Shown: piece after piece, positions 1 through 64,000 of the stretch
Position numbering within the stretch: position 1 is the first letter of the stretch
Layout of the letters: each line of letters opens with the position of its first letter
Assembly: GCA_003228685.1 (NCBI GenBank)
Contig: QIFC01000123.1
Span: forward strand, 1-64,000
DNA from: Chloroflexota bacterium
Lineage (GTDB): Bacteria; Chloroflexota; Dehalococcoidia; DSTF01; RBG-16-68-14
Length of the DNA stretch: 64,000 bases
Reading direction: 5' to 3'
The notes under the pieces: generated by a model
Told to the model about the DNA's origin: nothing
The model's database searches: none
Seen by the model: only the letters and a program-made list of their open reading frames with translations
Translations under genes and position numbers: made by a program

Positions 1-64
1 CCTCCGCAAACCTGCTTCTCCGCATCCTGTCCTCCTTCACCTACCCGGAGGACTGTCATTTTAC

Positions 65-562
65 GTGGTACAGTTTTCGGGGGGCAGGTCAACGCTATCA
101 GAAGAGCCACAGCAAGATGCCACCATTGAGTTCGGCACGATTGAGCTCGGGCTGCTGTCGGTAAGCGACTTGCGTACGTTAGGGGTCCTAACAGATCCAG
201 AAGCCGTCGAGGCGGCGGTCTCAGATGTTGTTACAGCGGCAGAAGAGGCGGCTGCGGCGGCCGAAGACCTCAAGCAAGAGCTGGGAGGCGACCCTGTAGT
301 ATCCGAAAAGATGATCCTTTCCGTATTGGTCATCGCTCTCATTGGCGCCCTCATAGTTCTTGGCTTCCTCGCCGGGCTGAAGTTCTATGGACGCAGGGAA
401 TCCGAAGTCAAGTTTGATAAAGAGATTGAGGCGCTCGTCTTGATCCTCGTGCTGGCCTCGATCCTCCTATTTGGCGTAAGCGGGCTGATGACGGCCCAGG
501 GGATCGTCGCGGTGCTGTCTCTGATCGCGGGGTTCGCTCTAGGACGGCAAACGTCCTCATAA
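65..562 (+). CDS. Small membrane protein of unknown function
   Basis: I do not recognise this 165-residue protein. The first 80 residues are polar and Ala/Glu-rich, with a likely short coiled segment at about 58-72. Three hydrophobic segments follow at about 83-105, 122-140 and 143-160, so the C-terminal half is membrane-embedded with a short charged loop (YGRRESEVKFDKE) between the first two. The start is uncertain. GTG at 65 follows a GGAGG at 47-51 by 13 bases, rather far, and the frame stays open to the window edge, so the true start may lie upstream of the window. No neighbour suggests a function. The next gene, a sensor kinase, lies about 190 bases downstream with its own -10 box. Confidence 0.55.
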   Translation: MVQFSGGRSTLSEEPQQDATIEFGTIELGLLSVSDLRTLGVLTDPEAVEAAVSDVVTAAEEAAAAAEDLKQELGGDPVVSEKMILSVLVIALIGALIVLGFLAGLKFYGRRESEVKFDKEIEALVLILVLASILLFGVSGLMTAQGIVAVLSLIAGFALGRQTSS

Positions 563-755
563 GCAGACGAATCTACGAGTCGAGCAAGAGGTGGGTGACG
601 TGATCGGAGTCACTACACCTCCTTCAGGTGCGCTTCTGCGAGCCTAACCGCGCGGTTGAAGTCGCCGCGTGCAATCAAGCACGGGCTCGCAGCGGACTGA
701 AAACCAGCCTGCAGACGTCGTCCGCTGGCCACGCCCAGCGGCGTAGCGCGACGAC

Positions 756-1922
756 ATGCGGACTATAATGGTGCCACAGGCCATGACCGCTGACACGGAC
801 CGTACGTCTCTCCTCACCGCGATGAGTGACTCCATTCTGGCGATGGCCGGCGAGCCACGTCTGGAGCCGGTGCTCCGGCGGCTCGTCGAAGGAGCGAGGG
901 AGTTGGTGGGGGCCCGCTACGCGGCAATCGGCGTGCCGGACGACGAGGGCGAAGGCTTCGGCGAGTTCATCTACGCCGGCATGAGCGACGAACTCGTCGC
1001 CGAGATCGGGCCGCTGCCACGCCAGCACGGCCTCCTCGCCGCCATGCTTCACGAGAAGGAGCCGTATCGCGCGGGCAACATCGCGAAGGACCCGCGGTTC
1101 AACTGGTGGCCGGACGCGCATCCCAGAATGGCGTCCTTCCTGGGCGTACCGATCGCCTCGCGCGGCCACGTGATCGGCGCGTTCTACCTCACCGACAAGG
1201 AAGGCGCGCGCGAGTTCTCGCCGGCCGACCAAGAAGCGATCGTCCTCCTCGCGGCGCATGCCGCCGTAGCGATCGAAAACGCGCGGCTCTACGAGCGGAG
1301 CAGAGAGCTGTCAGTCGTCGAAGAGCGCAACCGGCTCGCCCGCGACCTGCACGACTCCGTGTCGCAGACGCTCTTCAGCATGACGCTCACGGCGGAGGCC
1401 GCGCTGGCCGCGATAGACGACGACTCGCAGTCGGCCGCGGCAGAAGTAGCGAACATTCGCGATCTCTCCCGTGCGGCGCTGCAGGAGATGCGATCGTTGA
1501 TCTTCGAACTGCGGCCGGCCGGCCTGGAATCGGATGGCTTGGTGGCGACGCTGGAGAAGCACGTGGACGTGATGCGCCGGACCGGTCGCGGCGACGTCCG
1601 CATCGAAGCGGGCGCCTACCTGCCACAGCCGATGGCCGTCGAGCAAATGCTGTTTCGTATCGCGCAGGAGTCGCTCAACAACGCGTCGAAGCACGCCGGC
1701 GCGAACCGCATCGACGTTGAGTTAAACATCGCGGACGGCAACGTGCGCCTCGCCGTGACGGACGACGGCGACGGCTTCGACGTTTCCGATCCTCAGATCA
1801 GGGCGCATCGCCTCGGCATCACGTCCATGGAGGAGCGCGCCGACGAGCTTGGTGGCCGTCTGCGTATCAAGTCCTCCAAGGGCAAGGGGACCCGCGTTCT
1901 GCTGGAGGTCCCGATTGCCTGA
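756..1922 (+). CDS. GAF-domain sensor histidine kinase (NarL/LiaS type)
   Basis: Cytoplasmic two-component sensor kinase of 388 residues with no membrane segment. A GAF sensor domain covers about residues 20-175. It is followed by a HisKA_3 dimerisation and phosphoacceptor helix containing the ARDLHDSVSQ motif, whose His is the predicted phosphorylation site, and a HATPase_c domain with DDGDGFD and a LGITSMEERA segment. This domain order is typical of kinases that pair with NarL/FixJ response regulators, and one follows directly with an 8-base overlap, so the pair is almost certainly one operon. Alternative in-frame ATGs lie at 768 and 783. Because a TATAAT sits at 764-769, the mRNA probably starts near 776 and ATG 783 may be the real, nearly leaderless start. 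The signal sensed cannot be told from sequence. Confidence 0.93.
   Translation: MRTIMVPQAMTADTDRTSLLTAMSDSILAMAGEPRLEPVLRRLVEGARELVGARYAAIGVPDDEGEGFGEFIYAGMSDELVAEIGPLPRQHGLLAAMLHEKEPYRAGNIAKDPRFNWWPDAHPRMASFLGVPIASRGHVIGAFYLTDKEGAREFSPADQEAIVLLAAHAAVAIENARLYERSRELSVVEERNRLARDLHDSVSQTLFSMTLTAEAALAAIDDDSQSAAAEVANIRDLSRAALQEMRSLIFELRPAGLESDGLVATLEKHVDVMRRTGRGDVRIEAGAYLPQPMAVEQMLFRIAQESLNNASKHAGANRIDVELNIADGNVRLAVTDDGDGFDVSDPQIRAHRLGITSMEERADELGGRLRIKSSKGKGTRVLLEVPIA
764..769 (+). promoter_or_regulatory. Candidate -10 box of the kinase/regulator operon
   Basis: A perfect TATAAT lies within the longest possible reading frame of the kinase gene. No convincing -35 is visible at the usual distance. 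If it is used, transcription begins near 776 and translation probably begins at ATG 783. Confidence 0.4.
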
Positions 1923-2580
1923 TCCGGTCCGTGTCCTGCCGATCCGCGTGCTGATTGTGGACGACCACGCGGTTGTACGGCAGGGGCTGAAGGCGTTCCT
2001 CCGTGTTCAGGACGACATCGAATTCGTCGGCGAAGCCGCGAACGGCGATGAGGCCGTCACGCAGGCCCGCTCGGTCCAGCCGGACGTCATCCTCATGGAC
2101 CTCATCATGCCGGGGATGGATGGTGTCCAGACGATGCGCCGGCTCAGCGCCGCTCGCGTCAATGCGAAGGTACTTGTGCTGACGAGTTTCGCGGAGGATG
2201 ATCAGGTCGTCGCGGCCGTCAAGGCTGGCGCGGCCGGGTACTTGCTGAAAGACGTGCAGCCTCAGGAGTTGGGCGACGCGATCCGGGCGGTTCATGCTGG
2301 GGACGCCCAACTACATCCGTCCGTTGCCTCGAAGCTCATGCGGGAGGTCGCGGCGGCGGATTCACGGGACAAGGACGTGGACGCCCTGACGGCCCGTGAA
2401 CTCGACGTCCTCAAAGCCCTGGCACGTGGCATGTCGAACAAAGAGATCGCCGCGGAGTTGGGCGTGGCGGAAAAGACCGTGAAGACTCACGTCAGTAGCA
2501 TCCTGCGCAAGCTCCAGGTCGCGGACCGCACTCAGGCTGCCCTCTATGCGGTCCGTGAGCGGCTAGCAGATCCGCAGTAG
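1915..2580 (+). CDS. NarL/LiaR-family response regulator
   Basis: DNA-binding response regulator of 221 residues. The receiver domain starts with RVLIVDDHAVVRQG and carries the phosphoacceptor Asp in VILMDLIMPGMDG. A LuxR/GerE-type helix-turn-helix fills about the last 65 residues (LTARELDVLKALARG, SNKEIAAELGV, KTVKTHVSSILRKL). The start was placed at TTG 1915 because a GGAGG at 1904-1908 sits six bases upstream and the receiver fold begins about 10 residues in. A longer frame from 1849 would only add non-conserved residues. It overlaps the kinase stop by 8 bases, implying translational coupling and a cognate pair. The target genes are unknown. Confidence 0.93.
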   Translation: MPDPVRVLPIRVLIVDDHAVVRQGLKAFLRVQDDIEFVGEAANGDEAVTQARSVQPDVILMDLIMPGMDGVQTMRRLSAARVNAKVLVLTSFAEDDQVVAAVKAGAAGYLLKDVQPQELGDAIRAVHAGDAQLHPSVASKLMREVAAADSRDKDVDALTARELDVLKALARGMSNKEIAAELGVAEKTVKTHVSSILRKLQVADRTQAALYAVRERLADPQ

Positions 2581-2618
2581 AACGCACGCATGGTCCCACT
2601 AGAAAGCTCAGCAGGTAT

Positions 2619-2637
2619 GGGGCTCAGGACTAGCCCC
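2619..2637 (+). other. Hairpin abutting the gdhA ribosome binding site
   Basis: GGGGCT and AGCCCC form a 6-bp stem with a 7-base loop. The 3' arm touches the AGGAGG Shine-Dalgarno (2638-2643) of the glutamate dehydrogenase gene. It may end the upstream operon or affect ribosome access; the sequence does not say which. Confidence 0.4.
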
Positions 2638-2652
2638 AGGAGGACCTAACGA

Positions 2653-3900
2653 ATGCTTGAAGAGAGCCTCTACTACTTCAATCGTGCAGCTGACGTCCTG
2701 GATCTCTCTGAGACTCATCGCAAGGTGCTGCAAACCCCAGTGCGCACTGTGAAGGTGGAGGTCGTGACGGAGAGCGATAGTGGAGAACTGTTATCGCATA
2801 TCGGCTATCGCGTGCAGCACAACCAGGCTCGCGGACCGATGAAGGGCGGCCTTCGTTTCCACCCGACGCTGAATGAAGAACACGCCACTGCCCTCGCCGG
2901 CTTGATGACCTGGAAGACGGCGGTCGTCAACGTCCCTTTTGGGGGAGCAAAGGGCGGAATCAATTGCGATCCTGCCATACTTTCGTTGCTAGAGCTCGAC
3001 GCGATTACCCGTCGATTTGTCGAGGGTGTGAAAGACATCATCGGCCCAGCGGTGGACATCCCAGCGCCGGATGTGAACACCAACTCGCGGGTGATGGCTT
3101 GGATAATGGACGAGTACTCGAAGTACCACGGGTTCTCGCCCGGCGTCGTCACGGGCAAGCCACTCGATCTCTTCGGATCCGAAGGTCGCGAGGAGGCGAC
3201 GGGACGGGGGGTTATGATCTGTCTGGAACAAGCGCTGGCGGACAATGGCCAGAACTTCGATGGGGTCTCAGTCGCGTTGCAAGGGTTTGGCAACGTCGGC
3301 AGCCACGCAGCGCGCCTAATCGCAGAGCGCGGAGGGAATGTCGTTGCCGTGGCCGACCACCTCGGAGGCGTGGAGCGTAGCGACGGTTTAGATGTGCCTG
3401 AGCTTGTTACGTACGCCAACGAGCATGGAACCGTCACCGGGTTTCGCGGTGGCAGCGCCTTTGACGGACCGGAAGTCATCACCTGGAACGCCGACGTCCT
3501 GATTCCCGCGGCGTTGGAGAACGTTATCACGAAGGACAATGCGGGTGACGTCCGTGCCGCGATCGTGATCGAAGCAGCCAACGGGCCAACCACCCCGGAA
3601 GCCCACGAGATTCTCCAGCGACGCGGCGTGACGGTAGTCCCCGATATCTTGGCCAATGCGGGAGGTGTCACCGTGAGCTACTTCGAGTGGGCCCAGAACA
3701 TCCAGCGGTTCCGCTGGGATCATCAGCGCGTCACGCAAGAACTCGAGAACATCATGCTGGAGGCGTACGGTGCGGTGCGCGGAGTCGCGAAGGAGCACAA
3801 TGTTGATCTTCGAACCGCAGCCTTCGTGCTCGGCATTCGGCGCGTAGCCCGCGCTGCGCTTTCGCGACGGACGTTGCGGAACCCTCCCGCTATCGGGTAG
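2653..3900 (+). CDS. gdhA: Glu/Leu/Phe/Val dehydrogenase (glutamate dehydrogenase)
   Basis: Catabolic-type hexameric glutamate dehydrogenase of 415 residues, the normal length. It catalyses NAD(P)-dependent interconversion of glutamate with 2-oxoglutarate and ammonia. The N-terminal substrate domain has the glycine-rich GPMKGGLRFHP segment and the PFGGAKGG loop containing the catalytic Lys. PAPDVNTNSRVMAW follows, and the Rossmann domain starts at about residue 215 with LQGFGNVGSHAA. NANG/PTTPEA and the PDILANAGGVTVSYFEW motif are also intact. ATG 2653 is preceded by AGGAGG at 2638-2643. Substrate preference for Glu over branched-chain or aromatic amino acids is assumed from overall similarity and cannot be proved by eye. 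Confidence 0.95.
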   Translation: MLEESLYYFNRAADVLDLSETHRKVLQTPVRTVKVEVVTESDSGELLSHIGYRVQHNQARGPMKGGLRFHPTLNEEHATALAGLMTWKTAVVNVPFGGAKGGINCDPAILSLLELDAITRRFVEGVKDIIGPAVDIPAPDVNTNSRVMAWIMDEYSKYHGFSPGVVTGKPLDLFGSEGREEATGRGVMICLEQALADNGQNFDGVSVALQGFGNVGSHAARLIAERGGNVVAVADHLGGVERSDGLDVPELVTYANEHGTVTGFRGGSAFDGPEVITWNADVLIPAALENVITKDNAGDVRAAIVIEAANGPTTPEAHEILQRRGVTVVPDILANAGGVTVSYFEWAQNIQRFRWDHQRVTQELENIMLEAYGAVRGVAKEHNVDLRTAAFVLGIRRVARAALSRRTLRNPPAIG

Positions 3901-4103
3901 CGCTCGCTGCCGGCGATCCCTGACGCATTCAGAATCGGACTCTAGCAGCTTTTCGCACTCAGCTAGCCTCGCCAACCGACCACCCAAGCCCAATGACCTA
4001 GGTCTAAAGGCGTAGCGTCGCCATCCCCGCGCCCGATGTGGCGCGGCGCGCGTTTGCCTACCGTGAGTGCAAGACGGCTAGCAACTCACTCGGAGGTGAA
4101 GTT
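3901..4103. other. Intergenic stretch without visible feature
   Basis: About 200 bases between gdhA and the SDR gene. I see no tRNA, strong hairpin or consensus promoter, only the GGAGG (4092-4096) that serves the next gene. Confidence 0.5.
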
Positions 4104-4817
4104 ATGGAACTCTCAGGAAACGTAGCACTCATCACGGGAGCGTCTCGGGGGCTTGGGCTCGAGATAGCCAAGGCCTACGCGGAGCGCGGCGCGAAGCTCG
4201 TCATCGCCGCACGCCGCGGCGAACAGCTCGCCGCGGCAGAGGCTGTTCTGGCGACGGAGACGGACGTCGTCGCGCTGGCGTTGGATGTCTCGCGGGACGC
4301 GGAACGCCTCGTGCGGGCGGGCATCGATCGCTTCGGCCGGATCGACGTGCTCGTGAACAACGCGTCGGAGTTAGGCCCCAGCCCGATGCCGGCACTCGAT
4401 TCCTACCCATGGCAAGAGCTGGAGCGCGTGTTCCGCGTGAACGTCTTGGCGCCCCTGCACCTGACGCAGCTGGTGCTGCCCGGCATGAAGGAGCGCGGCG
4501 CGGGCGTCGTCATCAACGTCTCGTCGGACGCGGGCGTGGAGGCGTATCCCGGTTGGGGCGGCTACGGCGCCAGCAAGGCGGCGCTCGAGCACCTATCGCG
4601 AACGCTGGCCGCCGAATTGGACGGCACAGGCGTGCGCGTCTACGCCGTAGACCCCGGCGACATGAACACCGAGATGCACCAGCTCGCAGAGCCGGGCGTC
4701 GATCTCTCCGGCCTGCGCGGCCCCGCGGCGTCCGCGCCCGCGTTCGTGCAGTTGGTCGAAGACCAGCCCGCTTCCGGCCGGTTCCAGGCGCAAGAGCTGT
4801 TGGCGCCCGTGAGCTAG
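4104..4817 (+). CDS. Short-chain dehydrogenase/reductase (SDR)
   Basis: Classical SDR oxidoreductase of 237 residues. The NAD(P)-binding TGASRGLGLEIA motif is at the N-terminus, NNAS is near residue 80, NVSS carries the catalytic Ser region, and the active-site YGASK (Tyr-x-x-x-Lys) follows about 14 residues later. The later PGDMNTEM segment closes the cofactor site. ATG 4104 was chosen because GGAGG at 4092-4096 is seven bases upstream and the Rossmann strand starts directly after; the frame is open further upstream without conserved residues. Substrate cannot be assigned. It lies 27 bases before queA in the same direction and may be co-transcribed with it. Confidence 0.88.
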   Translation: MELSGNVALITGASRGLGLEIAKAYAERGAKLVIAARRGEQLAAAEAVLATETDVVALALDVSRDAERLVRAGIDRFGRIDVLVNNASELGPSPMPALDSYPWQELERVFRVNVLAPLHLTQLVLPGMKERGAGVVINVSSDAGVEAYPGWGGYGASKAALEHLSRTLAAELDGTGVRVYAVDPGDMNTEMHQLAEPGVDLSGLRGPAASAPAFVQLVEDQPASGRFQAQELLAPVS

Positions 4818-4844
4818 AGCAGGTGCGAACTAAAGGAGCAAACA

Positions 4845-5897
4845 ATGCTGGCAACACTAGAACGTCCAACAACACAGACCACGAGAGCACAGATCCGGCC
4901 GCTCGACTTCCAGCTCCCGGCAGCGCTGGAGGCGAGGGTACCTCCGGAAGCGCGAGGACTCGCCCGCGACGGCGTGCGCCTGCTGGTGAGCTACCGGCAA
5001 GGCGGCCGGATCGAGCATACGCGGTTCAGGCAGATCGCCGAGTTCTTGGACCCCGGTGACCTGGTCGTCGTGAACGACTCGGTCACAATCCCCGCCTCGC
5101 TAAGTGCCACGCGCCAGAACGGCGATGAGCTAACGCTGCACCTTTCGACCCGGGTCGGACCCGACACGTGGGTGGTCGAGCCGCGTAAGACGACCGTCCA
5201 GGCGGGCGAACGGCTCTCGTTGCCAGCGGGCGGCCGTGTTGAGATCATCGCACCGCATCACGGCTCGACCCGCCTCTGGAGGGCCCGCTTGGACCTGCCG
5301 CTGCCGTGGCTGTCGTACCTGGAGACGAACGGCCGCCCGATCGCCTACGACTACGTGGACGGCGAGTGGCCGCTCGCGATGTACCAGACGGTCTACGGCA
5401 GGAACCCTGGTTCGTCTGAGATGCCCTCCGCAGGGCGAGCGTTCAGCGGCCGCGTGATGGAGGCACTGCGGCGGAAGGGCGTTGGCATCGCATCGATCAC
5501 GCTCCACACCGGCGTCGCCAGTCTGGAGGACCGCGAACCGCCGTATGAGGAGTGGTTCGATGTGGCCGCCGCGACCGCCGACGCCATCGCTGGGACCCGC
5601 GCGACAGGCGGCCGCGTGATCGCCGTCGGGACAACCGTCGTGCGGGCGCTCGAGACTGCGGCGGACGCGAGCGGAGCGGTCATACCGCGGACCGGCTGGA
5701 CCGATTTAATCGTGACGCCCGAGCGAGGTGTTCAAACCGTCGACGGCATGCTGACGGGCTTCCATGAGCCGAAGGCCAGCCACCTGGCGATGCTGGAGGC
5801 GATCGCGGGACGCGATCATCTCGCGGTCACGTATAAGGCGGCGCTGACTGGTGGCTATCTCTGGCATGAGTTCGGCGACCTGCACCTGATCTTGTAG
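4845..5897 (+). CDS. queA: S-adenosylmethionine:tRNA ribosyltransferase-isomerase
   Basis: QueA transfers and isomerises the ribosyl moiety of SAM onto 7-aminomethyl-7-deazaguanine in tRNA, making epoxyqueuosine at the wobble position. The 350-residue product begins with an N-terminal extension (about 20 residues) and then the family pattern IRPLDFQLPAALEARVP. FLDPGDLVVVNDS, the YQTVYG segment followed by SEMPSAGRAF, a THTGVASL-like stretch (LHTGVAS) and the C-terminal LTGFHEPKASHLAM are all recognisable. ATG 4845 has AAGGAG about eight bases upstream. The other queuosine genes are not in this window. The gene faces a dockerin gene, and the gap between them holds a double hairpin. Confidence 0.95.
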   Translation: MLATLERPTTQTTRAQIRPLDFQLPAALEARVPPEARGLARDGVRLLVSYRQGGRIEHTRFRQIAEFLDPGDLVVVNDSVTIPASLSATRQNGDELTLHLSTRVGPDTWVVEPRKTTVQAGERLSLPAGGRVEIIAPHHGSTRLWRARLDLPLPWLSYLETNGRPIAYDYVDGEWPLAMYQTVYGRNPGSSEMPSAGRAFSGRVMEALRRKGVGIASITLHTGVASLEDREPPYEEWFDVAAATADAIAGTRATGGRVIAVGTTVVRALETAADASGAVIPRTGWTDLIVTPERGVQTVDGMLTGFHEPKASHLAMLEAIAGRDHLAVTYKAALTGGYLWHEFGDLHLIL

Positions 5898-5926
5898 AAG
5901 GCAATGACCACGAAGCGGAAGGACAG

Positions 5927-5973
5927 GCCGGAAGAAAGCGCAGCTTTCTTCCGGCTAACCGTAGGTTAGCCGG
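5927..5973. terminator. Overlapping double hairpin between convergent genes
   Basis: A 13-bp perfect stem (5927-5939 with 5943-5955, loop GCA) overlaps a second 10-bp perfect stem (5951-5960 with 5964-5973, loop GTA). Both share bases 5951-5955, so only one can form fully at a time. Neither has a long T-run. The position between convergent queA and the dockerin gene fits a bidirectional terminator. Confidence 0.65.
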
Positions 5974-6513
5974 CTAGAGACCGGCCTCCATAACCAGCAC
6001 GAGCTGCGCGTCCTTGCCTGTGATCTCGCCGTCGCCGTTCAGGTCGCCGTTCTCTTCGCACGGGAGGGACATCGTCAGACCTGCCTCCAGTTGGAAGATG
6101 AGAGCGGCGTCCTCTGAGTTCACGACTCCGTCGCAGTCCACGTCACCGACGGGCCCTGCAGGTGTTGGCGTAGCGGTGGGAGGAGGCGGGCTGGTCGCAG
6201 TGTTCGTGGAGGTTGGTGCGAGCGTGGCCGTCGCGGTGGCCCTTGGGGTCGGCGTAGCTGTCGGTGTTGGCGTGGTCGTAGTGCATGCGGCCGGTAACGT
6301 CGGCGTTGGTGTCGCCGTCCATGGCATCGGACCTCTCGCGCAGGGTGCCGGTACGCGGCATGGGAACGCGCACGGATTCGAAAGCGGCCGCTCCTGCTCG
6401 CCGCTCAGATCACCCTCTGCTGATGCCGAGACGAACGTGGCGGCCACCAGCACCGTGGCGGCCGCCAGCGTTGCCAGGACGATCAGCGGCAGGAATAGGC
6501 GAGCAAGCCGCAT
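5974..6513 (-). CDS. Secreted dockerin-type protein, copy 1
   Basis: Exported protein of 179 residues. It begins with a signal peptide (about residues 1-30, ending near VSASAEG), followed by a Cys-containing segment, then a Thr/Pro-rich linker of about 60 residues, and a C-terminal dockerin type I-like module. The module has two calcium-loop repeats, DVDCDGVVNSED and DLNGDGEITGKD, each followed by a helix ending in LEAGL or MEAGL. Dockerins dock onto cohesin domains or act as stand-alone calcium-binding modules. A cohesin-like protein is encoded at 37462-38955, but pairing is only inference. There is no catalytic domain, so the protein looks like a linker or adaptor. The neighbouring gene at 6687-7199 is a clear paralogue with a matching promoter. 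Confidence 0.8.
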   Translation of the reverse strand: MRLARLFLPLIVLATLAAATVLVAATFVSASAEGDLSGEQERPLSNPCAFPCRVPAPCARGPMPWTATPTPTLPAACTTTTPTPTATPTPRATATATLAPTSTNTATSPPPPTATPTPAGPVGDVDCDGVVNSEDAALIFQLEAGLTMSLPCEENGDLNGDGEITGKDAQLVLVMEAGL

Positions 6514-6569
6514 CGGATGCCTCTACCTTATGTCTACTTTGGCGCTTGTTCTGCGCCAACAAGGCCTAA

Positions 6570-6599
6570 GTTTTACCAGATTGGCACCAAGGCGATCAA
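6570..6599 (-). promoter_or_regulatory. Promoter of dockerin copy 1
   Basis: On the minus strand TTGATC (6594-6599) and TAAAAC (6570-6575) are 18 bases apart. The paralogous gene has the same arrangement with TTGATC and TAGAAC at 7254-7283. A 7-bp hairpin (6539-6545 with 6553-6559) lies in the predicted leader. Confidence 0.5.
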
Positions 6600-6686
6600 G
6601 CGTGGTCGCGTTGCTTCGGCCCCACACATGGACTGGAAGCTCAACATGAGCACTAGCGAAACGACGCCCGTTGGCGTGGGCTAGAG

Positions 6687-7199
6687 TTAGAAACCGGCCT
6701 CGATCATCAAAACGAGCAGTGCGTCTGCGCTATCGATCTCGCCGTCGCCGTTCACATCGCCGTTCTCTTGGCACGGGAGCGAATCCACCAAACCTGCCTC
6801 GAATTGGAGGATCAGAGCGGCGTCCTCGGAATTCACGACTCCGTCGCAGTTCACATCACCGGCTGGCCCCGCGGGCGTTGATGTAGCGGTAGACGTGGGC
6901 GTATTCGTCGGAGTGTTCGTCGGAGTATTTGTGAATGTTGGCGTCGGTGTATCCGTCGGCGTGGCCGTGAGTGTCTGTGTTGGCGTGTTTGTTTGCGGGT
7001 CCGGAAGACGGCATGGCCAATCGCACGGCGGCCCCACTGGTCCTGGACCCTTACATTCTCCCTCCTGAGGACAGCTGCGTCCCGCTGGGTCGGCGGGCAC
7101 GCCTGTCGATGCGGAGGCGAATGTGGCGGCTAGTACTACAGCGACCGCCAGCGTTGCCAGGACGATCAAGGGCAGGATTGTAAGGCGAGCAAATCGCAC
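6687..7199 (-). CDS. Secreted dockerin-type protein, copy 2
   Basis: Paralogue of the gene at 5974-6513, 170 residues. It has the same plan: a signal peptide (about 1-30, LIVLATLAVAVVLAATFASAS), a Cys-containing segment, a Thr/Pro linker with repeated NTPT/TPT units, and a C-terminal pair of calcium loops (DVNCDGVVNSED, DVNGDGEIDSAD) separated by a helix with FEAGLVDSLPCQ. Both copies keep two Cys that could form a disulphide around the second loop. The two genes differ mostly in linker sequence, as expected after tandem duplication. Function is unknown beyond calcium-dependent dockerin-like folding at the cell surface or outside the cell. Confidence 0.8.
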   Translation of the reverse strand: MRFARLTILPLIVLATLAVAVVLAATFASASTGVPADPAGRSCPQEGECKGPGPVGPPCDWPCRLPDPQTNTPTQTLTATPTDTPTPTFTNTPTNTPTNTPTSTATSTPAGPAGDVNCDGVVNSEDAALILQFEAGLVDSLPCQENGDVNGDGEIDSADALLVLMIEAGF

Positions 7200-7253
7200 C
7201 AGATGTTCCTACCTTATGCCTAATACAGGGATGAATTCTGACAGCATTGTTAA

Positions 7254-7283
7254 GTTCTACCAGATTCGTGCTTCGGCGATCAA
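7254..7283 (-). promoter_or_regulatory. Promoter of dockerin copy 2
   Basis: TTGATC (7278-7283) and TAGAAC (7254-7259) on the minus strand, spacer 18. The flanking sequence is conserved with the copy 1 promoter, showing that the duplication included the regulatory region. Confidence 0.5.
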
Positions 7284-7304
7284 CATGTCGCTGGATCAGC
7301 GATG

Positions 7305-7344
7305 GAAGAAAGCGGAGCTTTCTTCAAGCTGAGCGAAGCTCAGC
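7305..7344. terminator. Two adjacent triloop hairpins
   Basis: A 9-bp stem (7305-7313 with 7317-7325, loop GGA) is followed by a 7-bp stem (7328-7334 with 7338-7344, loop GAA). They lie at and just beyond the 3' end of the metallo-beta-lactamase gene, and the second stem is inside its last codons. The second hairpin, GCTGAGCGAAGCTCAGC, occurs again exactly at 59642-59658. Confidence 0.5.
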
Positions 7345-8598
7345 CAGGTGCGCTTCCGCGAGCCGGACAGCGCGATGGAACGCGCCCCGTGCCATCAGCG
7401 AGCGCTCCACCTTTGCACGCTCCGCAAACAGATCGCGGAACAGCTCCCAGGCCTCGCGGTTTTCTGGCTCGCCCTTCTTCACCCAGTCCGCCAGATGGCA
7501 AGCCATCTGCAAGTCGCCGTCCTCGCGCAGCTTGCGCGCCCGCTCAAGGAGCGATTTCGAATCGACGGCGCCCATCAGTTCTCGCGCCACGTCGTCCGAG
7601 TGCGCCGGCAGGATGTGCGCGGGATCGCCGTCGTACCAGCCGCCGTAGAGCCGGTAGACGTTCCGCGCGATGAACTCCGGGTGGTCGTAGATCGGCTGGA
7701 GCCAGGGCTTCTTCGCCAGCTCTTCGGGGTACTCCATCTCGCGGATGATGTCCTCCAGCCATTTGCCCTCGTTCATCTTCTCCACGACCTGGTCGTGGAT
7801 CGTGCGCAGCCACTGCGCCGTCGAAAGCAGCGCGTCCTGGATCAGCGACTCGCCCTGCATCACGGGGCCGTGGCCCGGCAGCAGCACCTCCGGGCGCAGG
7901 CCCGCCATGCGCTCCAGCGCGTCTGCCCAGTCCTTCGCGTAGCGCTGGACTTTGTATGGGTTGCCGGCGTTCGGTGACGACCAGACGAACGTGTCCCCCG
8001 TGCAGAGTACGCGCCGGGAGGCGCACCAGACCCACGTCTCGTCGTCGGTTTCGCCGCGGGCGTGGTACAGCTCGAAGCGCTCCCCGCCGACCTCGAGGTT
8101 GAGAACGTCGCGATACGTGACGTCCGGGTAGACCCAGTTCGAGTCGTCCCACATCCCCATATGTTCCGGTAGGTCGAACTGTACGCGGTTGATGAAATTG
8201 TTCTGTTCGCGCAGCAGCTTGTAACGGTCGAAACGATTCGCCAAGTCCTCGTGCGCGACGATGCGCGGGCGCGGCAGCTTGCGCTCCTCCGCCTCCGCTC
8301 GCCAGCCGACGGCGCCGCTCGTGTGGTCGATGTGGCCGTGCGTGTAGACGATCGTCTCCACGGGCGCCTTGCTGTGCTTCTCTCGCAGCTCCTCAATCGT
8401 GCGCGGTGCGACCCAGCGCGGCGACGTGTCGACGACGACGAGGCGGTCGTCGCACTCGAAGACTGTGGACGTGCCCATCTTGGGGAAGAAGAACACCCCC
8501 GGCGCGACGACCTCCGACTCGCCCTGGTAGAAGAACAGGGCCTCCTCAGGTGGCTTTCCAGCCGCGTTGCGAACGTCTAGCTGCTCTTGATCGGCCAT
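7324..8598 (-). CDS. Metallo-beta-lactamase-fold hydrolase, alkylsulfatase-like
   Basis: Zinc hydrolase of 424 residues related to the alkyl sulfatase branch of the metallo-beta-lactamase superfamily. The metal motif THGHIDH (H-x-H-x-D-H) is near residue 100. CTGDTFVW supplies the bridging Asp, LLPGHGPVMQG supplies a later His, and the second half (about residues 265-424) looks like the helical dimerisation domain with NVYRLYGGWYDGDPAH, characteristic of SdsA1-type enzymes. The start at 8598 was preferred over 8637 because a GGAGGTG at 8605-8611 (minus strand) lies six bases upstream. There is no signal peptide, so the enzyme should be cytoplasmic. Substrate is uncertain; alkyl sulfate ester hydrolysis is an inference from family resemblance. 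The SCP2-like C-terminal domain of long alkylsulfatases appears to be missing. Confidence 0.85.
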   Translation of the reverse strand: MADQEQLDVRNAAGKPPEEALFFYQGESEVVAPGVFFFPKMGTSTVFECDDRLVVVDTSPRWVAPRTIEELREKHSKAPVETIVYTHGHIDHTSGAVGWRAEAEERKLPRPRIVAHEDLANRFDRYKLLREQNNFINRVQFDLPEHMGMWDDSNWVYPDVTYRDVLNLEVGGERFELYHARGETDDETWVWCASRRVLCTGDTFVWSSPNAGNPYKVQRYAKDWADALERMAGLRPEVLLPGHGPVMQGESLIQDALLSTAQWLRTIHDQVVEKMNEGKWLEDIIREMEYPEELAKKPWLQPIYDHPEFIARNVYRLYGGWYDGDPAHILPAHSDDVARELMGAVDSKSLLERARKLREDGDLQMACHLADWVKKGEPENREAWELFRDLFAERAKVERSLMARGAFHRAVRLAEAHLAELRSA

Positions 8599-8664
8599 GC
8601 GAACACCTCCAAGTTGGTCCTCAGCAGGGAACGGCACCCACTATACCCGACCAGGGCTCAGGCG

Positions 8665-9507
8665 TCAGGCTGCGGTTGAGTCGCTCGGCTCTTCGGTTGG
8701 GCGCTTTCGCTGAGCGCTCGACGCGCGCATGACGGAGATGATAGCGATGATGAAGAAGACGAACAGGATCACTTCAAAGATGCGGACGTTCCGCGCTGAG
8801 TCGTCGAGCGTAAGGTTGAAAAACTCCCCCATCAGGTATCCAGCCGACATGTATGCGAACACCCAGATTGAGACACCGATGTAGTCGAGCAACATCCAGC
8901 GCGCAAATGGCATGCGCAGAAAGCCCGCCGCGGCGGGGCCAACAAGCCGCGAGTACCCGGCGAAGTGATAGCTGAGCACGAGCCAGACGCTGTGGCCCAG
9001 TAGTGGTTCTCGCATTTCCTCCGCATAGCGGACAAGCCGGGACTCCGGCCCGAGCCATCGCCAGCCGTAGCGCCCCATCCCGTAGCTGATCGTGTCACCG
9101 ATGATCGCGCCGCCAATGCCCAGCAGTAGGGCCGGCCAGAAGGAGATCAGGCCGTCGTTGGCCGCCAGGCCTGCCAGCAACATCACGAGTGTGCCGGGGA
9201 TCAGCGCACCGAGGAACAGGGTGTTCTCCAGGAGCGGCGCGAAGAACACAGTCTCATAGCCGTATGACTCGAATAGGTCCTTGGTGATCTTGATCGCTTG
9301 TTCAGTCAACCAGCCGAAACCGCCGAAGAAGTCCCGCACGGGCGCATACGGAGTAACCCGGCCAACCAGCACGATACCGCTGATGACGAGGATCCAGACC
9401 AGCGTGCTGGCACGAAACGGAGAACGTCGCCGGCTGGATTCCTTAGCGTGATCCTCAGCCGGATCCCCTGCCTGACCGTCAGCCTGGTCGTTAACTTCTT
9501 TCACCAT
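8665..9507 (-). CDS. DedA/VTT-family membrane protein
   Basis: Integral membrane protein of 280 residues in the DedA (VTT/SNARE-associated) family, whose members are linked to lipid carrier recycling and membrane homeostasis. A polar N-terminal tail of about 35 residues precedes the first hydrophobic segment. The family core follows, with the re-entrant-loop pattern ENTLFLGALIPGTLVMLLAG, then GDTISYGMGRYGW and a later FAGYSRLVGPAAAGFLRMP, matching the usual F-R-x-x-R/G-x-x-AG-x-x-x-M-P motif although with Y instead of the first Arg. The product shares one base with the next DedA gene upstream (9507-10175), so two divergent DedA proteins are made from one minus-strand operon. Confidence 0.85.
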   Translation of the reverse strand: MVKEVNDQADGQAGDPAEDHAKESSRRRSPFRASTLVWILVISGIVLVGRVTPYAPVRDFFGGFGWLTEQAIKITKDLFESYGYETVFFAPLLENTLFLGALIPGTLVMLLAGLAANDGLISFWPALLLGIGGAIIGDTISYGMGRYGWRWLGPESRLVRYAEEMREPLLGHSVWLVLSYHFAGYSRLVGPAAAGFLRMPFARWMLLDYIGVSIWVFAYMSAGYLMGEFFNLTLDDSARNVRIFEVILFVFFIIAIISVMRASSAQRKRPTEEPSDSTAA

Positions 9508-10175
9508 CAGGCTTCTTCAGGCGAATCGCCCCAGGCGCGCTTCACGTGTACGTAGACGTACCACGCCACGAGCACCAGGGTGACCGCGACGATCGGGATA
9601 TCGGCCGGGCGCATCCAGTCACGCAGGTCTTCCCAGTTCTCGCCGAGGGCGAACCCACCCCAGGCTAGGCCAAGCGACCAGATGAATGCACCGGCGAACG
9701 TGTAGATGATGAACCGTCCGATCGGCATCCGCGAAATACCAGCCGGAACGCTGATGAACGTCCGGATCACGGGCAGCAAGCGCGAAAAGAATATCGCGGC
9801 ATTACCCCACCGTTCAAAGAAGCGGTCAGCGAGGTCGAGGTCGTGGCGCGAGATGAGGACGTACTTGCCGTATTTCAAGACGAGCGGCCTGCCTCCCCAC
9901 ACGCCCACGTAGTACGCAATCACCGAACCGAGCGTGTTGCCGAGCGCGCCCGCAAGAGCAGCCAGCAGGAGCCACTCCTCTCCCAGCCCTTCGTCCTTTA
10001 CGAGCTTCCAGCCCGCTAGCGGCATGATCAGTTCGCTGGGCAGGGGGATGGCCGCACTCTCGATCGCCATCATCACGACAAGGCCGGGCCATCCGATCAC
10101 ATCGTAGGTGCCGTCGATGAAATCGAGTAGCCCGGCCTCGATGCTGTCGATTAGGGCTTGTATTGCTTCAATCAA
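9507..10175 (-). CDS. DedA-family membrane protein
   Basis: Second DedA/VTT protein, 222 residues, closer to the canonical family. ESAAIPLPSELIMPLAGW forms the first re-entrant motif, and FFSRLLPVIRTFISVPAGISRMP is the classical DedA signature with both conserved Arg. About five hydrophobic segments are visible. It is the first gene of a minus-strand operon and overlaps the following DedA gene by one base. The 79-base gap to the divergent methyltransferase gene must hold promoters for both directions. Exact transport substrate, such as undecaprenyl phosphate or another lipid, is unknown. Confidence 0.92.
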   Translation of the reverse strand: MIEAIQALIDSIEAGLLDFIDGTYDVIGWPGLVVMMAIESAAIPLPSELIMPLAGWKLVKDEGLGEEWLLLAALAGALGNTLGSVIAYYVGVWGGRPLVLKYGKYVLISRHDLDLADRFFERWGNAAIFFSRLLPVIRTFISVPAGISRMPIGRFIIYTFAGAFIWSLGLAWGGFALGENWEDLRDWMRPADIPIVAVTLVLVAWYVYVHVKRAWGDSPEEA

Positions 10176-10241
10176 AGAAGTTCTGAATCCAAGTTTTGGT
10201 CAGTCTAACACAGCACTCGAAGCCATTCGTATCGGGGATGT

Positions 10242-10247
10242 TACTAT
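10242..10247 (+). promoter_or_regulatory. Candidate -10 box of the methyltransferase gene
   Basis: TACTAT eight bases before ATG 10255, so the transcript would be leaderless. No good -35 is visible. In-frame ATG 10246 overlaps the box and is unlikely to be the start. Confidence 0.4.
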
Positions 10248-10254
10248 GCCTGCC

Positions 10255-10893
10255 ATGAGCGAAGCGCCGTTCTTGCCGGAGCACTTCCAGCGCCAGGACG
10301 AACGCGATGACGCGGCCTACTACGTGGCGCCCCGGCTCATGACGCACATCGATGAGGCCGCGATCGACGCTGTTCGGGCGCTCTATGCCGAGTTGCTCCC
10401 AGCGGACGGCGTCATCCTGGACATGATGTCGAGTTGGAAGTCCCACTTTCCGGAGGAGGTCCCCAGGGAGCGGACGGTGGGACTCGGCATGAACGAAATC
10501 GAGATGCGCGAGAACGGCCAGCTCGACGACTACGTCGTGCACGACGTCAACGCCGAGCCCCAGTTGCCGTTTGAGGATGCGGAATTCGATGCTGGCGTGA
10601 TGACCGTCTCCGTCCAGTACCTGACCCAGCCAGTCGAGGTGTTCCGAGAGCTGCGGCGAGTGCTGCGGCCCGGCGCGCCCTTCGTAGTTACGTTCTCGAA
10701 TCGCATCTTTCCTGAAAAGGCCGTCGCGATCTGGCAGGCCTGCACCGCGGAGGAGCGCGCCCGGCTGGTGGGCGCATATTTCCACTACGCGGAGGGTTGG
10801 GATGGCATCATGGCGAAAGACCGCAGCCCGAATATCGGCGTGCCCACCGACCCGCTCTACACGGTTTGGGCGCGCGCCGCAGCCGCGAACTGA
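10255..10893 (+). CDS. Class I SAM-dependent methyltransferase
   Basis: Predicted methyltransferase of 212 residues. The region ADGVILDMMSSWKSHFP replaces the usual glycine-rich SAM loop. VVHDVNAEPQLPFEDAEFDAGVMTVSVQYL matches the motif II/III region of the methyltransferase 11 family, and LRRVLRPGAPFVVTFSNR matches motif IV. Homologues are usually annotated simply as methyltransferase-domain proteins. The start was moved to ATG 10255 because the longer frame from 10108 runs through the divergent DedA gene and because of the -10 box at 10242. The glycine loop is weak (DMMSSW), so SAM binding is likely but not certain, and the substrate is unknown. Confidence 0.8.
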   Translation: MSEAPFLPEHFQRQDERDDAAYYVAPRLMTHIDEAAIDAVRALYAELLPADGVILDMMSSWKSHFPEEVPRERTVGLGMNEIEMRENGQLDDYVVHDVNAEPQLPFEDAEFDAGVMTVSVQYLTQPVEVFRELRRVLRPGAPFVVTFSNRIFPEKAVAIWQACTAEERARLVGAYFHYAEGWDGIMAKDRSPNIGVPTDPLYTVWARAAAAN

Positions 10894-10909
10894 GGCGCGG
10901 TAGCGTGTT

Positions 10910-11611
10910 CTACGGCTGTAGACCCGCGTCCGCGCCTGCCAGCTTGGCGGCCGGGCCGTCTAAGGGATACTCGTCGCCCCAGCGCGCCTGTTGTTCGGCC
11001 AGGCGCTCCGAGAGAAGCGTTCGGAACTTCGATGACCTGAGGGGCGGAGTGCTCATGAGCACTGCGTCCTCTTGATTGTCGCTGTAGTAGCGGGCGCGCA
11101 CGCCTACCTGCATAAAGCCGTACTTCTCGTAGAGCTTCCGCGCACCGTGGTTGGAGATGCGGTACTCCAGCGTCACGCCATCCTGGCCCGCCTCCTGGGC
11201 GGCGTCCATGATCGCGACCACGAGCAGTTCGCCAATGCCCTGACGCCGGTAGGCTTCGCGCACCGCAATCGTCACAATGTGGCCTTCGCCCATCATGCAC
11301 CAGAGCCCGACGACTCCTAAGATGCGCTCCTGTGTAGCGGCGACTGGGCTGAACAGCCGGCGCAGCAGGCCGCTGAGACCGCGTTCGCGCTGGAGAGGTG
11401 CCGTTGCCTCCTCGGGAGGCGCCGCTGCGTTCATGTCATCACTCAGCGGCTCATAAGCGACCAGATAGCGCGCAAGCTTGTTTTTCAACTCCTTGCGATA
11501 CGTCGTCTGCGGCCACATGGTGGGGAAGGACTCCCGCTCGATGTCCATCACTTGCGGAATATCGCCCAATGCCATGGGCCGGATCTTACAGTGAGTCTGC
11601 GCCGCACGCAT
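10910..11611 (-). CDS. rimI: GNAT N-acetyltransferase, RimI-like
   Basis: GNAT acetyltransferase of about 233 residues resembling RimI, which acetylates the N-terminus of ribosomal protein S18. The N-terminal KIRPMALGDIPQVMDIERESFP is typical. The acetyl-CoA site is VREAYRRQGIGELLV, followed by LEYRISNHGARKLYEKYGF. Two oddities are visible. About 30 polar, Ala/Pro/Arg-rich residues are inserted between LVAYEPL and the strand ILGVVGLWCM, and a C-terminal tail of about 50 residues follows the GNAT core. The start could be ATG 11611, with GAGGA upstream, or GTG 11632. The substrate is not certain because many GNAT proteins share this motif set, so RimI is a best guess. Confidence 0.78.
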   Translation of the reverse strand: MRAAQTHCKIRPMALGDIPQVMDIERESFPTMWPQTTYRKELKNKLARYLVAYEPLSDDMNAAAPPEEATAPLQRERGLSGLLRRLFSPVAATQERILGVVGLWCMMGEGHIVTIAVREAYRRQGIGELLVVAIMDAAQEAGQDGVTLEYRISNHGARKLYEKYGFMQVGVRARYYSDNQEDAVLMSTPPLRSSKFRTLLSERLAEQQARWGDEYPLDGPAAKLAGADAGLQP

Positions 11612-11710
11612 AATGTAGTCCTCAGAATGCACCCGGGCCTATCGGCGCTCCATTGTAACATGGGTGTCGATGCGACGTAGCGGCGAGGCAAGCTGTTGAA
11701 GCTCCAAAGG

Positions 11711-11739
11711 TTGACGTTAGCGTAAAGATTAGATATACT
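11711..11739 (+). promoter_or_regulatory. Sigma70-like promoter of the ABC exporter operon
   Basis: TTGACG (11711-11716), 17-base spacer, TATACT (11734-11739). Expected start of transcription is near 11746, about 29 bases before ATG 11775. Confidence 0.75.
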
Positions 11740-11774
11740 CCCATCCGAACGTACGAGCTATAGCAAGGACACGT

Positions 11775-13598
11775 ATGCGACGTCGCGGATCGCCGATTTT
11801 GCTTCGGCTTCTGGCCTATGCTTTCCCCTACTGGCGCATAGTTCTGCTAGCGCAGATCTGTGTGCTCGGTGCCGCCGCGTTCATGGTGGCGATGCCAATG
11901 ATCGTTCAGCGCGCGATCGATACCGGTCTCGACATGCAGAATGGTGTCGCAACCGGCGAGAAGTCCACGCTCGTTTGGTTCGGTGTCGCGATTGTCGCGA
12001 TTTCCATTCTGCGCGGTGCGTTCGGCTATGGGCAGACGTACGTTGGTGAGTGGATCGCTTCGACAGTCTCATACGACGTCCGAAATGACATCTACAACCA
12101 TCTCCAGCGTTTGAGCTTCGCCTACCATGACAAGGCGCAGACCGGCCAGATCATGTCCCGAGCAACGCAGGACGTCGAGGCCGTTCGCATGTTCATCAGC
12201 ATCGGCGTTCTGCGCATCGTGTATCTGTTCATCCTGATTGTTGCCGTAATGGTGCTGATGGCGATGTCGAGCTGGCAGCTCGCGCTGGTCTCCTCGGTGT
12301 TCGTCGTTCTTGTGGCGGCGCGCTCAATCGTCGTCGCCGCCAGGATTCGGCCAATCTGGATGCAGGTGCAGGATCTGCAGGGCCGTCTCGGGACGGTGCT
12401 TCAGGAGAATCTCTCCGGCATGCGCGTTGTGAAGGCATTCGCTCGAGAGCAACAAGAGAGCGTCAAGTTCTCCAAAGAGGCGAAGGAACTCTTCGAAGTG
12501 TCATTCACGGCGAACCGTATTCAAGCGTTCAACCAGCCGCTGATGACGGGCATTTGGATGCTCTCTATGGTCGCCGTCGCTTGGATAGGCGCGTATCAGA
12601 TCGAGCAAGGGGCGCTGACGGGCGGTCAGCTGGGCGCCTTCATGCTCTACCTGACGATCCTCCAACTGCCGGTGCGGATGCTCGGGTTCATCGTCATGAT
12701 GTTCGCGCGGGCCCAGTCCGCCGGCGAACGCATCTACGATATCCTGGACGCCGAATCGGCTGTCCAAGAGAAGGCCGATGCCGTCGGGTTGAAAGACCTG
12801 GAAGGCCACGTTGTGTTCGAGAACGTCGCGTTCTCATACGATGCGATCAGCCCCGTGCTTCGCGGTGTGGATATCGAGGCAAAGCCTGGTGACGTGATCG
12901 CCCTGCTCGGCCCGACGGGCTCTGGCAAGAGCACGGTCGTCAACCTGATGCCCCGCTTCTACGACGTCACGGAGGGCGCAATCAAGATCGATGGCGTGGA
13001 CATTCGAGACACCACGATCAAGTCGCTTCGCGAGAATATCGGGACCGTTCAGCAGGACGTCTTCCTGTTCTCCGCAACGATTCGCGACAACATCGCCTAT
13101 GGTGTGGTCGACGCTTCGCAAGAAGACATCGAGCGCGTGGCGAAGGCGGCGCGACTCCATGACTACATCGTCACCCAGCCTGAAGGGTACGACACCTGGG
13201 TAGGCGAACGCGGGCTGACGCTCTCCGGTGGACAGCGCCAGCGCATCGTCATCGCTCGCACGTTGCTCACCAACCCCAAGATCCTGATCCTCGATGACTC
13301 GACGTCGAGCGTCGACGCGGAGACCGAGCACTTGATCCAACAGGCGCTTTCCGAAGTGATGAAAGACCGTACGACGTTCGTGATCGCCCAGCGGCTGAAG
13401 ACGCTGCAGAACGCCGACCAGATCCTCGTACTGCAGGGCGGGCGCATCATCGAGCGTGGAACCCATGACGAATTGATCGAAGAAGAAGGTCTCTATCGCG
13501 AGATCTACGACCTCGAACTGCGCGACCAAGAAGAGGCGTACCAGCGTACGCAGGCTGGTGCGAGCGCTGAGCCGTCGCCGGCAGGAGGGGGTGCGTAA
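11775..13598 (+). CDS. ABC exporter half-transporter with degenerate ATP site
   Basis: Fused membrane/ATPase half-transporter of 607 residues. Six transmembrane helices fill about residues 1-320 (ABC transporter type 1 domain), and an ATPase domain follows. Walker A is GPTGSGKS and the signature LSGGQ is intact. However, Walker B reads LILDDST, with Asp where the catalytic Glu normally stands, and the H-loop reads IAQRL, with Gln instead of His. These two changes mark the non-hydrolysing site of heterodimeric exporters such as BmrC or TM287. The next gene, four bases on, encodes the partner with an intact site. Together they would export a drug, lipid or peptide; the substrate is not predictable. 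A strong promoter lies just upstream. Confidence 0.93.
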   Translation: MRRRGSPILLRLLAYAFPYWRIVLLAQICVLGAAAFMVAMPMIVQRAIDTGLDMQNGVATGEKSTLVWFGVAIVAISILRGAFGYGQTYVGEWIASTVSYDVRNDIYNHLQRLSFAYHDKAQTGQIMSRATQDVEAVRMFISIGVLRIVYLFILIVAVMVLMAMSSWQLALVSSVFVVLVAARSIVVAARIRPIWMQVQDLQGRLGTVLQENLSGMRVVKAFAREQQESVKFSKEAKELFEVSFTANRIQAFNQPLMTGIWMLSMVAVAWIGAYQIEQGALTGGQLGAFMLYLTILQLPVRMLGFIVMMFARAQSAGERIYDILDAESAVQEKADAVGLKDLEGHVVFENVAFSYDAISPVLRGVDIEAKPGDVIALLGPTGSGKSTVVNLMPRFYDVTEGAIKIDGVDIRDTTIKSLRENIGTVQQDVFLFSATIRDNIAYGVVDASQEDIERVAKAARLHDYIVTQPEGYDTWVGERGLTLSGGQRQRIVIARTLLTNPKILILDDSTSSVDAETEHLIQQALSEVMKDRTTFVIAQRLKTLQNADQILVLQGGRIIERGTHDELIEEEGLYREIYDLELRDQEEAYQRTQAGASAEPSPAGGGA

Positions 13599-13601
13599 CC
13601 A

Positions 13602-15503
13602 ATGCATTTTGGAGGGAACGTCGGCTGGAGCGGACTGGGCCCGCGCGCCGGCATGGGCGGGTTCCAGCGCTTGCGCGGAGGCCTTGACGGTTGGGATGAC
13701 GAAGAGTTCGGCTCCGTATTTGATTACAAGGTTATCCGCAGGCTCATAGGTTACCTGGCGCCGTTCAAGGGCCGCGTGTTCTTGGCAATCGTTGGCATGG
13801 TGGTGTTCGTCGCCACCACTCGCTTCCAGCCGATCCTCATCGGGCAACTCATCGACTCCGCGGCGGACAAAGATCTCGCCGCGGTGAACCGGGCAGGCAT
13901 CATCTTCATCGTGTTGGCAGTGGGGGCGGGCTTATCGTCCTATCTTCAGCTCATCAATACGGGCTGGGTCGGCCACCGCGTGCTCTTCACACTGCGTACC
14001 CAAATGTTCAACCACCTCCAGAAGCTCTCGCTGCGCTTCTACGATAACAACGAGGTTGGCAAGGTGATGTCGCGCGTCACGAGCGACGTAACGACGTTGC
14101 AGGAGCTGCTGGCAACTGGGTTCATTACGATTCTCGCCGACTTCGGTGGCCTTGTCGTCGTCGTCGGGCTGATGCTCTACCTGGACGTGCAACTGACGCT
14201 TGTGACGCTCGCCATTGTGCCGTTCTTGGTCGCCGGGATGGGCGTTTGGCAGATGTACGCGCGTAAGGCGTTTCTTCGCGTCAGGCAGGCGATCGCTGTC
14301 GTGAACGCGAGCCTGCAGGAAAACGTCTCCGGCGTGCGCGTGATCCAGAGCCTCTCGCGAGAGGGCGAAAGCAGCAAACGCTTCGATAACGTGAACAAGG
14401 ACAACTTCAGCGCGCAGGTGAGCGCCAGCAGAATCACGGCCGCCGTCCTCCCCATGGTCGAACTCAGCGTCGCGGTAGCGACTGCCAGCGTCATCATCTT
14501 TGGTGGCTTTCGGGTGTTCAACGGCGATATGTCGATCGGCAACCTCGTCGCCTTTGCGCTCCTCGTGCAAGGGTTCTTTGAACCCGTGCGTACGCTGACG
14601 ATGCAGTACACGCAGCTCCAGCGCGCGATGGCCGGTGGCGACCGCATCTTCGAAGTGCTGGACACGGAGCCCGAGATCAAAGACGCCCCAGACGCCATCG
14701 AGCTTGAGGACGTGCGCGGCGCGGTCGAATTCGAACACGTCACCCATGAGTACGTCCCAGACGTGCCCGTGCTGAAAGATTTCAGCCTGAAGGTTGAGCC
14801 GGGCGAAACGATCGCGTTCGTTGGTCCGACGGGCGCGGGCAAGACCACGGTCACCGCGCTGATTTCGCGCTTCTACGACGCGCATAAGGGCCGGATCCTC
14901 ATCGATGGCCACGACATCCGCAACATCCAACGCAAGTCGCTGGCCAGGCGGATGGGCCTCGTGCTTCAGGAGCCATTCATGTTCTCGGGCACCGTGGTAC
15001 AGAACATTCGCTACAGCCGTCCGGACGCATCGATGGAGGACGTGGAACGTGCCGCGGCAGCCGTCGGAGCGCACGATTTCATCATGCGGCTTGAAGACGG
15101 CTACGACACGGAGCTACAAGAGCGCGGGCAGAACCTCTCGGTCGGCCAGCGCCAACTCCTCGCATTCGCCCGCGCCGTCCTCGCCGACCCACGCATCCTC
15201 ATCCTGGACGAAGCCACGGCCAACGTGGACACGCGTACCGAGGCGGTGATTCAGAAAGCGCTCAACGAATTGCTGAAGGACCGCACGTCATTCGTCATCG
15301 CCCACCGCTTGTCGACGATCCGCAACGCGGACCGCGTCGTCGTGCTGGAGGACGGCCGGATTACTGAAATGGGTACGCACGATGAGTTGCTGGCACTCGG
15401 CGGACTCTACGCGAAGCTCTACCAGATGACCTACCAGAAGCAAAATGGGGGCAGTCCTGGCGAGCCGGTCGTCGACCAGAAGACCCGCCCCGCCACCACG
15501 TAG
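13602..15503 (+). CDS. ABC exporter half-transporter, catalytically intact partner
   Basis: Second half of the heterodimeric exporter, 633 residues. A Gly-rich N-terminal tail of about 40 residues precedes six transmembrane helices and the ATPase. Walker A is GPTGAGKT, Walker B LILDEAT has the catalytic Glu and the H-loop is IAHRLST. Its signature reads LSVGQRQ rather than LSGGQ. In heterodimers the degenerate ATP site is made from the damaged Walker B and H-loop of one subunit and the divergent signature of the other, and that is the combination seen here. ATG 13602 lies four bases after the first gene, with GGAGGG some 11 bases upstream inside that gene. The -TRPATT C-terminus shows nothing special. 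Confidence 0.93.
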   Translation: MHFGGNVGWSGLGPRAGMGGFQRLRGGLDGWDDEEFGSVFDYKVIRRLIGYLAPFKGRVFLAIVGMVVFVATTRFQPILIGQLIDSAADKDLAAVNRAGIIFIVLAVGAGLSSYLQLINTGWVGHRVLFTLRTQMFNHLQKLSLRFYDNNEVGKVMSRVTSDVTTLQELLATGFITILADFGGLVVVVGLMLYLDVQLTLVTLAIVPFLVAGMGVWQMYARKAFLRVRQAIAVVNASLQENVSGVRVIQSLSREGESSKRFDNVNKDNFSAQVSASRITAAVLPMVELSVAVATASVIIFGGFRVFNGDMSIGNLVAFALLVQGFFEPVRTLTMQYTQLQRAMAGGDRIFEVLDTEPEIKDAPDAIELEDVRGAVEFEHVTHEYVPDVPVLKDFSLKVEPGETIAFVGPTGAGKTTVTALISRFYDAHKGRILIDGHDIRNIQRKSLARRMGLVLQEPFMFSGTVVQNIRYSRPDASMEDVERAAAAVGAHDFIMRLEDGYDTELQERGQNLSVGQRQLLAFARAVLADPRILILDEATANVDTRTEAVIQKALNELLKDRTSFVIAHRLSTIRNADRVVVLEDGRITEMGTHDELLALGGLYAKLYQMTYQKQNGGSPGEPVVDQKTRPATT

Positions 15504-15522
15504 GATTAGGGACGGTCCCTAC

Positions 15523-15552
15523 TTGACGCTCCGGCGGAGCGCTTGTTACTCT
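15523..15552 (+). promoter_or_regulatory. Sigma70-like promoter ahead of the cyclase leader
   Basis: TTGACG (15523-15528), 18-base spacer, TACTCT (15547-15552). Transcription would start near 15559, about 180 bases before the cyclase start codon. A CGCTCC/GGAGCG inverted repeat (15527-15541) overlaps the -35 and spacer. Confidence 0.65.
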
Positions 15553-15558
15553 GAACGA

Positions 15559-15737
15559 GAATGGAAAGACTGCCATGATAAAGACCAACAGCCGCTGGAC
15601 GACTACCAATGATTCCCACGCGTGTGGGAGTCGAGTGCCATTTGGCGTGGGTTGGGGTATCTGATCGAGGTACTAAGGTTTCATCCGCCGGCCCGCTGCC
15701 ACAAGCAGTGGGCCGTTTGTATTCAAGGGAGAGCAGA
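15559..15737 (+). promoter_or_regulatory. Long structured leader RNA of the cyclase gene
   Basis: About 180 bases between the promoter and the TTG start of the cyclase. It contains a CCCAC/GTGGG hairpin (around 15615-15629), a GCCA/TGGC hairpin (around 15637-15646) and ends in a terminator-like stem. Two tiny frames, ATG 15561-15578 (5 codons) and ATG 15575-15664 (29 codons), overlap as ATGA. It could be an attenuator, riboswitch, leader peptide region or a separate small RNA. I cannot match it to a known riboswitch class. Confidence 0.4.
15689..15723 (+). terminator. Intrinsic terminator within the cyclase leader
   Basis: An 11-bp stem with one G-U pair (15689-15699 with 15705-15715, loop CACAA) is followed by TTTGTATT. 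The tail GCCGTTTGTATT is identical to the tail of the pyrG attenuator at 63314-63325. Confidence 0.65.
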
Positions 15738-16406
15738 TTGACAGTGTTAGAGACGCCGGTCGAAAGGTTGGAGACCTTGACCGAGAGTGGAGACGTCCTG
15801 CCACAGGGGCAGTGCCCCACGTGCGGGGCCGACGTACCCGGGGGCTTTCGCTTCTGCGGGCAGTGCGGCCGCGCGCTCGCGGCCACGCTCGCGCCCGTCC
15901 CGGGCGATCTCGTGACGATCTCGTTCGTGGACTTGGAGGGCTTCACATCGTATGCGAGCCGTGTCGATGAGGACGAGGTGCGGCGCCTGATCCGTGGCTT
16001 TCACGGTCTGGTGCGCGAGCAGGTGGGCCGCCATGGCGGGTTCGAAGTGAAGCAGCTTGGCGATGGCTTCATGCTTGCCTTCTCCAACCCCGTCACGGCT
16101 GTCGTCTGCGTCGCGGACATCCAGCGCGCCGTTGTGCCGTGGGCCAAGGACGGCGCCGCTATCCGCGTCAGCGCAGGCCTCAACAGTGGCGACGCCATTC
16201 GCGAAGGCGACGACTTCTTCGGACACACCGTGAACGTAGCGTCGCGCATCACCGACCGCGCCGCCGGGGGCCAAGTGCTCCTCTCGGAGGCGACGCGCGT
16301 CGCCGCGGGGCCCGTCGACGGCCTGCGTTTCGAGGACCGGGGCCGCCGCCGTCTGCGCGGCATCGCCCAGCGCCTGCGTCTGTTCGAACTGGTCTGGTGG
16401 GACTAG
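15738..16406 (+). CDS. Zinc-ribbon class III adenylate/guanylate cyclase
   Basis: Class III nucleotidyl cyclase of 222 residues. After about 20 residues comes a zinc ribbon, CPTCGADVPGG with FCGQCGRAL (two C-x-x-C pairs). The cyclase homology domain follows, with FVDLEGFTSY carrying the first metal-binding Asp, QLGDGFMLAF the second, and FGHTVNVASRI the conserved Asn/Arg of the transition-state site. There is no membrane segment. TTG 15738 is preceded by AGGGAG (15726-15731) and begins the conserved-looking protein; the frame is open upstream through the leader but shows no protein-like conservation. cAMP is the more common product, but substrate choice between ATP and GTP is not readable with confidence. 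Confidence 0.85.
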   Translation: MTVLETPVERLETLTESGDVLPQGQCPTCGADVPGGFRFCGQCGRALAATLAPVPGDLVTISFVDLEGFTSYASRVDEDEVRRLIRGFHGLVREQVGRHGGFEVKQLGDGFMLAFSNPVTAVVCVADIQRAVVPWAKDGAAIRVSAGLNSGDAIREGDDFFGHTVNVASRITDRAAGGQVLLSEATRVAAGPVDGLRFEDRGRRRLRGIAQRLRLFELVWWD

Positions 16407-16414
16407 GCTAGCAG

Positions 16415-16440
16415 GAATCCCCCGAGAAATCGGGGAATTC
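16415..16440. terminator. Bidirectional terminator with GAAA tetraloop
   Basis: CCCCGA-GAAA-TCGGGG (16420-16435) is extended by GAAT/ATTC arms across one mismatch. It lies between the convergent cyclase and GDSL genes, and A/T-rich flanks on both sides suit termination in both directions. Confidence 0.65.
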
Positions 16441-16459
16441 TCGCTGTTCTCACCCGCGG

Positions 16460-17590
16460 TTATTTGCAGCTGTGGCGGAATTGGAGCACGACACCTAGGA
16501 TATCGTTCGCTAGGTCAATCCTGCCGTCTGGCGCTGTCATGTTCCACGGATTGGGCCCTATTGAGGGGCCACGGTCAAAGCGGGGGTCGTAGTCTGTCAC
16601 ATGGAGAATCACGCCAAGGATGTCGTTGGCAAGGTCGACGACGCCGTCAGGTGGTCCGCCACCGGGCCCTGATACATCGTATAGGTCCCAGGGGTTCAGT
16701 GGATCGCGCTCTCCGCCGTCGGCGGCGGACGCGAACAACTCCGTGCCGTCCTGGCAGAGGTCACCATCAGTGTCTGGCATGGTCAGGTCCAACCCCAACT
16801 GGGCCTCCACGAAATCAGCAAGGCCGTCGTTGTCGGAGTCCGGCGGGATGGCGTTGGTGAAGACTTCCGCGAGCATCCGGTGTCCCTCTGTCGACGGGTG
16901 GACGGTGTCGCCGGAAATGAACTCGGAGTCGCGGCCCGAGAAATACGCAGGCACGTCAACGTGGATGGCCCCGTGTTCGGCGATCTCCGACAGGATGATG
17001 CTGTTCATGGCCGCGGTGGTGTCCTTGTTCCAGATGTCGTAGTAGGTCATCACCAGCAGGTGCGTGTCCGGCTCAAGCGCCGCTGTCAACTCCGTCAGAA
17101 TGACGTGGAGGTTGGCCTCGATACCCGCGAGCGCCTGCGCGACCAACTCGTCGCAGGCGGGCGTCGAGTCGACGGCGCAGAGTCTGCCATCTGGGTCGCG
17201 CAACCACAGCCAGTCGTTCGCGCCGATGCCAAGCGTCACGGCCGAGACAGCGCCCGGCGTAGCCTCCGCGAGCAGGGAGAGCGCTTCATCGAGCTGCGGT
17301 TGCGACCGGCCGCTCGGCCAGTCTACGACACGTTCGATGATGCCACGCGACCTCGTGCCGCCGATGCCGAGATTCACGAGGTCATTACCCGTCTGCTCCG
17401 CGAAGATCGTCGCCCACTGCTCCTCGTACGGCACGCAGCAGCCGGAGGCGAGCGAATTCCCCATCACAATGACTTGCGTGGGGGAACCGGCCACGCCAAC
17501 GGAATTCGTCGACGTGCCTACTTGAAGGATAAAGACCGCTATGAAGGCGGCAACGAGCGCTGTTAGCCAGCGCACGGCAACGAGTGGCAT
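16460..17590 (-). CDS. Secreted GDSL/SGNH hydrolase with dockerin-like C-terminus
   Basis: Exported protein of 376 residues. Residues 1-35 are a signal peptide. An SGNH hydrolase domain follows: block I MGNSLASG with Asn replacing the usual Asp before the nucleophile Ser, block III GIGANDW, and block V DTVHPSTEGH with the catalytic Asp/His. Then come calcium-loop repeats of the thrombospondin-3 type (DSDNDGLADF, DTDGDLCQDG) and two copies of a module ending DLANDILGV(I/V)L. The last module resembles a dockerin and is found as a decayed extra copy at 17766-17831. The likely role is ester hydrolysis outside the cell with the C-terminus used for attachment. A good promoter lies upstream on the minus strand. 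Confidence 0.83.
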   Translation of the reverse strand: MPLVAVRWLTALVAAFIAVFILQVGTSTNSVGVAGSPTQVIVMGNSLASGCCVPYEEQWATIFAEQTGNDLVNLGIGGTRSRGIIERVVDWPSGRSQPQLDEALSLLAEATPGAVSAVTLGIGANDWLWLRDPDGRLCAVDSTPACDELVAQALAGIEANLHVILTELTAALEPDTHLLVMTYYDIWNKDTTAAMNSIILSEIAEHGAIHVDVPAYFSGRDSEFISGDTVHPSTEGHRMLAEVFTNAIPPDSDNDGLADFVEAQLGLDLTMPDTDGDLCQDGTELFASAADGGERDPLNPWDLYDVSGPGGGPPDGVVDLANDILGVILHVTDYDPRFDRGPSIGPNPWNMTAPDGRIDLANDILGVVLQFRHSCK

Positions 17591-17639
17591 GGTTCGTCCT
17601 TGAACTATGCGGGGGAGTTTGTAGTTCCCAGTCCAAGAG

Positions 17640-17668
17640 ATAGTACTTGGTCAGGTTCCTTTTTGCAA
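17640..17668 (-). promoter_or_regulatory. Promoter of the GDSL gene
   Basis: On the minus strand TTGCAA (17663-17668), 17-base spacer, TACTAT (17640-17645). Transcription would start near 17633, giving a leader of about 43 bases to ATG 17590. Confidence 0.65.
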
Positions 17669-17765
17669 GCGACTGTTGGGCTTCCGGCAGGCGTTGCTTG
17701 CTGTTCGTTCCGCCCAGCCGGCTGTTGCCCAGGCGCGCAAACAGCACTTCTCGCTGCCCGATGTT

Positions 17766-17831
17766 CTATTGGCAGCTGCGGTTGAACTGCAGGATCACGC
17801 CGAGAATGTCGTTCGACCGCAGCCGGCCAGA
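17766..17831 (-). pseudogene. Remnant of a dockerin-like C-terminal module
   Basis: On the minus strand this stretch reads SGRLRSNDILGVILQFNRSCQ and a stop codon, matching the last residues of the GDSL protein (GRIDLANDILGVVLQFRHSCK and a stop). Upstream in frame the reading is interrupted by a stop at 17850-17852 and shows no further similarity, so only the end of a related gene survives. Confidence 0.65.
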
Positions 17832-17875
17832 TGCGAAGCATTTTCCAAACTAGCCCGGAAGGTTAGCCGTCAGCG

Positions 17876-17980
17876 CTAGAAGCCCGGCAGCGCATCAAAC
17901 AGCGCTAGTACGAAGATCGTGGTCCAGACGACGAACAGCGCGCCGATAATCGCTCGTACAGTAGGACTTTGATCCCGCAT
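17876..17980 (-). CDS. Possible 34-residue membrane peptide
   Basis: A short frame encodes MRDQSPTVRAIIGALF followed by VVWTTIFVLALFDALPGF. It consists of a charged N-terminus and a single hydrophobic segment of about 22 residues with a Pro-Gly-Phe end, a plan typical of small single-span membrane peptides. There is no clear Shine-Dalgarno before ATG 17980 and no neighbour suggests a role. It lies in a stretch of 480 bases between the GDSL and thyX genes that otherwise holds only a gene remnant and hairpins. Confidence 0.35.
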   Translation of the reverse strand: MRDQSPTVRAIIGALFVVWTTIFVLALFDALPGF

Positions 17981-18036
17981 CGGTACAGACGTTAACAGAG
18001 CCCAGCGACCGCGTATGTGATGTGGTGGAGTACGGA

Positions 18037-18066
18037 GGCAGGCGTGTGCCTGCCGCGTAGCGGCAG
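18037..18066. terminator. Overlapping double hairpin after thyX
   Basis: GGCAGGC-GTGT-GCCTGCC (18037-18054) overlaps CTGCCGC-GTA-GCGGCAG (18050-18066). The shared bases 18050-18054 make the two stems mutually exclusive. It sits just past the thyX stop codon, consistent with termination on the minus strand. Confidence 0.5.
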
Positions 18067-18068
18067 CC

Positions 18069-18890
18069 CTAGGCCACGCCGGAGTCTTCCTTCTCGATGA
18101 TCTTGTAGTCGGCGTCGTCCAGAGGGATCAGCTCGCCTTTACGGTAGGAGTTGAACAGCTCGAACATATCGCGTTTGTGCGGGCGCTTCTTGCCAATGGG
18201 ACATGCTTCCCAGGCCTCGTAGTCCTCGTCGCAGTAGCCCCAGCGTCGCTCCCCGCACTTCGGCTGGAGGTACATCCCTATCTCGGGGAAGCTGCGGTTC
18301 ACCTCGGCGCGCATGAGCGACGCAACTTTGCGGAACTCCCACTGGGCGCGCGTGCAGAGCCGCAGGTCGCAGATGTGCAGTAGCTCCTGAAAATTGACGA
18401 GCACCTTGAAGTTCGTGCCGGTAGCGTTCGGCAGAAGGAAACGGGCGTCTTCGGCCGGCACGCCGGCGTCCAGCATCTCTTGGTACAGTTCTCCCAGCTT
18501 TTCGAAGGCGGCCTCCATCTTCTCTTCCTTGCCGGCCTTTTTGACCGACTGGGGAATGGTGTAAGGGAAAGTGGCGTTCTTGAACTTGACGTAGCGCTGG
18601 CTCTGCTGCTCGAAGCTGATACCGACGCGGTGCCGCACGAACTGGTGGCTGAACGTCCGTGTCACGCCGGAGATGCCGAACTCGAACCAGATCTGCTCCA
18701 GCGGCGACGCGTGGCCCGTCTGGAGCCGGCGCTCGATGAAGTCCGTCATCTTCTCGCGAGAGATGCGGCCGTCCTCGATCCGCTCGTCGATCTGCATCGG
18801 CGTGAGCGAGGAGTAGGCCGTCCGGTAGCCGGTGTAGAGCGAGCGGATAGGGTCGTGCGTGTGGTCCAGCAGCTTGACCTTGATGGGCAT
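18069..18890 (-). CDS. thyX: FAD-dependent thymidylate synthase
   Basis: ThyX makes dTMP from dUMP with methylene-tetrahydrofolate, FAD and NADPH, replacing the unrelated ThyA. The 273-residue product carries the ThyX signature RHRVGISFEQQSQRYVKF (R-H-R-x(7)-S family motif), preceded by GHASPLEQIWFEFGISG and followed by FQELLHICDLRLCTRAQWE. A Cys/His-rich C-terminal region (CGERRWGYCDEDYEAWEACPIGKK) is longer than in the Thermotoga enzyme and occurs in several ThyX subgroups. A minus-strand TACAAT (18900-18905) just before the start suggests a nearly leaderless mRNA. ATG 18890 begins the conserved MPIKVKLLDHT. Confidence 0.95.
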   Translation of the reverse strand: MPIKVKLLDHTHDPIRSLYTGYRTAYSSLTPMQIDERIEDGRISREKMTDFIERRLQTGHASPLEQIWFEFGISGVTRTFSHQFVRHRVGISFEQQSQRYVKFKNATFPYTIPQSVKKAGKEEKMEAAFEKLGELYQEMLDAGVPAEDARFLLPNATGTNFKVLVNFQELLHICDLRLCTRAQWEFRKVASLMRAEVNRSFPEIGMYLQPKCGERRWGYCDEDYEAWEACPIGKKRPHKRDMFELFNSYRKGELIPLDDADYKIIEKEDSGVA

Positions 18891-18956
18891 GGCAAGGTCA
18901 TTGTATCGCTCGCGGGCCCGCGTGGCTTGCCGTTACGTCGACTGCGCGAAGATTGG

Positions 18957-19694
18957 CTAGGCGACCGCGGCGAACGCGGCTCCCTGCCAGAGGAGGACGA
19001 TCAGCCCGCCGGCCGAGATGAACGGCGCGTAGGGGATCGGCTCGCCCTTCCGGCGCAGGCCGGTCACAAGCAGCAGGGCGGCGATCAGCCCGCCGCTGAA
19101 CGCCATGATCAACATCGCTGCCGGGGCGAGCGTGAACCCGATCGCGAGCCCAACGAAGGCTGCGAGCTTCACGTCACCCATACCCATGCCGATGCCGCCG
19201 GTGAACAGCGCGGGCAGCAGCAGCACGCTCCCGGTCAACGCCCCGCCGGCCAGCACTTCCCAGACGTTCGCGTTGGGCATCAGCGCGCCGACGACGATCG
19301 CGCCGATGATCGCCGGATACGTGATGACGTTCGGGACGCGATACGCGAGCAGGTCCGTGCCGGCGCAGGCCACGAATACGCAGATGTAGACGGAGACGAG
19401 CGCCAGCTCCGCAGGTTCGTCAAAGCGGACGGCGGCGATGGCGAAGAGCCCGGCCGTTGCGCCCATCACGACCAGCCGGCGTGGCCACTGCGCGCCGGCC
19501 GATGTGACGACGAGCGAACCGCGCTCCGCCGCCAGCGCCGGCGTCGGCATGACCTCTTCGTCGCCGTCGCTGCCATCATCGGGCGGTACCGCGAGGCGGA
19601 CGATCAGAACGTCGAGCGCAACCCCGACTACGAGACCCACCAGCGCGAAGGAGAGTACAAGCATTCTATCGAGATCATCGACCGCCAGCCCCAA
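18957..19694 (-). CDS. Type IV prepilin peptidase (A24 family), zinc domain lost
   Basis: Membrane aspartyl protease of 245 residues that would cleave type IV prepilin-like leader peptides. The catalytic motifs are CAGTDLLAYRVPNVIT (first Asp) and GMGMGDVKLAAF (second Asp in GMGDVK). About seven hydrophobic segments are visible. The N-terminal segment LVGLVVGVALDVLIVRLAVP resembles the start of PilD methyltransferase domains, but the cytoplasmic CxxC zinc pairs that normally follow are absent and are replaced by about 30 Asp/Pro-rich residues. The enzyme may therefore cleave but not N-methylate, as in shorter CpaA/TadV-like peptidases. No pilin genes are in the window. Confidence 0.85.
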   Translation of the reverse strand: MGLAVDDLDRMLVLSFALVGLVVGVALDVLIVRLAVPPDDGSDGDEEVMPTPALAAERGSLVVTSAGAQWPRRLVVMGATAGLFAIAAVRFDEPAELALVSVYICVFVACAGTDLLAYRVPNVITYPAIIGAIVVGALMPNANVWEVLAGGALTGSVLLLPALFTGGIGMGMGDVKLAAFVGLAIGFTLAPAAMLIMAFSGGLIAALLLVTGLRRKGEPIPYAPFISAGGLIVLLWQGAAFAAVA

Positions 19695-19764
19695 CCGCGA
19701 CAGGCGCCGCGAGGGGCGCCTTGTCTGGCCAGATACGCCGGAGTAGGCTGGAAACCGGTCGAAT

Positions 19765-20331
19765 ATGGCTATCAGAGATGGAGATCACCACCGAAAGCAC
19801 GCCGGGCCAATGGTCGTGGCGCTCGCTGTCTTTTCCGTTCTGATGCTGGTGTTCGTCGCGTGCGGGATCGGCTTTGGTGAGGAACCCGCAGAGACGGAAT
19901 TGCTGAAGGAGATTACAATCGAGGGACCTGTCATATCTGGGCAGGCCATCACCATGCGGCTTGACTATGCCCAACAGTACCCAACCAAAGTGGAGATCAA
20001 GTGCGACCTGCTCGCCGGAAACGATCTGCCGACTGCGACGCCGGCAGCCACCGAGACCGTCTGGCCGCCGCTACTGCGCATGACGCCTGAGCCCACGCTC
20101 CCCAAGATCCCGCGAGTGCGGCCAACGCCGAAGAACAAGGTCTTGGAGATATTCGGGACGACGCTCCAGCCGCACCAGGGAGGCGGGCCGACAACCACGG
20201 CGACACCTGAGTTAGGCTCGCTCGAACGTCGATTTGTGGCCCCCGAGCCCGGCGACTACGTCGTCTGGTGCTACACGCCCCTCGATCAAAACAACGCGAT
20301 CTTCCAGGAGTTGACGGTCCTGCCTGAGTAG
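19765..20331 (+). CDS. Probable lipoprotein of unknown function
   Basis: Protein of 188 residues that I do not recognise. A hydrophobic segment at about residues 15-33 ends in FVACG, a plausible lipobox. The mature part begins with acidic residues, contains a Thr/Pro/Lys-rich middle and ends with FVAPEPGDYVVWCYTPL, which looks like the end of a beta-sandwich. Two Cys (IKCDLL and VWCYT) could pair. The start at ATG 19765 leaves a longer-than-usual n-region of 14 residues with His and Lys; a later ATG, the M of GPMVVALAVF, would give a more ordinary signal. It lies divergent to the prepilin peptidase gene and just before the UbiA gene. Confidence 0.6.
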   Translation: MAIRDGDHHRKHAGPMVVALAVFSVLMLVFVACGIGFGEEPAETELLKEITIEGPVISGQAITMRLDYAQQYPTKVEIKCDLLAGNDLPTATPAATETVWPPLLRMTPEPTLPKIPRVRPTPKNKVLEIFGTTLQPHQGGGPTTTATPELGSLERRFVAPEPGDYVVWCYTPLDQNNAIFQELTVLPE

Positions 20332-20341
20332 CCGCGCCCGG

Positions 20342-20369
20342 TTGACCCCATTCGCGGAACCGCTATGAT
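20342..20369 (+). promoter_or_regulatory. Promoter giving a leaderless UbiA transcript
   Basis: TTGACC (20342-20347), 16-base spacer, TATGAT (20364-20369). Start of transcription is expected at about 20376-20379, coinciding with ATG 20379. Confidence 0.65.
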
Positions 20370-20378
20370 CCAGGGGAC

Positions 20379-21377
20379 ATGCCGGAAGAGCAGCGTGAGC
20401 TGCAGGCCCAATCCACGGCACCAGCCGGCGCGTTAGGCGACGCAGTTCAACCAACCGCTCAGTCACAGACCCTCGCCAGTCATCTCCTCGCCGTCCTTCG
20501 GGCGGCACGTCCTCGTCAGTGGCCGAAGAACTTGATCGTCTTCATGGCCTTCCTCTTTTCGATCGATGACAAGTGGCAGCTCTCCGACCCGTCGTCCTGG
20601 TTGGACCTGCTCGGCTGGACCATGCTTACGTTCGTGTTGTTCTGCCTGGTCTCAAGCGCCGACTACCTCGTGAACGACGTGGTCGACCGCGAGAGCGACC
20701 GGCAGCATCCGCGGAAGCGCAAACGTCCCATCGCCGCCGGCCAGCTTTCGGTCCGCGCGGCCCTGATCTGGGCTGTCGCGCTCGCGGCCCTTGCGATTGG
20801 GGGCGGGTTCGCGATCACGTGGTCCGTGGGCGCGGTGATTTCAGGCTACCTCGCGCTGATGATCGCTTATACGTTCTGGCTGAAACACATCGTGCTCCTG
20901 GACATGATGGTGATCGGCGCTGGCTTCGTGCTGCGCGCGATGGCCGGGGGACTCGCGATCGACGTGCCGATCTCGCCGTGGCTGTACGTGGTAACCGCGC
21001 TGGGCGCGCTCTTCCTCGTCATCAACAAGCGCCGCGCCGAGATCACGCTCCTCAAGGAAGGTTCTGGTAGCCACCGTCCGATCTTGGAGGAGTACTCGCC
21101 GGAGTTGTTGGGCCAGATCGGTGCGCTCGTGACAGCATCAACGCTGATTGCGTACGGCCTCTACACGTTCACCGCCGAAAATCTGCCCGACAACAACTCG
21201 ATGATGCTGACGATCCCGTTCGTCCTGTATGGCCTGCTGCGCTACCTCTACCTGGTGGACAAACATGATGAGGGCGGCAGCCCCGAAGAGGTGCTCCTGC
21301 GAGACCGGCCGCTGCAGGCGGACATCCTGCTCTGGGTCGCGACAGCCGCGACCGTACTGGTGGTCTTCAGAGACTAG
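20379..21377 (+). CDS. UbiA-family prenyltransferase (DPPR synthase-like)
   Basis: Polytopic membrane enzyme of 332 residues in the UbiA superfamily. An N-terminal polar tail of about 35 residues precedes RAARPRQWPKNLIVF, then NDVVDRESDRQHPRKRKRPI supplies the first Asp-rich Mg-diphosphate motif, and ITLLKEG with INKRRAEI lies in the second motif region. The RQW-KN opening and the NDVVD-x-x-x-D-x-x-HP-x-K-x-RPI pattern match 5-phospho-alpha-ribosyl-1-phosphate:decaprenyl-phosphate transferase (DPPR synthase), which makes the arabinose/ribose lipid donor in mycobacteria. This suggests pentose-containing surface glycans, which fits the membrane glycosyltransferases elsewhere in the window. Its stop codon overlaps that of the convergent signal peptidase gene. 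Confidence 0.85.
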   Translation: MPEEQRELQAQSTAPAGALGDAVQPTAQSQTLASHLLAVLRAARPRQWPKNLIVFMAFLFSIDDKWQLSDPSSWLDLLGWTMLTFVLFCLVSSADYLVNDVVDRESDRQHPRKRKRPIAAGQLSVRAALIWAVALAALAIGGGFAITWSVGAVISGYLALMIAYTFWLKHIVLLDMMVIGAGFVLRAMAGGLAIDVPISPWLYVVTALGALFLVINKRRAEITLLKEGSGSHRPILEEYSPELLGQIGALVTASTLIAYGLYTFTAENLPDNNSMMLTIPFVLYGLLRYLYLVDKHDEGGSPEEVLLRDRPLQADILLWVATAATVLVVFRD

Positions 21378-22492
21378 CCGCCGGGGCAGAGAATAGGTTC
21401 CACGTCCTCGAACGGCTCCGGTAGAGGATCAGGTTCCATTGGCGTGACGGACGTGTTATCCACCAGGCCGAACGCCGTTCTGGGCCAGTAGATCAGCCAG
21501 GCCTGTCCGATCACGTTCTCCTTGGGGAGCGGGCCCCACTGATGCGAATCGGAGCTGTTGTTTCGATTATCTCCCAGTACGAAGTAGTGATCGGGCGGGA
21601 CCGTCTCCGGGCCGTAGGTATAGCGGGGTTTCTCCTTGATGTATGGCTCATCGAGCGGAAGACCGTCGATGAACACCGTGCAATCGCGTACCTCCACCGT
21701 TTCGCCGGGCATCCCGATGATGCGTTTAATGAAGTCCCGCTCGGGCGCGTCTTCGGGAACCGTGGGCGACCTGAAGACGATGACGTCTCCGCGCTTAGGA
21801 CCCCGGAAGAGGTAGCGTGTGGGGTCTTCCCCCGGCTCGACGAATGGGACGAACTTGCTCACAGTGTCCAGGTTGATCTCCCAGTAGAGCGATTTGTTGA
21901 CGAGAACGTACCACTGATTCTCGAACGTCGGGTTCATGCTGCTGCCTTCGACCTGGAAGTTCTGGACCACGGCGCGGACCATCAGAAAGATCAGGAGTGC
22001 CAGGATGATCGTCTCAGCGATCTCTCGGAGGCCGCGTCCTATCGGGCGAAAGACCGAGCGTTGTGGGGGCGCCGTGGCGGCCGCGGGGCCGCCGAAGAGC
22101 CGTTCGGTGCTGGCGGGTGGCGAGTAGTGCGGCACACCCGTCGTGCCCGGCGCTTCCCGCACTGGCGGTTCAGCCGGTGGCGGCGTCGTGTGCATGCGGA
22201 CGGGGATCGGGCGTGGTAGCGGACGTTCGGGCCCAGGCGTTCGCGTAGGGGTAGGCGTGGGCGTCGTAGGCTGCTGGCCTTCGGGCGCTTCTGAGCGGGT
22301 GTCAGAAGTTGCAGGCGGCGAGCTGTTCGTGCTCGGCTCCAGCGGGCCGAACGGCCCGGTTGGCGCTGCGGAATCTCTGCTGCCGGGCGTGCCGGCCGGG
22401 CCGCGCTTAGCAGGCTCCTCCCGCTCTGGCAGCGGCGGTTCTGGCCGCTTGTCTGTGGGCGGCGGGGAATCGATTGGGGGAACTTCCGGCAT
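21374..22492 (-). CDS. lepB: Signal peptidase I with long Pro-rich N-terminus
   Basis: Type I signal peptidase of 372 residues, roughly twice the minimal size. Residues 1-155 are a Pro/Thr/Ser/Arg-rich, probably disordered cytoplasmic region. A single transmembrane segment follows (ETIILALLIFLMVRAVV), then the catalytic domain with VEGSSMNPTF (nucleophile Ser), RDFIKRIIGMPGE (general-base Lys) and VLGDNRNNSSDSHQWG (box E). The enzyme would remove signal peptides from the many exported proteins in this window. The gene is convergent with the UbiA gene; their stop codons share bases in the tetramer CTAG at 21374-21377. The long N-terminus may bind partners or may just be a low-complexity extension. 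Confidence 0.93.
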   Translation of the reverse strand: MPEVPPIDSPPPTDKRPEPPLPEREEPAKRGPAGTPGSRDSAAPTGPFGPLEPSTNSSPPATSDTRSEAPEGQQPTTPTPTPTRTPGPERPLPRPIPVRMHTTPPPAEPPVREAPGTTGVPHYSPPASTERLFGGPAAATAPPQRSVFRPIGRGLREIAETIILALLIFLMVRAVVQNFQVEGSSMNPTFENQWYVLVNKSLYWEINLDTVSKFVPFVEPGEDPTRYLFRGPKRGDVIVFRSPTVPEDAPERDFIKRIIGMPGETVEVRDCTVFIDGLPLDEPYIKEKPRYTYGPETVPPDHYFVLGDNRNNSSDSHQWGPLPKENVIGQAWLIYWPRTAFGLVDNTSVTPMEPDPLPEPFEDVEPILCPGG

Positions 22493-22601
22493 AGCTGGTG
22501 CGTCTTAAGTGTATAACATGGTAACTCTTGGGCCTTATAGAAGTGTCTCAAGGATGTTTCGGCCAGGCTGTGATCGCTGGCCAGAGTAGGGAGGACGAAA
22601 A

Positions 22602-23330
22602 ATGAAGAGCAAAGCACTAGTCCTGATCGCGCTGTTGGCCGTGGGCCTGTTGGCGCTGGCGTGTACGGAGACCACCGTCTTGCCGTCGGATCGCGATCAG
22701 AATCCGGGCATCAGCGTCAGCGGCATCGGTTCCGTATTTGGCGAGCCGGACGTTGCGGTATTGACGCTGGGCGTCGAGGCGCAGGCGGACAGCGTCGGCG
22801 AAGCGCGAGCGATGGCGGCGGAAGCAATGGACGCGATGATCGCGTCGCTGAAGGCTGCTGGCGTGGAAGACAGCGACATCCAGACGAGCCGGTTCTCCGT
22901 TGAGCCGCGCTACAACTTTCGCGACGGCGAGCAGGAGCTGATCGGCTTCTTCGTCCAAAACCTCGTGACCGTGAAGATTCGCAATATCGACGAGACGGGG
23001 ACGTTGATCGACGATGTGGTGGAAGCGGGCGGCGACCTGACACGAGTGCAGAACCTGCGGTTCACGATCGACGACCCAGAAGAGCTGCAGCAGGAGGCGC
23101 GACGGCTCGCGATGGAAAACGCCAAGAGCAAGGCAGAGACGCTAGCCACCGCCGGGGGCGTCGAACTGGGCGCGCCTCGCTCCATCTCCGAAAACGTCAC
23201 ACGCAGCCCGGCCCCGTTCGGAGAGCGCGCGTTTCTCGCCGATCTTGACGCCGTAGGCGCAAGCACGGCGATTGAAATCGGTGAGCTAGAGGTGCAGATA
23301 CAGGTGCAGGTAGTCTACGGACTGGACTAA
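22602..23330 (+). CDS. SIMPL-domain (DUF541) lipoprotein
   Basis: Lipoprotein of 242 residues. The signal ends with LLALACTET, a good lipobox with Cys at about residue 21. The rest is a SIMPL/DUF541 domain, beginning ISVSGIGSVFGEPDVAVLTLGVEAQA and containing NFRDGEQELIGFFVQNLVTVKI, DLTRVQNLRFTIDDPE, and the helix ARRLAMENAKSKAETLA. The C-terminal strand is EIGELEVQIQVQVVYGL. SIMPL proteins occur in cell envelopes of many bacteria; their molecular function is not settled. The gene is followed by the rpsU promoter, so it is probably a single-gene unit. Confidence 0.88.
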   Translation: MKSKALVLIALLAVGLLALACTETTVLPSDRDQNPGISVSGIGSVFGEPDVAVLTLGVEAQADSVGEARAMAAEAMDAMIASLKAAGVEDSDIQTSRFSVEPRYNFRDGEQELIGFFVQNLVTVKIRNIDETGTLIDDVVEAGGDLTRVQNLRFTIDDPEELQQEARRLAMENAKSKAETLATAGGVELGAPRSISENVTRSPAPFGERAFLADLDAVGASTAIEIGELEVQIQVQVVYGLD

Positions 23331-23388
23331 CAACCCCTGACGTGGACAGTGCTGGGCGTCCGTTGATGTTACGTAGCGGACGCTCAGC

Positions 23389-23417
23389 TTGCTCAATCGC
23401 TCTTGCGCGAGTAGACT
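23389..23417 (+). promoter_or_regulatory. Promoter of rpsU
   Basis: TTGCTC (23389-23394), 17-base spacer, TAGACT (23412-23417). A GCTCTTGCGCGAG partial palindrome lies in the spacer. Transcription would start near 23424. Confidence 0.65.
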
Positions 23418-23458
23418 CTAAGAGTTCCGTAATAGCTTGAGCAGGAGGAGAGTGTAGT

Positions 23459-23671
23459 ATGGCGGAAGTTGTCGTAGGTGAGCGCGAATCGCTTGAGTCG
23501 GCGCTTAGGCGCTTTACCAAGCGCGTGCAGCAGTACGGCATTCTCTCCGAGGCGCGCCGCCGCCGCCATTACGAAAAGCCCAGCGTCAAGCGCAAGCGCA
23601 AGGCCGCTGCCAAGCGACGCAAGGCCGCTCGCTCAAGTTCGGGCGCTCCAGGCTCCATGTCGCGGCGCTAG
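23459..23671 (+). CDS. rpsU: 30S ribosomal protein bS21
   Basis: bS21 of 70 residues, the normal length. It shows the family pattern [26 protein letters not shown], followed by [24 protein letters not shown]. It binds the 30S platform near the anti-Shine-Dalgarno of 16S rRNA and helps initiation. ATG 23459 has a strong AGGAGG (23443-23448). Its own promoter lies upstream, and the YqeY gene follows after 23 bases, a common arrangement in which rpsU and yqeY are co-transcribed. Confidence 0.95.
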
Positions 23672-23694
23672 GCGTCCGGGCCACTTCGCATCTC

Positions 23695-24141
23695 ATGCCC
23701 CTGAAAGAACAACTGCAACGCGATCTCAAGGACGCCATGCGTCAGGGAGACAAGCAGCGCCGCGACACACTGCGACTCGTGCTGTCATCGCTCCATAACG
23801 CCGAGATCGAAGCTCGCGACGAGCTTGACGATGATGGCGTTCTCAAGGTGCTGACGAAAGAGGCCAAGCAGCGGAAAGAGAGCATCGAAGAGTTCCGCAA
23901 GGCTGGCCGCGAGGAGAAGGCAGCCGAGGAAGAGGCGGAACTAGAGGTGATCTCCAGCTACCTGCCGGAGGCGCTCTCACGCGAAGAGGTCCTCGCAGCA
24001 GCCAAAGAGGTCATCCAGGAATCCGGCGCTAGCGGTATGAAGGACATCGGCAAGGTGATGCCGGCGCTCATGCAGCGCCTTCAAGGCCGCGCGGACGGAC
24101 GCGAGGCGAGCGAAGTCGTCCGCGAGCTTCTCTCCGGCTGA
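23695..24141 (+). CDS. yqeY: GatB/YqeY domain protein
   Basis: YqeY-family protein of 148 residues. It starts with MPLKEQLQRDLKDAMRQGDK, continues LRLVLSSLHNAEIEARDELDDDGVLKVLTKEAKQR, and ends with the GatB-tail-like ASGMKDIGKVMPALMQRLQGRADGREASEVVRELL. The domain is homologous to the tRNA-binding tail of GatB, the amidotransferase that corrects misacylated tRNA, but YqeY has no amidotransferase core and its role is unclear. It follows rpsU directly, as in many bacteria, which supports a link to translation. Confidence 0.92.
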   Translation: MPLKEQLQRDLKDAMRQGDKQRRDTLRLVLSSLHNAEIEARDELDDDGVLKVLTKEAKQRKESIEEFRKAGREEKAAEEEAELEVISSYLPEALSREEVLAAAKEVIQESGASGMKDIGKVMPALMQRLQGRADGREASEVVRELLSG

Positions 24142-24168
24142 CCGCACGCCGGTCCAGTCCTCCCAAAC

Positions 24169-24194
24169 GCCCTTCTGATATGCCCTTCTGATAT
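24169..24194. repeat. Tandem 13-bp direct repeat at the pgpH promoter
   Basis: GCCCTTCTGATAT occurs twice head to tail (24169-24181, 24182-24194). The second copy runs into TATGAT (24192-24197), the best -10 candidate for the following gene, whose ATG is 30 bases downstream. Confidence 0.6.
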
Positions 24195-24226
24195 GATAGG
24201 GGCGAGCGCATGCAGAAGAGCGACTG

Positions 24227-26398
24227 ATGCCATCGCTGAGGGCGCCTCAAGTCCTGTTGTTCGGCGTCGTGCTGGCGTTGGGCTTTTTCCTGGCGCTCTT
24301 TCCATTCTTTCCTAAGCAGCTAGAGATTGGCGAAGGGGACATCGCGACGCGCGAACTCGTGTCGCCGCGCGATGAGACGTTCGAGAGCAAGGTACTCACC
24401 GAGCAGGCGAGGGACCTGGCGGCACTCGCGGTCCCCGATGTCCTGGTTGCCGACTCCAACGTTCTTCCAGCTCAGCTGGCCAAGCTCGACGAGAATGCCG
24501 CCGTCATCGGAGAGATCCGCCAGGACGATGACCTAGACGAGGCGTCGAAGCGGCAGGCCCTGCTGGCGATCGTTTCCCGTGACGGCACAGATACGATCCT
24601 GACCCTCACCGATGAGCGCTGGCAGCGCATCGTCGTTGATGCTGGACAGGTGCTGGGGACCGTGCTGGCCGGATCCATCACGCCGGGCGGCGAGGAGATG
24701 GTCCGCGAAGAGCTGCTCCAGCAGATCGCCACGGACCTGACCGCGGGCGAAGCGAACGTGGTCGCGGACTTGGCCAGCCCGCTCGTCGCGCCGACGCTCG
24801 TCGCGGACGCCGAAGGCACCGATGCCGCTCGTGACGTAGCGCGCGAGAATGTGGAGCCGCAGTTTCAGACGGTCTTCCGAAACCAGGTCATCGTCACTGA
24901 AGGCGCGCGTATCGACTCCACCGCGGTCGAAGTCCTGGAGGAGGTCGGCCTGCTGTCGCCGCGCGTGGAGTGGGAGAACCTGGTCGCCGCGGGCCTCATC
25001 GCGGTGCTTGCGGCCATAACCCTGGCGCTCTACGTTCGCCAGTTCCCCATCCCAGGCCTGGTAACCACGCGCAATCTTGTGCTGTTGGCGATCTTCATTG
25101 CGGTTCCCGTCTTGATCGCGAAGCTGCACCTGTCGCTGGTGCTGCCCGAGGACAGCCGGCGCTTCATCGCGTACTTCCTGCCGCTGGCGGCCGCGCCGAT
25201 GCTGCTTTCGACGCTGCTAGGCGCCCGCCTGGCGATCGTCGTCGGGCTCATGCAGGCCGGGCTGATGATGTTCGCCGTGATCAGTTTGCCGGACCTGTCG
25301 CTCGTCGAAACGATTCAGCCGGTGGACGTCGGCCGCGTGTTCCTCGCCTACGGCCTGGGCGCTGTCATAGGCTCCTACGCGGTCCAGCGCGCCGAGCGGG
25401 CCAACCAGTACGCCGCTGCCGGCGTGCTCGTTTCCGTGGTGATGGCTAGCGCGCTCTTCGCCACATGGCTGTTGGAGCCTGAGCGGAGCGGGATCGAAAT
25501 CGCTTGGATCATCGGCGCGGCCACCGTAAGCGGGCTGGGCAGCGGCTTGCTCACCGCCGGCGGCTACGTAAGCGTTGGCGCGCTGTTCGGCGTGACGACG
25601 CGGGTCCAGCTCATGGAGCTGGCGCAGTTGAACGCGCCGCTGCTCCGGCAACTGCAGGACGAGGCGCCCGGGACCTTCCACCACAGCATCATCGTCGGCA
25701 ATCTGGCGGAGCGCGCGGCGGACCTCGTCGGCGCCGACCCGCTGCTCGTGCGCGTGGGCTGCTACTACCACGACTTGGGCAAGGTGGCGCAGCCTGGCTA
25801 CTACATTGAGAACCAACTCGCCGGTGACAATCCGCACGACGGCATGGACCCGAAGGAGAGCGCTCGGATCATCGCGCAACACGTCACGGCTGGGGTGGAG
25901 CTGGCGGAGCGTCACAATCTGCCTGCCCGCGTGCGAGACTTCATTCCTGAACATCACGGCACACGCCTCGTGGCCTACTTCTACCGGCTGGCGAGCCAGC
26001 GGGACCCGAACGTCGATCCGAGCTTCTTCCGCTACCCGGGCCCCAAGCCCCAGAGCCGCGAAACCGCCATCGTCATGCTCGCTGACTCCACGGAAGCAAT
26101 GGTACGCGCCAGCGAGGACCGGTCAGCCGAGCGCATCGACGTGATCGTGGATGAAGTTGTGTCTGAGCGGCTGGCTGAAGGCGAGCTGGAGGAGTGCGAG
26201 CTGACGTTGCGCGACATTACGACGATCTCCGCCTCGTTCAAGCAGACCCTGCGCGGCGTTTATCACCCACGCATCGCTTACCCCGAGCCATCAGAGCGGG
26301 AGAAGGGCGCGCGTCTTGGGCGCTTCCGGCCCGGCAGGAGGGTGCCCCCGCTGCCGGAGGCCCCTGCGCCCTATCGTTCAAGGCCGCCTTCAGGATGA
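24227..26398 (+). CDS. pgpH: 7TM-HD phosphohydrolase, PgpH-type c-di-AMP phosphodiesterase
   Basis: Membrane protein of 723 residues in the PgpH (7TMR-HDED) family, known in Firmicutes to hydrolyse cyclic di-AMP. An N-terminal hydrophobic segment (about 5-25) is followed by a large extracellular domain (to about residue 245). Seven transmembrane helices (about 248-455) come next, and then the cytoplasmic HD domain with FHHSIIVGNLAERA, CYYHDLGKVAQPGYYIENQ (the HD pair) and IPEHHGTRLVAYFY. MLADSTEAMVRAS completes the metal site. The usual C-terminus is extended by about 35 Arg/Pro-rich residues. In many bacteria pgpH sits before ybeY; here purQ follows instead. A diadenylate cyclase gene is not in the window. 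Confidence 0.92.
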   Translation: MPSLRAPQVLLFGVVLALGFFLALFPFFPKQLEIGEGDIATRELVSPRDETFESKVLTEQARDLAALAVPDVLVADSNVLPAQLAKLDENAAVIGEIRQDDDLDEASKRQALLAIVSRDGTDTILTLTDERWQRIVVDAGQVLGTVLAGSITPGGEEMVREELLQQIATDLTAGEANVVADLASPLVAPTLVADAEGTDAARDVARENVEPQFQTVFRNQVIVTEGARIDSTAVEVLEEVGLLSPRVEWENLVAAGLIAVLAAITLALYVRQFPIPGLVTTRNLVLLAIFIAVPVLIAKLHLSLVLPEDSRRFIAYFLPLAAAPMLLSTLLGARLAIVVGLMQAGLMMFAVISLPDLSLVETIQPVDVGRVFLAYGLGAVIGSYAVQRAERANQYAAAGVLVSVVMASALFATWLLEPERSGIEIAWIIGAATVSGLGSGLLTAGGYVSVGALFGVTTRVQLMELAQLNAPLLRQLQDEAPGTFHHSIIVGNLAERAADLVGADPLLVRVGCYYHDLGKVAQPGYYIENQLAGDNPHDGMDPKESARIIAQHVTAGVELAERHNLPARVRDFIPEHHGTRLVAYFYRLASQRDPNVDPSFFRYPGPKPQSRETAIVMLADSTEAMVRASEDRSAERIDVIVDEVVSERLAEGELEECELTLRDITTISASFKQTLRGVYHPRIAYPEPSEREKGARLGRFRPGRRVPPLPEAPAPYRSRPPSG

Positions 26399-26440
26399 AG
26401 GGCGCTCGCGGAGCTAGGGCGCTCGCGGAGCGCCTTGGAC

Positions 26441-26446
26441 TATACT
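26441..26446 (+). promoter_or_regulatory. Candidate -10 box of purQ
   Basis: TATACT lies 34 bases before the purQ start. No good -35 is seen. A GGCGCTC-GCG-GAGCGCC hairpin (26418-26434) occupies the -35 region and may instead end the pgpH transcript. Confidence 0.4.
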
Positions 26447-26479
26447 AGAGCCGGAACCCCGGCTAGATACGGAGGGTTG

Positions 26480-27184
26480 ATGCGCTTCGCCATCGTCGTG
26501 TTCCCAGGGACGTGGAGCGACCACGATTGCCAGTATGTCCTGCGCGACATCTTGGGCCAGGAAACCGACCTCGTCTGGCACCGTGACGCCGATCTATCCG
26601 GCTACGACTGCGTCGTGCTGCCGGGTGGCTTCTCCTACGGCGACCACCTTCGCTGCGGCGCCATCGCGCGCTTTTCGCCCGTGATGGACGCCGTCGTTCG
26701 CCACGCCGAGTCTGGCAAGCCCACGATCGGCATCTGCAACGGCTTCCAGATCCTCTGCGAATCCGGTCTGCTGCCGGGCGTGCTCATGAGAAACGACAGC
26801 CTCCAGTTCCGCTGCCAGGACGCCTTCCTCCGCACCGAGACGAGCGACACCGCGTTCACGCGGTTGCTGGAGCCTGGGCAGGTGATCACAGTCCCCATCT
26901 CCCATGGCGAAGGCAGCTACTACGCGGACGACGCGACGGTCGACGCGCTGGAGGCGTCGGGCCGGGTCGCCTTCCGTTATTGCGATGCGGACGGCGCGCC
27001 GACGCCGGAGAGCAATCCCAACGGCTCCGTCCGCAACATCGCGGGCATTGTGAACGAGCGCGGCAACGTGCTGGGCATGATGCCCCACCCGGAGCGCGCC
27101 GGCGAGCCGCTCTTGGGCGGCGCGGACGGGCTGTACCTCTGGCGCAGCGTGATCGAAGCCGGCGTAGCAACACTGGCGGGCTAA
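26480..27184 (+). CDS. purQ: Phosphoribosylformylglycinamidine synthase, glutaminase subunit
   Basis: PurQ is the class I glutamine amidotransferase subunit that supplies ammonia to PurL in step four of purine synthesis. The 234-residue protein begins MRFAIVVFPGTWSDHDC. It has the oxyanion-hole region LPGGFSYGDHLRCGAIAR, nucleophile Cys in GICNGFQIL, HGEGSYY, and the catalytic His-x-Glu in MMPHPERA. ATG 26480 was chosen because GGAGGG (26471-26476) is directly upstream; a longer frame from 26435 has no family similarity. PurL is encoded 2.1 kb downstream (29276-31591), separated by accessory genes, an unusual split of a normally contiguous purS-purQ-purL set. No purS is visible in the window. 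Confidence 0.95.
   Translation: MRFAIVVFPGTWSDHDCQYVLRDILGQETDLVWHRDADLSGYDCVVLPGGFSYGDHLRCGAIARFSPVMDAVVRHAESGKPTIGICNGFQILCESGLLPGVLMRNDSLQFRCQDAFLRTETSDTAFTRLLEPGQVITVPISHGEGSYYADDATVDALEASGRVAFRYCDADGAPTPESNPNGSVRNIAGIVNERGNVLGMMPHPERAGEPLLGGADGLYLWRSVIEAGVATLAG
27142..27184. repeat. 43-bp direct repeat, left copy (3' end of purQ)
   Basis: The last 43 bases of purQ including its stop codon match 27648-27690 at 39 of 43 positions (starting GCGCAGCGT, ending TGGCGGGCT-A/G-A). Confidence 0.9.
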
Positions 27185-27185
27185 C

Positions 27186-27422
27186 GTGAAGCCGCTGTAC
27201 TTGATTCGCCACGCGCGCAATAAGCTGCGCCGATGGAAGATCAGTCGGGAAGAAGTCGAAAGCGCCGTAGCTAATCCACAAGCCCGAACGCTGTCTATCG
27301 GAAATCGGGTAAACTGTTGGAGTCGATGGCGAGGGGCCTGGCTCTCCGTGACCATCGTCGAAGAGGCTGACAGAATCGTGGTGATCACGGTGACACCTCG
27401 TAGAAAGGGACCGGCGACCTAA
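27186..27422 (+). CDS. DUF4258 protein, possible toxin of a toxin-antitoxin pair
   Basis: Basic protein of 78 residues. RHARNKLRRWKISREEVESAVANP, then GNRVNCW and the strands WLSVTIVEEADRIVVITVTP match the DUF4258 family, whose fold is RelE-like in some predictions. DUF4258 genes are frequently found directly before DUF2283 genes, and this pair is proposed to act as toxin and antitoxin; that is an inference from co-occurrence. GTG 27186 begins one base after the purQ stop, and the next gene starts one base after this stop codon's A, so the pair is compact. Codon use is less GC-biased than in purQ, which fits recent acquisition. Confidence 0.75.
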   Translation: MKPLYLIRHARNKLRRWKISREEVESAVANPQARTLSIGNRVNCWSRWRGAWLSVTIVEEADRIVVITVTPRRKGPAT

Positions 27423-27423
27423 G

Positions 27424-27648
27424 ATGAAGATCACATATGATGCCGAAGGTGACGTTCTCTACATTCAGCTAAGATGCGTGACTCCTGCAGATGGCGTCGA
27501 TATCGAGGAAGGGGTCACTGCCGAACTTGACGACGCCGGCCACTTGGTGGCTGTCGAGATTCTGGACGCGAGCAAGCGCCTCACTCCTGAGGAGCTCGTG
27601 AACGTCTCATACGAGAACCTACTGCTAGCCGCCTCTGAAGCGCCGTAG
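27424..27648 (+). CDS. DUF2283 protein, partner of the DUF4258 gene
   Basis: Acidic protein of 74 residues with the complete DUF2283 pattern: MKITYDAEGDVLYIQL, then a variable loop, VDIEEGVTAELDDAGHLVAVEILDASKRL. DUF2283 proteins are small and often accompany DUF4258 or other small toxin-like genes, so this is the likely antitoxin or regulator. The gene starts one base after the DUF4258 stop. Its stop codon ends exactly where the right-hand 43-bp repeat begins, so the pair fills the interval between the repeats with no spare DNA. Confidence 0.8.
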   Translation: MKITYDAEGDVLYIQLRCVTPADGVDIEEGVTAELDDAGHLVAVEILDASKRLTPEELVNVSYENLLLAASEAP

Positions 27649-27690
27649 CGCAGCGTCATCGAAGCCGGCGTAGCTACAGTGGCGGGCTGA
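27648..27690. repeat. 43-bp direct repeat, right copy
   Basis: Second copy of the purQ 3' end (39/43 identical to 27142-27184), starting at the last base of the DUF2283 stop codon. It has no start of purQ in front of it and is not expressed as a gene. Confidence 0.9.
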
Positions 27691-27730
27691 ACATGGACCC
27701 GCGCGGGCGGTTCTAGCAAGGAGGCCAACC

Positions 27731-28332
27731 ATGGGAGAAGCAGCACCAACGGCACCGGCACAGAGCTATCCGGTCACCTTCGATGTCGAGTACCCGGACC
27801 GGAAGAGCTATCGCGCTGGCTGGTCTTCGTCAAATGGATCCTGGCCATCCCGCATATCATCATCCTGTATGGCCTGGGATTGGCTGCCAGCGCGATCACG
27901 TTCATTGCCTGGTTCGTCATCCTCTTCACCAAGCGCTACCCACGCGAACTGTTCGACTTCGTAGTCAACATCAACCGCTGGAACGCGAACCTCGCCGCGT
28001 ACACCTTCTTAATGCGCGACGAGTACCCGCCGTTCTCGTGGGATGCAGGGCAATACCCGGTGGAATACGATGTCGAGTATCCGGAGGAGCTATCGCGCTG
28101 GCTGATCTTCGTCAAGTGGATCCTGGCCATCCCGCACGTCATCGTGCTGGCGTTCCTCTTCATCGGCATGTTCATCGCGCTCACGGTTGCCTGGTTCGCG
28201 ATCTTGTTCACGAAGCGCTTCCCGGAGTCGCTATTCACGTTCCTGGTGGGCGTCAACCGTTGGACCGTGCGCGTCAACGCCTACATCAACCTCCAACGAG
28301 ACGAGTACCCGCCCTTCAGCCTGGAGCCGTAG
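27731..28332 (+). CDS. DUF4389 membrane protein with apparent frameshift
   Basis: A two-repeat DUF4389 protein of about 200 residues split by a one-base deletion. From ATG 27731 (AAGGAGG upstream) the frame reads YPVTFDVEYPD. Near 27800 the sequence must shift by one base to continue EELSRWLVFVKWILAIPHIIILYGLG and on through the frame that ends at 28332. Restoring one base, for example GACCGGGAAGAG, gives YPDREELSRWL, which matches the second internal repeat YPEELSRWLIFVKWILAIPH. Each repeat has two membrane segments followed by an amphipathic region ending RDEYPPFS. Function of DUF4389 is unknown. Either the gene is broken or the assembly has a one-base error; the intact remainder favours a sequencing error or a very recent mutation. 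Confidence 0.7.
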
Positions 28333-28358
28333 GGCTTGGTCTACGCGGACTAGCGGGC

Positions 28359-28388
28359 TTGACAGGCGCCACCTCTGATTCGTAGTCT
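28359..28388 (+). promoter_or_regulatory. Promoter of the zinc-ribbon membrane gene
   Basis: Consensus TTGACA (28359-28364), 18-base spacer, TAGTCT (28383-28388). Transcription would begin near 28395, 36 bases before ATG 28431. Confidence 0.65.
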
Positions 28389-28430
28389 AAGGCGTTCTGA
28401 TCGAGACCATGACGGAGGGTAAGGTCGGCC

Positions 28431-29066
28431 ATGGCAGAAACTACTGGAGTCGAAGAGCCAGCTCGTCATTGCACGAACTGCGGGGACAGACAACAGCCGC
28501 GTGCCCGTTTCTGCGCTTCCTGTGGGGCCGCGATGACGCAGGATCCAGAACCTGGCCCTTCTGCAGCGCCATCTCAGGCCGACGTACCACAGTTCGGGGC
28601 GCCTGCAGCACCAGTAGACCAGGGATCTGGAGAGGCTGCGTCAACCGATACGCCTCAGCCACCTGTGCAGCAGGCTGCTGATTCCCAACCACGCGCAGAA
28701 CCGTCTCCGATCCCGCAGTCAGGTGAGATGTTCTGCTCCAGCTGCGGTAACGTCGTCAAGAGAGAAGCCGAGATTTGTGTGAGGTGCGGTGTACGCCTTC
28801 GCAGAGCCGCATCCTCTGGAGGGAAGAGCAAAGTGGCCGCAATCTTGCTGGCCGTTTTCTTGGGCTTCTGGGCTTGGCTGTACACGTACCGTGAGGATGG
28901 ATCTAAGTTCTGGATTGCGCTGGGAGTCAGTGTAGTAAACGTTGTGCTCATCATTGTCACCCTAGGATTCTGGGTCTTCATCGCTTGGATACCTGCCGTA
29001 GGATTCTGGATATGGCCCATCATCGATGCTGCAACCAGGGATGATGAATGGTACGCCTCGTACTAG
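28431..29066 (+). CDS. Double zinc-ribbon membrane protein
   Basis: Protein of 211 residues with two zinc ribbons, CTNCGDRQ with FCASCG near the N-terminus and FCSSCGNV with CVRCGVRL at about residues 100-120. A Pro/Gln/Ala-rich linker of about 60 residues lies between them. The C-terminal 80 residues carry two to three hydrophobic segments (VAAILLAVFLGFWAWLYTY, FWIALGVSVVNVVLIIVTLG, FWVFIAWIPAVGFWIWPII), as in zinc-ribbon/TM2-like envelope proteins. Function is unknown. The gene has its own consensus promoter and lies between two copies of a DUF4389 3' end, so it looks inserted. Base composition is less GC-rich than the purine genes around it. Confidence 0.75.
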   Translation: MAETTGVEEPARHCTNCGDRQQPRARFCASCGAAMTQDPEPGPSAAPSQADVPQFGAPAAPVDQGSGEAASTDTPQPPVQQAADSQPRAEPSPIPQSGEMFCSSCGNVVKREAEICVRCGVRLRRAASSGGKSKVAAILLAVFLGFWAWLYTYREDGSKFWIALGVSVVNVVLIIVTLGFWVFIAWIPAVGFWIWPIIDAATRDDEWYASY

Positions 29067-29074
29067 CGAGGCTG

Positions 29075-29149
29075 CGTTGGTCCGTGCGCGTCAACGCTTA
29101 CATTAACCTGATGCGAGACGAGTACCCGCCCTTCAGCCTGGAGCCGTAG
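29075..29149 (+). pseudogene. Fragment of a second DUF4389 gene (3' end)
   Basis: Reads RWSVRVNAYINLMRDEYPPF then SLEP and a stop, and differs from the intact DUF4389 3' end (28258-28332) by roughly eight bases, mostly silent. No upstream part of the gene is present because the preceding bases belong to the zinc-ribbon gene's 3' flank. Confidence 0.75.
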
Positions 29150-29158
29150 CCTGGAGAT

Positions 29159-29236
29159 ATGGATCCTGCGGTGGCGGCGCGGCACCCCTATCCGATCCGG
29201 CTCAATGTCGAGTACTTGGTCTGCGAATTCAACTAG
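29159..29236 (+). pseudogene. Fragment of a third DUF4389 gene (5' end)
   Basis: ATG followed by DPAVAARHPYPIRLNVEYLV and CEFN, then a stop. YPIRLNVEYLV corresponds to the opening YPVTFDVEYPD of the intact gene. The frame closes after 25 codons, so only the start of a copy remains. Confidence 0.55.
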
Positions 29237-29275
29237 TGCTCATGCCGCGGCGTCCGCTACCCTGACCATGTCCAC

Positions 29276-31591
29276 ATGCCAGTAGACCAAGAGACCCTCG
29301 ACCAGATCGCCCTCTCCCGGGAGGAGTACCAGCTCGCCTGCGAGCGGCTCGACCGCGAACCCAACGAGGTCGAGTTGGGCATGATCGGCGCGCTCTGGAG
29401 CGAGCACTGCGGCTACAAGAACAGCCGCCCGCTGCTAAAGCTCTTCCCCACGGAGGGGCCGCGGCCAGACGGCCGCCCGTATGGGCGCTTGCTGACCAAG
29501 GTGGGCGAGGAAAACGCCGGCGTCGTCGACATCGGCGATGGCTGGTGCATCGCGTTCAAGATCGAATCCCACAACCATCCCTCCGCGATCGAGCCCTACC
29601 AGGGCGCCGCCACCGGCGTCGGCGGCATCGTGCGCGACATCTTCGCGATGGGCGCGCGGCCGATCGCCATCCTCGACTCGCTGCGATTCGGGCCGCTGAC
29701 GGAAGCCCGCAACCGCTACCTGTTCAACGGCGTCGTCGAGGGCATCGGCGGCTACGGCAACTGCCTCGGCGTCCCCACCGTAGGGGGCGAAGTGGCGTTC
29801 GATGAGTCGTACTCGGGCAATCCGTTAGTGAACGCGATGTGCGTCGGCCTCGCGCGGATCGATAACCTGCAACGCGCGATCGCGACCGGGACGGGCAACC
29901 TCCTGATGCTCGTCGGCGCGGACACCGGCAAGGACGGCATCCACGGCGCGACCTTCGCCAGCGTGCAGCTGGACGAAAAATCCGAGGAGCGCCGTCCCGC
30001 CGTGCAGGTCGGCAACCCCTTCATGGAGAAACTGCTGATGGAGGCCTGCGTGGAGCTGGCCGAGCAGCACGGCGATTGGATCGTCGGGCTGCAGGACCTC
30101 GGAGCGGCCGGGCTGACGAGCGCCAGCGTGGAGTGTGCCGCGAAGGGCCGCGTGGGCATCGATATCGACGTTGGCGCGGCGCCACGGCGCGAAGAGGGGA
30201 TGACGCCGTACCATCTCATGCTCTCGGAATCGCAAGAGCGCATGCTCGTGATCGTCAAGCCCGAGCACGAGAGTGACGTGCGCGAACTGTTTGAACGTTG
30301 GGAGCTGCACTGTGTCGTCATCGGCGTCGTCACGGACGATGGCCGCGCGACGATCCGCGATAGTTCGACGCCCGTTAACGGCGACAACCCGGCTGTTGCG
30401 CGCGTACCCGTGGACCTGCTTACGGATCCGCCGCAGTACGTGCGTGAGGGCGTCAAGCCCTCCTGGCTCAACGATCTGCAAGCATACGATCTCTCGTCGC
30501 TACCCGATCTCGCGCGTAGGGGTGTTCAATTGAACGCCCCTACCTTGGACATGGATGCGAACGCGGCTCTACTGTCTCTTCTTGCCGAGCCGGAGATCGC
30601 GTCGAAGCGCTGGGTCTGGCGCCAGTACGATCACCAGGTGCTCACGAACACAGTGATCGGGCCCGGAAGCGACGCCACGGTCGTGCGCATCAAAGGGACG
30701 GACCAAGCCATCGCGCTCGCTACGGACGGCGACGGCCGTATGTGCTACCTGGACCCGTATGCCGGCGGAGCGATGGCCGTCGCGGAGGCGGCGCGCAACG
30801 TCGTCTGCGCGGGCGCCGAGCCGATCGCGATCACCAACTGTCTGAACTTCGGCAACCCGGAGAAGCCCGAGGTCTACTTCCAGCTCGAGCAGGCGATCCG
30901 CGGCATGGCCGCCGCTTGTAGAGCGCTCGGCACGCCGGTCGTCAGCGGCAACGTCTCGCTCTACAACGAGACCGCGGCCGGCGGCGGCGCCGCTCAGCCG
31001 ATCTACCCGACGCCCGTCGTCGGCATGTTGGGCCTGATGGAGAACGTGGACCAGGTCGTGCCGATGGCGTTCCAGGCCGCGGGCGATCACGTCTTCCTGC
31101 TGGGTGTGGACGCGTTGCAGGGTAACGCTGACGCGCTGGCAGGCGGCGAGTACCTGCGGACTGCCCATGGTCTCGTTGCGGGCCAGCCGCGTATCGATCT
31201 CGAACTCGAGGTCCGGCTGCAGAAGCTCTGCCTGGAGGCCGGACGCTCAGGCCTGTTGCAGTCGGCGCACGACTGCTCTCGTGGCGGCCTCGCGGTCGCG
31301 CTCGCCGAGTGTTGCATCGATGGCGCGCGCGGGCTCTCGGCGCCGGATGTCGCGGTCTCAGGCCGCGTCGACGCCGCGCTCTTCGGTGAGGCGCCCTCTC
31401 GTATCGTCGTATCGACGCGAGACGGAGCGCGCCTGCAAGCGCTCGCGGCCGAACACGACGTAGCCTCCTTGCAGGTCGGTACCGTCTCGGGCGACCGGCT
31501 GGTGCTGGGAGAGGCGCTGGACGTCGCTGTCGCGGACATGCGAGACGCCTACGAAGGCGGCCTCCCTCGTGCGCTCGGCCAGCCTGCTTGA
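29276..31591 (+). CDS. purL: Phosphoribosylformylglycinamidine synthase, large subunit
   Basis: Small-type PurL of 771 residues, the synthetase subunit that works with PurQ and PurS. The opening [21 protein letters not shown] is the family signature, and [28 protein letters not shown] is the ATP/Mg site of the first AIRS-like half. [18 protein letters not shown] and the second-half motifs [23 protein letters not shown] and [14 protein letters not shown] are intact. Length and lack of a glutaminase domain agree with a separate PurQ, encoded at 26480-27184. ATG 29276 begins the conserved N-terminus. It follows directly after DUF4389 gene fragments, so its distance from purQ is best explained by insertions and not by regulation. 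Confidence 0.96.
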
Positions 31592-31616
31592 CAGAACACT
31601 AGCCCTGACGTACATT
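31588..31616 (+). promoter_or_regulatory. Weaker upstream promoter of rplI
   Basis: TTGACA (31588-31593), overlapping the end of purL, 17-base spacer, TACATT (31611-31616). Confidence 0.45.
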
Positions 31617-31700
31617 CGTTCTGAGGGTGATCGGGCCTCGCGGGCATCGAAATGTGAACAGATAACGCCTGTCAACGTGTCCGGCGTACTCGAAAAACCA

Positions 31701-31729
31701 TTGACCTGACAGCGGCCCCCGCCTAATCT
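31701..31729 (+). promoter_or_regulatory. Main promoter of rplI
   Basis: TTGACC (31701-31706), 17-base spacer, TAATCT (31724-31729). A CGCC-TTTT-GGCG hairpin (around 31745-31757) lies in the short leader before ATG 31776. Confidence 0.7.
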
Positions 31730-31775
31730 GAGATACCAGCGCTTCGCCTTTTGGCGTCGCGACGAGGAGAACAAC

Positions 31776-32465
31776 ATGAAAGTCGTATTTCTAGAGAGCA
31801 TCGAAGGCACCGCCATCGTCGGCGACGTGAAGGAAGTCAAGAACGGCTTCGCGCGTAACTACTTGCTGCCGCGCGGCCTAGCCGCACCTGCCAAAGAGCC
31901 GTACCTGGAGCGAGCGCGGGCCGGCGCGGTGCGCGAAGCGCGCAAGCAGGAAGCGTTGGACAAGGACGCGACGGTGATCGCGGAACGGCTGGAAGGCGAA
32001 AAGATCACCATGATCGCCAGGGTCGGAGAGCAGGGCAAGCTTTACGGTTCCATCACGAGCGTCCACATCGCCGAGGAAGTCACCAAGCTGATCGGCCACG
32101 AAGAGCCGTTCGACCACCGCAAGGTGCTGCTGCCTGAGGCGATTAAGGAGGTCGGCGTGCAGCCCGTGCGCCTGCGCTTCACGCGAAACGTCGAGGCCGC
32201 TATCGAGGTCGAGGTGGTCGCGGAAGAACTCGAAGAGGACGATGTTCCGATCGATCCGGACGCCGATCCAGACGCTGAGTCGTCCGGCGACGAGACAGCG
32301 GAAGCTGATCCCGACGCTGACGAGTCGAGTTCGGGCGCCACTGAGGAAGCGTCAGAGGAGCCCAAGGCAGAACTGGAAAGAGAGTCCGCTGAGGACGCGG
32401 CGGCCTCCGGCGAAGCAGAGGCAGCAGACGAGCCTGCCGAGGACAGCGCCGAAGAAGAGTCCTAA
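31776..32465 (+). CDS. rplI: 50S ribosomal protein bL9 with acidic tail
   Basis: bL9 of 229 residues. Residues 1-150 are standard: MKVVFLESIEGTAIVGDVKEVKNGFARNYLLPRGLA (the N-terminal rRNA-binding domain signature), a long helix, and the C-terminal domain ending VEVVAEELEED. About 78 further residues follow, almost entirely Asp, Glu, Ala and Ser with no basic cluster. The acidic tail is unusual for bL9 and would be flexible on the ribosome surface. GAGGAG just upstream serves as Shine-Dalgarno. The gene precedes dnaB, a common order in bacteria. Confidence 0.94.
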   Translation: MKVVFLESIEGTAIVGDVKEVKNGFARNYLLPRGLAAPAKEPYLERARAGAVREARKQEALDKDATVIAERLEGEKITMIARVGEQGKLYGSITSVHIAEEVTKLIGHEEPFDHRKVLLPEAIKEVGVQPVRLRFTRNVEAAIEVEVVAEELEEDDVPIDPDADPDAESSGDETAEADPDADESSSGATEEASEEPKAELERESAEDAAASGEAEAADEPAEDSAEEES

Positions 32466-32581
32466 TAGGACGCGCGAGCCGGCGGGCTTCGCAGGAACCC
32501 TAAGCCAGCAACGCGCCCGGCCGGGAAGGGCCAAGCGCTTCAATACGGACCCAGTCAGATTGCGCATGGAGGCCGCGTCGC

Positions 32582-33964
32582 ATGGTCACGAGCGATACGA
32601 AGGTCGTTCCCTCGGATGTCGACGCGGAAGAAGCGGTCCTGGCGTCTATTCTTGTCGATAAAGAAGCGATATTCAAGGTTCAGACTGAGGTAGATCCCAG
32701 GGACTTCTACAGGGACACAAACCGCTTCGTCTACGAAGCATGCCTCGCCTTGGTGGAGAGAGAAGAAACGATAGACCAGGTCATGGTCGCCCACGAGCTT
32801 TCGCGGAAGCATCAGCTCGAGGATGTCGGTGGACCAGCCTTTCTTTCGAAGATCATTGCTGAGCTGCCCACACCGATCGGCGTCGAGCACTACGCTCGTC
32901 TGGTTCGCCGCGACTCCATCTACCGCAACCTGATCGGAATGACTGAACAGATCAAGAACATGGCCTACACAGCTGGACCCGAGCTAAGTGCCGTCCTCGA
33001 CCGCGCTCAGGACCTGATCATGTCTCTTCGGACGTCCGACCAGAAAGGTGATTTCGAGCACGTCCGAAACCTGCTCGAAGAGTACCTGGACGCACCCGGC
33101 ATCGATGCCCCTAACGCGAACCTGCTCCATCAAATTCGCACCGGCTTCGTCGATCTCGACACGCTGCTTGGTGGCCTCAAGCGGGCAGACCTGGTGATCG
33201 TGGCCGCTAGGCCGAGCATAGGCAAGACCAGCCTCGCCCTCAACATCGCTCGCAATGCCGCTATTGGCCAAGATGCCCGCGTTGCGATTTTCAGCCTGGA
33301 GATGGCGGCGGCTCAGCTCGCTCAGAGAATGCTGGCAAGTGAATCCGGCCTCGACTCGACACGATTGCGCCTCGGTGAACACACGGAACCCGAGGAGCAG
33401 AAGATGCTGGGTGCCGTGGGGGTGTTAGCCGGGGCGGAGGTCTACATTGATGACACGGCCGTCCAGAGCATTGCGGAGATCCGCGCAAAGGCTCACAGGT
33501 TGCATCGCGAACATCCTCTAGACATGATCATCGTCGATTATTTGCAACTGATCCATGGCGGTAGCAACAGGGGCGAAAGTCGCGTGAACGAAGTGAGTGA
33601 GATCTCCCGCTTGCTCAAAGGCCTGGCGCGCGAGTTGGACGTTGTCGTAATAGCGTGCTCACAGCTCTCACGAGCGCCGGAACAGCGCACGCCGCACGTG
33701 CCGATGCTGAGCGACTTGCGTGAAAGTGGCAGCATCGAGCAGGACGCTGATATCGTCGCCTTCATCTATCGCGAGGAGATGTACGTCACCGAGGAAGAAT
33801 GGCAGCGCATCTATCCCAACAAGCACTATCCGGAAGGCATCGCGCAGATCATCATCGCGAAAAACCGCAACGGCCCAACGGGTGTCGTCAACCTCCGGTT
33901 CCGCAAGGAATTCACCCGTTTCGAGGACCTCGACCTGCGGCAATCAGAGACGGTGTATGGCTAG
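32582..33964 (+). CDS. dnaB: Replicative DNA helicase
   Basis: Hexameric replicative helicase DnaB of 460 residues. The N-terminal helical domain (about 10-110) begins PSDVDAEEAVLASILVD. The RecA-like ATPase domain starts near residue 190 with TGFVDLDTLLGGLKRADLVIVAARPSIGKTSLALN; Walker A has Ser where most DnaBs have Gly-Met. FSLEMAAAQLAQRMLASE, DMIIVDYLQLIHG (Walker B) and LSDLRESGSIEQDADIVAFIYR follow. The C-terminus is short. ATG 32582 follows the rplI end by 116 bases. The next gene begins at the base after this stop codon, and its product is a loader-like ATPase. Confidence 0.95.
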   Translation: MVTSDTKVVPSDVDAEEAVLASILVDKEAIFKVQTEVDPRDFYRDTNRFVYEACLALVEREETIDQVMVAHELSRKHQLEDVGGPAFLSKIIAELPTPIGVEHYARLVRRDSIYRNLIGMTEQIKNMAYTAGPELSAVLDRAQDLIMSLRTSDQKGDFEHVRNLLEEYLDAPGIDAPNANLLHQIRTGFVDLDTLLGGLKRADLVIVAARPSIGKTSLALNIARNAAIGQDARVAIFSLEMAAAQLAQRMLASESGLDSTRLRLGEHTEPEEQKMLGAVGVLAGAEVYIDDTAVQSIAEIRAKAHRLHREHPLDMIIVDYLQLIHGGSNRGESRVNEVSEISRLLKGLARELDVVVIACSQLSRAPEQRTPHVPMLSDLRESGSIEQDADIVAFIYREEMYVTEEEWQRIYPNKHYPEGIAQIIIAKNRNGPTGVVNLRFRKEFTRFEDLDLRQSETVYG

Positions 33965-35389
33965 ATGCGCAAACTGAGAGATCTCATTGAGCAGCGCGGC
34001 GAATTAGCGTCCCAGTTGCCTTCGTTCCTCAGTCTGGAGGCAGACCTCGATCAGGATGTCTGCAATGAATGCCACGGCGCGAATTTCGTAAGGCTTGATG
34101 TTCCCCGTGAACACCCGGACTTTGGCAAGGCCGTCCAGTGCCGCTGCGTCGATACAGAGAGCCATCAAGAGCGGACGGACCGGCTCCAGCGCTACAGCAA
34201 TATCGGCCCGCTCACGCGCCTGACCTTCGACAACTTGATCGCGCGCGGGCGCAGCTCCGACCCGCGCGACCAGGCGCACTTCCAGCGCTGCGTGGAGGAC
34301 GCGCAGGCCTTCGCGAAAGACCCGCAGGGCTGGCTCGTGCTCGTCGGCGCGTCCGGTTCCGGCAAGACGCACATCGCGGCCGCCATCACTAATCGCTGCT
34401 TGGAACTCGGGACGCCGGCGCTGTTCGTCGTCGTGCCGGATCTGCTAGACCATCTGCGCGCCGCCTACCGGCCCGACGCCGAGGTGAGCTACGATCAGCT
34501 CTTCGAGCAGGTCCGCACCGCGCCCGTCCTCGTCCTCGACGACTTAGGTACGCACAGCGCCACGCCCTGGGCCGAAGAGAAGCTCTACCAACTCATCAAC
34601 CATCGGTACAACGCCCGCCTGCCGACCGTCGTGACGACGAACAAGCCGTTGCGCAAGCTCGATGACCGCCTGCGGACGCGCCTGGGCGACCCGTCGCTCT
34701 CGCAGCCGCACGCCGATCCGATCTCGACCGTCCATCTCTTGGAGGAGCGCCGGCCGCTCGAAGACCTGGGCATGAACATGATCGGGCTGCCCATGATCCA
34801 AGAGATGACGTTCGAGTCGTTCGATCTGACCGACTTCCGCTCGCCACGTGACCAGACCCAGCGCGAGCAGGCGTATCGAGCCGCTCTCGACTTCGCGGAC
34901 AACCCCGATGGCTGGATGGTACTGCTGGGCGGGCGCGCGCGCGACCGCACCCACCTGGCCGCCGCGATCGCCAACCGGCGGCGGATGTCCGGCGAACTGC
35001 CGGTCTACGTGCAGATATCCGACTTTCTCGATTCGCTCCGGCGCACGATCAACGACGATGATCAACGGGACTTCGACCGGATTAAGAGGACAGCGCGTGA
35101 CTGCCCGTTCCTGATCCTGGAGGATCTAGAGGTCGGCATGCGCAGCGACTGGGTAAGAGATCAGTTATTCCAGACGCTCAACCCGCGTTGCCTGGCGCGG
35201 CTCCCTACCGTCATCACGACGCCGCACACGCTCACGAAGCTGGTGACCGATCCGGGTTGGGAACGGCTCGCGCGGTTGCTCACGGACCCGCGTTTTTCGT
35301 CGGAGATCGTGGTTGGCGAGACGCCGCAGGAGGAGGAAGTCGCGCAGCCGAAGAGGCGTGCCGCCAAGCGATCTGGCAGGGGCACGTAG
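33965..35389 (+). CDS. Tandem DnaC-like AAA+ protein, probable helicase loader
   Basis: Protein of 474 residues with two IstB/DnaC-like AAA+ modules. An N-terminal region includes a Cys cluster (VCNECHGANF with QCRC), which could bind zinc. Module 1 (about 65-265) has intact Walker A GASGSGKTH and Walker B VLVLDDLG. Module 2 (about 280-450) keeps the fold outline (DFADNPDGWMVLLGG, FLILEDLE) but its Walker A is GGRARDRTH, lacking the Gly-Lys needed for ATP binding. ATG 33965 directly follows dnaB, so the pair is translationally coupled and the product most likely loads DnaB at the origin or forks. A transposition ATPase is less likely because no transposase gene is near. The C-terminal tail is Lys/Arg-rich. 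Confidence 0.8.
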   Translation: MRKLRDLIEQRGELASQLPSFLSLEADLDQDVCNECHGANFVRLDVPREHPDFGKAVQCRCVDTESHQERTDRLQRYSNIGPLTRLTFDNLIARGRSSDPRDQAHFQRCVEDAQAFAKDPQGWLVLVGASGSGKTHIAAAITNRCLELGTPALFVVVPDLLDHLRAAYRPDAEVSYDQLFEQVRTAPVLVLDDLGTHSATPWAEEKLYQLINHRYNARLPTVVTTNKPLRKLDDRLRTRLGDPSLSQPHADPISTVHLLEERRPLEDLGMNMIGLPMIQEMTFESFDLTDFRSPRDQTQREQAYRAALDFADNPDGWMVLLGGRARDRTHLAAAIANRRRMSGELPVYVQISDFLDSLRRTINDDDQRDFDRIKRTARDCPFLILEDLEVGMRSDWVRDQLFQTLNPRCLARLPTVITTPHTLTKLVTDPGWERLARLLTDPRFSSEIVVGETPQEEEVAQPKRRAAKRSGRGT

Positions 35390-35406
35390 GCGTTCCATGG
35401 AGGCGT

Positions 35407-35439
35407 GGTACCGCGCTGTACACAATGCGGCGCGGTACC
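35407..35439 (+). terminator. Terminator-like hairpin after the dnaB operon
   Basis: GGTACCGCGC (35407-35416) pairs perfectly with GCGCGGTACC (35430-35439) around a 13-base loop, just after the loader-like gene. No T-run follows; the next promoter starts 15 bases downstream. Confidence 0.5.
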
Positions 35440-35453
35440 GAAGCGCACATTTC

Positions 35454-35482
35454 TTGACATTCGGCTGAGCGTCTCTTAGAAT
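35454..35482 (+). promoter_or_regulatory. Consensus sigma70-like promoter
   Basis: TTGACA (35454-35459), exactly 17-base spacer, TAGAAT (35477-35482). Transcription should start near 35489 for the small zinc-ribbon gene at 35555. Confidence 0.8.
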
Positions 35483-35554
35483 CCCGCCGTGGCGTTCGGC
35501 CTGACCTGGTGGCAGGTTCTTCCATGAATATGGCAGTTCCAAGGAGGGACAGGG

Positions 35555-35842
35555 GTGTTTGAGGACAAGACCATCGCATGCAAAGACTGCGGAGAGGACT
35601 TCCTGTTTACCGCGGGTGAGCAGGGCTTCTATTTGGAGAAGGGGTTGCTCAACGAACCGCAACGTTGCGCGCCCTGCCGCGAAAAGCGTCGTGCGGAACG
35701 CTCGGAGAGTGCCCGGCAAGAAACGACGGTCGTTTGCGCGGACTGCGGCATTGAGACGACGGTGCCGTTCGTGCCGCGCCTCAACCGGCCGGTCTACTGC
35801 AACGAGTGTTTCCAGAAAGAGCGGACGGGAGCCCCCGTCTAA
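35555..35842 (+). CDS. Small double zinc-ribbon protein
   Basis: Cytoplasmic protein of 95 residues in the zinc-ribbon family often annotated as probable zinc-binding domain. The first ribbon is CKDCGEDFLFTAGEQGFYLEKG then NEPQRCAPCR. The second is CADCGIETTVPFVPRLNRP then YCNECF. Each has two C-x-x-C pairs, so two zinc ions are expected. The FTAGEQ-x-FY-x-E-K-G pattern is the family hallmark. Homologues are common in Chloroflexota and other bacteria and may bind nucleic acid or RNA polymerase; function is not established. It has the best promoter in this region and an AAGGAGG Shine-Dalgarno, which suggests high expression. Confidence 0.85.
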   Translation: MFEDKTIACKDCGEDFLFTAGEQGFYLEKGLLNEPQRCAPCREKRRAERSESARQETTVVCADCGIETTVPFVPRLNRPVYCNECFQKERTGAPV

Positions 35843-35863
35843 GGCGGAACGCTGCGCCAGCGC

Positions 35864-36556
35864 TTACGTCTTGGCGCTCTCGGGCGCATCCACCGGATGG
35901 CCGGCTACCCAATCGCCGCCACCGTCCGCCCAGATCTCCTTCTTCCAGATCGGAACCGTCTCCTTAATCCGGTCGACCGCGAAGTGACACGCCTCGAACG
36001 CCTCGCGCCGGTGCGCGGAAGAGACGGCAACCAGCAGGCTCGTCTCGCCGACCTTGAGCAGGCCCGTACGGTGGTGAACGCCGATGCCGGTGATGTCGAA
36101 CCGCTTCCGCACTTCGTCGCCCACCTCTCGTAGCTTCTTCTCAGCGAGCGACTCATGGGCTTCGTACTCCAGGGCGCGCACGGCCCGGCCTTCGTTGTTG
36201 TTCCGGGCGACGCCATAGAAGAGCGTTACGGCGCCGCTTTCGTCGGCTCGGACGGCGTCTGTCAGGCGCTGCGGGTCCAGCTCCTCCTCCGTCACCAGGA
36301 ACAGGCCGGTGCTCCCACCACTCACGGGCGGGATCAGCGCGACCTCGTCGCCGTCCTTGAGCTGGTGGTCCGTCGGTACGTACTCGTCGGCTACGGCGCA
36401 GACCAGCGTCGCCAAGTACGGCACGACGACCGGGTAGCGTGCCCCTAGCTCGTCACGTAGCTGGTCGACAGTCGATCCATCGGCGAGTTCCATTGTGACC
36501 TCTCGTTTGCCCACGAGGTCGTGGAGTCCGGCGAACAGGCTGATGTTGACCTTCAT
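35864..36556 (-). CDS. moaE: MoaD-MoaE fusion, molybdopterin synthase
   Basis: A fused molybdopterin synthase of about 230 residues. Residues 1-85 are a MoaD-type ubiquitin fold, MKVNISLFAGLHDLVGK to IPPVSGG. MoaD needs a free C-terminal Gly-Gly; here SGG continues straight into STGLFLVTEEELDP, so the carrier tail is internal and would need cleavage or another mode of thiocarboxylation. Residues 86-230 are MoaE with LFYGVARNNNEGRAVRALEYEAHE, GVHHRTGLLKVGE, AHRREAFEACHFAVDRIKE and VPIWKKE, where the Lys residues form the active site. Start ATG 36556 begins MKVNIS; a longer frame from 36622 has no MoaD similarity. It makes molybdopterin for enzymes such as the AOR protein at 56727, although AOR uses tungsten. 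Confidence 0.9.
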   Translation of the reverse strand: MKVNISLFAGLHDLVGKREVTMELADGSTVDQLRDELGARYPVVVPYLATLVCAVADEYVPTDHQLKDGDEVALIPPVSGGSTGLFLVTEEELDPQRLTDAVRADESGAVTLFYGVARNNNEGRAVRALEYEAHESLAEKKLREVGDEVRKRFDITGIGVHHRTGLLKVGETSLLVAVSSAHRREAFEACHFAVDRIKETVPIWKKEIWADGGGDWVAGHPVDAPESAKT

Positions 36557-36591
36557 TACCGAAGCCTCAAATGGAATGCGGAATCTGATGT

Positions 36592-36622
36592 AGTATACAA
36601 AAGCGGCTGCGCGGCTGTCCAA
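36592..36622 (-). promoter_or_regulatory. Promoter of the moaD-moaE fusion gene
   Basis: On the minus strand TTGGAC (36617-36622), 19-base spacer, TG-TATACT extended -10 (36592-36597). The leader is about 30 bases. Confidence 0.55.
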
Positions 36623-36691
36623 AGGATTGGCCCCCGCTCTAAGCTGAGAGTCCTACTCAAGCAGGGATGCTGGTCACGTTGGAGGTGTTGG

Positions 36692-37384
36692 GTGGTAGGG
36701 AGGCTGGGCCATGCGGTCCTTGAATTCGTATTTCCGTCTCGTTGTGTAGGATGCGCGCGTAGCGGCTCCTTCCTTTGTGACGCCTGCATCGATGAACTGC
36801 CGCGGGCGGATGCGCCGCGCTGCTGGCGCTGCTGGCGTCCGCAGAGCAGGTTCGACTTGTGCCCGGAGTGCCATGCGGCCCCGCCGCCGTTCGAGAGTCT
36901 GCGCTCCGCGTTCGTGTATCAGGGCACAGTGCGCCAGTTGGTCCGCGGCCTCAAGTATCGAGGCATGACCGCCCTCGCCGAGCCGATGGCCGCCCTGCTG
37001 GCGGAGGCGGCGCTCGAGTTCGATATGGAAGCAGACTTGATCGTGCCGGTGCCACTGTCCGGTCTCCGGCACCGGACGCGTGGCTACAACCAAGCCTCGG
37101 AGCTGGCAACGCACCTAGGCCGAGAACTCGACGCGCCGATGCGCCCGCGGGCCCTGGAGCGCGTGCGGCACACGCCGCCGCAGGCGCGAAGCGCGGATGC
37201 GGCCCAGCGCCGGCGCAACGTGCAAGGAGCGTTCCGCTCCGAGGATCCAGCGGTCGAGGGCAATCGTATCCTGCTGGTGGATGACGTTACGACCACAGGT
37301 GCGACGTTGGCCGCCTGCGCGGACGCGCTCGACCGCGCGGGCGCGCAGTCAGTCTCGTGCCTGACGTTCGCTACGGAGGACTGA
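36692..37384 (+). CDS. comF: ComF-family phosphoribosyltransferase
   Basis: ComF-type protein of 230 residues, linked to DNA uptake in naturally competent bacteria. The N-terminal zinc finger has FPSRCVGCARSGSFLCDAC and CWRCW with CPEC (four C-x-x-C pairs). The phosphoribosyltransferase domain has LKYRGMTALAEPMA, PVPLSGLRHRTRGYNQASELA and the PRPP loop NRILLVDDVTTTGATLAAC. GTG 36692 was chosen because GGAGG (36681-36685) lies six bases upstream and homologues begin just before the FP-x-RC motif; the frame is open further upstream through the divergent moaD gene. No other competence gene is in the window. Confidence 0.9.
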   Translation: MVGRLGHAVLEFVFPSRCVGCARSGSFLCDACIDELPRADAPRCWRCWRPQSRFDLCPECHAAPPPFESLRSAFVYQGTVRQLVRGLKYRGMTALAEPMAALLAEAALEFDMEADLIVPVPLSGLRHRTRGYNQASELATHLGRELDAPMRPRALERVRHTPPQARSADAAQRRRNVQGAFRSEDPAVEGNRILLVDDVTTTGATLAACADALDRAGAQSVSCLTFATED

Positions 37385-37461
37385 TTGGTTAGCCCAGTAG
37401 GCGTAACTTGTCGTATTATGACGCTGACATTCGCGTTATGTCTTAAAGGGGGAAGAGCGGT

Positions 37462-38955
37462 ATGAGCCGCGACGGGCGTAGATTCGACTCGCGTTCAGAG
37501 GCCAGGCGCCCAGGTGTGGCGTCTGAGGGTGCGCACGCCTTGAGGCGTGGCGGCTCGCCGCTAATCCTCGCGATCGTTGTCGCTCTGCTGGCGGCCGCTC
37601 TGCTCGTCTTCGCATACGACAGCTCGGCGCCCGAGACGGCAGACGCTGCCGGAACGGGGCCTGGCATGGCGCTCCAGTTCTACCCCAACACGCAGAAGAC
37701 GGGCACTCCCTGTACGGGTCAGTGCGTGGGAACGATCGGCGAGACGTCGAGCATCGACGTCATAACGAATCCCGCGCCACCGAGCGGCTTCAGCGCCTAT
37801 AAGATTGTCATTGAGTACTCGGGCGTAAAGCTGGTCGACCAGGCTGGGGTCGATGAGAACGAGAATCCGTTTTGCAGCCCCCTACTGATCTTGCGCAGCA
37901 ATGTTCCGGAGACGCCATCATCGCCGGGGAGGTACGAGTTCTCCTGCAGCAATTTCGATCCGCAGTACACGGGTAGGATGTTGAACATTCAATTCGTGTG
38001 TAATACAAGTTCGACGCAGGGGTTCGTCAACCTCTTGGCTGGTCTGCCGAGCGGCACTGTCTATATGAACCACACGCATACACACATCCCTAAGCTGATG
38101 CCGATCAAGGAGCCGGACTTAATCACCATCAACTGCGCGACGCCGACGCCGGTGCCGACGGACACGCCGGTGCCGACGGACACGCCGGTGCCGACGGACA
38201 CGCCGGTGCCGACGGACACGCCGGTGCCGACGGACACGCGGGTGCCGTCAGACACGCCCGTGCCGTCAGACACGCCGGTGGGCACACCCGACGAAACGCC
38301 GGAAACACCGCCTTCGCCGACCGGGACGTCCGTACCGACAGACACGCTGACGCCGACGGCAACGTGGACGCAGGTGCCCACGTGGACGCCTGAGCCAACG
38401 TGGACGCCTGAGCCGACATGGACGCCTGGCGGTTCGCCGACCGTGACGCCGACCCAATCGAGGAATACGCCGACGCCGACGCCAACCGGTTCCACGAGCA
38501 CGCCCACCGTGACGCCGTCGCCGGGCGGTCCCTCACCGACGCCGACGGTGACGTCCACGCCGGGTGGGCCGACTTCCACCCCCGGCGGGCCGACGTCCAC
38601 CCCCGGCGGGCCGACATCAACGCCATCGACCGGCACGCCCGACCCGGCAACGTCGACGCCTGGCACGCCGGGGACCACGCCTACGTCTGACGTCCTCGGT
38701 ACAAGCCAGCCGCCAGGTGGCACGCCAACACCGCCGGGCGGCGGCGTGGTCGGACTGCCTGACTCCGGCAGCGGCATCGGGCCGGCAAGCGGTGGCGCCT
38801 TCATCGCGACGTTCATGGGCTTGGGCGTCGCCTTCGCGGGAGTGATTGTGTGGCGTTCAGGACGTCTCGCGCTCTTCGGCGCGCTAGGCCGTCCCAGCGA
38901 GTTCCGCCCAGCTTGGCGCCGGGCGCCGCTGTCCAGGCGCGGCCCGCCCGGGTAG
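37462..38955 (+). CDS. Secreted cohesin-like protein with Thr/Pro repeats and LPxxG tail
   Basis: Exported protein of 497 residues. The signal/anchor segment is at about residues 33-58, after a long Arg-rich n-region. Residues 65-215 form a beta-rich domain (SSIDVITNPAPPSGFSAYKIVIEYSGVKLVD) resembling cohesin or cohesin-like domains of Chloroflexota, with six Cys. A low-complexity region of about 220 residues follows, made of Thr/Pro units including five exact PVPTDT repeats and three GGPTSTP units. The C-terminus has GLPDSGSG, a hydrophobic stretch (FIATFMGLGVAFAGVIVW) and an Arg-rich end, the plan of LPxTG-type sortase substrates, here with LPDSG. It may display dockerin proteins at the surface; that pairing is inference. 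No sortase gene is in the window. Confidence 0.75.
   Translation: MSRDGRRFDSRSEARRPGVASEGAHALRRGGSPLILAIVVALLAAALLVFAYDSSAPETADAAGTGPGMALQFYPNTQKTGTPCTGQCVGTIGETSSIDVITNPAPPSGFSAYKIVIEYSGVKLVDQAGVDENENPFCSPLLILRSNVPETPSSPGRYEFSCSNFDPQYTGRMLNIQFVCNTSSTQGFVNLLAGLPSGTVYMNHTHTHIPKLMPIKEPDLITINCATPTPVPTDTPVPTDTPVPTDTPVPTDTPVPTDTRVPSDTPVPSDTPVGTPDETPETPPSPTGTSVPTDTLTPTATWTQVPTWTPEPTWTPEPTWTPGGSPTVTPTQSRNTPTPTPTGSTSTPTVTPSPGGPSPTPTVTSTPGGPTSTPGGPTSTPGGPTSTPSTGTPDPATSTPGTPGTTPTSDVLGTSQPPGGTPTPPGGGVVGLPDSGSGIGPASGGAFIATFMGLGVAFAGVIVWRSGRLALFGALGRPSEFRPAWRRAPLSRRGPPG
38149..38274. repeat. 18-bp tandem repeat in the Thr/Pro region
   Basis: Seven units of 18 bases encode PVPTDT five times exactly, then RVPSDT and PVPSDT. 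The first five units (38149-38238) are identical at DNA level, so copy number may vary by slippage. Confidence 0.9.
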
Positions 38956-38974
38956 CGGGCAGGCATCCTGCCCG
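38942..38974 (+). terminator. Overlapping hairpins at the cohesin-like gene 3' end
   Basis: GCCCGC (38942-38947) pairs with GCGGGC (38955-38960), and CGGGCAGG (38956-38963) pairs with CCTGCCCG (38967-38974). The two share 38956-38960 and cannot both form. The stop codon lies in the first loop. Confidence 0.55.
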
Positions 38975-38985
38975 GCCAGCTCCGT

Positions 38986-39014
38986 TTGCCGTGCGCCCCG
39001 CGCTGTTCTAGAAT
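38986..39014 (+). promoter_or_regulatory. Promoter of the hpf-pfkB operon
   Basis: TTGCCG (38986-38991), 17-base spacer, TAGAAT (39009-39014). Transcription would begin near 39021, only about 12 bases before ATG 39033. Confidence 0.7.
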
Positions 39015-39032
39015 TTGATCGCGGAGGCCATC

Positions 39033-39575
39033 ATGGAAATTAAGGTGAGAGGCAAGCACTTCAGCGTACCCGAGCATGTGGAGGAGCGAGCCCAGACGAA
39101 GTTCCAGCATTTGGAGCACTACCTTCCCTTGCTCAAAGACGGCACGTGCGATGTCGATCTGTCGCATGAGAAGGCAAAGGAGCCGGACCGCCGCTTCACG
39201 GTCCATGTCAACGTAAGCGCCCACGGCGTCCATCTCCAGGCGACCGGTCACGCTGAACAGCCGGAGTCGGCGATCGATCATGCCGCTCACGTGCTCACGA
39301 GGCAGGCGCAGCGCCAGAAGGACCGCCTCTACCGCCATGGCCGGCGTGGAGAGGAAGAGGCCAAGCCCGCACCGGAAGCCGGCGTGTCGCCTGGGCGGCC
39401 CGCCCGGGTCAAGCGGTTCGTCATGAAGCCCATGACCGTGGCCGAAGCGATGGAGCAGATCGAAGCGCTGGGGCACAGCTTCTACGTCTTCCATCACGCA
39501 AACGAAGAGCGGGTCGCCGTGCTCTATCGGCGCCATGCCGGCGGCTACGGGCTCATCCTGCCGGAGCTGCCGTGA
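39033..39575 (+). CDS. hpf: Ribosome hibernation promoting factor, long form
   Basis: HPF/RaiA protein of 180 residues. The N-terminal domain (MEIKVRGKHFSVPEHVEERAQTKFQHLEHYL, with DVDLSHEKAKEPDRRFTVHVNVSAHG) binds the 30S decoding region. After a polar linker, the C-terminal domain (VKRFVMKPMTVAEAMEQIEALGHSFYVFHHANEERVAVLYRRHAGGYGLILP) is that of long HPF, which dimerises 70S ribosomes into inactive 100S particles. ATG 39033 has GGAGG five bases upstream. The stop overlaps the next start in GTGA, so the kinase gene is translationally coupled, an unusual partner for hpf. Confidence 0.93.
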   Translation: MEIKVRGKHFSVPEHVEERAQTKFQHLEHYLPLLKDGTCDVDLSHEKAKEPDRRFTVHVNVSAHGVHLQATGHAEQPESAIDHAAHVLTRQAQRQKDRLYRHGRRGEEEAKPAPEAGVSPGRPARVKRFVMKPMTVAEAMEQIEALGHSFYVFHHANEERVAVLYRRHAGGYGLILPELP

Positions 39576-40528
39576 TTATCACCGTCACGCTCAATCCGGC
39601 CGTCGACCATACGCTCGACTTGCACCATCTCAAGCTTGGCGACACGAACCGTGTCCAGAACAGCCGCATCGATCCCGGCGGCAAGGGGATCAACGTGTCG
39701 CGTGTCCTGCAGGAACTGGGACGCGAGAGCATGGCCTCCGGCCTCGCTCCGGGCAGCCTCGGACGCTTCGTTGAGCACTCTCTCTTAGAACGAGGGATCC
39801 TTTGTGACTTCGTCCACACCCGCGGCCAGACGCGCACGAACCTCACCGTTGTCGATGACAGCATCCACGAGACGACGCTGCTCAGCTATCGCGGTCCGGA
39901 GATCGACCCGCGTCACATGACCACACTGGAGACGAAGCTCCGCCGCTACCTCTCCAGCGGCGACTGGCTCGTCGTCGCCGGTAGCATCCCGCCACCGATC
40001 AAGCCGGAGGCCTACGCGCGCCTGATCGAACTAGGTCGGGATGCGGGCGTCAGCACGGTGCTGGACGCCGACGCAGAGGCGCTGGCAGCCGGCCTCGGAG
40101 GCAAGCCGGACCTTGTGAAGACGAACCACCACGAGGCGGAGCGGCTCCTAGGACGCGAACTTGGCGACGACGCCTTGCTCGAGCAAGCGGCGCACGAGAT
40201 GCGCGCTGCCGGAGCCGGCACGGCCGTCGTCACCGCGGGAGGCCGCGGCGCCGTCGCCGTAACAGAGGACGAGACCTGGTGGGCGTGGCCGCCGGAGGTC
40301 GCGGTCGTGAGTAGCGTTGGCGCCGGTGATGCCCTGCTTGCCGGCATGCTCTTGCAACTGAGCGACGGCCGTGGCATTGAGGACGCGCTCCGCTGGGGAA
40401 CGGCGGCCGGCGCGGCAGCCTGCCTAACGGAGGGCACGCAACTGTGCGGGCGAGATGCCGTCCTGAGCACGATCGATCACGTGCGCGTCAAGAGGACGAA
40501 GGATCGCGCGCCCGCGCGCGCGAAGTAG
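39572..40528 (+). CDS. PfkB-family sugar-phosphate kinase (1-phosphofructokinase type)
   Basis: PfkB/ribokinase-family kinase of 318 residues, closest in pattern to 1-phosphofructokinase, tagatose-6-phosphate kinase and minor 6-phosphofructokinase. ITVTLNPAVDHTLDLHHLKLG opens the protein, and DPGGKGINVSRVLQELG is the substrate glycine loop. TNHHEAERLLGRE precedes VVTAGGRGAVAV, and VVSSVGAGDALLAGML is the catalytic motif with the base Asp. Specificity between fructose-1-P, tagatose-6-P and fructose-6-P cannot be resolved by eye. There is no PTS gene nearby, so a role as glycolytic phosphofructokinase is possible. GTG 39572 overlaps the hpf stop. Confidence 0.88.
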   Translation: MIITVTLNPAVDHTLDLHHLKLGDTNRVQNSRIDPGGKGINVSRVLQELGRESMASGLAPGSLGRFVEHSLLERGILCDFVHTRGQTRTNLTVVDDSIHETTLLSYRGPEIDPRHMTTLETKLRRYLSSGDWLVVAGSIPPPIKPEAYARLIELGRDAGVSTVLDADAEALAAGLGGKPDLVKTNHHEAERLLGRELGDDALLEQAAHEMRAAGAGTAVVTAGGRGAVAVTEDETWWAWPPEVAVVSSVGAGDALLAGMLLQLSDGRGIEDALRWGTAAGAAACLTEGTQLCGRDAVLSTIDHVRVKRTKDRAPARAK

Positions 40529-40548
40529 CAAGTCACCCGAGTAGCCTC

Positions 40549-41682
40549 TTGTCTGAAGCCCCTGTGCTGATCGTGTTCCTCGGCGGCATGGGTGGTGCTC
40601 CTATCGAAAACCAGCTCGCGGACGCGCTGACCGAGTCGGCGCTCGACCTGCTCGACGCGGCGATGGCGACCGATGCGTTCGAGCGGGCCGTCCTGGTCAC
40701 CGGCAATGACGCGGTTTCAGCGCGTGTCCCCGTGGGCGTTACGGTCGATCGAGACAGCGAGCCGTTTCAGTTCGGGAGCCGGCTCGCCTCGCTGATCCGC
40801 GCGGAGAAGATCGAGCGGCCAGTCTACGTGGGGGCGGGCGGCGTGCCGCTCATGAGTGGCACGGACCTTGCCGCCATCGCCAACCACCTGCGGCGAGAGC
40901 AACGCATCGTCATCTCCAATAACTACTTCTCCGCCGACATGGTGGCGTTCACGCCGGGCTCAGCGATCGAACAGGTTGACGCCTCGCGGAGCGACAACTA
41001 CCTGCCTCGGCTGTTGCACGGCCAAGCGGGGTTGGAGAGCAGGCCGCTGCCGCGCAGCCCGGAGACGCAGTTTAACATCGATTCGCCTGCCGATCTGGCG
41101 ATCCTGAAGGTCGCGGGTGGTGGCGGCCCCAAGCTCGCGAAGTTCGTCGACGCGTTCGACGTCGACGTCGAGCCGTACCTGCGCCTGTCACGCTGCTTGG
41201 TGGACGCGCAGGCCGAGCTGCTCCTGGCGGGCCGGGTAGGGAGCCAGGTCTGGCCCTACCTCGAATCGGAGACCGCCTGCCGGCTTCGCGTCTACTCAGA
41301 AGAGCGAGGCATGCAGGCCGCCGGCCGGGACGCCTCCGGCCAGGCGCGGTCTCTGCTGGCGTTCCACCTTCGTGAGGTCGGCTGCCAGCGCTTCTTCGCC
41401 GAGCTGGGCGAACTGGCGGACGCGGCCTGCATCGACACGCGCCCCATGCTCTCGCATCTGGGCGTCGCCGCCTCACGCGCCGATCGATTCTGGTCGGACC
41501 TGGGCCGTCCTGACGAGATCGAGGACGCGTTTCTGAAAGAGTTCACGCAGGCGGCCAACGACGCACCGATCCCGGTGCTGTTGGGCGGCCACTCGCTGAT
41601 CGCTGGCGGCCTGATGCTGCTCAACGAAGCTGCGTGGCGGGCGGAAGACCGCCGGCTGCTCGCGAAGGATTCTGAGGGCTAG
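40549..41682 (+). CDS. Uncharacterised NTP-transferase-like protein
   Basis: I do not recognise this protein of about 377 residues. The first 190 residues resemble a nucleotidyltransferase or GT-A fold: VLIVFLGGMGGAPIENQLADALTESALDLL, then RAVLVTGNDAVSARVP and RPVYVGAGGVPLMSGTDL, and FNIDSPADLAIL late. It lacks the Lys of the MobA or RfbA loop, so catalysis is uncertain. The remaining 185 residues form a separate helical domain (LLAGRVGSQVWPYLESETACRLRVYSEERGMQAAGR; FIDTRPML-like CIDTRPMLSH; HSLIAGGLMLL). The start is uncertain: TTG 40549 or GTG 40564, both after the pfkB stop, and no Shine-Dalgarno is obvious. It overlaps the next gene by one base, linking it to a membrane glycosyltransferase. 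Confidence 0.6.
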   Translation: MSEAPVLIVFLGGMGGAPIENQLADALTESALDLLDAAMATDAFERAVLVTGNDAVSARVPVGVTVDRDSEPFQFGSRLASLIRAEKIERPVYVGAGGVPLMSGTDLAAIANHLRREQRIVISNNYFSADMVAFTPGSAIEQVDASRSDNYLPRLLHGQAGLESRPLPRSPETQFNIDSPADLAILKVAGGGGPKLAKFVDAFDVDVEPYLRLSRCLVDAQAELLLAGRVGSQVWPYLESETACRLRVYSEERGMQAAGRDASGQARSLLAFHLREVGCQRFFAELGELADAACIDTRPMLSHLGVAASRADRFWSDLGRPDEIEDAFLKEFTQAANDAPIPVLLGGHSLIAGGLMLLNEAAWRAEDRRLLAKDSEG

Positions 41683-43205
41683 TGGCTGGCGCAAGGCAGT
41701 CCGTTCTTCCGGCGCAGTGGGCGCGGGGGCTGGTCCGGGGGCTGGGCCGTCACTGGGAAGTGGCGCCCATCGCTGCGCTCGCGCTGGCGGTGGCGTTGGT
41801 TTACCTGTACTCGGCGTCCGAGCTGGCGCTGCCGTTCGACGATAGCTATATCAGCCTCCAGTTCGCGCGCAATCTGGCGGACCACGGATTCCTGACGTTC
41901 GATGGCGAGAACGCGTCGGCAGGCGCGACAAGCTTGCTGCATGTGGTGCTGCTGGCGGTGCCCATCAAGCTGGGTGTCGACCCGGTGCGCACCAGTGTCG
42001 GGCTGGGGCTACTGCTGCATGTTGCGCTGGTGGCCGCCGTTTACTGGCTGGGCTGGACAGTCTTCCGCGACCGCTTGGCCGCCTCGATAGCGGCCGTTTC
42101 AGTCGCAGCAATTGGCTATCTGGCGTTGGATGCGTTGAACGGCATGGAAACGACGCTGTTCCTGCTCCTGAGCACGCTGGCGGCCGCGGCCTTCCTCCGT
42201 GCGTCCAACGAACGAGCGTACCTGGTCGCGGGCGCGCTTGCCGCGCTCGCCGTGATGACGCGGCCTGAGGGCGTACTGCTCCTGGCAGCGCTGGTGGCGT
42301 ACTATGCCGCCGACCCGAAGCGTGGGGAGGCGCTGGTGTCGACGGAGGCTGCGCGCAGGCTGGCTGCGCTCGCCGCGCCGAGCGCGTTGGTGCTTGCCGG
42401 GCTGGCGATCTTCTATTGGGTCACGACGGACGCGCTCACGCCCGGCACGGCGACGGCCAAGCTCTACTTCTTCCGTGAATTCGAGGTGTCGCTCAACGGG
42501 CGCTACAACCTGGCGCAGGCCGCCGTCGGAAACTTCGTCGCGCCGTTGCTGCCGTGGCTGGTGCTGGCGGCGTTCGGTGTACGGCGTCGCGAAGCGCTCC
42601 TCTTCGCCATCTTCTGGGTCGGCTTCATCGTGTTGTACTACATGCTCTTCCCAGGCGGTTTGGGGCACTATTGGTACCGCTACCAGCACATCTTCCTGCC
42701 TGCGCTCGCCGTCTTTGCGGGCGGCGGCCTGGCTTCCTTGCTGCGCGGGCGTGCCTGGCGGCCTTGGGACGTAGCGTTCGCTGGTATCATCGGCGTCGTG
42801 CTGCTGGCGGCTGTGGCGTTCCAGGTCGAGACCTTCCGCAACCACTACGCGTTCGAGATCGACCTCAACCTTGGGCGGCAGATCGCCATCGCGCAGGAGC
42901 TCCAGGCGATCTCGTCACCGGGCGAGACGATCGCCGCGCACGATATCGGTGCGATGGGCTTCTTCTCCGAGCGTGAGGTGATCGATCTCGTGGGCCTCGT
43001 TAATCCGGACGCAGTCGACTACCACGAAGGCCGCCGTCTGCGCGAGTACGTCGACCGAGTGCGGCCGAATTACATCGTCATCCTCGACTCGTGGTGGCCG
43101 CTGCTGCAGTTGGGGCTGGAGGACGACCCGGAGACGTTCGAGGAGCTGTTCGTCTCGCAGACGGGCCGCGATGGGCTGTTCAAGGTGTACCGGACGCACT
43201 ACTGA
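41682..43205 (+). CDS. Polytopic membrane glycosyltransferase (GT39/AftB-like)
   Basis: Membrane protein of 507 residues with about nine to eleven hydrophobic helices and an ectodomain at the C-terminus (about 415-507). The first extracellular loop has LPFDDSYISLQFARNLADHGFLTFDGENASAG, the Asp-Asp pattern of GT-C enzymes that use polyprenyl-phosphate sugars, and NGMETTLFLLLSTLAAA and MTRPEGVLLL resemble AftB-type arabinofuranosyltransferases and the GT39 relatives. It may use a pentose lipid made by the DPPR-synthase-like enzyme at 20379; that link is inference. GTG 41682 overlaps the preceding stop by one base. The 3' end overlaps the convergent dehydrogenase gene by 26 bases. Confidence 0.8.
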   Translation: MAGARQSVLPAQWARGLVRGLGRHWEVAPIAALALAVALVYLYSASELALPFDDSYISLQFARNLADHGFLTFDGENASAGATSLLHVVLLAVPIKLGVDPVRTSVGLGLLLHVALVAAVYWLGWTVFRDRLAASIAAVSVAAIGYLALDALNGMETTLFLLLSTLAAAAFLRASNERAYLVAGALAALAVMTRPEGVLLLAALVAYYAADPKRGEALVSTEAARRLAALAAPSALVLAGLAIFYWVTTDALTPGTATAKLYFFREFEVSLNGRYNLAQAAVGNFVAPLLPWLVLAAFGVRRREALLFAIFWVGFIVLYYMLFPGGLGHYWYRYQHIFLPALAVFAGGGLASLLRGRAWRPWDVAFAGIIGVVLLAAVAFQVETFRNHYAFEIDLNLGRQIAIAQELQAISSPGETIAAHDIGAMGFFSEREVIDLVGLVNPDAVDYHEGRRLREYVDRVRPNYIVILDSWWPLLQLGLEDDPETFEELFVSQTGRDGLFKVYRTHY

Positions 43206-44511
43206 TCGGCGCCAGGTACGCGATCCGGTCGGCTGCCATCTCGGCGATGTAGAGCGCGCCATCCGGCCCTTCAACAATGTCCAGCGGCCGGTTCAGCGCG
43301 TCCGGTACGAGTTGAGAAATCGCCGCGACGCTACGGCCTTCGGGCCCTAACTGGACCCGCCAGATGCGGCCTTGCGCCCACTCCACGTAGACCAAGTTGC
43401 CCCGCATGACGCCGCCGAATACGTCCGAACGGTACTCGATCATGCCGTCCGCCGATGTAAAGTAACCGAGCGTCGCGATTGGCGGCGCTGCCTCACCCGA
43501 TTCGTCGTCTGGCGCCCGATACGTGCACTGCCGGCCGTCGTCGCGGCCCCGGTTGCGGTTCGGGTGGCCGTACCAGTGGCCCTCGACGATCAAGTTCAGC
43601 TCGTCAGGCCCGTGTACGCCTTGGCTGGCGGTCGCACAGCCGGTCGAGGCGTCGCCGTCGGGAGCGTTCGGGCCGTTGTCCGTAGCATAGATGTTCCCGT
43701 TTGAGTGCACGACAAGGTCGTACACGTTGCGGAATCCCGCCGCGAACACGCGCACGTCGCCGCTGGCGAGTTCGGCCGTATCCGTGGCCTCGCCAGGCGG
43801 CTCGTAGGTGATCGCGCCGTTGAAGGCGGCGTCCGAAACGTCTGCGATGAGGATCGCTGCCGAGAGCGGCGTCTCGGGTCGCGGGAAACGCTCGCTGGGT
43901 ACGCCGTTGTTTGACGTGCCGCCCTGCGCGATGTAGAGCTGGCCGTCCGCGTCGAACACGATGCTGTTCGTCCCGTGCTCCGCCGTCGACGCCGGCAGGC
44001 CCGTGATCACGTCGACGCGCTCGTATGCGGGCGCGGCGAGGCGCGAGATGGAACCCGGATACGGGTCGCCGCTCTCGCCTCCATAGAGACGTGTGTGTGA
44101 CACGTAGAGTTCGCCGTCAGCCGGGCTGAACGCGATGCCGAGCACCGTCTGGAACGTGTCGGATGTGGCGATCAACTCAACCGCGGTCACGTCCCGGCCG
44201 GTGAGCGTCAGCGCGACGATTTGGCCGTCTAGTTGCCCAACGTAGAGACGTCCGTCCGGCCCGAACGCCAGGGCGGTCGGCTCCTTGATCTCTGGCTCCT
44301 GCCAGGAGAGGACGCCAGTTTGAAAGCGAAGCGCGTCGTCTGGCGGGACCAGGTTCGACGGGTCGCGCGAGCCCTCGATGCCCAGCGGCAGCGGTGGCAG
44401 GCCAAGGTCGTCCGCCGCCGGCGATGTCGCATCCGGCGTTGGAATGGATGACGCGCTCCCACCGCATGCGGCGAAGCCTAGCGCGAGCACGAGCAGCAGC
44501 GGGCGTAGCAT
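43180..44511 (-). CDS. PQQ-type soluble glucose dehydrogenase-like lipoprotein
   Basis: Lipoprotein of 443 residues with a six-bladed propeller of the soluble glucose/sorbosone dehydrogenase (GSDH/YliI) family. The signal ends LGFAACGGS with lipobox Cys at about 16. EPTALAFGPDGRLYVGQLDGQIVAL, VLGIAFSPADGELYVSHT, NSIVFDADGQLYIAQGGTSNNG, FAAGFRNVYDLVVHSNGNIYATDNGPN and RPLDIVEGPDGALYIAEM are blade motifs. GPDELNLIVEGHWYGHPN is also typical. Homologues bind PQQ and calcium and oxidise sugars, but many family members have unknown substrates and no PQQ genes are in the window. The 3' end overlaps the convergent glycosyltransferase gene by 26 bases. Confidence 0.85.
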   Translation of the reverse strand: MLRPLLLVLALGFAACGGSASSIPTPDATSPAADDLGLPPLPLGIEGSRDPSNLVPPDDALRFQTGVLSWQEPEIKEPTALAFGPDGRLYVGQLDGQIVALTLTGRDVTAVELIATSDTFQTVLGIAFSPADGELYVSHTRLYGGESGDPYPGSISRLAAPAYERVDVITGLPASTAEHGTNSIVFDADGQLYIAQGGTSNNGVPSERFPRPETPLSAAILIADVSDAAFNGAITYEPPGEATDTAELASGDVRVFAAGFRNVYDLVVHSNGNIYATDNGPNAPDGDASTGCATASQGVHGPDELNLIVEGHWYGHPNRNRGRDDGRQCTYRAPDDESGEAAPPIATLGYFTSADGMIEYRSDVFGGVMRGNLVYVEWAQGRIWRVQLGPEGRSVAAISQLVPDALNRPLDIVEGPDGALYIAEMAADRIAYLAPISSASGTP

Positions 44512-44557
44512 GGCGAGCCAACCGTATCCGAGCGGTGGCCATCACGCAAGCGGCTCG

Positions 44558-44587
44558 TTGACGCTCCGCTCGGCGCTTGGGTAGACT
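44558..44587 (+). promoter_or_regulatory. Promoter of glyA
   Basis: TTGACG (44558-44563), 18-base spacer, TAGACT (44582-44587). Predicted start of transcription at 44594 makes the RNA begin GGGC. Confidence 0.7.
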
Positions 44588-44593
44588 GCAATC

Positions 44594-44676
44594 GGGCGCG
44601 GCGGTTCGCCGCGTCCGTCCCCAAACCGGGGCGGCGCAAGCTGCCCGCGACTCGCTTTCGAGCGGAGGGAGCTTCA
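44594..44676 (+). promoter_or_regulatory. glyA leader with a 5'-terminal hairpin
   Basis: The first 23 bases of the predicted RNA form a 10-bp stem with a GTT loop and one G-U pair (44594-44603 with 44607-44616). A short CCCC/GGGG hairpin follows (44619-44631). GGAGGGA (44664-44670) is left free before ATG 44677. It may stabilise the mRNA or be regulatory; no known riboswitch class is recognised. Confidence 0.4.
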
Positions 44677-45945
44677 ATGCTCGATGTGAAAGAGGCCAAG
44701 CTAGCCCTGCGGGATACCGATCCCGAGATCTTCGCTCTGATCGAAGAGGAAGAGCGATACCAACAGGATTCGATCCGCCTGATCCCGTCCGAGAACTACG
44801 TGTCGCGGGCCGTCCTGGAGGCCAGCGGCTCGGTCCTCACGAACAAGTATTCAGAGGGCTATCCCGGCAAGCGCTACTACGAAGGCCAACTCTACATCGA
44901 CCAGCTCGAAACGCTCGTGCAGGACCGGGCGAAGGCCCTCTTCGGCGTAGAGCACGCCAACGTACAGCCGTATTCCGGCTCGCCCGCCAACCTCGCCACG
45001 TACTATGCGCTCCTGGAACCCGGCGACAAGATCATGGGGATGAGCCTGCCGCATGGCGGCCACCTCACGCACGGCTGGAACGTCAACTTCTCGGCGCGCT
45101 TTTATACCGCCGTTCAGTACGTTGTCGACGAGGAGACGCACCTGATCGACTACGACAACGTGCGCGATCTGGCGAAGAGTGAGCGCCCGAGGATCATCGT
45201 CGCTGGCGCCACGGCCTATCCACGCCAGTTCGACTTCGCCACGCTCGGTGAGATCGCCCGAGAAGTAGATGCCTACTTCCTCGCCGATATCGCCCATATC
45301 GCCGGCCTGATCGTCGCCGGCGTCCACCCGGACCCAGCGCCACACGCGGACGTCATCACCACGACGACGCACAAGACGCTGCGCGGCCCGAGAGGCGCCA
45401 TGATCCTCTGCAAGGAGGAGCACGCCAAGGCGATCGACCGGGCCGTCTTCCCCGCGCTTCAAGGTGGCCCCCACAATCACACTACGGCGGCCATAGGCGT
45501 GGCTCTGAAGGAGGCGGCGACGGATGAGTTCCGCGCCTACGGCGAGCAGATCGTGCGTAACGCGAAGGCGCTCGCGGCGGAGCTGCTCGAACGCGGGTTC
45601 ACGCTCGTATCGGGTGGCACGGACAACCACCTCGTTCTCATCGACCTGACCGATAAGGGCGTCACTGGCAAGAAGGCCGCGAGGGCGCTTGACCGGGCCG
45701 GCATCGTCACGAACTACAACACCATCCCGTACGACCCGCGCAAGCCGTTCAGCCCGAGCGGGGTCCGCATCGGCACGCCTTCCGTCACATCGCGAGGCAT
45801 GGGCGAGGATGAGATGCGCCGGATCGCGGCCTGGATGGACGAAGTCGTCGCGTCGCCGGAAGACGAAGACGTGAGCAAGCGCGTCGCTGCCCAGGTGAAG
45901 GATCTCTGCGATGGCTTCCCCGCGCCAGGCCTTCCCGCCTCGTAG
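44677..45945 (+). CDS. glyA: Serine hydroxymethyltransferase
   Basis: PLP enzyme of 422 residues that converts serine and tetrahydrofolate into glycine and methylene-tetrahydrofolate, the one-carbon donor that ThyX also needs. LIPSENYVSRAVLEASGSVLTNKYSEGYPGKRYYEGQ is the N-terminal signature, then VQPYSGSPANLATYYALL, and the PLP Lys is in VITTTTHKTLRGPRGAMI. VSGGTDNHLVLIDL, TNYNTIPYDPRKPFSPSGVRIGTP close the active site. Length is normal. ATG 44677 has a strong GGAGGGA seven bases upstream. The gene is preceded by its own promoter and a hairpin leader, and is followed by the rpsF operon promoter. Confidence 0.96.
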   Translation: MLDVKEAKLALRDTDPEIFALIEEEERYQQDSIRLIPSENYVSRAVLEASGSVLTNKYSEGYPGKRYYEGQLYIDQLETLVQDRAKALFGVEHANVQPYSGSPANLATYYALLEPGDKIMGMSLPHGGHLTHGWNVNFSARFYTAVQYVVDEETHLIDYDNVRDLAKSERPRIIVAGATAYPRQFDFATLGEIAREVDAYFLADIAHIAGLIVAGVHPDPAPHADVITTTTHKTLRGPRGAMILCKEEHAKAIDRAVFPALQGGPHNHTTAAIGVALKEAATDEFRAYGEQIVRNAKALAAELLERGFTLVSGGTDNHLVLIDLTDKGVTGKKAARALDRAGIVTNYNTIPYDPRKPFSPSGVRIGTPSVTSRGMGEDEMRRIAAWMDEVVASPEDEDVSKRVAAQVKDLCDGFPAPGLPAS

Positions 45946-45950
45946 TTCGT

Positions 45951-45979
45951 TTGACCCGCGCTATAGGCCCTCATATACT
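45951..45979 (+). promoter_or_regulatory. Promoter of the rpsF-ssb-rpsR operon
   Basis: TTGACC (45951-45956), exact 17-base spacer, TATACT (45974-45979). A second -10-like TATAGT lies at 46043-46048 without a clear -35. Confidence 0.75.
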
Positions 45980-45985
45980 GAATGT

Positions 45986-46082
45986 CGCTGGTATTCGGCG
46001 CCAATGCCGAGTCTGGCCCGTGCATCGCCCGACCGTGCATTGTATAGTGGCCGGGCTGTCCTTGCTTCTGAAGGAGATCTAA
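45986..46082 (+). promoter_or_regulatory. rpsF leader, candidate S6:S18 autoregulatory site
   Basis: A leader of about 97 bases holds TCGGC/GCCGA (45995-46010) and GCCCG/CGGGC (46016-46056) stems, with GGCCGGGC on the 3' side. In many bacteria the rpsF leader has a hairpin with a CCG bulge bound by the S6:S18 dimer. The position and the CCG fit, but I have not shown the full consensus. Confidence 0.35.
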
Positions 46083-46375
46083 TTGCGGCGCTACGAAATG
46101 GTAGTTATCATTACGCCAGATGTGGCTGACGACGACGTAGACGACGCCGTCGAACGGCTCATCAAAAACGCCCCGTTGAGAGCGACGGTGGTACTCTTGA
46201 CGAGGTCGACCTGTGGGGGCGTCGGAAGCTCGCGTACCCGATCGAAAAGCACGCCGAAGGAACCTACGTGCTGACGCAGCTTCAGTTGAACCCAGGCAGT
46301 ACCACCGAACTGGAACGCAGCCTCCAGATATCAGAAGAGGTGCTACGGCACCTGCTGATCCGGTTGGACGAATAG
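46083..46375 (+). CDS. rpsF: 30S ribosomal protein bS6, apparent one-base deletion
   Basis: bS6 binds 16S rRNA together with bS18. TTG 46083 (AGGAG six bases upstream) starts RRYEMVVIITPDVADDDVDDAVERLIKN in one frame. From about 46174 the family similarity continues in the next frame as VESDGGTLDEVDLWGRRKLAYPIEKHAEGTYVLTQL, ending LRHLLIRLDE and a stop at 46375. The junction lies at GCCCCG (46168-46173); adding one C gives NAPVESDGG and a protein of 97 residues, the usual length. Because bS6 is normally conserved and both halves are intact, an assembly or sequencing error in the C-run is the most likely explanation. It heads the classical rpsF-ssb-rpsR operon. Confidence 0.85.
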
Positions 46376-46414
46376 CCGTTCCACAATGCAAGGACGGCGA
46401 GAGGAGATGGTCCT

Positions 46415-46819
46415 ATGGCGGGGCTAAACAAGGTCATGTTGATCGGACGTCTGGGTGCGGACCCGGAAATGAGATATACGGCGAATGGCCAAGCAGTGAC
46501 GACGTTCAACCTTGCGGTAAACCGCAACTGGACGAGTCGTGATGGTGAGCGCCGAGAGGATACCGAATGGGTCACCGTAGTCTGCTGGGAAAAGCTCGCG
46601 GAGACGGTGAGCCAATACCTCCAGAAGGGCCGCCAGGCATTCGTAGAAGGCCGGCTTCAGACCAGGAACTGGGAAGGCCAAGACGGCGTCAAGCGTTACA
46701 AGACCGAAGTAGTTGCAACCACAGTGCAGTTCCTGGATCGCGCGGAAGCCGCGCCGAACATCGATGAAGGTGCGCCACAGCCACCGCAAGATGAGGCGCC
46801 CGAGCCTGTAGAGAACTAG
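46415..46819 (+). CDS. ssb: Single-stranded DNA-binding protein
   Basis: SSB of 134 residues. The OB fold is complete: [39 protein letters not shown], then [52 protein letters not shown]. The C-terminal tail is only about 25 residues ([20 protein letters not shown]). It is acidic but lacks the usual DDDIPF-like tip that recruits repair and replication partners, so partner binding may differ or use another SSB copy. It lies between rpsF and rpsR, the standard operon order, with GGAGATGG upstream of ATG 46415. Confidence 0.94.
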
Positions 46820-46827
46820 AGGTAAAC

Positions 46828-47355
46828 GTGAGTCCAGACGAAGAAGAAACAAACGAAGCGCCCAAGACCGAAGCCCAGGCGCCTCCTGCTGCGCCGGCTC
46901 CCGCGGTCCCTGCCGCTGAGGCGCCTGCTGTAGCAGCGCCCGCTCCGGCAACCCCTGCTGCGCCGCCTGTTGCGGCGCCTGCACCTGGGGCAGGAGCCGG
47001 TGGTGCGGAGCGACCGGCCGGCGGCGAGAGGCGCCCGGACGGACCCCGGCGTGAGCCGAGGGGGCGCGATCGCGATGATGACGACCGCGGCGGCGGCGGG
47101 CGTCGCTACTTCGGCCGCCGCAAGGTATGCACGTTCTGCGTCGACAAGGCCGCCTCGGTTGACTACAAGGATCCGGGCAAACTCCGCCGCTACGTGTCAG
47201 ACCGGGGACGCATTGAAACAAGACGGCGGACCGGTACCTGCGCCAAACACCAACGCTGGCTGGCCACCGCGCTGAAGCGAGCACGCCATCTAGCGCTGCT
47301 GCCGTACTCACCGGAGCACATCCGGCTGTCGGGAACGTTCACGTCTCGACGGTAG
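46828..47355 (+). CDS. rpsR: 30S ribosomal protein bS18 with Ala/Pro-rich extension
   Basis: bS18 of 175 residues, more than twice the common length. Residues 1-95 are a low-complexity extension rich in Ala, Pro, Glu and later Arg/Asp/Gly. The conserved core starts at [36 protein letters not shown] and ends [26 protein letters not shown]. The Cys pattern (CTFC with C-A-K-H) is the zinc-binding C+ form. GTG 46828 is nine bases after the ssb stop. The extension makes no sense as a frame artefact, because it is continuous with the core and follows ssb closely. Its role is unknown. RimI (10910) is the likely acetylase of this protein's N-terminus. Confidence 0.92.
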
Positions 47356-47381
47356 CCGTTATGACGCCATGGGAGAACGGG

Positions 47382-47407
47382 CGAGGGCGTTGCGCCCTCG
47401 TTGTGTC
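47382..47407 (+). terminator. Terminator of the rpsF operon
   Basis: CGAGGGCG-TTG-CGCCCTCG (47382-47400), an 8-bp perfect stem, is followed by TTGTGTCT. It lies 26 bases after the rpsR stop codon. Confidence 0.75.
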
Positions 47408-47439
47408 TAAGCCTGAGACACGTTGACGCCTGAGACAGG

Positions 47440-48516
47440 ATGACAATGGGGAAGGGCCAAGACGACAGGAACAGACAACAAAAGGATGAACCTCGCTCCA
47501 GGCGCGCGCAGCGAAGGGCGGCGGAGCGGCGGCAGGCTCAGGCGGATACGAAGCAAAAGCAGGAGCATCCCGAATCGGAATCCTCGAACCGGCGGCTCAT
47601 CGTCGGTGCTGTTATCGCCGTCATCATCATCGCCATCGGCTTCATCGCGTTCGGCTGGTACCAAACGGAGATCAAGCCCTTCGGCAAGACAGTCCTCCGC
47701 GTAGAGGAGACCAAGTACAACCTTTCCCATCTGCAACGCAGGATGCAACTGGAGCTGGATACCGGCTTCAACTTCTCGCTTGGTACCTCATCGATCCTGA
47801 GTCTCCCTGACTTCATGATCTTCCAGCTTGAAGGTGAGGCGTCGCTGCTTGAGGGCATCGGCGAACTCAATATCGAAGTCACAGATGAGGATGTTGCGGC
47901 TGAGATTCGCCTTCGCGGCGGCCTCGCCGACGACGTTGAGCCCAGCGTCTTCGCCGACGAAGTCCGCGATCAGGTTGACCGCAGCGGGCTGAAGCAGAAC
48001 GAGTACGATCTGATGCTCAGGGGCTTCGTGGCCGAGCAGCGCGCGCGCGACTACTTCTTGTTCTTGGGTCCCACTGAGCAGCCGCAGGTGCGCGGAAGAA
48101 TGATCATCCTGGAAGATGCCGACCCGGAAGATGAGGAAGAGGCCGCCGCCGTGCTGGCCCGGTTGGACGCGGGTGAGGACTTCATGTTCGTGGCACTGGA
48201 AGTCACGTTAGCCCCCAGCACGATCGAGCTCGACTGGTTCGAACGTGACGGCGAGCCGACGGTGTTTGAGGACGTCCAGGACTTCTTCTTTGAAGCGGAA
48301 GCCGGAGAGCGCAGCGACGTAATCACACAAGGCAACTTCTTCTACATCGTCGAGGTGTTGGAGAAGGACGACGCCCGCCTGCTCGATGATGACCAGCGTA
48401 ATGGCGTGGCGGACCGTTCGCTCTTTGATTGGATCAGCGGCCTGCGAGAAACGCTGAACATTGAGCGAGACCTCACACAGGATGACTCGATAGACGCTCT
48501 TAACAAGCTCAACTAG
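47440..48516 (+). CDS. Membrane-anchored parvulin-type peptidyl-prolyl isomerase
   Basis: SurA/PrsA-like foldase of 358 residues. A highly charged N-terminal tail (about 1-48, Arg/Gln/Glu-rich) precedes a single transmembrane segment (LIVGAVIAVIIIAIGFIAFGW), so the bulk is outside the membrane. A SurA N-like helical region (about 80-215) follows, and a parvulin domain (about 215-325) with QVRGRMIILEDADPEDEEEAAAVLARLDAGEDF and IELDWFERDGEPTVFEDVQDFFFEAEAGERSDVI. The parvulin core is diverged (ARGR-x-I in place of HI-LV), so isomerase activity is uncertain and chaperone function is likely. ATG 47440 and ATG 47446 are both possible starts. Genes for a coiled-coil protein and ThrC follow closely. 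Confidence 0.82.
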   Translation: MTMGKGQDDRNRQQKDEPRSRRAQRRAAERRQAQADTKQKQEHPESESSNRRLIVGAVIAVIIIAIGFIAFGWYQTEIKPFGKTVLRVEETKYNLSHLQRRMQLELDTGFNFSLGTSSILSLPDFMIFQLEGEASLLEGIGELNIEVTDEDVAAEIRLRGGLADDVEPSVFADEVRDQVDRSGLKQNEYDLMLRGFVAEQRARDYFLFLGPTEQPQVRGRMIILEDADPEDEEEAAAVLARLDAGEDFMFVALEVTLAPSTIELDWFERDGEPTVFEDVQDFFFEAEAGERSDVITQGNFFYIVEVLEKDDARLLDDDQRNGVADRSLFDWISGLRETLNIERDLTQDDSIDALNKLN

Positions 48517-48533
48517 CGGGATCGGCTGGAGAA

Positions 48534-49550
48534 TTGGTCAAGGAGCTGCCGTCTGAGACCCAGGTGGGCGCCATCGGTTGGGCGCAGGACCAACTCTATC
48601 AACTCAAGGCGCAGGTGGCGCAACTCGAGCAGCAGCTCGAACAAGTCCAGGTGATCAATACCAAGCTCGGCGAGAGTACGCACAAGGTCGAAGGATCGCT
48701 CCAAGAGGCAATCCTCGCCGCCTCCCAAACGCCTCGGGTGCAGGAAGAGCTGAACCAGGCCATCGCGCTGATCGTGCAGTTGCAGGACCGCCAGGCCGAG
48801 ACCAAGGAGCGCATCGAAGAGCTCGATCGGTCACGCGGGCTCGATGAGGACCGTGACCTGGAGGAGTGGTCCGAGGTGGTCAAACGGACTGAGCAGCTCG
48901 AGCGTCAGGTCGAGCTCTTGAAGGACCGCCAGTCGGGCGTTGACGAGAGCCGCCGGCACCAGAGCGAGGAGGTCGCCCTTCTGCGGCAGCAGATCCAGCA
49001 AATGGAGGTTCGCCTAGATACAGCGGAAGGCAAGTCCACCAGAAGTCTCGAGAACGCCAGCGGAGCCGACCAGAAGCTCTCGCAAGTCGAATCGACGGTC
49101 GAGGAGTTGCGCCAGCAGAACGAAGCGATCGGTGAGCGGGCGCGCGTGACCGCGGAGTCGGTCAACAAGGTCGAGCACATGCTGGAACTAAACCTGGAGG
49201 AGCTGTCGCGGATGGAGATGCTCGCTGAGCGGATAGAACTACACCGCGCCGAGCGCCAGCGCTTAGAGGACCGCGCGCTCCGCTTGGAGGAACAGCTGCA
49301 GGAACTGGGCGGCCGGGCGGAACTGGCAGAGCACCAGCAAGGCAAGCTGGGTAGCCAGCAGCAAGGGCTGGCTTCACGTCTCGATACCCTGCAGGAGCAG
49401 GTCGAAGAGCAGCGCAGCATCCTGATCGAGCAAATACGTAAGCTCACGGCGACCCAGGACCGGACGAAGCGACGCCAGATCCAGGAGCTGGAACGCGAAC
49501 TGCGGGAGATGAAGCAGTACATCGCGGACCTGGCGCGTGAGGAGGGCTGA
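48534..49550 (+). CDS. Long coiled-coil protein of unknown function
   Basis: Cytoplasmic protein of 338 residues that is almost entirely heptad-patterned helix, rich in Glu, Gln, Leu and Arg (QLYQLKAQVAQLEQQLEQ; QIQQMEVRLDTAEG; LEEQLQELGGRAELAEHQQG). There is no membrane segment, signal or catalytic motif. The heptads break near residues 80-105 and 120-135, giving perhaps three coiled segments. Start TTG 48534 is supported by GGAG just upstream; the gene lies 17 bases after the foldase gene and three bases before thrC. Coiled-coil proteins of this type can be scaffolds or SMC/tropomyosin-like; no family can be named. Confidence 0.7.
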   Translation: MVKELPSETQVGAIGWAQDQLYQLKAQVAQLEQQLEQVQVINTKLGESTHKVEGSLQEAILAASQTPRVQEELNQAIALIVQLQDRQAETKERIEELDRSRGLDEDRDLEEWSEVVKRTEQLERQVELLKDRQSGVDESRRHQSEEVALLRQQIQQMEVRLDTAEGKSTRSLENASGADQKLSQVESTVEELRQQNEAIGERARVTAESVNKVEHMLELNLEELSRMEMLAERIELHRAERQRLEDRALRLEEQLQELGGRAELAEHQQGKLGSQQQGLASRLDTLQEQVEEQRSILIEQIRKLTATQDRTKRRQIQELERELREMKQYIADLAREEG

Positions 49551-49553
49551 CGC

Positions 49554-50627
49554 GTGTCGGCAATCGTAGGGCAGCGAGACGCTGGCGTGCTCTTTCGGTT
49601 CAAGGATCGCCTCCCAGTTACCGACGCCACGCCGATGATCACGCTCGGCGAAGGCTCGACGCCGCTCGTGCGATCGGTGCGCCTCGAAGAGGCCGTCGGC
49701 TGCGAAGCGCTCTACTTTAAGTTGGAGAGCTGCAACCCGAGCGGCTCGTTCAAAGACCGCGGCATGGTCGTCGCCGTCGCGAAGGCGCTCGAGCGTGGCG
49801 ACACGGCCGTGCTCTGCGCCTCCACCGGCAACACCAGCGCGTCCGCGGCAGCCTATGCTGCCCGCTGTCACCTGCGCGTCTACGTCATCGTGCCGCACGG
49901 CAACATCGCGGAGGGCAAACTGGCGCAGGCGGTCGCGCACGGCGCCCGCATCATCGCGATCGACGGCGGGTTCGACGACGCGCTGCGGCTGGCCCGCGAG
50001 ATCACGCAGCGCCACCCGATCGCGCTGGTGAACTCCGTCAACCCGCATCGCATCGAGGGCCAGAAGACGGCGTCCTTTGAGATCGTCGATGATCTAGGGG
50101 ATGCGCCGGACATCCTCTGCTTGCCGGTTGGCAACGCCGGTAACATCACGGCGTATTGGAAGGGTTTCGTAGAGTCCTATCAGCGCGAAGAGGCTACCAA
50201 GAAGCCATTGATGTGGGGCTTCCAGGCCGCGGGCGCGGCGCCGATCGTGGCCGGAGAACCAGTCGCTGAGCCGAGGACGCTCGCGACGGCGATTCGCATT
50301 GGCAATCCCGCCAGCTGGGAAGGCGCGACGAACGCCCGCGACGAGTCCGGCGGCGATATTCGCGCCGTCACCGACGATGAGATCGTCGACGCCTATCGGA
50401 GGCTCGCTCAGGAGGAAGGCATCTTCTGCGAGCCGGCGTCCGCGGCCTGTGTCGCCGGCCTGCTCGGCCGGGCCAAGGATGGCGAGGACTTGGCTGGCAA
50501 GACGATCGTGTGCGTCATCACGGGCAATGGATTGAAGGACCCCGAACGCGCGATGGCGGAGTTCGCGCCGGAGCTACATGCCATCGCCCCTGAGGTCTCA
50601 CGCGTGGAAGCGGAGATGGGACTCTAG
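49554..50627 (+). CDS. thrC: Threonine synthase
   Basis: PLP enzyme of 357 residues that makes threonine from O-phosphohomoserine. PMITLGEGSTPLV opens the domain, the PLP Lys is in NPSGSFKDRGMVVAVAKALE, CASTGNTSASAAAYAARC and IVPHGNIAEGKLAQAVAHGA bind phosphate, and LPVGNAGNITAYWKGF is the glycine loop. The short form without the long N-terminal extension fits the class II-like bacterial type. GTG 49554 is three bases after the coiled-coil gene's stop. No other threonine-pathway gene is adjacent. Alternative assignment as a related threonine dehydratase-like fold is unlikely because of the complete ThrC motif set. Confidence 0.94.
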   Translation: MSAIVGQRDAGVLFRFKDRLPVTDATPMITLGEGSTPLVRSVRLEEAVGCEALYFKLESCNPSGSFKDRGMVVAVAKALERGDTAVLCASTGNTSASAAAYAARCHLRVYVIVPHGNIAEGKLAQAVAHGARIIAIDGGFDDALRLAREITQRHPIALVNSVNPHRIEGQKTASFEIVDDLGDAPDILCLPVGNAGNITAYWKGFVESYQREEATKKPLMWGFQAAGAAPIVAGEPVAEPRTLATAIRIGNPASWEGATNARDESGGDIRAVTDDEIVDAYRRLAQEEGIFCEPASAACVAGLLGRAKDGEDLAGKTIVCVITGNGLKDPERAMAEFAPELHAIAPEVSRVEAEMGL

Positions 50628-50644
50628 CAGTAAGGAGCAACATC

Positions 50645-51004
50645 ATGTCTGATTGGCCACGACCCGTTGTCATTTTCCAGATCCAGGCGAAGGATGTCGA
50701 AAAGCAGAAGGCGTTCTACAGCGAGATGTTCGATTGGGATATCGAACAGTCCGAAGGCTCGCCGTTTCTGTCGATTCCGGCAGGCAAAGGGCCGCCCGAG
50801 AATGGCATCGGTGGCATCCTGAGTGGAGCTGAGAACTCTGCCATCGTGATCTACATCCAGGTCGCGAACCTTGGCGAGTCGCTAGAGAAGACGGTAGCGC
50901 TTGGCGGCAAAGTCACACTTCCATCAACTGACGTGCCCAACGGCCCCACAATCGCGGCCATCGAAGACCCTGAGGGCAACCCAGTCGGCCTCGTCCAGAT
51001 GTAG
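50645..51004 (+). CDS. VOC (glyoxalase/bleomycin resistance) superfamily protein
   Basis: Single VOC-domain pair protein of 119 residues. VVIFQIQAKDVEKQKAFYSEMFDWDIE matches the first beta-alpha-beta module and VIYIQVANLGESLEKTVALGGKV the second, with IAAIEDPEGNPVGLVQM at the end supplying a metal-type Glu/Asp region. The usual His metal ligand near the N-terminus is replaced by Gln (FQIQ), so metal binding may be altered. ATG 50645 has AAGGAG upstream. The gene closes a plus-strand block; the next gene is convergent with only a ten-base gap. Function is unknown, as for most of this superfamily. Confidence 0.82.
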   Translation: MSDWPRPVVIFQIQAKDVEKQKAFYSEMFDWDIEQSEGSPFLSIPAGKGPPENGIGGILSGAENSAIVIYIQVANLGESLEKTVALGGKVTLPSTDVPNGPTIAAIEDPEGNPVGLVQM

Positions 51005-51013
51005 GCCACGCCG

Positions 51014-51697
51014 CTAGGCCTCGCCCGACCACACCTCGATCAGCACACCTTCCGCGGGCGCGCCGGCAGCGCCTTTTTCGCACTGCAACGCGTTGACCTT
51101 CCAGTCGTCCGGGGCGCCGGCCGTGCCGCCAAGCAGCGGGTAGAGACAGTCGATCGTTGACTTCACGGTACCCGTGGCGATGTCTCCGAGGTTCATCTTC
51201 GTCCCGGCGAAAGACAGTTTGATGCTGACGCTCTCATTCGTGGCCGAGGGTACGCCGGGGAGTTCCGTGAGCCACGCGGGTAGTTCGGGTGCGGTGCCGC
51301 TCTTTGGGAGCGGAGCCACGTACACGTCTCTGAATGCGAGCCGATAGCCGTCTGGCTGGAACTCGGGCGCGTCTCCCTGCTCCAGACGCGCGGCGCACCC
51401 GGCTGGCGCCTTGAGAAGGCGCCTCGCGCGGAACCACATGAGGTTGGGCCGTCTCCCCCCGAGCCATCCGAGCTGGTTGATCATGGCTGAGAAAACAGGC
51501 TCGCACATGTTGTCAATGTCGAAGGGCTGGTTGCCGCGCTGCCGTGACTGGACTTGGAAGTCGAGCAACATGCCGCCGCTCTGGCAACAGGCTTCACCGT
51601 CAGGGACGGCTTGCCTGATCGCTTCCTTCCAGGGCCGTTCCCGTTTCGTGGCGAAGGTCGCCGGCTCGCCGGCTATCCAGAACTCGTGCGCGTGCAT
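51014..51697 (-). CDS. Unrecognised protein with RusA-like features
   Basis: Protein of 227 residues that I do not place with certainty. The first 130 residues resemble RusA-type Holliday junction resolvases: HEFWIAGEPATFATKRERPWKEAIRQAVP at the N-terminus (compare the GEP-x-x-K-R pattern) and PFDIDNMCEPVFSAMINQLGW (compare the acidic D-x-DN-x-x-K-x-x-x-D-A-L-N motif). The conserved Lys after DN is replaced by Glu and the second Asp by Ser. The last 90 residues look like a beta-rich add-on with LSFAGTKMNLGDIATGTVKSTIDCLYPLLGGTAGAPDDWKV, which has another acidic cluster. It lies 12 bases after the sulfatase gene in the same direction. It could be a decayed or repurposed nuclease; confidence in function is low. 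Confidence 0.5.
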   Translation of the reverse strand: MHAHEFWIAGEPATFATKRERPWKEAIRQAVPDGEACCQSGGMLLDFQVQSRQRGNQPFDIDNMCEPVFSAMINQLGWLGGRRPNLMWFRARRLLKAPAGCAARLEQGDAPEFQPDGYRLAFRDVYVAPLPKSGTAPELPAWLTELPGVPSATNESVSIKLSFAGTKMNLGDIATGTVKSTIDCLYPLLGGTAGAPDDWKVNALQCEKGAAGAPAEGVLIEVWSGEA

Positions 51698-51708
51698 CAG
51701 AGCGCTCC

Positions 51709-53235
51709 TTACTCCATACCCAACCGGGCGATCTGGTCGTCCGGCGCTTCGACTTCCAGCAGCGCCTGGCGCAACTTGTCGGCCAGGTCGTTCTCGGTCG
51801 ATGAGCCGTCGAGGTTCTCGTCCTCGCCGGGGTCTTCCTGCAGGTCGTAAAGATGGTTGCCTGAGAACGGGCCGATCGCCCAGTAGGGCAACAGATCGCC
51901 CTCCCGGAACGGCTGCCGGATCACGGGCACCTCAGAGCCCGGCATCTTGTCTAGGAACGCGCGGTCGTCTGGCACGGGCAGGCGTAGCCCCGGCAGCGAC
52001 GGGATAGGCATCGTCGACCAACGGTTCGACCACATCGAGATCGGCAGGTTCGCGTCCTCCGGCGCTCGCGCGTACTTAAAGCGATCGTCTATCAAGTGCA
52101 CTTCGCGGCCCCAGACGCCGCACAGGACGGAGTCCCTGATCGACGTAGCCTCGCCGCGGATCAGCGGCAGCAGCGAGCTGCCATGCGTCCTGTGCTTCAC
52201 CTCCACGCCGAACAGGTCTGCCAGCGTCGCGAAGATGTCTGTGCTTGTCGTCAGCGCCGAGACCGTGCCCGGCTCGACTCCTGGCCAAGAGATCATCATC
52301 GGGATGTGCCCAAGCGGCTCATATGCCGGCACGCCGGGCTTGCCCCAGATGTCCTTTTCGCCCAGGTAGTGGCCGTGGTCGGTGCAGACGATCACGGCCG
52401 TGTCATCCCAGAGGCCGTTCCGCTCGATCGCGTCCATCACCTTGCCGAACCAGGTATCGATCATCGTCAGCTTGCCGCCGTAGCAGGCTCGAAGCTGATG
52501 CGTCTGGCGTTCAGTCAGCACGCCGCGTTCCAAAGCGCCCTTGATATAGGGAGGCCAGATCAGATGCGGGCCTTCCCAGGTGTCGTCGTACATCGAGGCG
52601 TACGGCTCCGGCGTGTCGAACGGTTCATGCGGGTCGAACTCGTCGACGAACAGGAAGAAGCGGTCGTGATAACCCGCGTTCTCGTCCAGCCACTCTGCCG
52701 TTGCGGCCATCGTTTTAGCGCCGGGGAAGTCCTGCTCCTCACGAAAGTAGCCCCGCGAGTTGTCGTACGGCATGAACCGCTCCGGGAACTTGGGAGCGCC
52801 GATCCAGGTATCGTCGGGGCGCGTCTTCCAGGGGTCGCTCTCGTGGCCGCGTTCGTACCGCCAAGCGTTGAAGTCGGTGTGGTAGTTCTCGCCGCCTGTC
52901 TCGAACAGGTGGGGATGATCGGTCACCAGCTGCGTCGTGATGCCCGCTCTGCACAGATGCGCCGTGATCGACTCTTCCCACAGTTCTATCGATCCCCATG
53001 GCTTCCAGAGAAAGTCGAGTGCGCCGCAGAGAATGTCGTGGCGGGCGGGGATGCAAGGCAGCGAGCCCGTGTAGTGCTTCTCGAAGGTCAATGCGCGCTT
53101 TGCGAAGGCGTCCAGGTTTGGCGTGTCGAACTCCGTGCCGCCGTAGCCGCCCAGCATGTGGCGGTTGAGCGAGTCGAGCAGGATGACGATCGCGTTCTTA
53201 GGGAGTGGTGGCCCTTCTGCCGCCGGCTCGCTCAT
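51709..53235 (-). CDS. Sulfatase-family hydrolase
   Basis: Sulfatase of 508 residues without a signal peptide. NAIVILLDSLNRHMLGGYGG begins the domain with the metal Asp. GSLPCIPARHDILCG contains the C-x-P-x-R core whose Cys would become formylglycine. FFLFVDEFDPHEPF carries the metal-binding Asp/His, TAVIVCTDHGHYLGEKDIWGKPG the later Asp-His pair, and IPMMISWPG is typical. It hydrolyses sulfate esters of an unknown, cytoplasmic substrate, or acts after export by an unseen route. ATG 53235 overlaps the upstream citE-like stop in ATGA. A sulfatase-modifying enzyme gene is not in the window. Confidence 0.9.
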   Translation of the reverse strand: MSEPAAEGPPLPKNAIVILLDSLNRHMLGGYGGTEFDTPNLDAFAKRALTFEKHYTGSLPCIPARHDILCGALDFLWKPWGSIELWEESITAHLCRAGITTQLVTDHPHLFETGGENYHTDFNAWRYERGHESDPWKTRPDDTWIGAPKFPERFMPYDNSRGYFREEQDFPGAKTMAATAEWLDENAGYHDRFFLFVDEFDPHEPFDTPEPYASMYDDTWEGPHLIWPPYIKGALERGVLTERQTHQLRACYGGKLTMIDTWFGKVMDAIERNGLWDDTAVIVCTDHGHYLGEKDIWGKPGVPAYEPLGHIPMMISWPGVEPGTVSALTTSTDIFATLADLFGVEVKHRTHGSSLLPLIRGEATSIRDSVLCGVWGREVHLIDDRFKYARAPEDANLPISMWSNRWSTMPIPSLPGLRLPVPDDRAFLDKMPGSEVPVIRQPFREGDLLPYWAIGPFSGNHLYDLQEDPGEDENLDGSSTENDLADKLRQALLEVEAPDDQIARLGME

Positions 53236-54170
53236 TGCCCCGATGCGGCCCCGCTGCCCGCGGTTGCGGACCCACTGCCGCCGGCAGACTCACTGCCGCT
53301 GGCGGCGGACGTGATAGCCGCTGCCTGGCCGACGATATGCTTCGCGCGCTCCGCGATTGGCCGGTCCACCATGTGCCCATCGAGCTGGACGGCGCCCAGT
53401 CCCTTGGCCTGCGCGTCTTCCCAGGCCCCCAGCACCCTGCGTGCGTAGATGATCTCATCTTCGCTTGGGCTGAAGACGTCGTGGACCGGCTGGATGTGCT
53501 TCGGATGGATCACGTACTTGCCGCTGAAGCCTAGCGACCGCGCCTGCTCTGCCTCAGCGATCAGCCCCTCAATGTCGTCGATGTGCGCCCAAGGCGTGTC
53601 GAACGCCTGCAGGCCCGCCGCCCGCGCGCAAACGGCGATCTCGCTGCGCGCGTGGGTCAGCTCGTGAGATCCCTTCGTGCGCCGGATGCCCATGTCGAAC
53701 GCGAAGTCTTCGCCGCCCAGCATCAGACCCGTGATCCGCGTGGATGCTCGGCTGATCTCCTCGCAGCGCAGCAGCCCCCCCGCTGATTCGATCGCGACGA
53801 TCAGATCGACTGTGCCCGGCTTGACGTCGTGGGCTAGCTCCTGCTCGCGCAGCAGCACGTCGACCTGCCGCACAGAGGCTGCGGACTCTGTCTTGGCGAG
53901 CACTGCTCCGCTGAGCCCCGCCTGCACTGCTCCAGCCAGGTCGTCTCGCGTGTCTCCGCTCTGGATGCTGTTGACGCGGACGTGTACCGTCTTGCCGGCC
54001 TCGGCGAGCTTGGGCACAGCCGCGCTGACCAGGCCGCGCGCGCGCTCCTTCTCCTCCGGGAGTACGGACTCTTCCAGGTCCAGGCAGAGGACATCGGCGG
54101 CGAGATTGCCGGCCTTGTCCAGCAACTCCTCGCGGCCTCCCGGGACGAACAGATGAGATCGGTACAGCAT
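53232..54170 (-). CDS. HpcH/HpaI aldolase, CitE-like lyase
   Basis: Citrate lyase beta-like enzyme of 312 residues. LYRSHLFVPGGREELLDKA opens the TIM barrel, DVLCLDLEESVLPEEKERAR gives the metal Asp/Glu, VRVNSIQSG, AKTESAASVRQVD, VAIESAGGLLRCEEI and LMLGGEDFAFDMGIRRTKG follow, ending GKYVIHPKHIQPVHDVFSP. These match CitE and its relatives such as malyl-CoA or citramalyl-CoA lyases. A Ser/Gly/Ala-rich tail of about 23 residues after the conserved domain is unusual. No citrate lyase alpha or gamma subunit is near, so a stand-alone CoA-ester lyase is more likely than citrate lyase. The gene overlaps the sulfatase gene by four bases. Confidence 0.87.
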   Translation of the reverse strand: MLYRSHLFVPGGREELLDKAGNLAADVLCLDLEESVLPEEKERARGLVSAAVPKLAEAGKTVHVRVNSIQSGDTRDDLAGAVQAGLSGAVLAKTESAASVRQVDVLLREQELAHDVKPGTVDLIVAIESAGGLLRCEEISRASTRITGLMLGGEDFAFDMGIRRTKGSHELTHARSEIAVCARAAGLQAFDTPWAHIDDIEGLIAEAEQARSLGFSGKYVIHPKHIQPVHDVFSPSEDEIIYARRVLGAWEDAQAKGLGAVQLDGHMVDRPIAERAKHIVGQAAAITSAASGSESAGGSGSATAGSGAASGQ

Positions 54171-54181
54171 GATGTTCCTCG

Positions 54182-54517
54182 TTAAGGCGCGCGAAACTCG
54201 CTCGCTGTGAGCACGCGCGCGTGCGTCGACTCGGTCAGCGTTTGGCGCTTGATCGCGGCGTCGCGGCCCTTCTGCCAGATGTCCTCGTCCACGCCTTCAG
54301 GCGCCGGTTGCGTGAAGCGCGTGCGCTGCCACATGCCCAGGTCGTCGTAGCGGGTGACCAGTACAACTTCGTTGCCGTCGCCGATGATCGTGGTCCAGAG
54401 CCCGATGATCTTGGCCCCGGCGGCCTCCATTGCCGGCCAGACGCCGTCGTTCGAGAGCTGTTGGAACTCGCGCCAGGTGCCGGGCTTGGTCTTCCACGTG
54501 CGCAGGACGTAAATCAT
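54182..54517 (-). CDS. NIPSNAP-family protein
   Basis: Ferredoxin-like-fold protein of 111 residues. MIYVLRTWKTKPGTWREFQQL starts the domain, and AKIIGLWTTIIGDGNEVVLVTRYDDLGMWQRTR is the NIPSNAP core, with a C-terminal strand HARVLTASEF. NIPSNAP proteins are small dimeric proteins of unclear function, often beside catabolic enzymes. Its gene lies three bases after the M16 peptidase gene's end and 11 bases before the citE-like gene, all on the minus strand, which suggests a shared transcript. Confidence 0.85.
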   Translation of the reverse strand: MIYVLRTWKTKPGTWREFQQLSNDGVWPAMEAAGAKIIGLWTTIIGDGNEVVLVTRYDDLGMWQRTRFTQPAPEGVDEDIWQKGRDAAIKRQTLTESTHARVLTASEFRAP

Positions 54518-54520
54518 CGC

Positions 54521-55795
54521 TTACGCCGCCAGCGCCTTCGCCAACTCGCCCTCGTCCGCGCCTGGGCCGACGAGAGACATCGAGAGGTTGTCGTCGCGGA
54601 AAAGCCGCTGTGCTACGCGCTGCACGTCCTCCGCGGTGACCGCCTGCAGCCGGTCGACGATATCGTCGATCGGCTCGATCTCGCCGAGCATGAGGAGCAG
54701 CTCGCCCGTGCGCTGGGCGAGCGCCATGGGCGACTCCAGGCTGAGCCGGAAGCTGCCGGTTGTGTAGTCGCGAGCCTTGGTCAGTTCTGCCCCGCCGACC
54801 AACTCGTCGACGAGCTTCATGAGTTCCGCTTTGATCACTTGCGTGGTTTCCGACACGTGCTCCGCGGTGACGCCAGCGCTGATCGTCATCACGCCGGTGT
54901 CGTTGTAGCGCGTCACGCCCGAACCGACAGAGTAGGCGAGGCCTCGGCTCTCGCGTACCTCCTTGAACAGCCGCGAACTCATGCCCCGGCCGAGCACCGC
55001 GTTCAGGATCGTGAGGGCATAACGGTCGGGATCGGTGCGGGAGACGGCGCGCAGGCTCATCCCCAAGTTGCTCTGCGTGATGTCGCGCGCCTCCACGATG
55101 ATGTGGTGCTCTGGACGTCCTTTCTTCGCCAGCTCAATGGGAGGCGGTTCGCCTCCCGTCTGTTCGCCGAACAGCTTTAGCGCCTCCTCAACGACCGCCT
55201 TGTGGGTTGTGTTCCCCGCCACGCTGAGTACTATGTTTTTCGGCACGTACCAGGTGGCGATGTGGTCCATGAAGTCGTCGCGGTTCATGTCCTCAACCGT
55301 CTCAACGGTGCCTGCCACCGGCCAGCCGAGTTGCTGGTCGCCGAATGAGGCCTGAGAGAGCAGGCGGCTGGCCCAAGCGCCGGGCTGGTCATAGGCGCGC
55401 CGGATCTCCTGCTGGACGACCGTTCGCTCGCGGTCGACCTCCTCCTGGGCGATCACGGAGTGCTGCAGCATGTCGGCGAGCACGTCCATCGCGAGTGAGA
55501 GCTTGTCGAACGGCACCTGGTTCCAGTAGCAGGTCACTTCCTGGCTCGTATAGGCGTTGAGTACGCCGCCGGCGCCTTCGATCGCCTCCGCGATATCGAT
55601 TGCGGTCTTCCGCCTTTCGGTGCCCTTGAACAGCATGTGTTCGATGTAGTGCGAGAGGCCGTTCGTGCGCGGCTCCTCTGCGCGCGAGCCAACGCCGACA
55701 AACACGTTGACGCTCACGGACTGGGCCGTTGGCACAGGCGTAGTGACGACGCGCAGGCCGTTCTCCAGCGTCTCGATCTCCCAGTTCGCGGTCAT
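54521..55795 (-). CDS. M16-family zinc peptidase
   Basis: Processing-peptidase-like M16B enzyme of 424 residues. The inverted zinc motif is GLSHYIEHMLFKGTERR (H-x-x-E-H), with the distant Glu near the helix of EVDRERTVVQQEIRRAYDQPG. The second half (about 220-424) is the usual inactive homologous domain, with SNLGMSLRAVSRTDPDRYALTILNAVLGRGMSSRLFKEVRESRGLAYSV containing the RGLAYS-type motif. There is no signal peptide, so it is cytoplasmic. The start was moved to ATG 55795 because AGGAGGG lies about five bases upstream; an upstream ATG at 55858 is unlikely. It is the first gene of a tight minus-strand cluster, with a TATAAT on that strand at 55857-55862. Confidence 0.92.
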   Translation of the reverse strand: MTANWEIETLENGLRVVTTPVPTAQSVSVNVFVGVGSRAEEPRTNGLSHYIEHMLFKGTERRKTAIDIAEAIEGAGGVLNAYTSQEVTCYWNQVPFDKLSLAMDVLADMLQHSVIAQEEVDRERTVVQQEIRRAYDQPGAWASRLLSQASFGDQQLGWPVAGTVETVEDMNRDDFMDHIATWYVPKNIVLSVAGNTTHKAVVEEALKLFGEQTGGEPPPIELAKKGRPEHHIIVEARDITQSNLGMSLRAVSRTDPDRYALTILNAVLGRGMSSRLFKEVRESRGLAYSVGSGVTRYNDTGVMTISAGVTAEHVSETTQVIKAELMKLVDELVGGAELTKARDYTTGSFRLSLESPMALAQRTGELLLMLGEIEPIDDIVDRLQAVTAEDVQRVAQRLFRDDNLSMSLVGPGADEGELAKALAA

Positions 55796-55856
55796 GCGCC
55801 CTCCTGATTGATGTCGTTCGTAGGTCCGACGGGCCCGACCGTCGGGCTCGACGGCC

Positions 55857-55862
55857 ATTATA
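55857..55862 (-). promoter_or_regulatory. Candidate -10 box of the M16 cluster
   Basis: Minus-strand TATAAT (plus-strand ATTATA). The -35 region at the right distance (TGTGAG) is poor. Transcription would start near 55850, about 55 bases before ATG 55795. Confidence 0.45.
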
Positions 55863-55951
55863 GGCGATGGGGCTCCTCTCTCACACCCCTTGGAGCTGCG
55901 CTGGTGGTATGATCGGGTAAACCAGGCCGGAGTGATTTCAGGGAGGGAATC

Positions 55952-56638
55952 ATGCGATTGGTAATTCTGTTGGTGGCCGTTCTGATGGCAGGCGTGGTCT
56001 TTGCCGCCTGCGGTAGCGACGATGACAATGGCGACAACGTCGTGCCAGCGACAGCCGAGGCGCCGGTAGACGATGGCGATGCGCCCGACGACGGCGACGC
56101 GCCGGACGACGACGGCGATGCGCCTGACGACGGCGACGCAGACGGATTCTCGCTGCCGGAGTCGGGACTCGCGGCGCCCCTAACGGACACCTACGACACG
56201 GCTACTCCGGGCGTGGCTCCGTCCGATGCCGACCTGCCGGTTCCGTCCGGCTCCGTGACCGCGCGCTGGTATCAGTCCGGCGGTCTATACGTCGTCTACT
56301 ATGACGGGCTCGATCTCGCGCTCACCGGGCCGATCTGTCCGGGCAACTCGATCCAGACCGCGACAGGCTTTGAATTCATTACGAACGCTCCGACCGGAGC
56401 AGGTGCCTGCTTGGGTGCGAGCCCGGTCCTGCAGCCGCCCGCCGGTGTTCAGCTCTGTGGCGATGACGTGCTCTACGTGACGTCGATCCGCGTTGCTACT
56501 GAAGGGACGCTCTTCGGTACGATCGAGGTGTACCGCGAAGACGCCACGATCATCGGTCTCACGAGCCAGGTTGCCGCGGACAGCGCCGCCGCGCCCGAGA
56601 TCGACCTTAGTTCGTGCCAGATACCAGAGGGAATCTAA
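55952..56638 (+). CDS. Lipoprotein of unknown function with Asp-rich repeats
   Basis: Lipoprotein of 228 residues. The signal is hydrophobic (LVILLVAVLMAGVVFAACGSD) with lipobox FAAC and Cys at residue 20. After a spacer comes a run of four (D)DGDAPDD units at about residues 41-66, then a compact domain with DLPVPSGSVTARWYQSGGLYVVYYDGLDLALTGPICPGNS, four Cys, and a C-terminal EGTLFGTIEVYREDATIIGL strand. The acidic repeats could bind divalent cations. No family is recognised. GGAGGG precedes ATG 55952. It is divergent from the M16 cluster and lies upstream of the AOR gene, which has its own promoter. Confidence 0.65.
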   Translation: MRLVILLVAVLMAGVVFAACGSDDDNGDNVVPATAEAPVDDGDAPDDGDAPDDDGDAPDDGDADGFSLPESGLAAPLTDTYDTATPGVAPSDADLPVPSGSVTARWYQSGGLYVVYYDGLDLALTGPICPGNSIQTATGFEFITNAPTGAGACLGASPVLQPPAGVQLCGDDVLYVTSIRVATEGTLFGTIEVYREDATIIGLTSQVAADSAAAPEIDLSSCQIPEGI

Positions 56639-56644
56639 TGCGAT

Positions 56645-56689
56645 TCCACAGTGGATTGTGTATAATCTCTCGGCACTTGAATTTAAGTG
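56645..56689 (+). promoter_or_regulatory. Promoter and two operator-like palindromes of the AOR gene
   Basis: TCCACAGTGGA (56645-56655) is an 11-base palindrome directly upstream of an extended -10, TGTGTATAAT (TATAAT at 56661-56666). A second near-perfect palindrome, CACTTGAATTTAAGTG (56674-56689), covers the expected start of transcription. This is a typical layout for a repressor-controlled promoter. The regulator is unknown. Confidence 0.5.
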
Positions 56690-56726
56690 GCGTTTCGCGT
56701 CTGTAACGGCAACTAAGGAGTAGCCC

Positions 56727-58745
56727 ATGCTGAACGAGGCCATCAATGGCAAGATCCTCAACGTCGATCTCACGGCGGGCACCGCCGAACCTGAGGAGGT
56801 TCCGGAGGAGACGTATCGCAAGTATCTGGGCGGCTACGGGCTCGGCTCGCGGCTGCTCTTCGACCGCATCCCGGCCGGCGCCGACCCGCTAGGCCCGGAC
56901 AACGTCCTCGGTCTTTTCCCCGGTCTGCTCACGGGCACGCCGCTGTTCGGCATTCGTTTTCAGGCCGTTGCCAAGTCGCCCAAGTCCGGCGGCTGGGGCG
57001 ATGCCAACTGCGGCGGCGACTTCGGGCCGTTCCTGAAGCACGCTGGTTGGGACGGCATTCTCATGACGGGCATGTCAGACAAGCCCGTCTACATTCTCAT
57101 AGAAGATGACAAGGTCCAGATCAAGGACGCGAGCGACCTATGGGGCACGCTCGCCATCGATGTCGAGGACGCGCTCAAGGAGCGCCACGGCAAGAAGGCC
57201 AGCGTTGCCTGCATCGGTCCTGGCGGAGAGACGATGTCGCTGATGGCCGGCATCTGCAACGAGCGTGGCCGCCTGGCGGCCCGCAGCGGCCTGGGCGCCG
57301 TGATGGGCTCCAAGAAGGTCAAGGCGGTTGTGGTCTTGGCCTCCAAGAAAACGCTGGCCGGCGAGAAAGAGATTTACAAGCAGGTGCGTTCCGGCCTCGA
57401 CGAGTTCGTCGCGCCCCTCGCTGACTTCTTCCGCAATTTCGGTACAACAGGCATCACGGCTGGCTCAGCCATGTCCGGTGACTCGCCGGTGAAAAACTGG
57501 GGTGGTATTGGCTCAGCCGAATTCCCGGACGCCGCCAAGCTGGCTGGCCCCGCATTTAACCTGAAGATGGAGAAGAAGTACGCTTGCTGGCATTGCCCGC
57601 TTGCCTGTGGCGCGGAGAGTTACGGCTGGGACGAGCACGAAGAGAAGGCCCAGGAGCGCATCGCCAAGCGCGCGGAGGAGCGAACGAAGCTGGAGGCGTC
57701 GCTGGTAGACGCGAGTGAGGAGCCTGCCGCGGCGCTCAACATAGAGATCGCGAAGCTGGACGCCGAGGACGAGGCGGATAAACAGATCAAGAACAACCCC
57801 AAGTACCCCTACCCGGCACACACGCACCGTGCCGAGTACGAGGCAGCTTGCGGCTTCGGCACCATGATGCTCAGCGCCGATATCGACGCGCTGCAGTACG
57901 CCAACCACCTCTGCAACCAGTATGGCATCGACGTGATCTCCGCAGGCGCCACGGTCGCCTTCGCGATGGAGTGCTACGAAAACGGCATTATCACCAAAGA
58001 AGACACCGATGGCATCGACCTGCGCTGGGGCAACACCGAGGCCATCATCGACTTTCTGAAGATGATGGGCGAACGCCGTGGCATCGGCGACACGTTCGCG
58101 GATGGCGTGCGAACAGCCTCCGAGAAGTTGGGCGTGGACAAGACCGGCGAGTTCGCGATGGAAGTCGGCGGCGAAGAGTTGCCGATGCACGACCCCAAGC
58201 TCCAGCCTGAGTACTTCACGACGTACAAACTCGACCCGACGCCCGCGCGGCACACGCAGTACGAAGGCGCCGCTCGCGCCGAGTGGGGTGTTCCTGCCGG
58301 GGTACCGGACAAGGCCCAGCACAGCGGTCGTGGTGCACATCACAAGGGCGCAAGCGAGTACATGCACGTCGTCAACTCGCTGGGCATGTGCCAGTTCGTC
58401 ATGATGGCCGGCCCGAACGGCAAGATGCCGGAGTGGATTAACAGCACGACCGGCTGGGACACAACGCCGGATGAGATCCTCAAGGCCGGCGAACGCATCG
58501 CGAACCTGCGCATGGCATTCAGCGTTCGCGAAGGAGACATCGTCACTAAGCGGAACATGCCTGCTCGCATGATCGGCACGCCTCCTCAGAAGGGTGGCCC
58601 GCTGGATGGTGTCAAGCTGGACACCGAGGCGCTGGAGAAGGACTTCCTGACTGCCTGTGACTGGGACCTAGACACCGCAACGCCGAGCAAGGCCAAGCTC
58701 ATTGAGTTGGGGCTGGAGGACGTTGCCGAGGTACTCCACGCGTAG
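56727..58745 (+). CDS. Aldehyde:ferredoxin oxidoreductase family protein with an insertion
   Basis: Tungstopterin enzyme of 672 residues in the AOR family, which oxidises aldehydes to acids with ferredoxin or reduces acids in reverse. GKILNVDLTAGTAEPEEVPEETYRKYLGGYGLGSRLLFD opens it. The [4Fe-4S] Cys are in CWHCPLACG (C-x2-C-x3-C) near residue 290 and in SLGMCQFV near residue 552. Right after the first Cys cluster, about 65 highly charged residues (EHEEKAQERIAKRAEERTKL and onward to KQIKNNPKYP) are inserted, predicted as a helical hairpin. Standard AORs go on to the YEAACGFG-type helix directly. ATG 56727 has AAGGAG upstream, and a palindrome-rich promoter precedes it. A MoaD-like carrier gene lies nearby, a typical AOR companion. 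Confidence 0.9.
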   Translation: MLNEAINGKILNVDLTAGTAEPEEVPEETYRKYLGGYGLGSRLLFDRIPAGADPLGPDNVLGLFPGLLTGTPLFGIRFQAVAKSPKSGGWGDANCGGDFGPFLKHAGWDGILMTGMSDKPVYILIEDDKVQIKDASDLWGTLAIDVEDALKERHGKKASVACIGPGGETMSLMAGICNERGRLAARSGLGAVMGSKKVKAVVVLASKKTLAGEKEIYKQVRSGLDEFVAPLADFFRNFGTTGITAGSAMSGDSPVKNWGGIGSAEFPDAAKLAGPAFNLKMEKKYACWHCPLACGAESYGWDEHEEKAQERIAKRAEERTKLEASLVDASEEPAAALNIEIAKLDAEDEADKQIKNNPKYPYPAHTHRAEYEAACGFGTMMLSADIDALQYANHLCNQYGIDVISAGATVAFAMECYENGIITKEDTDGIDLRWGNTEAIIDFLKMMGERRGIGDTFADGVRTASEKLGVDKTGEFAMEVGGEELPMHDPKLQPEYFTTYKLDPTPARHTQYEGAARAEWGVPAGVPDKAQHSGRGAHHKGASEYMHVVNSLGMCQFVMMAGPNGKMPEWINSTTGWDTTPDEILKAGERIANLRMAFSVREGDIVTKRNMPARMIGTPPQKGGPLDGVKLDTEALEKDFLTACDWDLDTATPSKAKLIELGLEDVAEVLHA

Positions 58746-58764
58746 AGCGGAAACTACGAGAAGC

Positions 58765-58794
58765 AAAGGGGCCTGTCGTGAGACAGGCCCCTTT
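58765..58794. terminator. Strong terminator of the AOR gene
   Basis: A 13-bp perfect stem AAAGGGGCCTGTC-GTGA-GACAGGCCCCTTT (58765-58777 with 58782-58794). The A-run and T-run at the stem ends make it suitable in both directions, and the next gene is convergent. Confidence 0.85.
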
Positions 58795-58849
58795 CGTTGA
58801 CTGGATTCGCGGGCCGCGGAGAGCGAACCTCTCCAAGCCCTTGATCCCT

Positions 58850-59521
58850 CTAGCTGGCTCGCATGCTGCTCTCCAGCCTTCCGGGTTGGAGGACCTGCTG
58901 CGCCTGGACCATTAGCTCGTCGACGTTTGAGCCGTGCATCGGGTAGCTCACCAGCGCCGCCCGCCACGGCATGGGTGGTTCCCCAGACGAGCGCAGGTCT
59001 GAGAGCAGCCGGTTTGCGGCCGCCCTCGCCCCGTCGGCCGCGGTTTCCGGCAGCATGAGAACGAAGCGGCTGTCATCGAACTGGGCGGCGTAGTCGCCGT
59101 CCCTGATCGCGCGCCGCAGGACGTCGGCGGCGTTCAATTGCGCTTCGTGGCTGGGCTCAGCAATCAGGTCGCCGGGCTCCAACAGGAGAATCGCCAGGAC
59201 GCGACTCTTCCGCTGCGCCCGCGCGATCTCCGAGCCGGCGCGCTCGCGGAATACCCACCAACGGTGGAGGCCGGTAACCCGATGCACCGGCAGGCCGCTT
59301 TCCACGTCCACCGGCGTCGTTGGCTGCGTGAGCGGCTCATTCATCGAACGCGATAGATAGAGGAACAATGAAAAGAGAATGAGCGTTGCTGCCAGAGCCA
59401 GCACGCCTACGAGCGCGTTATCAATCAGTACGAACGATGCGATAGTAAGCAGGAGGCTGATAGCGGCGCCATCGATGGCCGCCCACAAGAGCATCCGTTT
59501 GCGGTTCGTCGTGCCTGCCAT
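58850..59521 (-). CDS. Membrane-anchored degenerate GGDEF-like protein
   Basis: Protein of 223 residues. Two transmembrane segments lie at about 12-33 and 38-57. The remainder (about 72-200) has the outline of a GGDEF domain, from the VDVESGLPVHRVTGLHRWW turn (compare D-x-LTGL-x-N-R) through a helix (NAADVLRRAIRDGDYAAQF) to FVLMLPETAADGARAAANRLL. At the position of the GGDEF signature the sequence reads FDDSRF, so the catalytic and metal-binding residues are lost. It cannot be a working diguanylate cyclase and is more likely a structural or binding protein. The gene is convergent with AOR and separated from it by a strong terminator. Confidence 0.7.
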   Translation of the reverse strand: MAGTTNRKRMLLWAAIDGAAISLLLTIASFVLIDNALVGVLALAATLILFSLFLYLSRSMNEPLTQPTTPVDVESGLPVHRVTGLHRWWVFRERAGSEIARAQRKSRVLAILLLEPGDLIAEPSHEAQLNAADVLRRAIRDGDYAAQFDDSRFVLMLPETAADGARAAANRLLSDLRSSGEPPMPWRAALVSYPMHGSNVDELMVQAQQVLQPGRLESSMRAS

Positions 59522-59618
59522 CGTATGATCAGTATCGGCATTCGGCTAACGTCATGCCAGGCTCTCCGGGTCCGGAGTTGCGAAACAAACGGCCAAGCGG
59601 ATCGAAGTTAGCGATGCC

Positions 59619-59688
59619 GCAGTTTGCTCTGCATACTGCAAGCTGAGCGAAGCTCAGCCAAACTGCTAAGCTAGCCTAAAGGGCTAGC
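59619..59688 (+). promoter_or_regulatory. Nested hairpins upstream of the MoaD-like gene
   Basis: An outer stem (GCAGTTTG 59619-59626 with CAAACTGC 59659-59666) encloses a GCTGAGC-GAA-GCTCAGC hairpin (59642-59658), the same 17-mer as at 7328-7344. A further GCTAGCC/GGCTAGC hairpin (59670-59688) ends one base before the GTG start at 59690. Confidence 0.5.
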
Positions 59689-59689
59689 C

Positions 59690-59926
59690 GTGATTCAAGT
59701 ACGCATGTACAATCTTTTGGCCGAGCGCTCCCTCTCCGGCAAGGAGCGCTACGAGGTCGAGTTCGCGGACGGTATGATCGCTGCGGACATCATCCACAAA
59801 GAGGGCTTCTTCGGAGACGAGGAGGCCGCTATCGTCGTGATCCTCAACGACGAGCAATCCACGCGCCAGACTGCGCTTGCGGACGGCGATCGCGTCGAGT
59901 TCATGATCAACATGGTGGGCGGCTAG
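59690..59926 (+). CDS. MoaD/ThiS-like sulfur carrier protein
   Basis: Ubiquitin-fold protein of 78 residues ending MVGG, the free C-terminal Gly-Gly needed for activation as thiocarboxylate. VRMYNLLAERSLSGKERYEVEFADGMIAADIIHKEGF and ALADGDRVEFMINMVGG match MoaD/ThiS proteins, especially those found beside AOR-family enzymes. It differs from the MoaD part of the fused molybdopterin synthase at 35864, which has no free tail. GTG 59690 begins the conserved fold. There is no clear Shine-Dalgarno; a hairpin ends just before the start. It likely serves tungsten-pterin cofactor synthesis for the AOR 950 bases upstream; that is inference. Confidence 0.82.
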   Translation: MIQVRMYNLLAERSLSGKERYEVEFADGMIAADIIHKEGFFGDEEAAIVVILNDEQSTRQTALADGDRVEFMINMVGG

Positions 59927-60011
59927 GCCGCACACCGTGGTCTAGTGCAGGCGGCTAGGCTGTCGATCTGCGTACTGGTGCAGGCGGCTGGTGGACTAAG
60001 CCGGCCTTAGC

Positions 60012-60183
60012 TAGAAACAGACGGCCCAGAGCGGGCCGTCTGTTGTTGTGCCGGGGGAATCGCGGGAGTTGTTTTGACTGGTGGCTTGTTTGCGACACCC
60101 TCGGTAGTGAGGTCACCTGTAGTATGGCATCCTCCTGTTGTGTGCCTATGGCAAACGTGTAAAGCGTGTATGAAATCTGGTGG
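60012..60183. repeat. Approximately 171-bp direct repeat, copy 1
   Basis: Starts with a terminator-like 12-bp hairpin (60016-60027 with 60033-60044) and ends AAATCTGGTGG. Internal GTTTGC and GCAAAC face each other at about 60089 and 60150. The copy at 60251-60421 matches it at most positions. Confidence 0.8.
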
Positions 60184-60250
60184 AGAGGCTGAGGGCGCTT
60201 AAACAAGAGCCGATCGTGTCCAGCGGCGTCTCAACACAGGCTGGCCAACA

Positions 60251-60421
60251 TAGAAACAAACGGCCCGTTGTGGGCCGTCTGTTTGTTGCCGGGGGAGTCG
60301 CGGGGATTTGATTGACTGGTGGCTAGTTTGCGAAACCCTCGGTAGTGAGGTCACCTGTAGTATCGCACCCTCCTATTTTGTGCCTATGGCAAACATGTAA
60401 AACAAGTACTAAATCTGGCGG
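60251..60421. repeat. Approximately 171-bp direct repeat, copy 2
   Basis: Same order of elements as copy 1: hairpin (60254-60266 with 60272-60284, one mismatch), CTCGGTAGTGAGGTCACCTG block, GTTTGC/GCAAAC pair and AAATCTGGCGG end. Read on the minus strand, both copies keep the open frame VTSLPRVSQTSHQS, which may be a gene remnant. Confidence 0.8.
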
Positions 60422-60530
60422 CTAGATAGAAGGAACGACGTGCGGAACTCCTTCACGAAAGGGAAAAGAACACGATAAGGTGCACGACTGGCAGCGGTAG
60501 CCTTGAGGTGTTTGCGCAGGTAGTCCGAGC

Positions 60531-60914
60531 CTAGGGCTCAAGGCTCGCCTCGCTGCACCCGGGCCGTTTTGGCCACGAATCGAGCATCCGCTTCGCTGGG
60601 TCGTTCTCCTGAACAACTACCCCCGAAGAGTCGACGCTAAACATGGCCCCGTTTAGCGATCCTATCCCCGAGGTTATCGTGACGAGCGATCGGCCCTGTT
60701 CCGATTTCGACGCAAACTGCCCGCGATCGACAAGCGCCCAGGGGCGTTCTGGACAAACGGTCTCTGCTACGTCGTAGATCGCGCTCCATTTCGACTGATT
60801 CGTCTCTCCAGCTTCTGACGGGTCGTATACCCACCAGTGCAACACGCTCGTGTCAAGCGCAACAAAAGCCCCAACAAGTATGAGCGCGACCACCGAAGCG
60901 ACGAGAGCGCGCAT
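60531..60914 (-). CDS. Small membrane-anchored or secreted protein, unknown
   Basis: Protein of 127 residues from ATG 60914. It has one N-terminal hydrophobic segment (MRALVASVVALILVGAFVAL) serving as signal or anchor, followed by about 100 polar residues with two Cys (VCPERPWALVD and RPGCSEA), which could form a disulphide outside the cell. FASKSEQGRSLVTITSGIGSLNGAMFSVDSSGVVV looks like two beta strands. I do not recognise a family. A longer frame from 60959 adds 15 residues of unlikely sequence. It is divergent from a membrane glycosyltransferase gene and lies beside the direct repeats. Confidence 0.55.
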   Translation of the reverse strand: MRALVASVVALILVGAFVALDTSVLHWWVYDPSEAGETNQSKWSAIYDVAETVCPERPWALVDRGQFASKSEQGRSLVTITSGIGSLNGAMFSVDSSGVVVQENDPAKRMLDSWPKRPGCSEASLEP

Positions 60915-61090
60915 GTCAGTGAGCCGGTCGGTTCCTCTCCCAACGTCCGAGCGCTGCAATCATTGAGTCATCCCTTCGCATAGTGAATGATATAGTGAAC
61001 AACCTGATGCTGGCATGCGGCCGGCATAGGCAGTGTCAGTCTCTATGAGCGTCGAAGCACTCACGCCGCGGCTCGGGCGGAAGGAGAGTT

Positions 61091-63079
61091 TTGCGCAAGT
61101 CTAACATTCTCGTCGCGGCAGTGATGGGCGCCGGCATTGCCGTAGCTTCGTTTGGTCAAGCAATGACGACACGTGCTCTCCCAGATGAACTCTCTCGCCT
61201 TCTCCCGTTCGCTGATCAGCTGACGGACGTCTACCCCGAACCGGCTTCCGTCGTGGTCGGCATGATCCTGCTCACGGCCGGAGCGATTCTGTTCGCGGTT
61301 GTTGGCTCGCCTTTCGCGGACAATGCCAATCAATATCCCCTGGCTCCCTCAGGCCGCGGGTTCCAACTGGGACCTGCGAAACCCGTCCTTCCTGCAGGCG
61401 CGTTCCTGGCAGGTCTCGCGCTGTTTGGGGTTTTGATCAGTCAACTCTACTGGGGAGATTACGCGCATTGGCTCATCGTGATCTTCTTGCTTTCCATGGC
61501 GTTGTTGGCCGTCCCGTTCGCGGTGTTGGGCCCACGGCCGCTCAAGCAGCAGCGACCGCGCCTCATCGGGTCGCAGCTGTCAGAGGGACTCGTTCTTGGC
61601 GTCCTCATTTCAATGTTCATGCTCCTCGCCGTCCGCGACCTGAGTCATTGGCGCTTCTCGTTTCTTGGAGACGAATACCCCTTCTTTAGCGGCGCCCGGG
61701 ACATCGCATTAGGTGCTTCGTTCAACCCGTTCTCGCAAGCGGGCGTCTACGAAATCCAGCCGGTCCTTTCGTCAACGTATCAGGCACTGTTCCTGAAGCT
61801 TTCCAGCGGCGATCTCTTCGCGTGGAAATTCTCGTTGGTAGTCTTGGTGGCTGCGACACTTATTCCATTCTACCTACTGATGCGAGAACTGTTCACCCAG
61901 TTTGCCGCAACAGTCGCGACATCGATATTGGCAGCATCACACTATCTACTGGGATTAGCTCACACCGGGTACAACAACCTTGACGCACTCTTCCCCACTG
62001 CACTTGCGCTCTGGCTGCTCATCGTAGGACTTAAGCGTGATAGCAGTCTTGCCCTCTTCGCCAGCGGTGCGGCGGCCGGTCTCGGTTTCTACACGCTCTT
62101 CAGCGGCAGAGCAACAATTCTCATTATTGTCCTCTTCTTGTTGACGTTCGGCGTACACAAGCTGCGACCAAGGACGGTACTACCTCTGGCGATCTCGTTT
62201 GCGGCCGTGGCTGCGCCCATCTTTGCGGTCGATGGGTGGGATGTCATCGCAGCGATGTGGGAGCGATCTGCGGCCGCCTATGAAGTCACATGGAGCGTTC
62301 GGGTAGAGCGCGTAGCACAGAATGTCGTGCCGAGCATCATGGCGTTTAACTATAACCCGGACCGTAGGGCCTTCGTCACAGGCTCTCTGTTGGATCCCAT
62401 TTCCGCGACATTGTTTGCCTTGGGGCTGGGCGTCGCGATCTGGAAGATGCGTGACCCTCGCTTCCGGCTGTTGGTCATCTGGTGGGCCGTTGCGGTGGTT
62501 GTCAACGGCTTTGCCCACCAGCGGTCTGAGGTGGCCATTACTCGGCTACACTATGCCCTGCTGCCGGCCGCGGCCTTCGCCGGCATTGCTCTGGATATGG
62601 CTCTGACGCCACTCCTGCGGCTGGTGCAGCGGCCCGCTGCGAGAAGTGTGCTCGTCGCCGGCGCCTTGCTCGTGTTCATGGTTCCGATGCTGTATCTCAA
62701 TCTCGATCGAATGTGGGTAGACAGCGATAGGGGAACGCTGCCGGAAGCGACAGCGGTAGGGGCAGTCCTGGATGGTCCGTGTCAAGGCGAGGAGTCCGTC
62801 ATTGTTGCTCCCTTCCCAACCAACCTCAATTTGTTCGACATCGTCAATGCCTACAACCTAGGCGAGCGAACCCCCACGATTTTCTCTTACGAACAGGCCT
62901 TTGCGCCCGGCGCTCTTGCGGAATGGAGCCTGGATGGCTGCATCGTTGTGATACCCGACCCTCCGGCACCGGGCAGCGAAACGGAGTTCGACGTAATCTT
63001 GCGTGAATTGTTGGAGACTCATCCGGACAAGCAGCCGTACGTCTTCAACGGCAAGACGAAAGTCCTGGTGCTACGCTAG
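61091..63079 (+). CDS. Polytopic membrane glycosyltransferase (GT39-like)
   Basis: Membrane protein of 662 residues with about eleven to thirteen hydrophobic helices. The first extracellular motif, FLGDEYPFFSGARDIALGASFNPF, has the acidic pair expected of GT-C enzymes, and YEIQPVLSSTYQALFLKLS and AGLGFYTLFSGRATI follow as in GT39/ArnT-like proteins. A soluble C-terminal domain of about 110 residues begins near MYLNLDRMWVDSD. It would transfer a sugar from a polyprenyl-phosphate donor to a surface acceptor; both are unknown. The start TTG 61091 has AAGGAGAG immediately upstream. Compared with the glycosyltransferase at 41682 it is longer at the N-terminus, which has two extra hydrophobic segments. 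Confidence 0.75.
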   Translation: MRKSNILVAAVMGAGIAVASFGQAMTTRALPDELSRLLPFADQLTDVYPEPASVVVGMILLTAGAILFAVVGSPFADNANQYPLAPSGRGFQLGPAKPVLPAGAFLAGLALFGVLISQLYWGDYAHWLIVIFLLSMALLAVPFAVLGPRPLKQQRPRLIGSQLSEGLVLGVLISMFMLLAVRDLSHWRFSFLGDEYPFFSGARDIALGASFNPFSQAGVYEIQPVLSSTYQALFLKLSSGDLFAWKFSLVVLVAATLIPFYLLMRELFTQFAATVATSILAASHYLLGLAHTGYNNLDALFPTALALWLLIVGLKRDSSLALFASGAAAGLGFYTLFSGRATILIIVLFLLTFGVHKLRPRTVLPLAISFAAVAAPIFAVDGWDVIAAMWERSAAAYEVTWSVRVERVAQNVVPSIMAFNYNPDRRAFVTGSLLDPISATLFALGLGVAIWKMRDPRFRLLVIWWAVAVVVNGFAHQRSEVAITRLHYALLPAAAFAGIALDMALTPLLRLVQRPAARSVLVAGALLVFMVPMLYLNLDRMWVDSDRGTLPEATAVGAVLDGPCQGEESVIVAPFPTNLNLFDIVNAYNLGERTPTIFSYEQAFAPGALAEWSLDGCIVVIPDPPAPGSETEFDVILRELLETHPDKQPYVFNGKTKVLVLR

Positions 63080-63254
63080 GACTGAATGCGGGGACCGCGT
63101 TCGGGTAACCAGCCATTAGGTCGCTGCTGAAACCGTGAGCCCTGGGCCGACGGTCTTTGCCCCCTCGGGCGCAGGCAGAGTAGGGCAAAACGAAACGGGC
63201 GCGCTGGATCAATCGAAGAGCTTCATTCATACTCGGTGTTGCGACTAAGCCTGC

Positions 63255-63283
63255 TTGACACCTCATCGCCAGGTGGATACTAT
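63255..63283 (+). promoter_or_regulatory. Strong promoter of pyrG
   Basis: TTGACA (63255-63260), exact 17-base spacer, TACTAT (63278-63283). The expected start of transcription is at 63290-63291, where the sequence is GGGC. Confidence 0.8.
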
Positions 63284-63290
63284 GAATTTC

Positions 63291-63326
63291 GGGCGGCGCC
63301 CTCATGGGTGCTGCCGTTTGTATTAG
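63291..63326 (+). promoter_or_regulatory. Attenuator-like leader of pyrG
   Basis: The predicted RNA starts GGGC and forms a 10-bp stem with two G-U pairs (63292-63301 with 63306-63315, loop TCAT), followed by GTTTGTATTAG and then ATG 63327. A terminator right after a GGGC start matches the ingredients of CTP-controlled pyrG attenuation by G-slippage in Bacillus subtilis. Confidence 0.6.
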
Positions 63327-64000
63327 ATGCCGAAGTACATCTTCGTCACAGGTGGAGTGGTTAGCTCCGTCGGAAAAGGGATAACCACCGCGGCTCTTGG
63401 CCGCATCCTCAAGTCCCGTGGCCTCAGCGTCTCCATTCAGAAGCTCGATCCATACCTGAACGTCGATCCCGGCACGATGTCGCCCTACCAGCACGGCGAA
63501 GTCTTCGTGACAGACGATGGTTCCGAGACCGACCTGGACCTCGGCCACTACGAGCGCTTTCTCGACGACAATCTCACGAGCACCAGCTCCGTCACCACGG
63601 GCCAGATCTACGAGACCGTGCTGGGCAAGGAACGGCGCGGCGACTACTTGGGTGGGACAATCCAGCCCATCCCCCACGTCACGAACGAGATCAAGAGCTG
63701 CATCCGCGCCGTCGGCCGCGAATCCGGCGCCGAGGTTGTGCTTATCGAAGTAGGCGGCACAGTTGGTGACATTGAAGGCCAGCCCTTCCTGGAGGCGATC
63801 CGCCAGATGCGCAAGGAGGAAGGCCGCAACGGCACGGCATCCATCCACGTGACGCTGCTTCCATATCTGGGCGCGTCTGGCGAACTGAAAACGAAGCCGA
63901 CGCAGCATAGCGTGCGCGAGCTGCGGAGCATGGGTATCCAGCCTGACGTGATCATCTGCCGGAGCGACCGGCCCGTCGCTGATGAACTGAAAGCCAAAAT
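63327..64000 (+). CDS. pyrG: CTP synthase, N-terminal part (cut by window end)
   Basis: First 224 residues of CTP synthase, which aminates UTP to CTP with glutamine. [32 protein letters not shown] is the family start with the nucleotide loop. [41 protein letters not shown] and [21 protein letters not shown] carry the Mg and UTP sites. [23 protein letters not shown] and [10 protein letters not shown] follow. The frame runs open to the last base of the window; the glutaminase domain lies outside. Regulation probably occurs through the attenuator just upstream. Confidence 0.96.

Follow-up and report, generated by a model that had tools for sequence, protein, structure and literature searches.

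The gene pyrG lies at the end of the window (the whole stretch of DNA that was analysed, 64,000 nucleotides from a Chloroflexota bacterium), and CTP-sensitive G slippage at a GGGC start probably controls the terminator in its leader, in the manner of the Bacillus subtilis pyrG attenuator and in a compact form; we put the probability of this reading at roughly 75%. The argument is built on the promoter, the GGGC tract, the hairpin, a C-rich run, covariation, conservation in relatives and specificity for pyrG, all of them read from the DNA. In the mechanism that we infer, transcription would start at GGG, followed by C. With CTP plentiful, the polymerase would add C at position +4 and proceed, the nascent RNA would form the terminator, and transcription would stop ahead of the AUG. 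With CTP scarce, the polymerase would pause at +4 and add extra G residues; the longer G-run would pair with the C-rich run as soon as this had left the enzyme and would hold the 5' arm of the terminator, which would then form too late, such that pyrG would be transcribed.

A literature search combining reiterative transcription with Chloroflexi found no report, which, given its limited coverage, is weak evidence of novelty; slippage-type attenuation of pyrG is apparently unreported in this phylum. If the reading is true, a protein-free CTP sensor that, as far as found, is proven only in Bacillota extends to another phylum, and the leader gives an idea of how small such a device can be, with about 75 bases holding everything from promoter and sensor to terminator and start codon. 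Ranging from terminator-type to AUG-proximal hairpins, the related families make up a natural series in which a rewiring of the slippage signal from transcription to translation becomes testable, and the short leaders should be good templates in vitro.

Architecture of the pyrG leader

The features of the leader are compiled in Table 1. The canonical promoter that a sequence-only reading of this DNA had placed ahead of GGGC was confirmed, and the start site is predicted from its geometry. The terminator stem, with eight G-C and two G-T among its ten pairs, begins within the GGG. Between the stem and the ATG lies G-TTTGTATT-AG, an interrupted T-tail followed by two bases; the ten-pair stem and the T-rich tail of the earlier reading thus stood, its statement that the tail ends one base before the start codon did not. 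The hairpin is 11 nt away from the AUG. The folding energy of the 36-nt leader was calculated as -22.2 kcal/mol, against a mean of -10.7 kcal/mol for shuffled sequences (z -4.59), and 0 of 200 shuffles were as stable.

Table 1. Features of the pyrG leader in the window
Feature	Positions	Strand	Basis and details
-35 hexamer TTGACA	63255..63260	+	exact consensus, 6/6
-10 hexamer TACTAT	63278..63283	+	4/6 match, 17-nt spacer to -35
GGGC, predicted start of transcription and proposed slippage tract	63291..63294	+	7 nt downstream of -10 box; G-run 63291-63293, first C 63294
Hairpin of predicted intrinsic terminator, 10 bp, loop TCAT	63292..63315	+	folding, covariation in 10 order leaders; GGCGGCGCCC 63292-63301, loop 63302-63305, GGGTGCTGCC 63306-63315
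C-rich run CCCTC, proposed slipped-G partner (antiterminator)	63299..63303	+	sequence, relatives, nascent folding
T-rich terminator tail TTTGTATT	63317..63324	+	sequence; tails in relatives
pyrG, CTP synthase	63327..64000	+	NF003792, E 4.5e-120; ATG at 63327; 555-codon frame in contig, cut by window end

According to PMC4403831 and PMC4448216 (after Meng et al. 2004), B. subtilis cells starved for pyrimidines add G residues at the pyrG start, and this prevents attenuation. Untemplated G residues were found by 5'-end sequencing at the pyrG start of Streptococcus agalactiae and S. pyogenes, and in S. agalactiae a terminator lies upstream of the gene (PMC4448216, PMC6431027); both species belong to the Bacillota and were likened to the window by their published description. 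The pyrG leaders retrieved from Bacilli as positive controls carry a -10 box, 7 nt and GGGCT, and the 5' arm of their terminators contains CTCCC or GCCCC. The gene, the spacing of -10 box and GGGC, the leader terminator and a C-rich 5' arm as the target of slipped G residues are common to B. subtilis and the window. On the other hand, the leader of the window measures 36 nt as compared to 118-299 nt in the fetched Bacilli, which bears out the earlier description of a leader more compact than the known case; it reads GGGCGG instead of GGGCT, its G-run abuts the terminator stem without a bridging stretch, its terminator ends at the start codon, and it belongs to the phylum Chloroflexota. With pyrG as the gene, a predicted GGG+C start, a terminator and a C/U-rich 5' arm all found by sequence, the element resembles the B. 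subtilis pyrG attenuator in its sequence features; its membership in that mechanism is putative.

Conservation in Dehalococcoidia

The regions upstream of pyrG were read throughout the order of the window and at about 100 loci of the class Dehalococcoidia (loci and families are denoted here by our own L and f numbers). By script count, a -10-like box followed by 6-7 nt and GGGC precedes pyrG at 26 of 28 loci from eight families, as compared to 2 of 72 pyrG loci in the rest of the class, a contrast that is descriptive because the families were grouped after inspection of the loci. In the PyrG tree, all eight families fall into one clade (31 rows, 100/100 support), which also holds f25, f28, f34, f39 and f70 without this arrangement. 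One gain followed by several losses would explain the pattern; independent gains are also possible. Within the same clade, f70 (L123, L125, L130) has a very short pyrG leader, with about 15 nt from TATGAT to ATG, and this suggests, from the sequence, a loss of GGGC control.

In families f1, f2 and f4 of the order of the window, the leader has GGGCGGC at 6-7 nt from a -10 box, and further a C-rich run, the hairpin and a T-rich tail, as exemplified by GGGCGGCGCCCCCAGGGTGCCGTCAATTGTTTTAG-ATG (L002) and GGGCGGCATCCCCCGAAGATGCCGCCATTCGTTTTG (L013). The -35 box reads TTGACA or TTGACT in L002, L003, L004, L009 and L011, TAnnnT stands at the equivalent -10 place in relatives, and GGGCGGC is invariant in the alignment of ten order leaders. 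Across the three families 94.9% of the hairpin cells are paired, compared with 38-72% in slid controls; base pairs change from C:G to U:A and among A:U, G:U and G:C, with two-sided changes being few (4 cells). T-rich tails follow the hairpin in relatives of f1, f2, f4, f37 and f68, and f37, f55, f61 and f68, which lie outside the order, combine the GGGC start with a C-run hairpin near the AUG. The check set beforehand, conservation of GGGC and hairpin in relatives, thus came out in favor of slippage attenuation, with both kept in f1, f2 and f4 and GGGC in eight families. Together with a C-run in 24 of 26 leaders, this supports the earlier proposal that the B. subtilis-type logic fits the window.

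Several further features were seen in these upstream regions. Family f3 (L021, L030) keeps the GGGC start without a good T-tailed terminator, and the likely Shine-Dalgarno sequence of L030 falls within a TCCCCC-GAA-GGGG hairpin. Members of f4 (L010, L013, L014, L015, L018, L027) carry a further C-run between terminator and Shine-Dalgarno sequence, about 15 nt before the latter; it mostly reads CCCCC, with AGCC or GCCGCC after it.

Hairpins at the start codon

The short distance between hairpin and AUG raises the alternative that a slippage-controlled hairpin acts mainly on translation by blocking ribosome entry at the AUG until slipped G residues open it via the C-run, with termination playing a minor part. 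For the window this is unlikely. The 11 nt of the window shrink to 2-9 nt in f37, f61 and f68, f61 is without a T-tail (GGGGG-AA-ATG, GGGGG-TTT-ATG), the freed arm of L113 would be AAGGGGG directly before the AUG, and 2-3 extra G residues shift the C-run to upstream pairing in f37 and f61 by folding, all of which would suit such a role; the T-rich tail after the stem in the window and the other f1, f2 and f4 leaders, the f1 hairpin without a Shine-Dalgarno sequence, and a Shine-Dalgarno sequence well downstream of the hairpin in f4 argue against it. Furthermore, the predicted accessibility of positions -20 to +3 was no higher with extra G residues than in shuffled leaders.

Outside the order, the C-run/G-run hairpin of f61 (L112-L122, L126) touches the start codon, e.g., GCCCCC-GAAAA-GGGGG-AA-ATG, and the f37 hairpin carries a short T-rich tail, 8-10 nt. 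In most f61 and three of four f37 leaders the C-run is calculated to pair with its 3' partner to about 40-65% without added G, and to pair upstream to about 80-100% with 2-3 extra G residues; the unslipped RNA is near balance in most leaders of both families, and stems bridging G-run and C-run occur in L117, L120 and L129. It can be envisaged, tentatively and with the odds rather against it, that in one Dehalococcoidia clade the slipped G residues constitute an RNA switch made by nucleotides, which in f61, and perhaps in f37, controls translation and not termination. In f61, the untemplated G-run would take the C-run away from the hairpin at the ribosome site, and 2-3 added G residues would turn on translation of CTP synthase. 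Because the shuffle test of ribosome-site accessibility with extra G residues gave no significant effect, the idea that slippage governs the access of ribosomes in f61 is kept as a hypothesis. The nearest published idea to the f61 type is thyA of S. agalactiae, where slippage beside the Shine-Dalgarno sequence was proposed to influence the start of translation (PMC4448216); there, U residues slip at the Shine-Dalgarno sequence itself, and the slipped tract opens no hairpin.

The C-run, alternative controls and specificity

CCCC occurs in 24 of 26 related leaders, 6.3 being expected from shuffles, a count to be read with the relatedness of the leaders, which are not independent. The C-run of the window, CCCTC without CCCC, is among the weakest. 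In f4 the run is situated in the hairpin loop (CCCCGAA, CCCCGGA), a position that the terminator does not need, and L018 keeps it despite an insert in the loop. L115 and L119 of f61 have lost the third G, with GGC in place of GGGC, and CCCC as well; both are present in their close relative L114. These observations bear on the alternative of an attenuator without slippage, whose readthrough is constitutive or set by another signal, such as a protein or the general efficiency of termination. Hairpin and T-tail can stand alone, and DNA cannot reveal slippage; such an attenuator is nevertheless improbable, in that it leaves unexplained both the invariant GGGC at a fixed distance from the -10 box and the retention of the C-run in the loop of f4, and a protein site would have little room in a 36-nt leader.

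For attenuation by slippage, folding was calculated for the nascent RNA, i.e., before the 3' arm exists, and the energy of f1, f2 and f4 leaders, about -4 to -6 kcal/mol as such, fell to -9 to -15 kcal/mol with five extra G residues, while five extra A or U residues had almost no effect. Whatever number of extra G residues was tested, the finished terminator of the window is calculated to be more stable at equilibrium than the poly-G hairpin, and the completed terminators of its order likewise stay more stable; thermodynamic switching by extra G was thus not found in the folding calculation of the window leader. It follows that a switch in the window would have to be kinetic, i.e., co-transcriptional. 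In the Bacilli leaders tested, which come from the group where the mechanism was demonstrated, the finished terminator is also more stable in the calculation. As a consequence, terminator stability is no argument against a co-transcriptional switch, and dominance of the antiterminator at equilibrium is not a defining property of such leaders. Points that do weigh against the slippage reading are the interrupted T-tail and weak C-run of the window, the overlap of its GGG with the terminator stem, which sets it apart from Bacilli, the poor terminators of f3 and the small number of two-sided changes behind the covariation.

Escherichia coli controls pyrimidine genes through initial transcription and a leader hairpin, by start-site switching at pyrC and pyrD and by UTP slippage at pyrBI. 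The window leader shares the class of gene, the proposed control at initial transcription and the hairpin with these systems, which obey a different nucleotide logic and are without its GGGC and C-run. A switch of the pyrC/pyrD type, in which transcription at high CTP would start at C63290 and keep the hairpin, and at low CTP would start at a downstream G and lose it, is very improbable: C does precede GGG in the window, L002, L003, L018, L112 and L114, but the base varies, being T or A in many relatives, and a start 1-2 nt later removes only outer pairs of the ten-pair stem, sparing the stem as such.

Taken singly, the parts of the leader are near chance, with 0.4 promoter matches and 1.1 terminator matches expected in 1.2 kb. 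TAnnnT with GGGC at 6 or 7 nt occurs at six sites on both strands of the window, only one of which, at pyrG, has a terminator-like hairpin behind it. The other loci, 345 kb in total, contain 30 combinations of TAnnnT, GGGC and hairpin, and every one is a pyrG leader (several of these loci are duplicates). Since the combination of promoter, GGGC and hairpin was seen solely at pyrG leaders, the parts are jointly beyond chance. All 18 genomes of the order were searched with a covariance model built from the ten aligned leaders, and its top 11 matches (E up to 1.8e-8) are all pyrG leaders: the ten that went into the model, as expected, and L018 of genome G012 from outside it; the next match (L259, 1.8e-5) lies inside a coding stretch. 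Pattern searches for the element ahead of other genes returned scattered coding matches, the -10 box being in place only at pyrG leaders, and a scan of positions 63000-63500 against Rfam matched no family up to E 5. An ordinary promoter next to an unrelated hairpin, e.g., the end of an upstream transcript, would account for parts that each occur at about the expected frequency, yet it is the least credible explanation, as the unit is kept with covariation in 11 genomes of the order and the combination was confined to pyrG both in the 64-kb window and in the further 345 kb.

Other sites with TTGA, TAnnnT and GGGC, upstream of a tRNA, a succinate dehydrogenase-like gene, a gene for a CBS-domain membrane protein and glyA, were rejected as candidates, being without a T-tailed hairpin. 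The last of these, at positions 44558-44676 of the window upstream of glyA (serine hydroxymethyltransferase), combines a TTGACG-TAGACT promoter-like match and a GGGC start with a leader that contains a GC-rich stem as well as the hairpin GTCCCC-AAACC-GGGGC without a T-tail, and is probably unrelated to the pyrG element. A different recurrent hairpin, approximately GGCGGGGAG...CTCCCCGCC with a T-rich stretch behind it, was observed upstream of Anaerolineae-type pyrG (L033, L035, L049, L051, L077, L084); its C-run is located in the 3' arm, and it may represent a further attenuator or mark where the upstream transcript ends.
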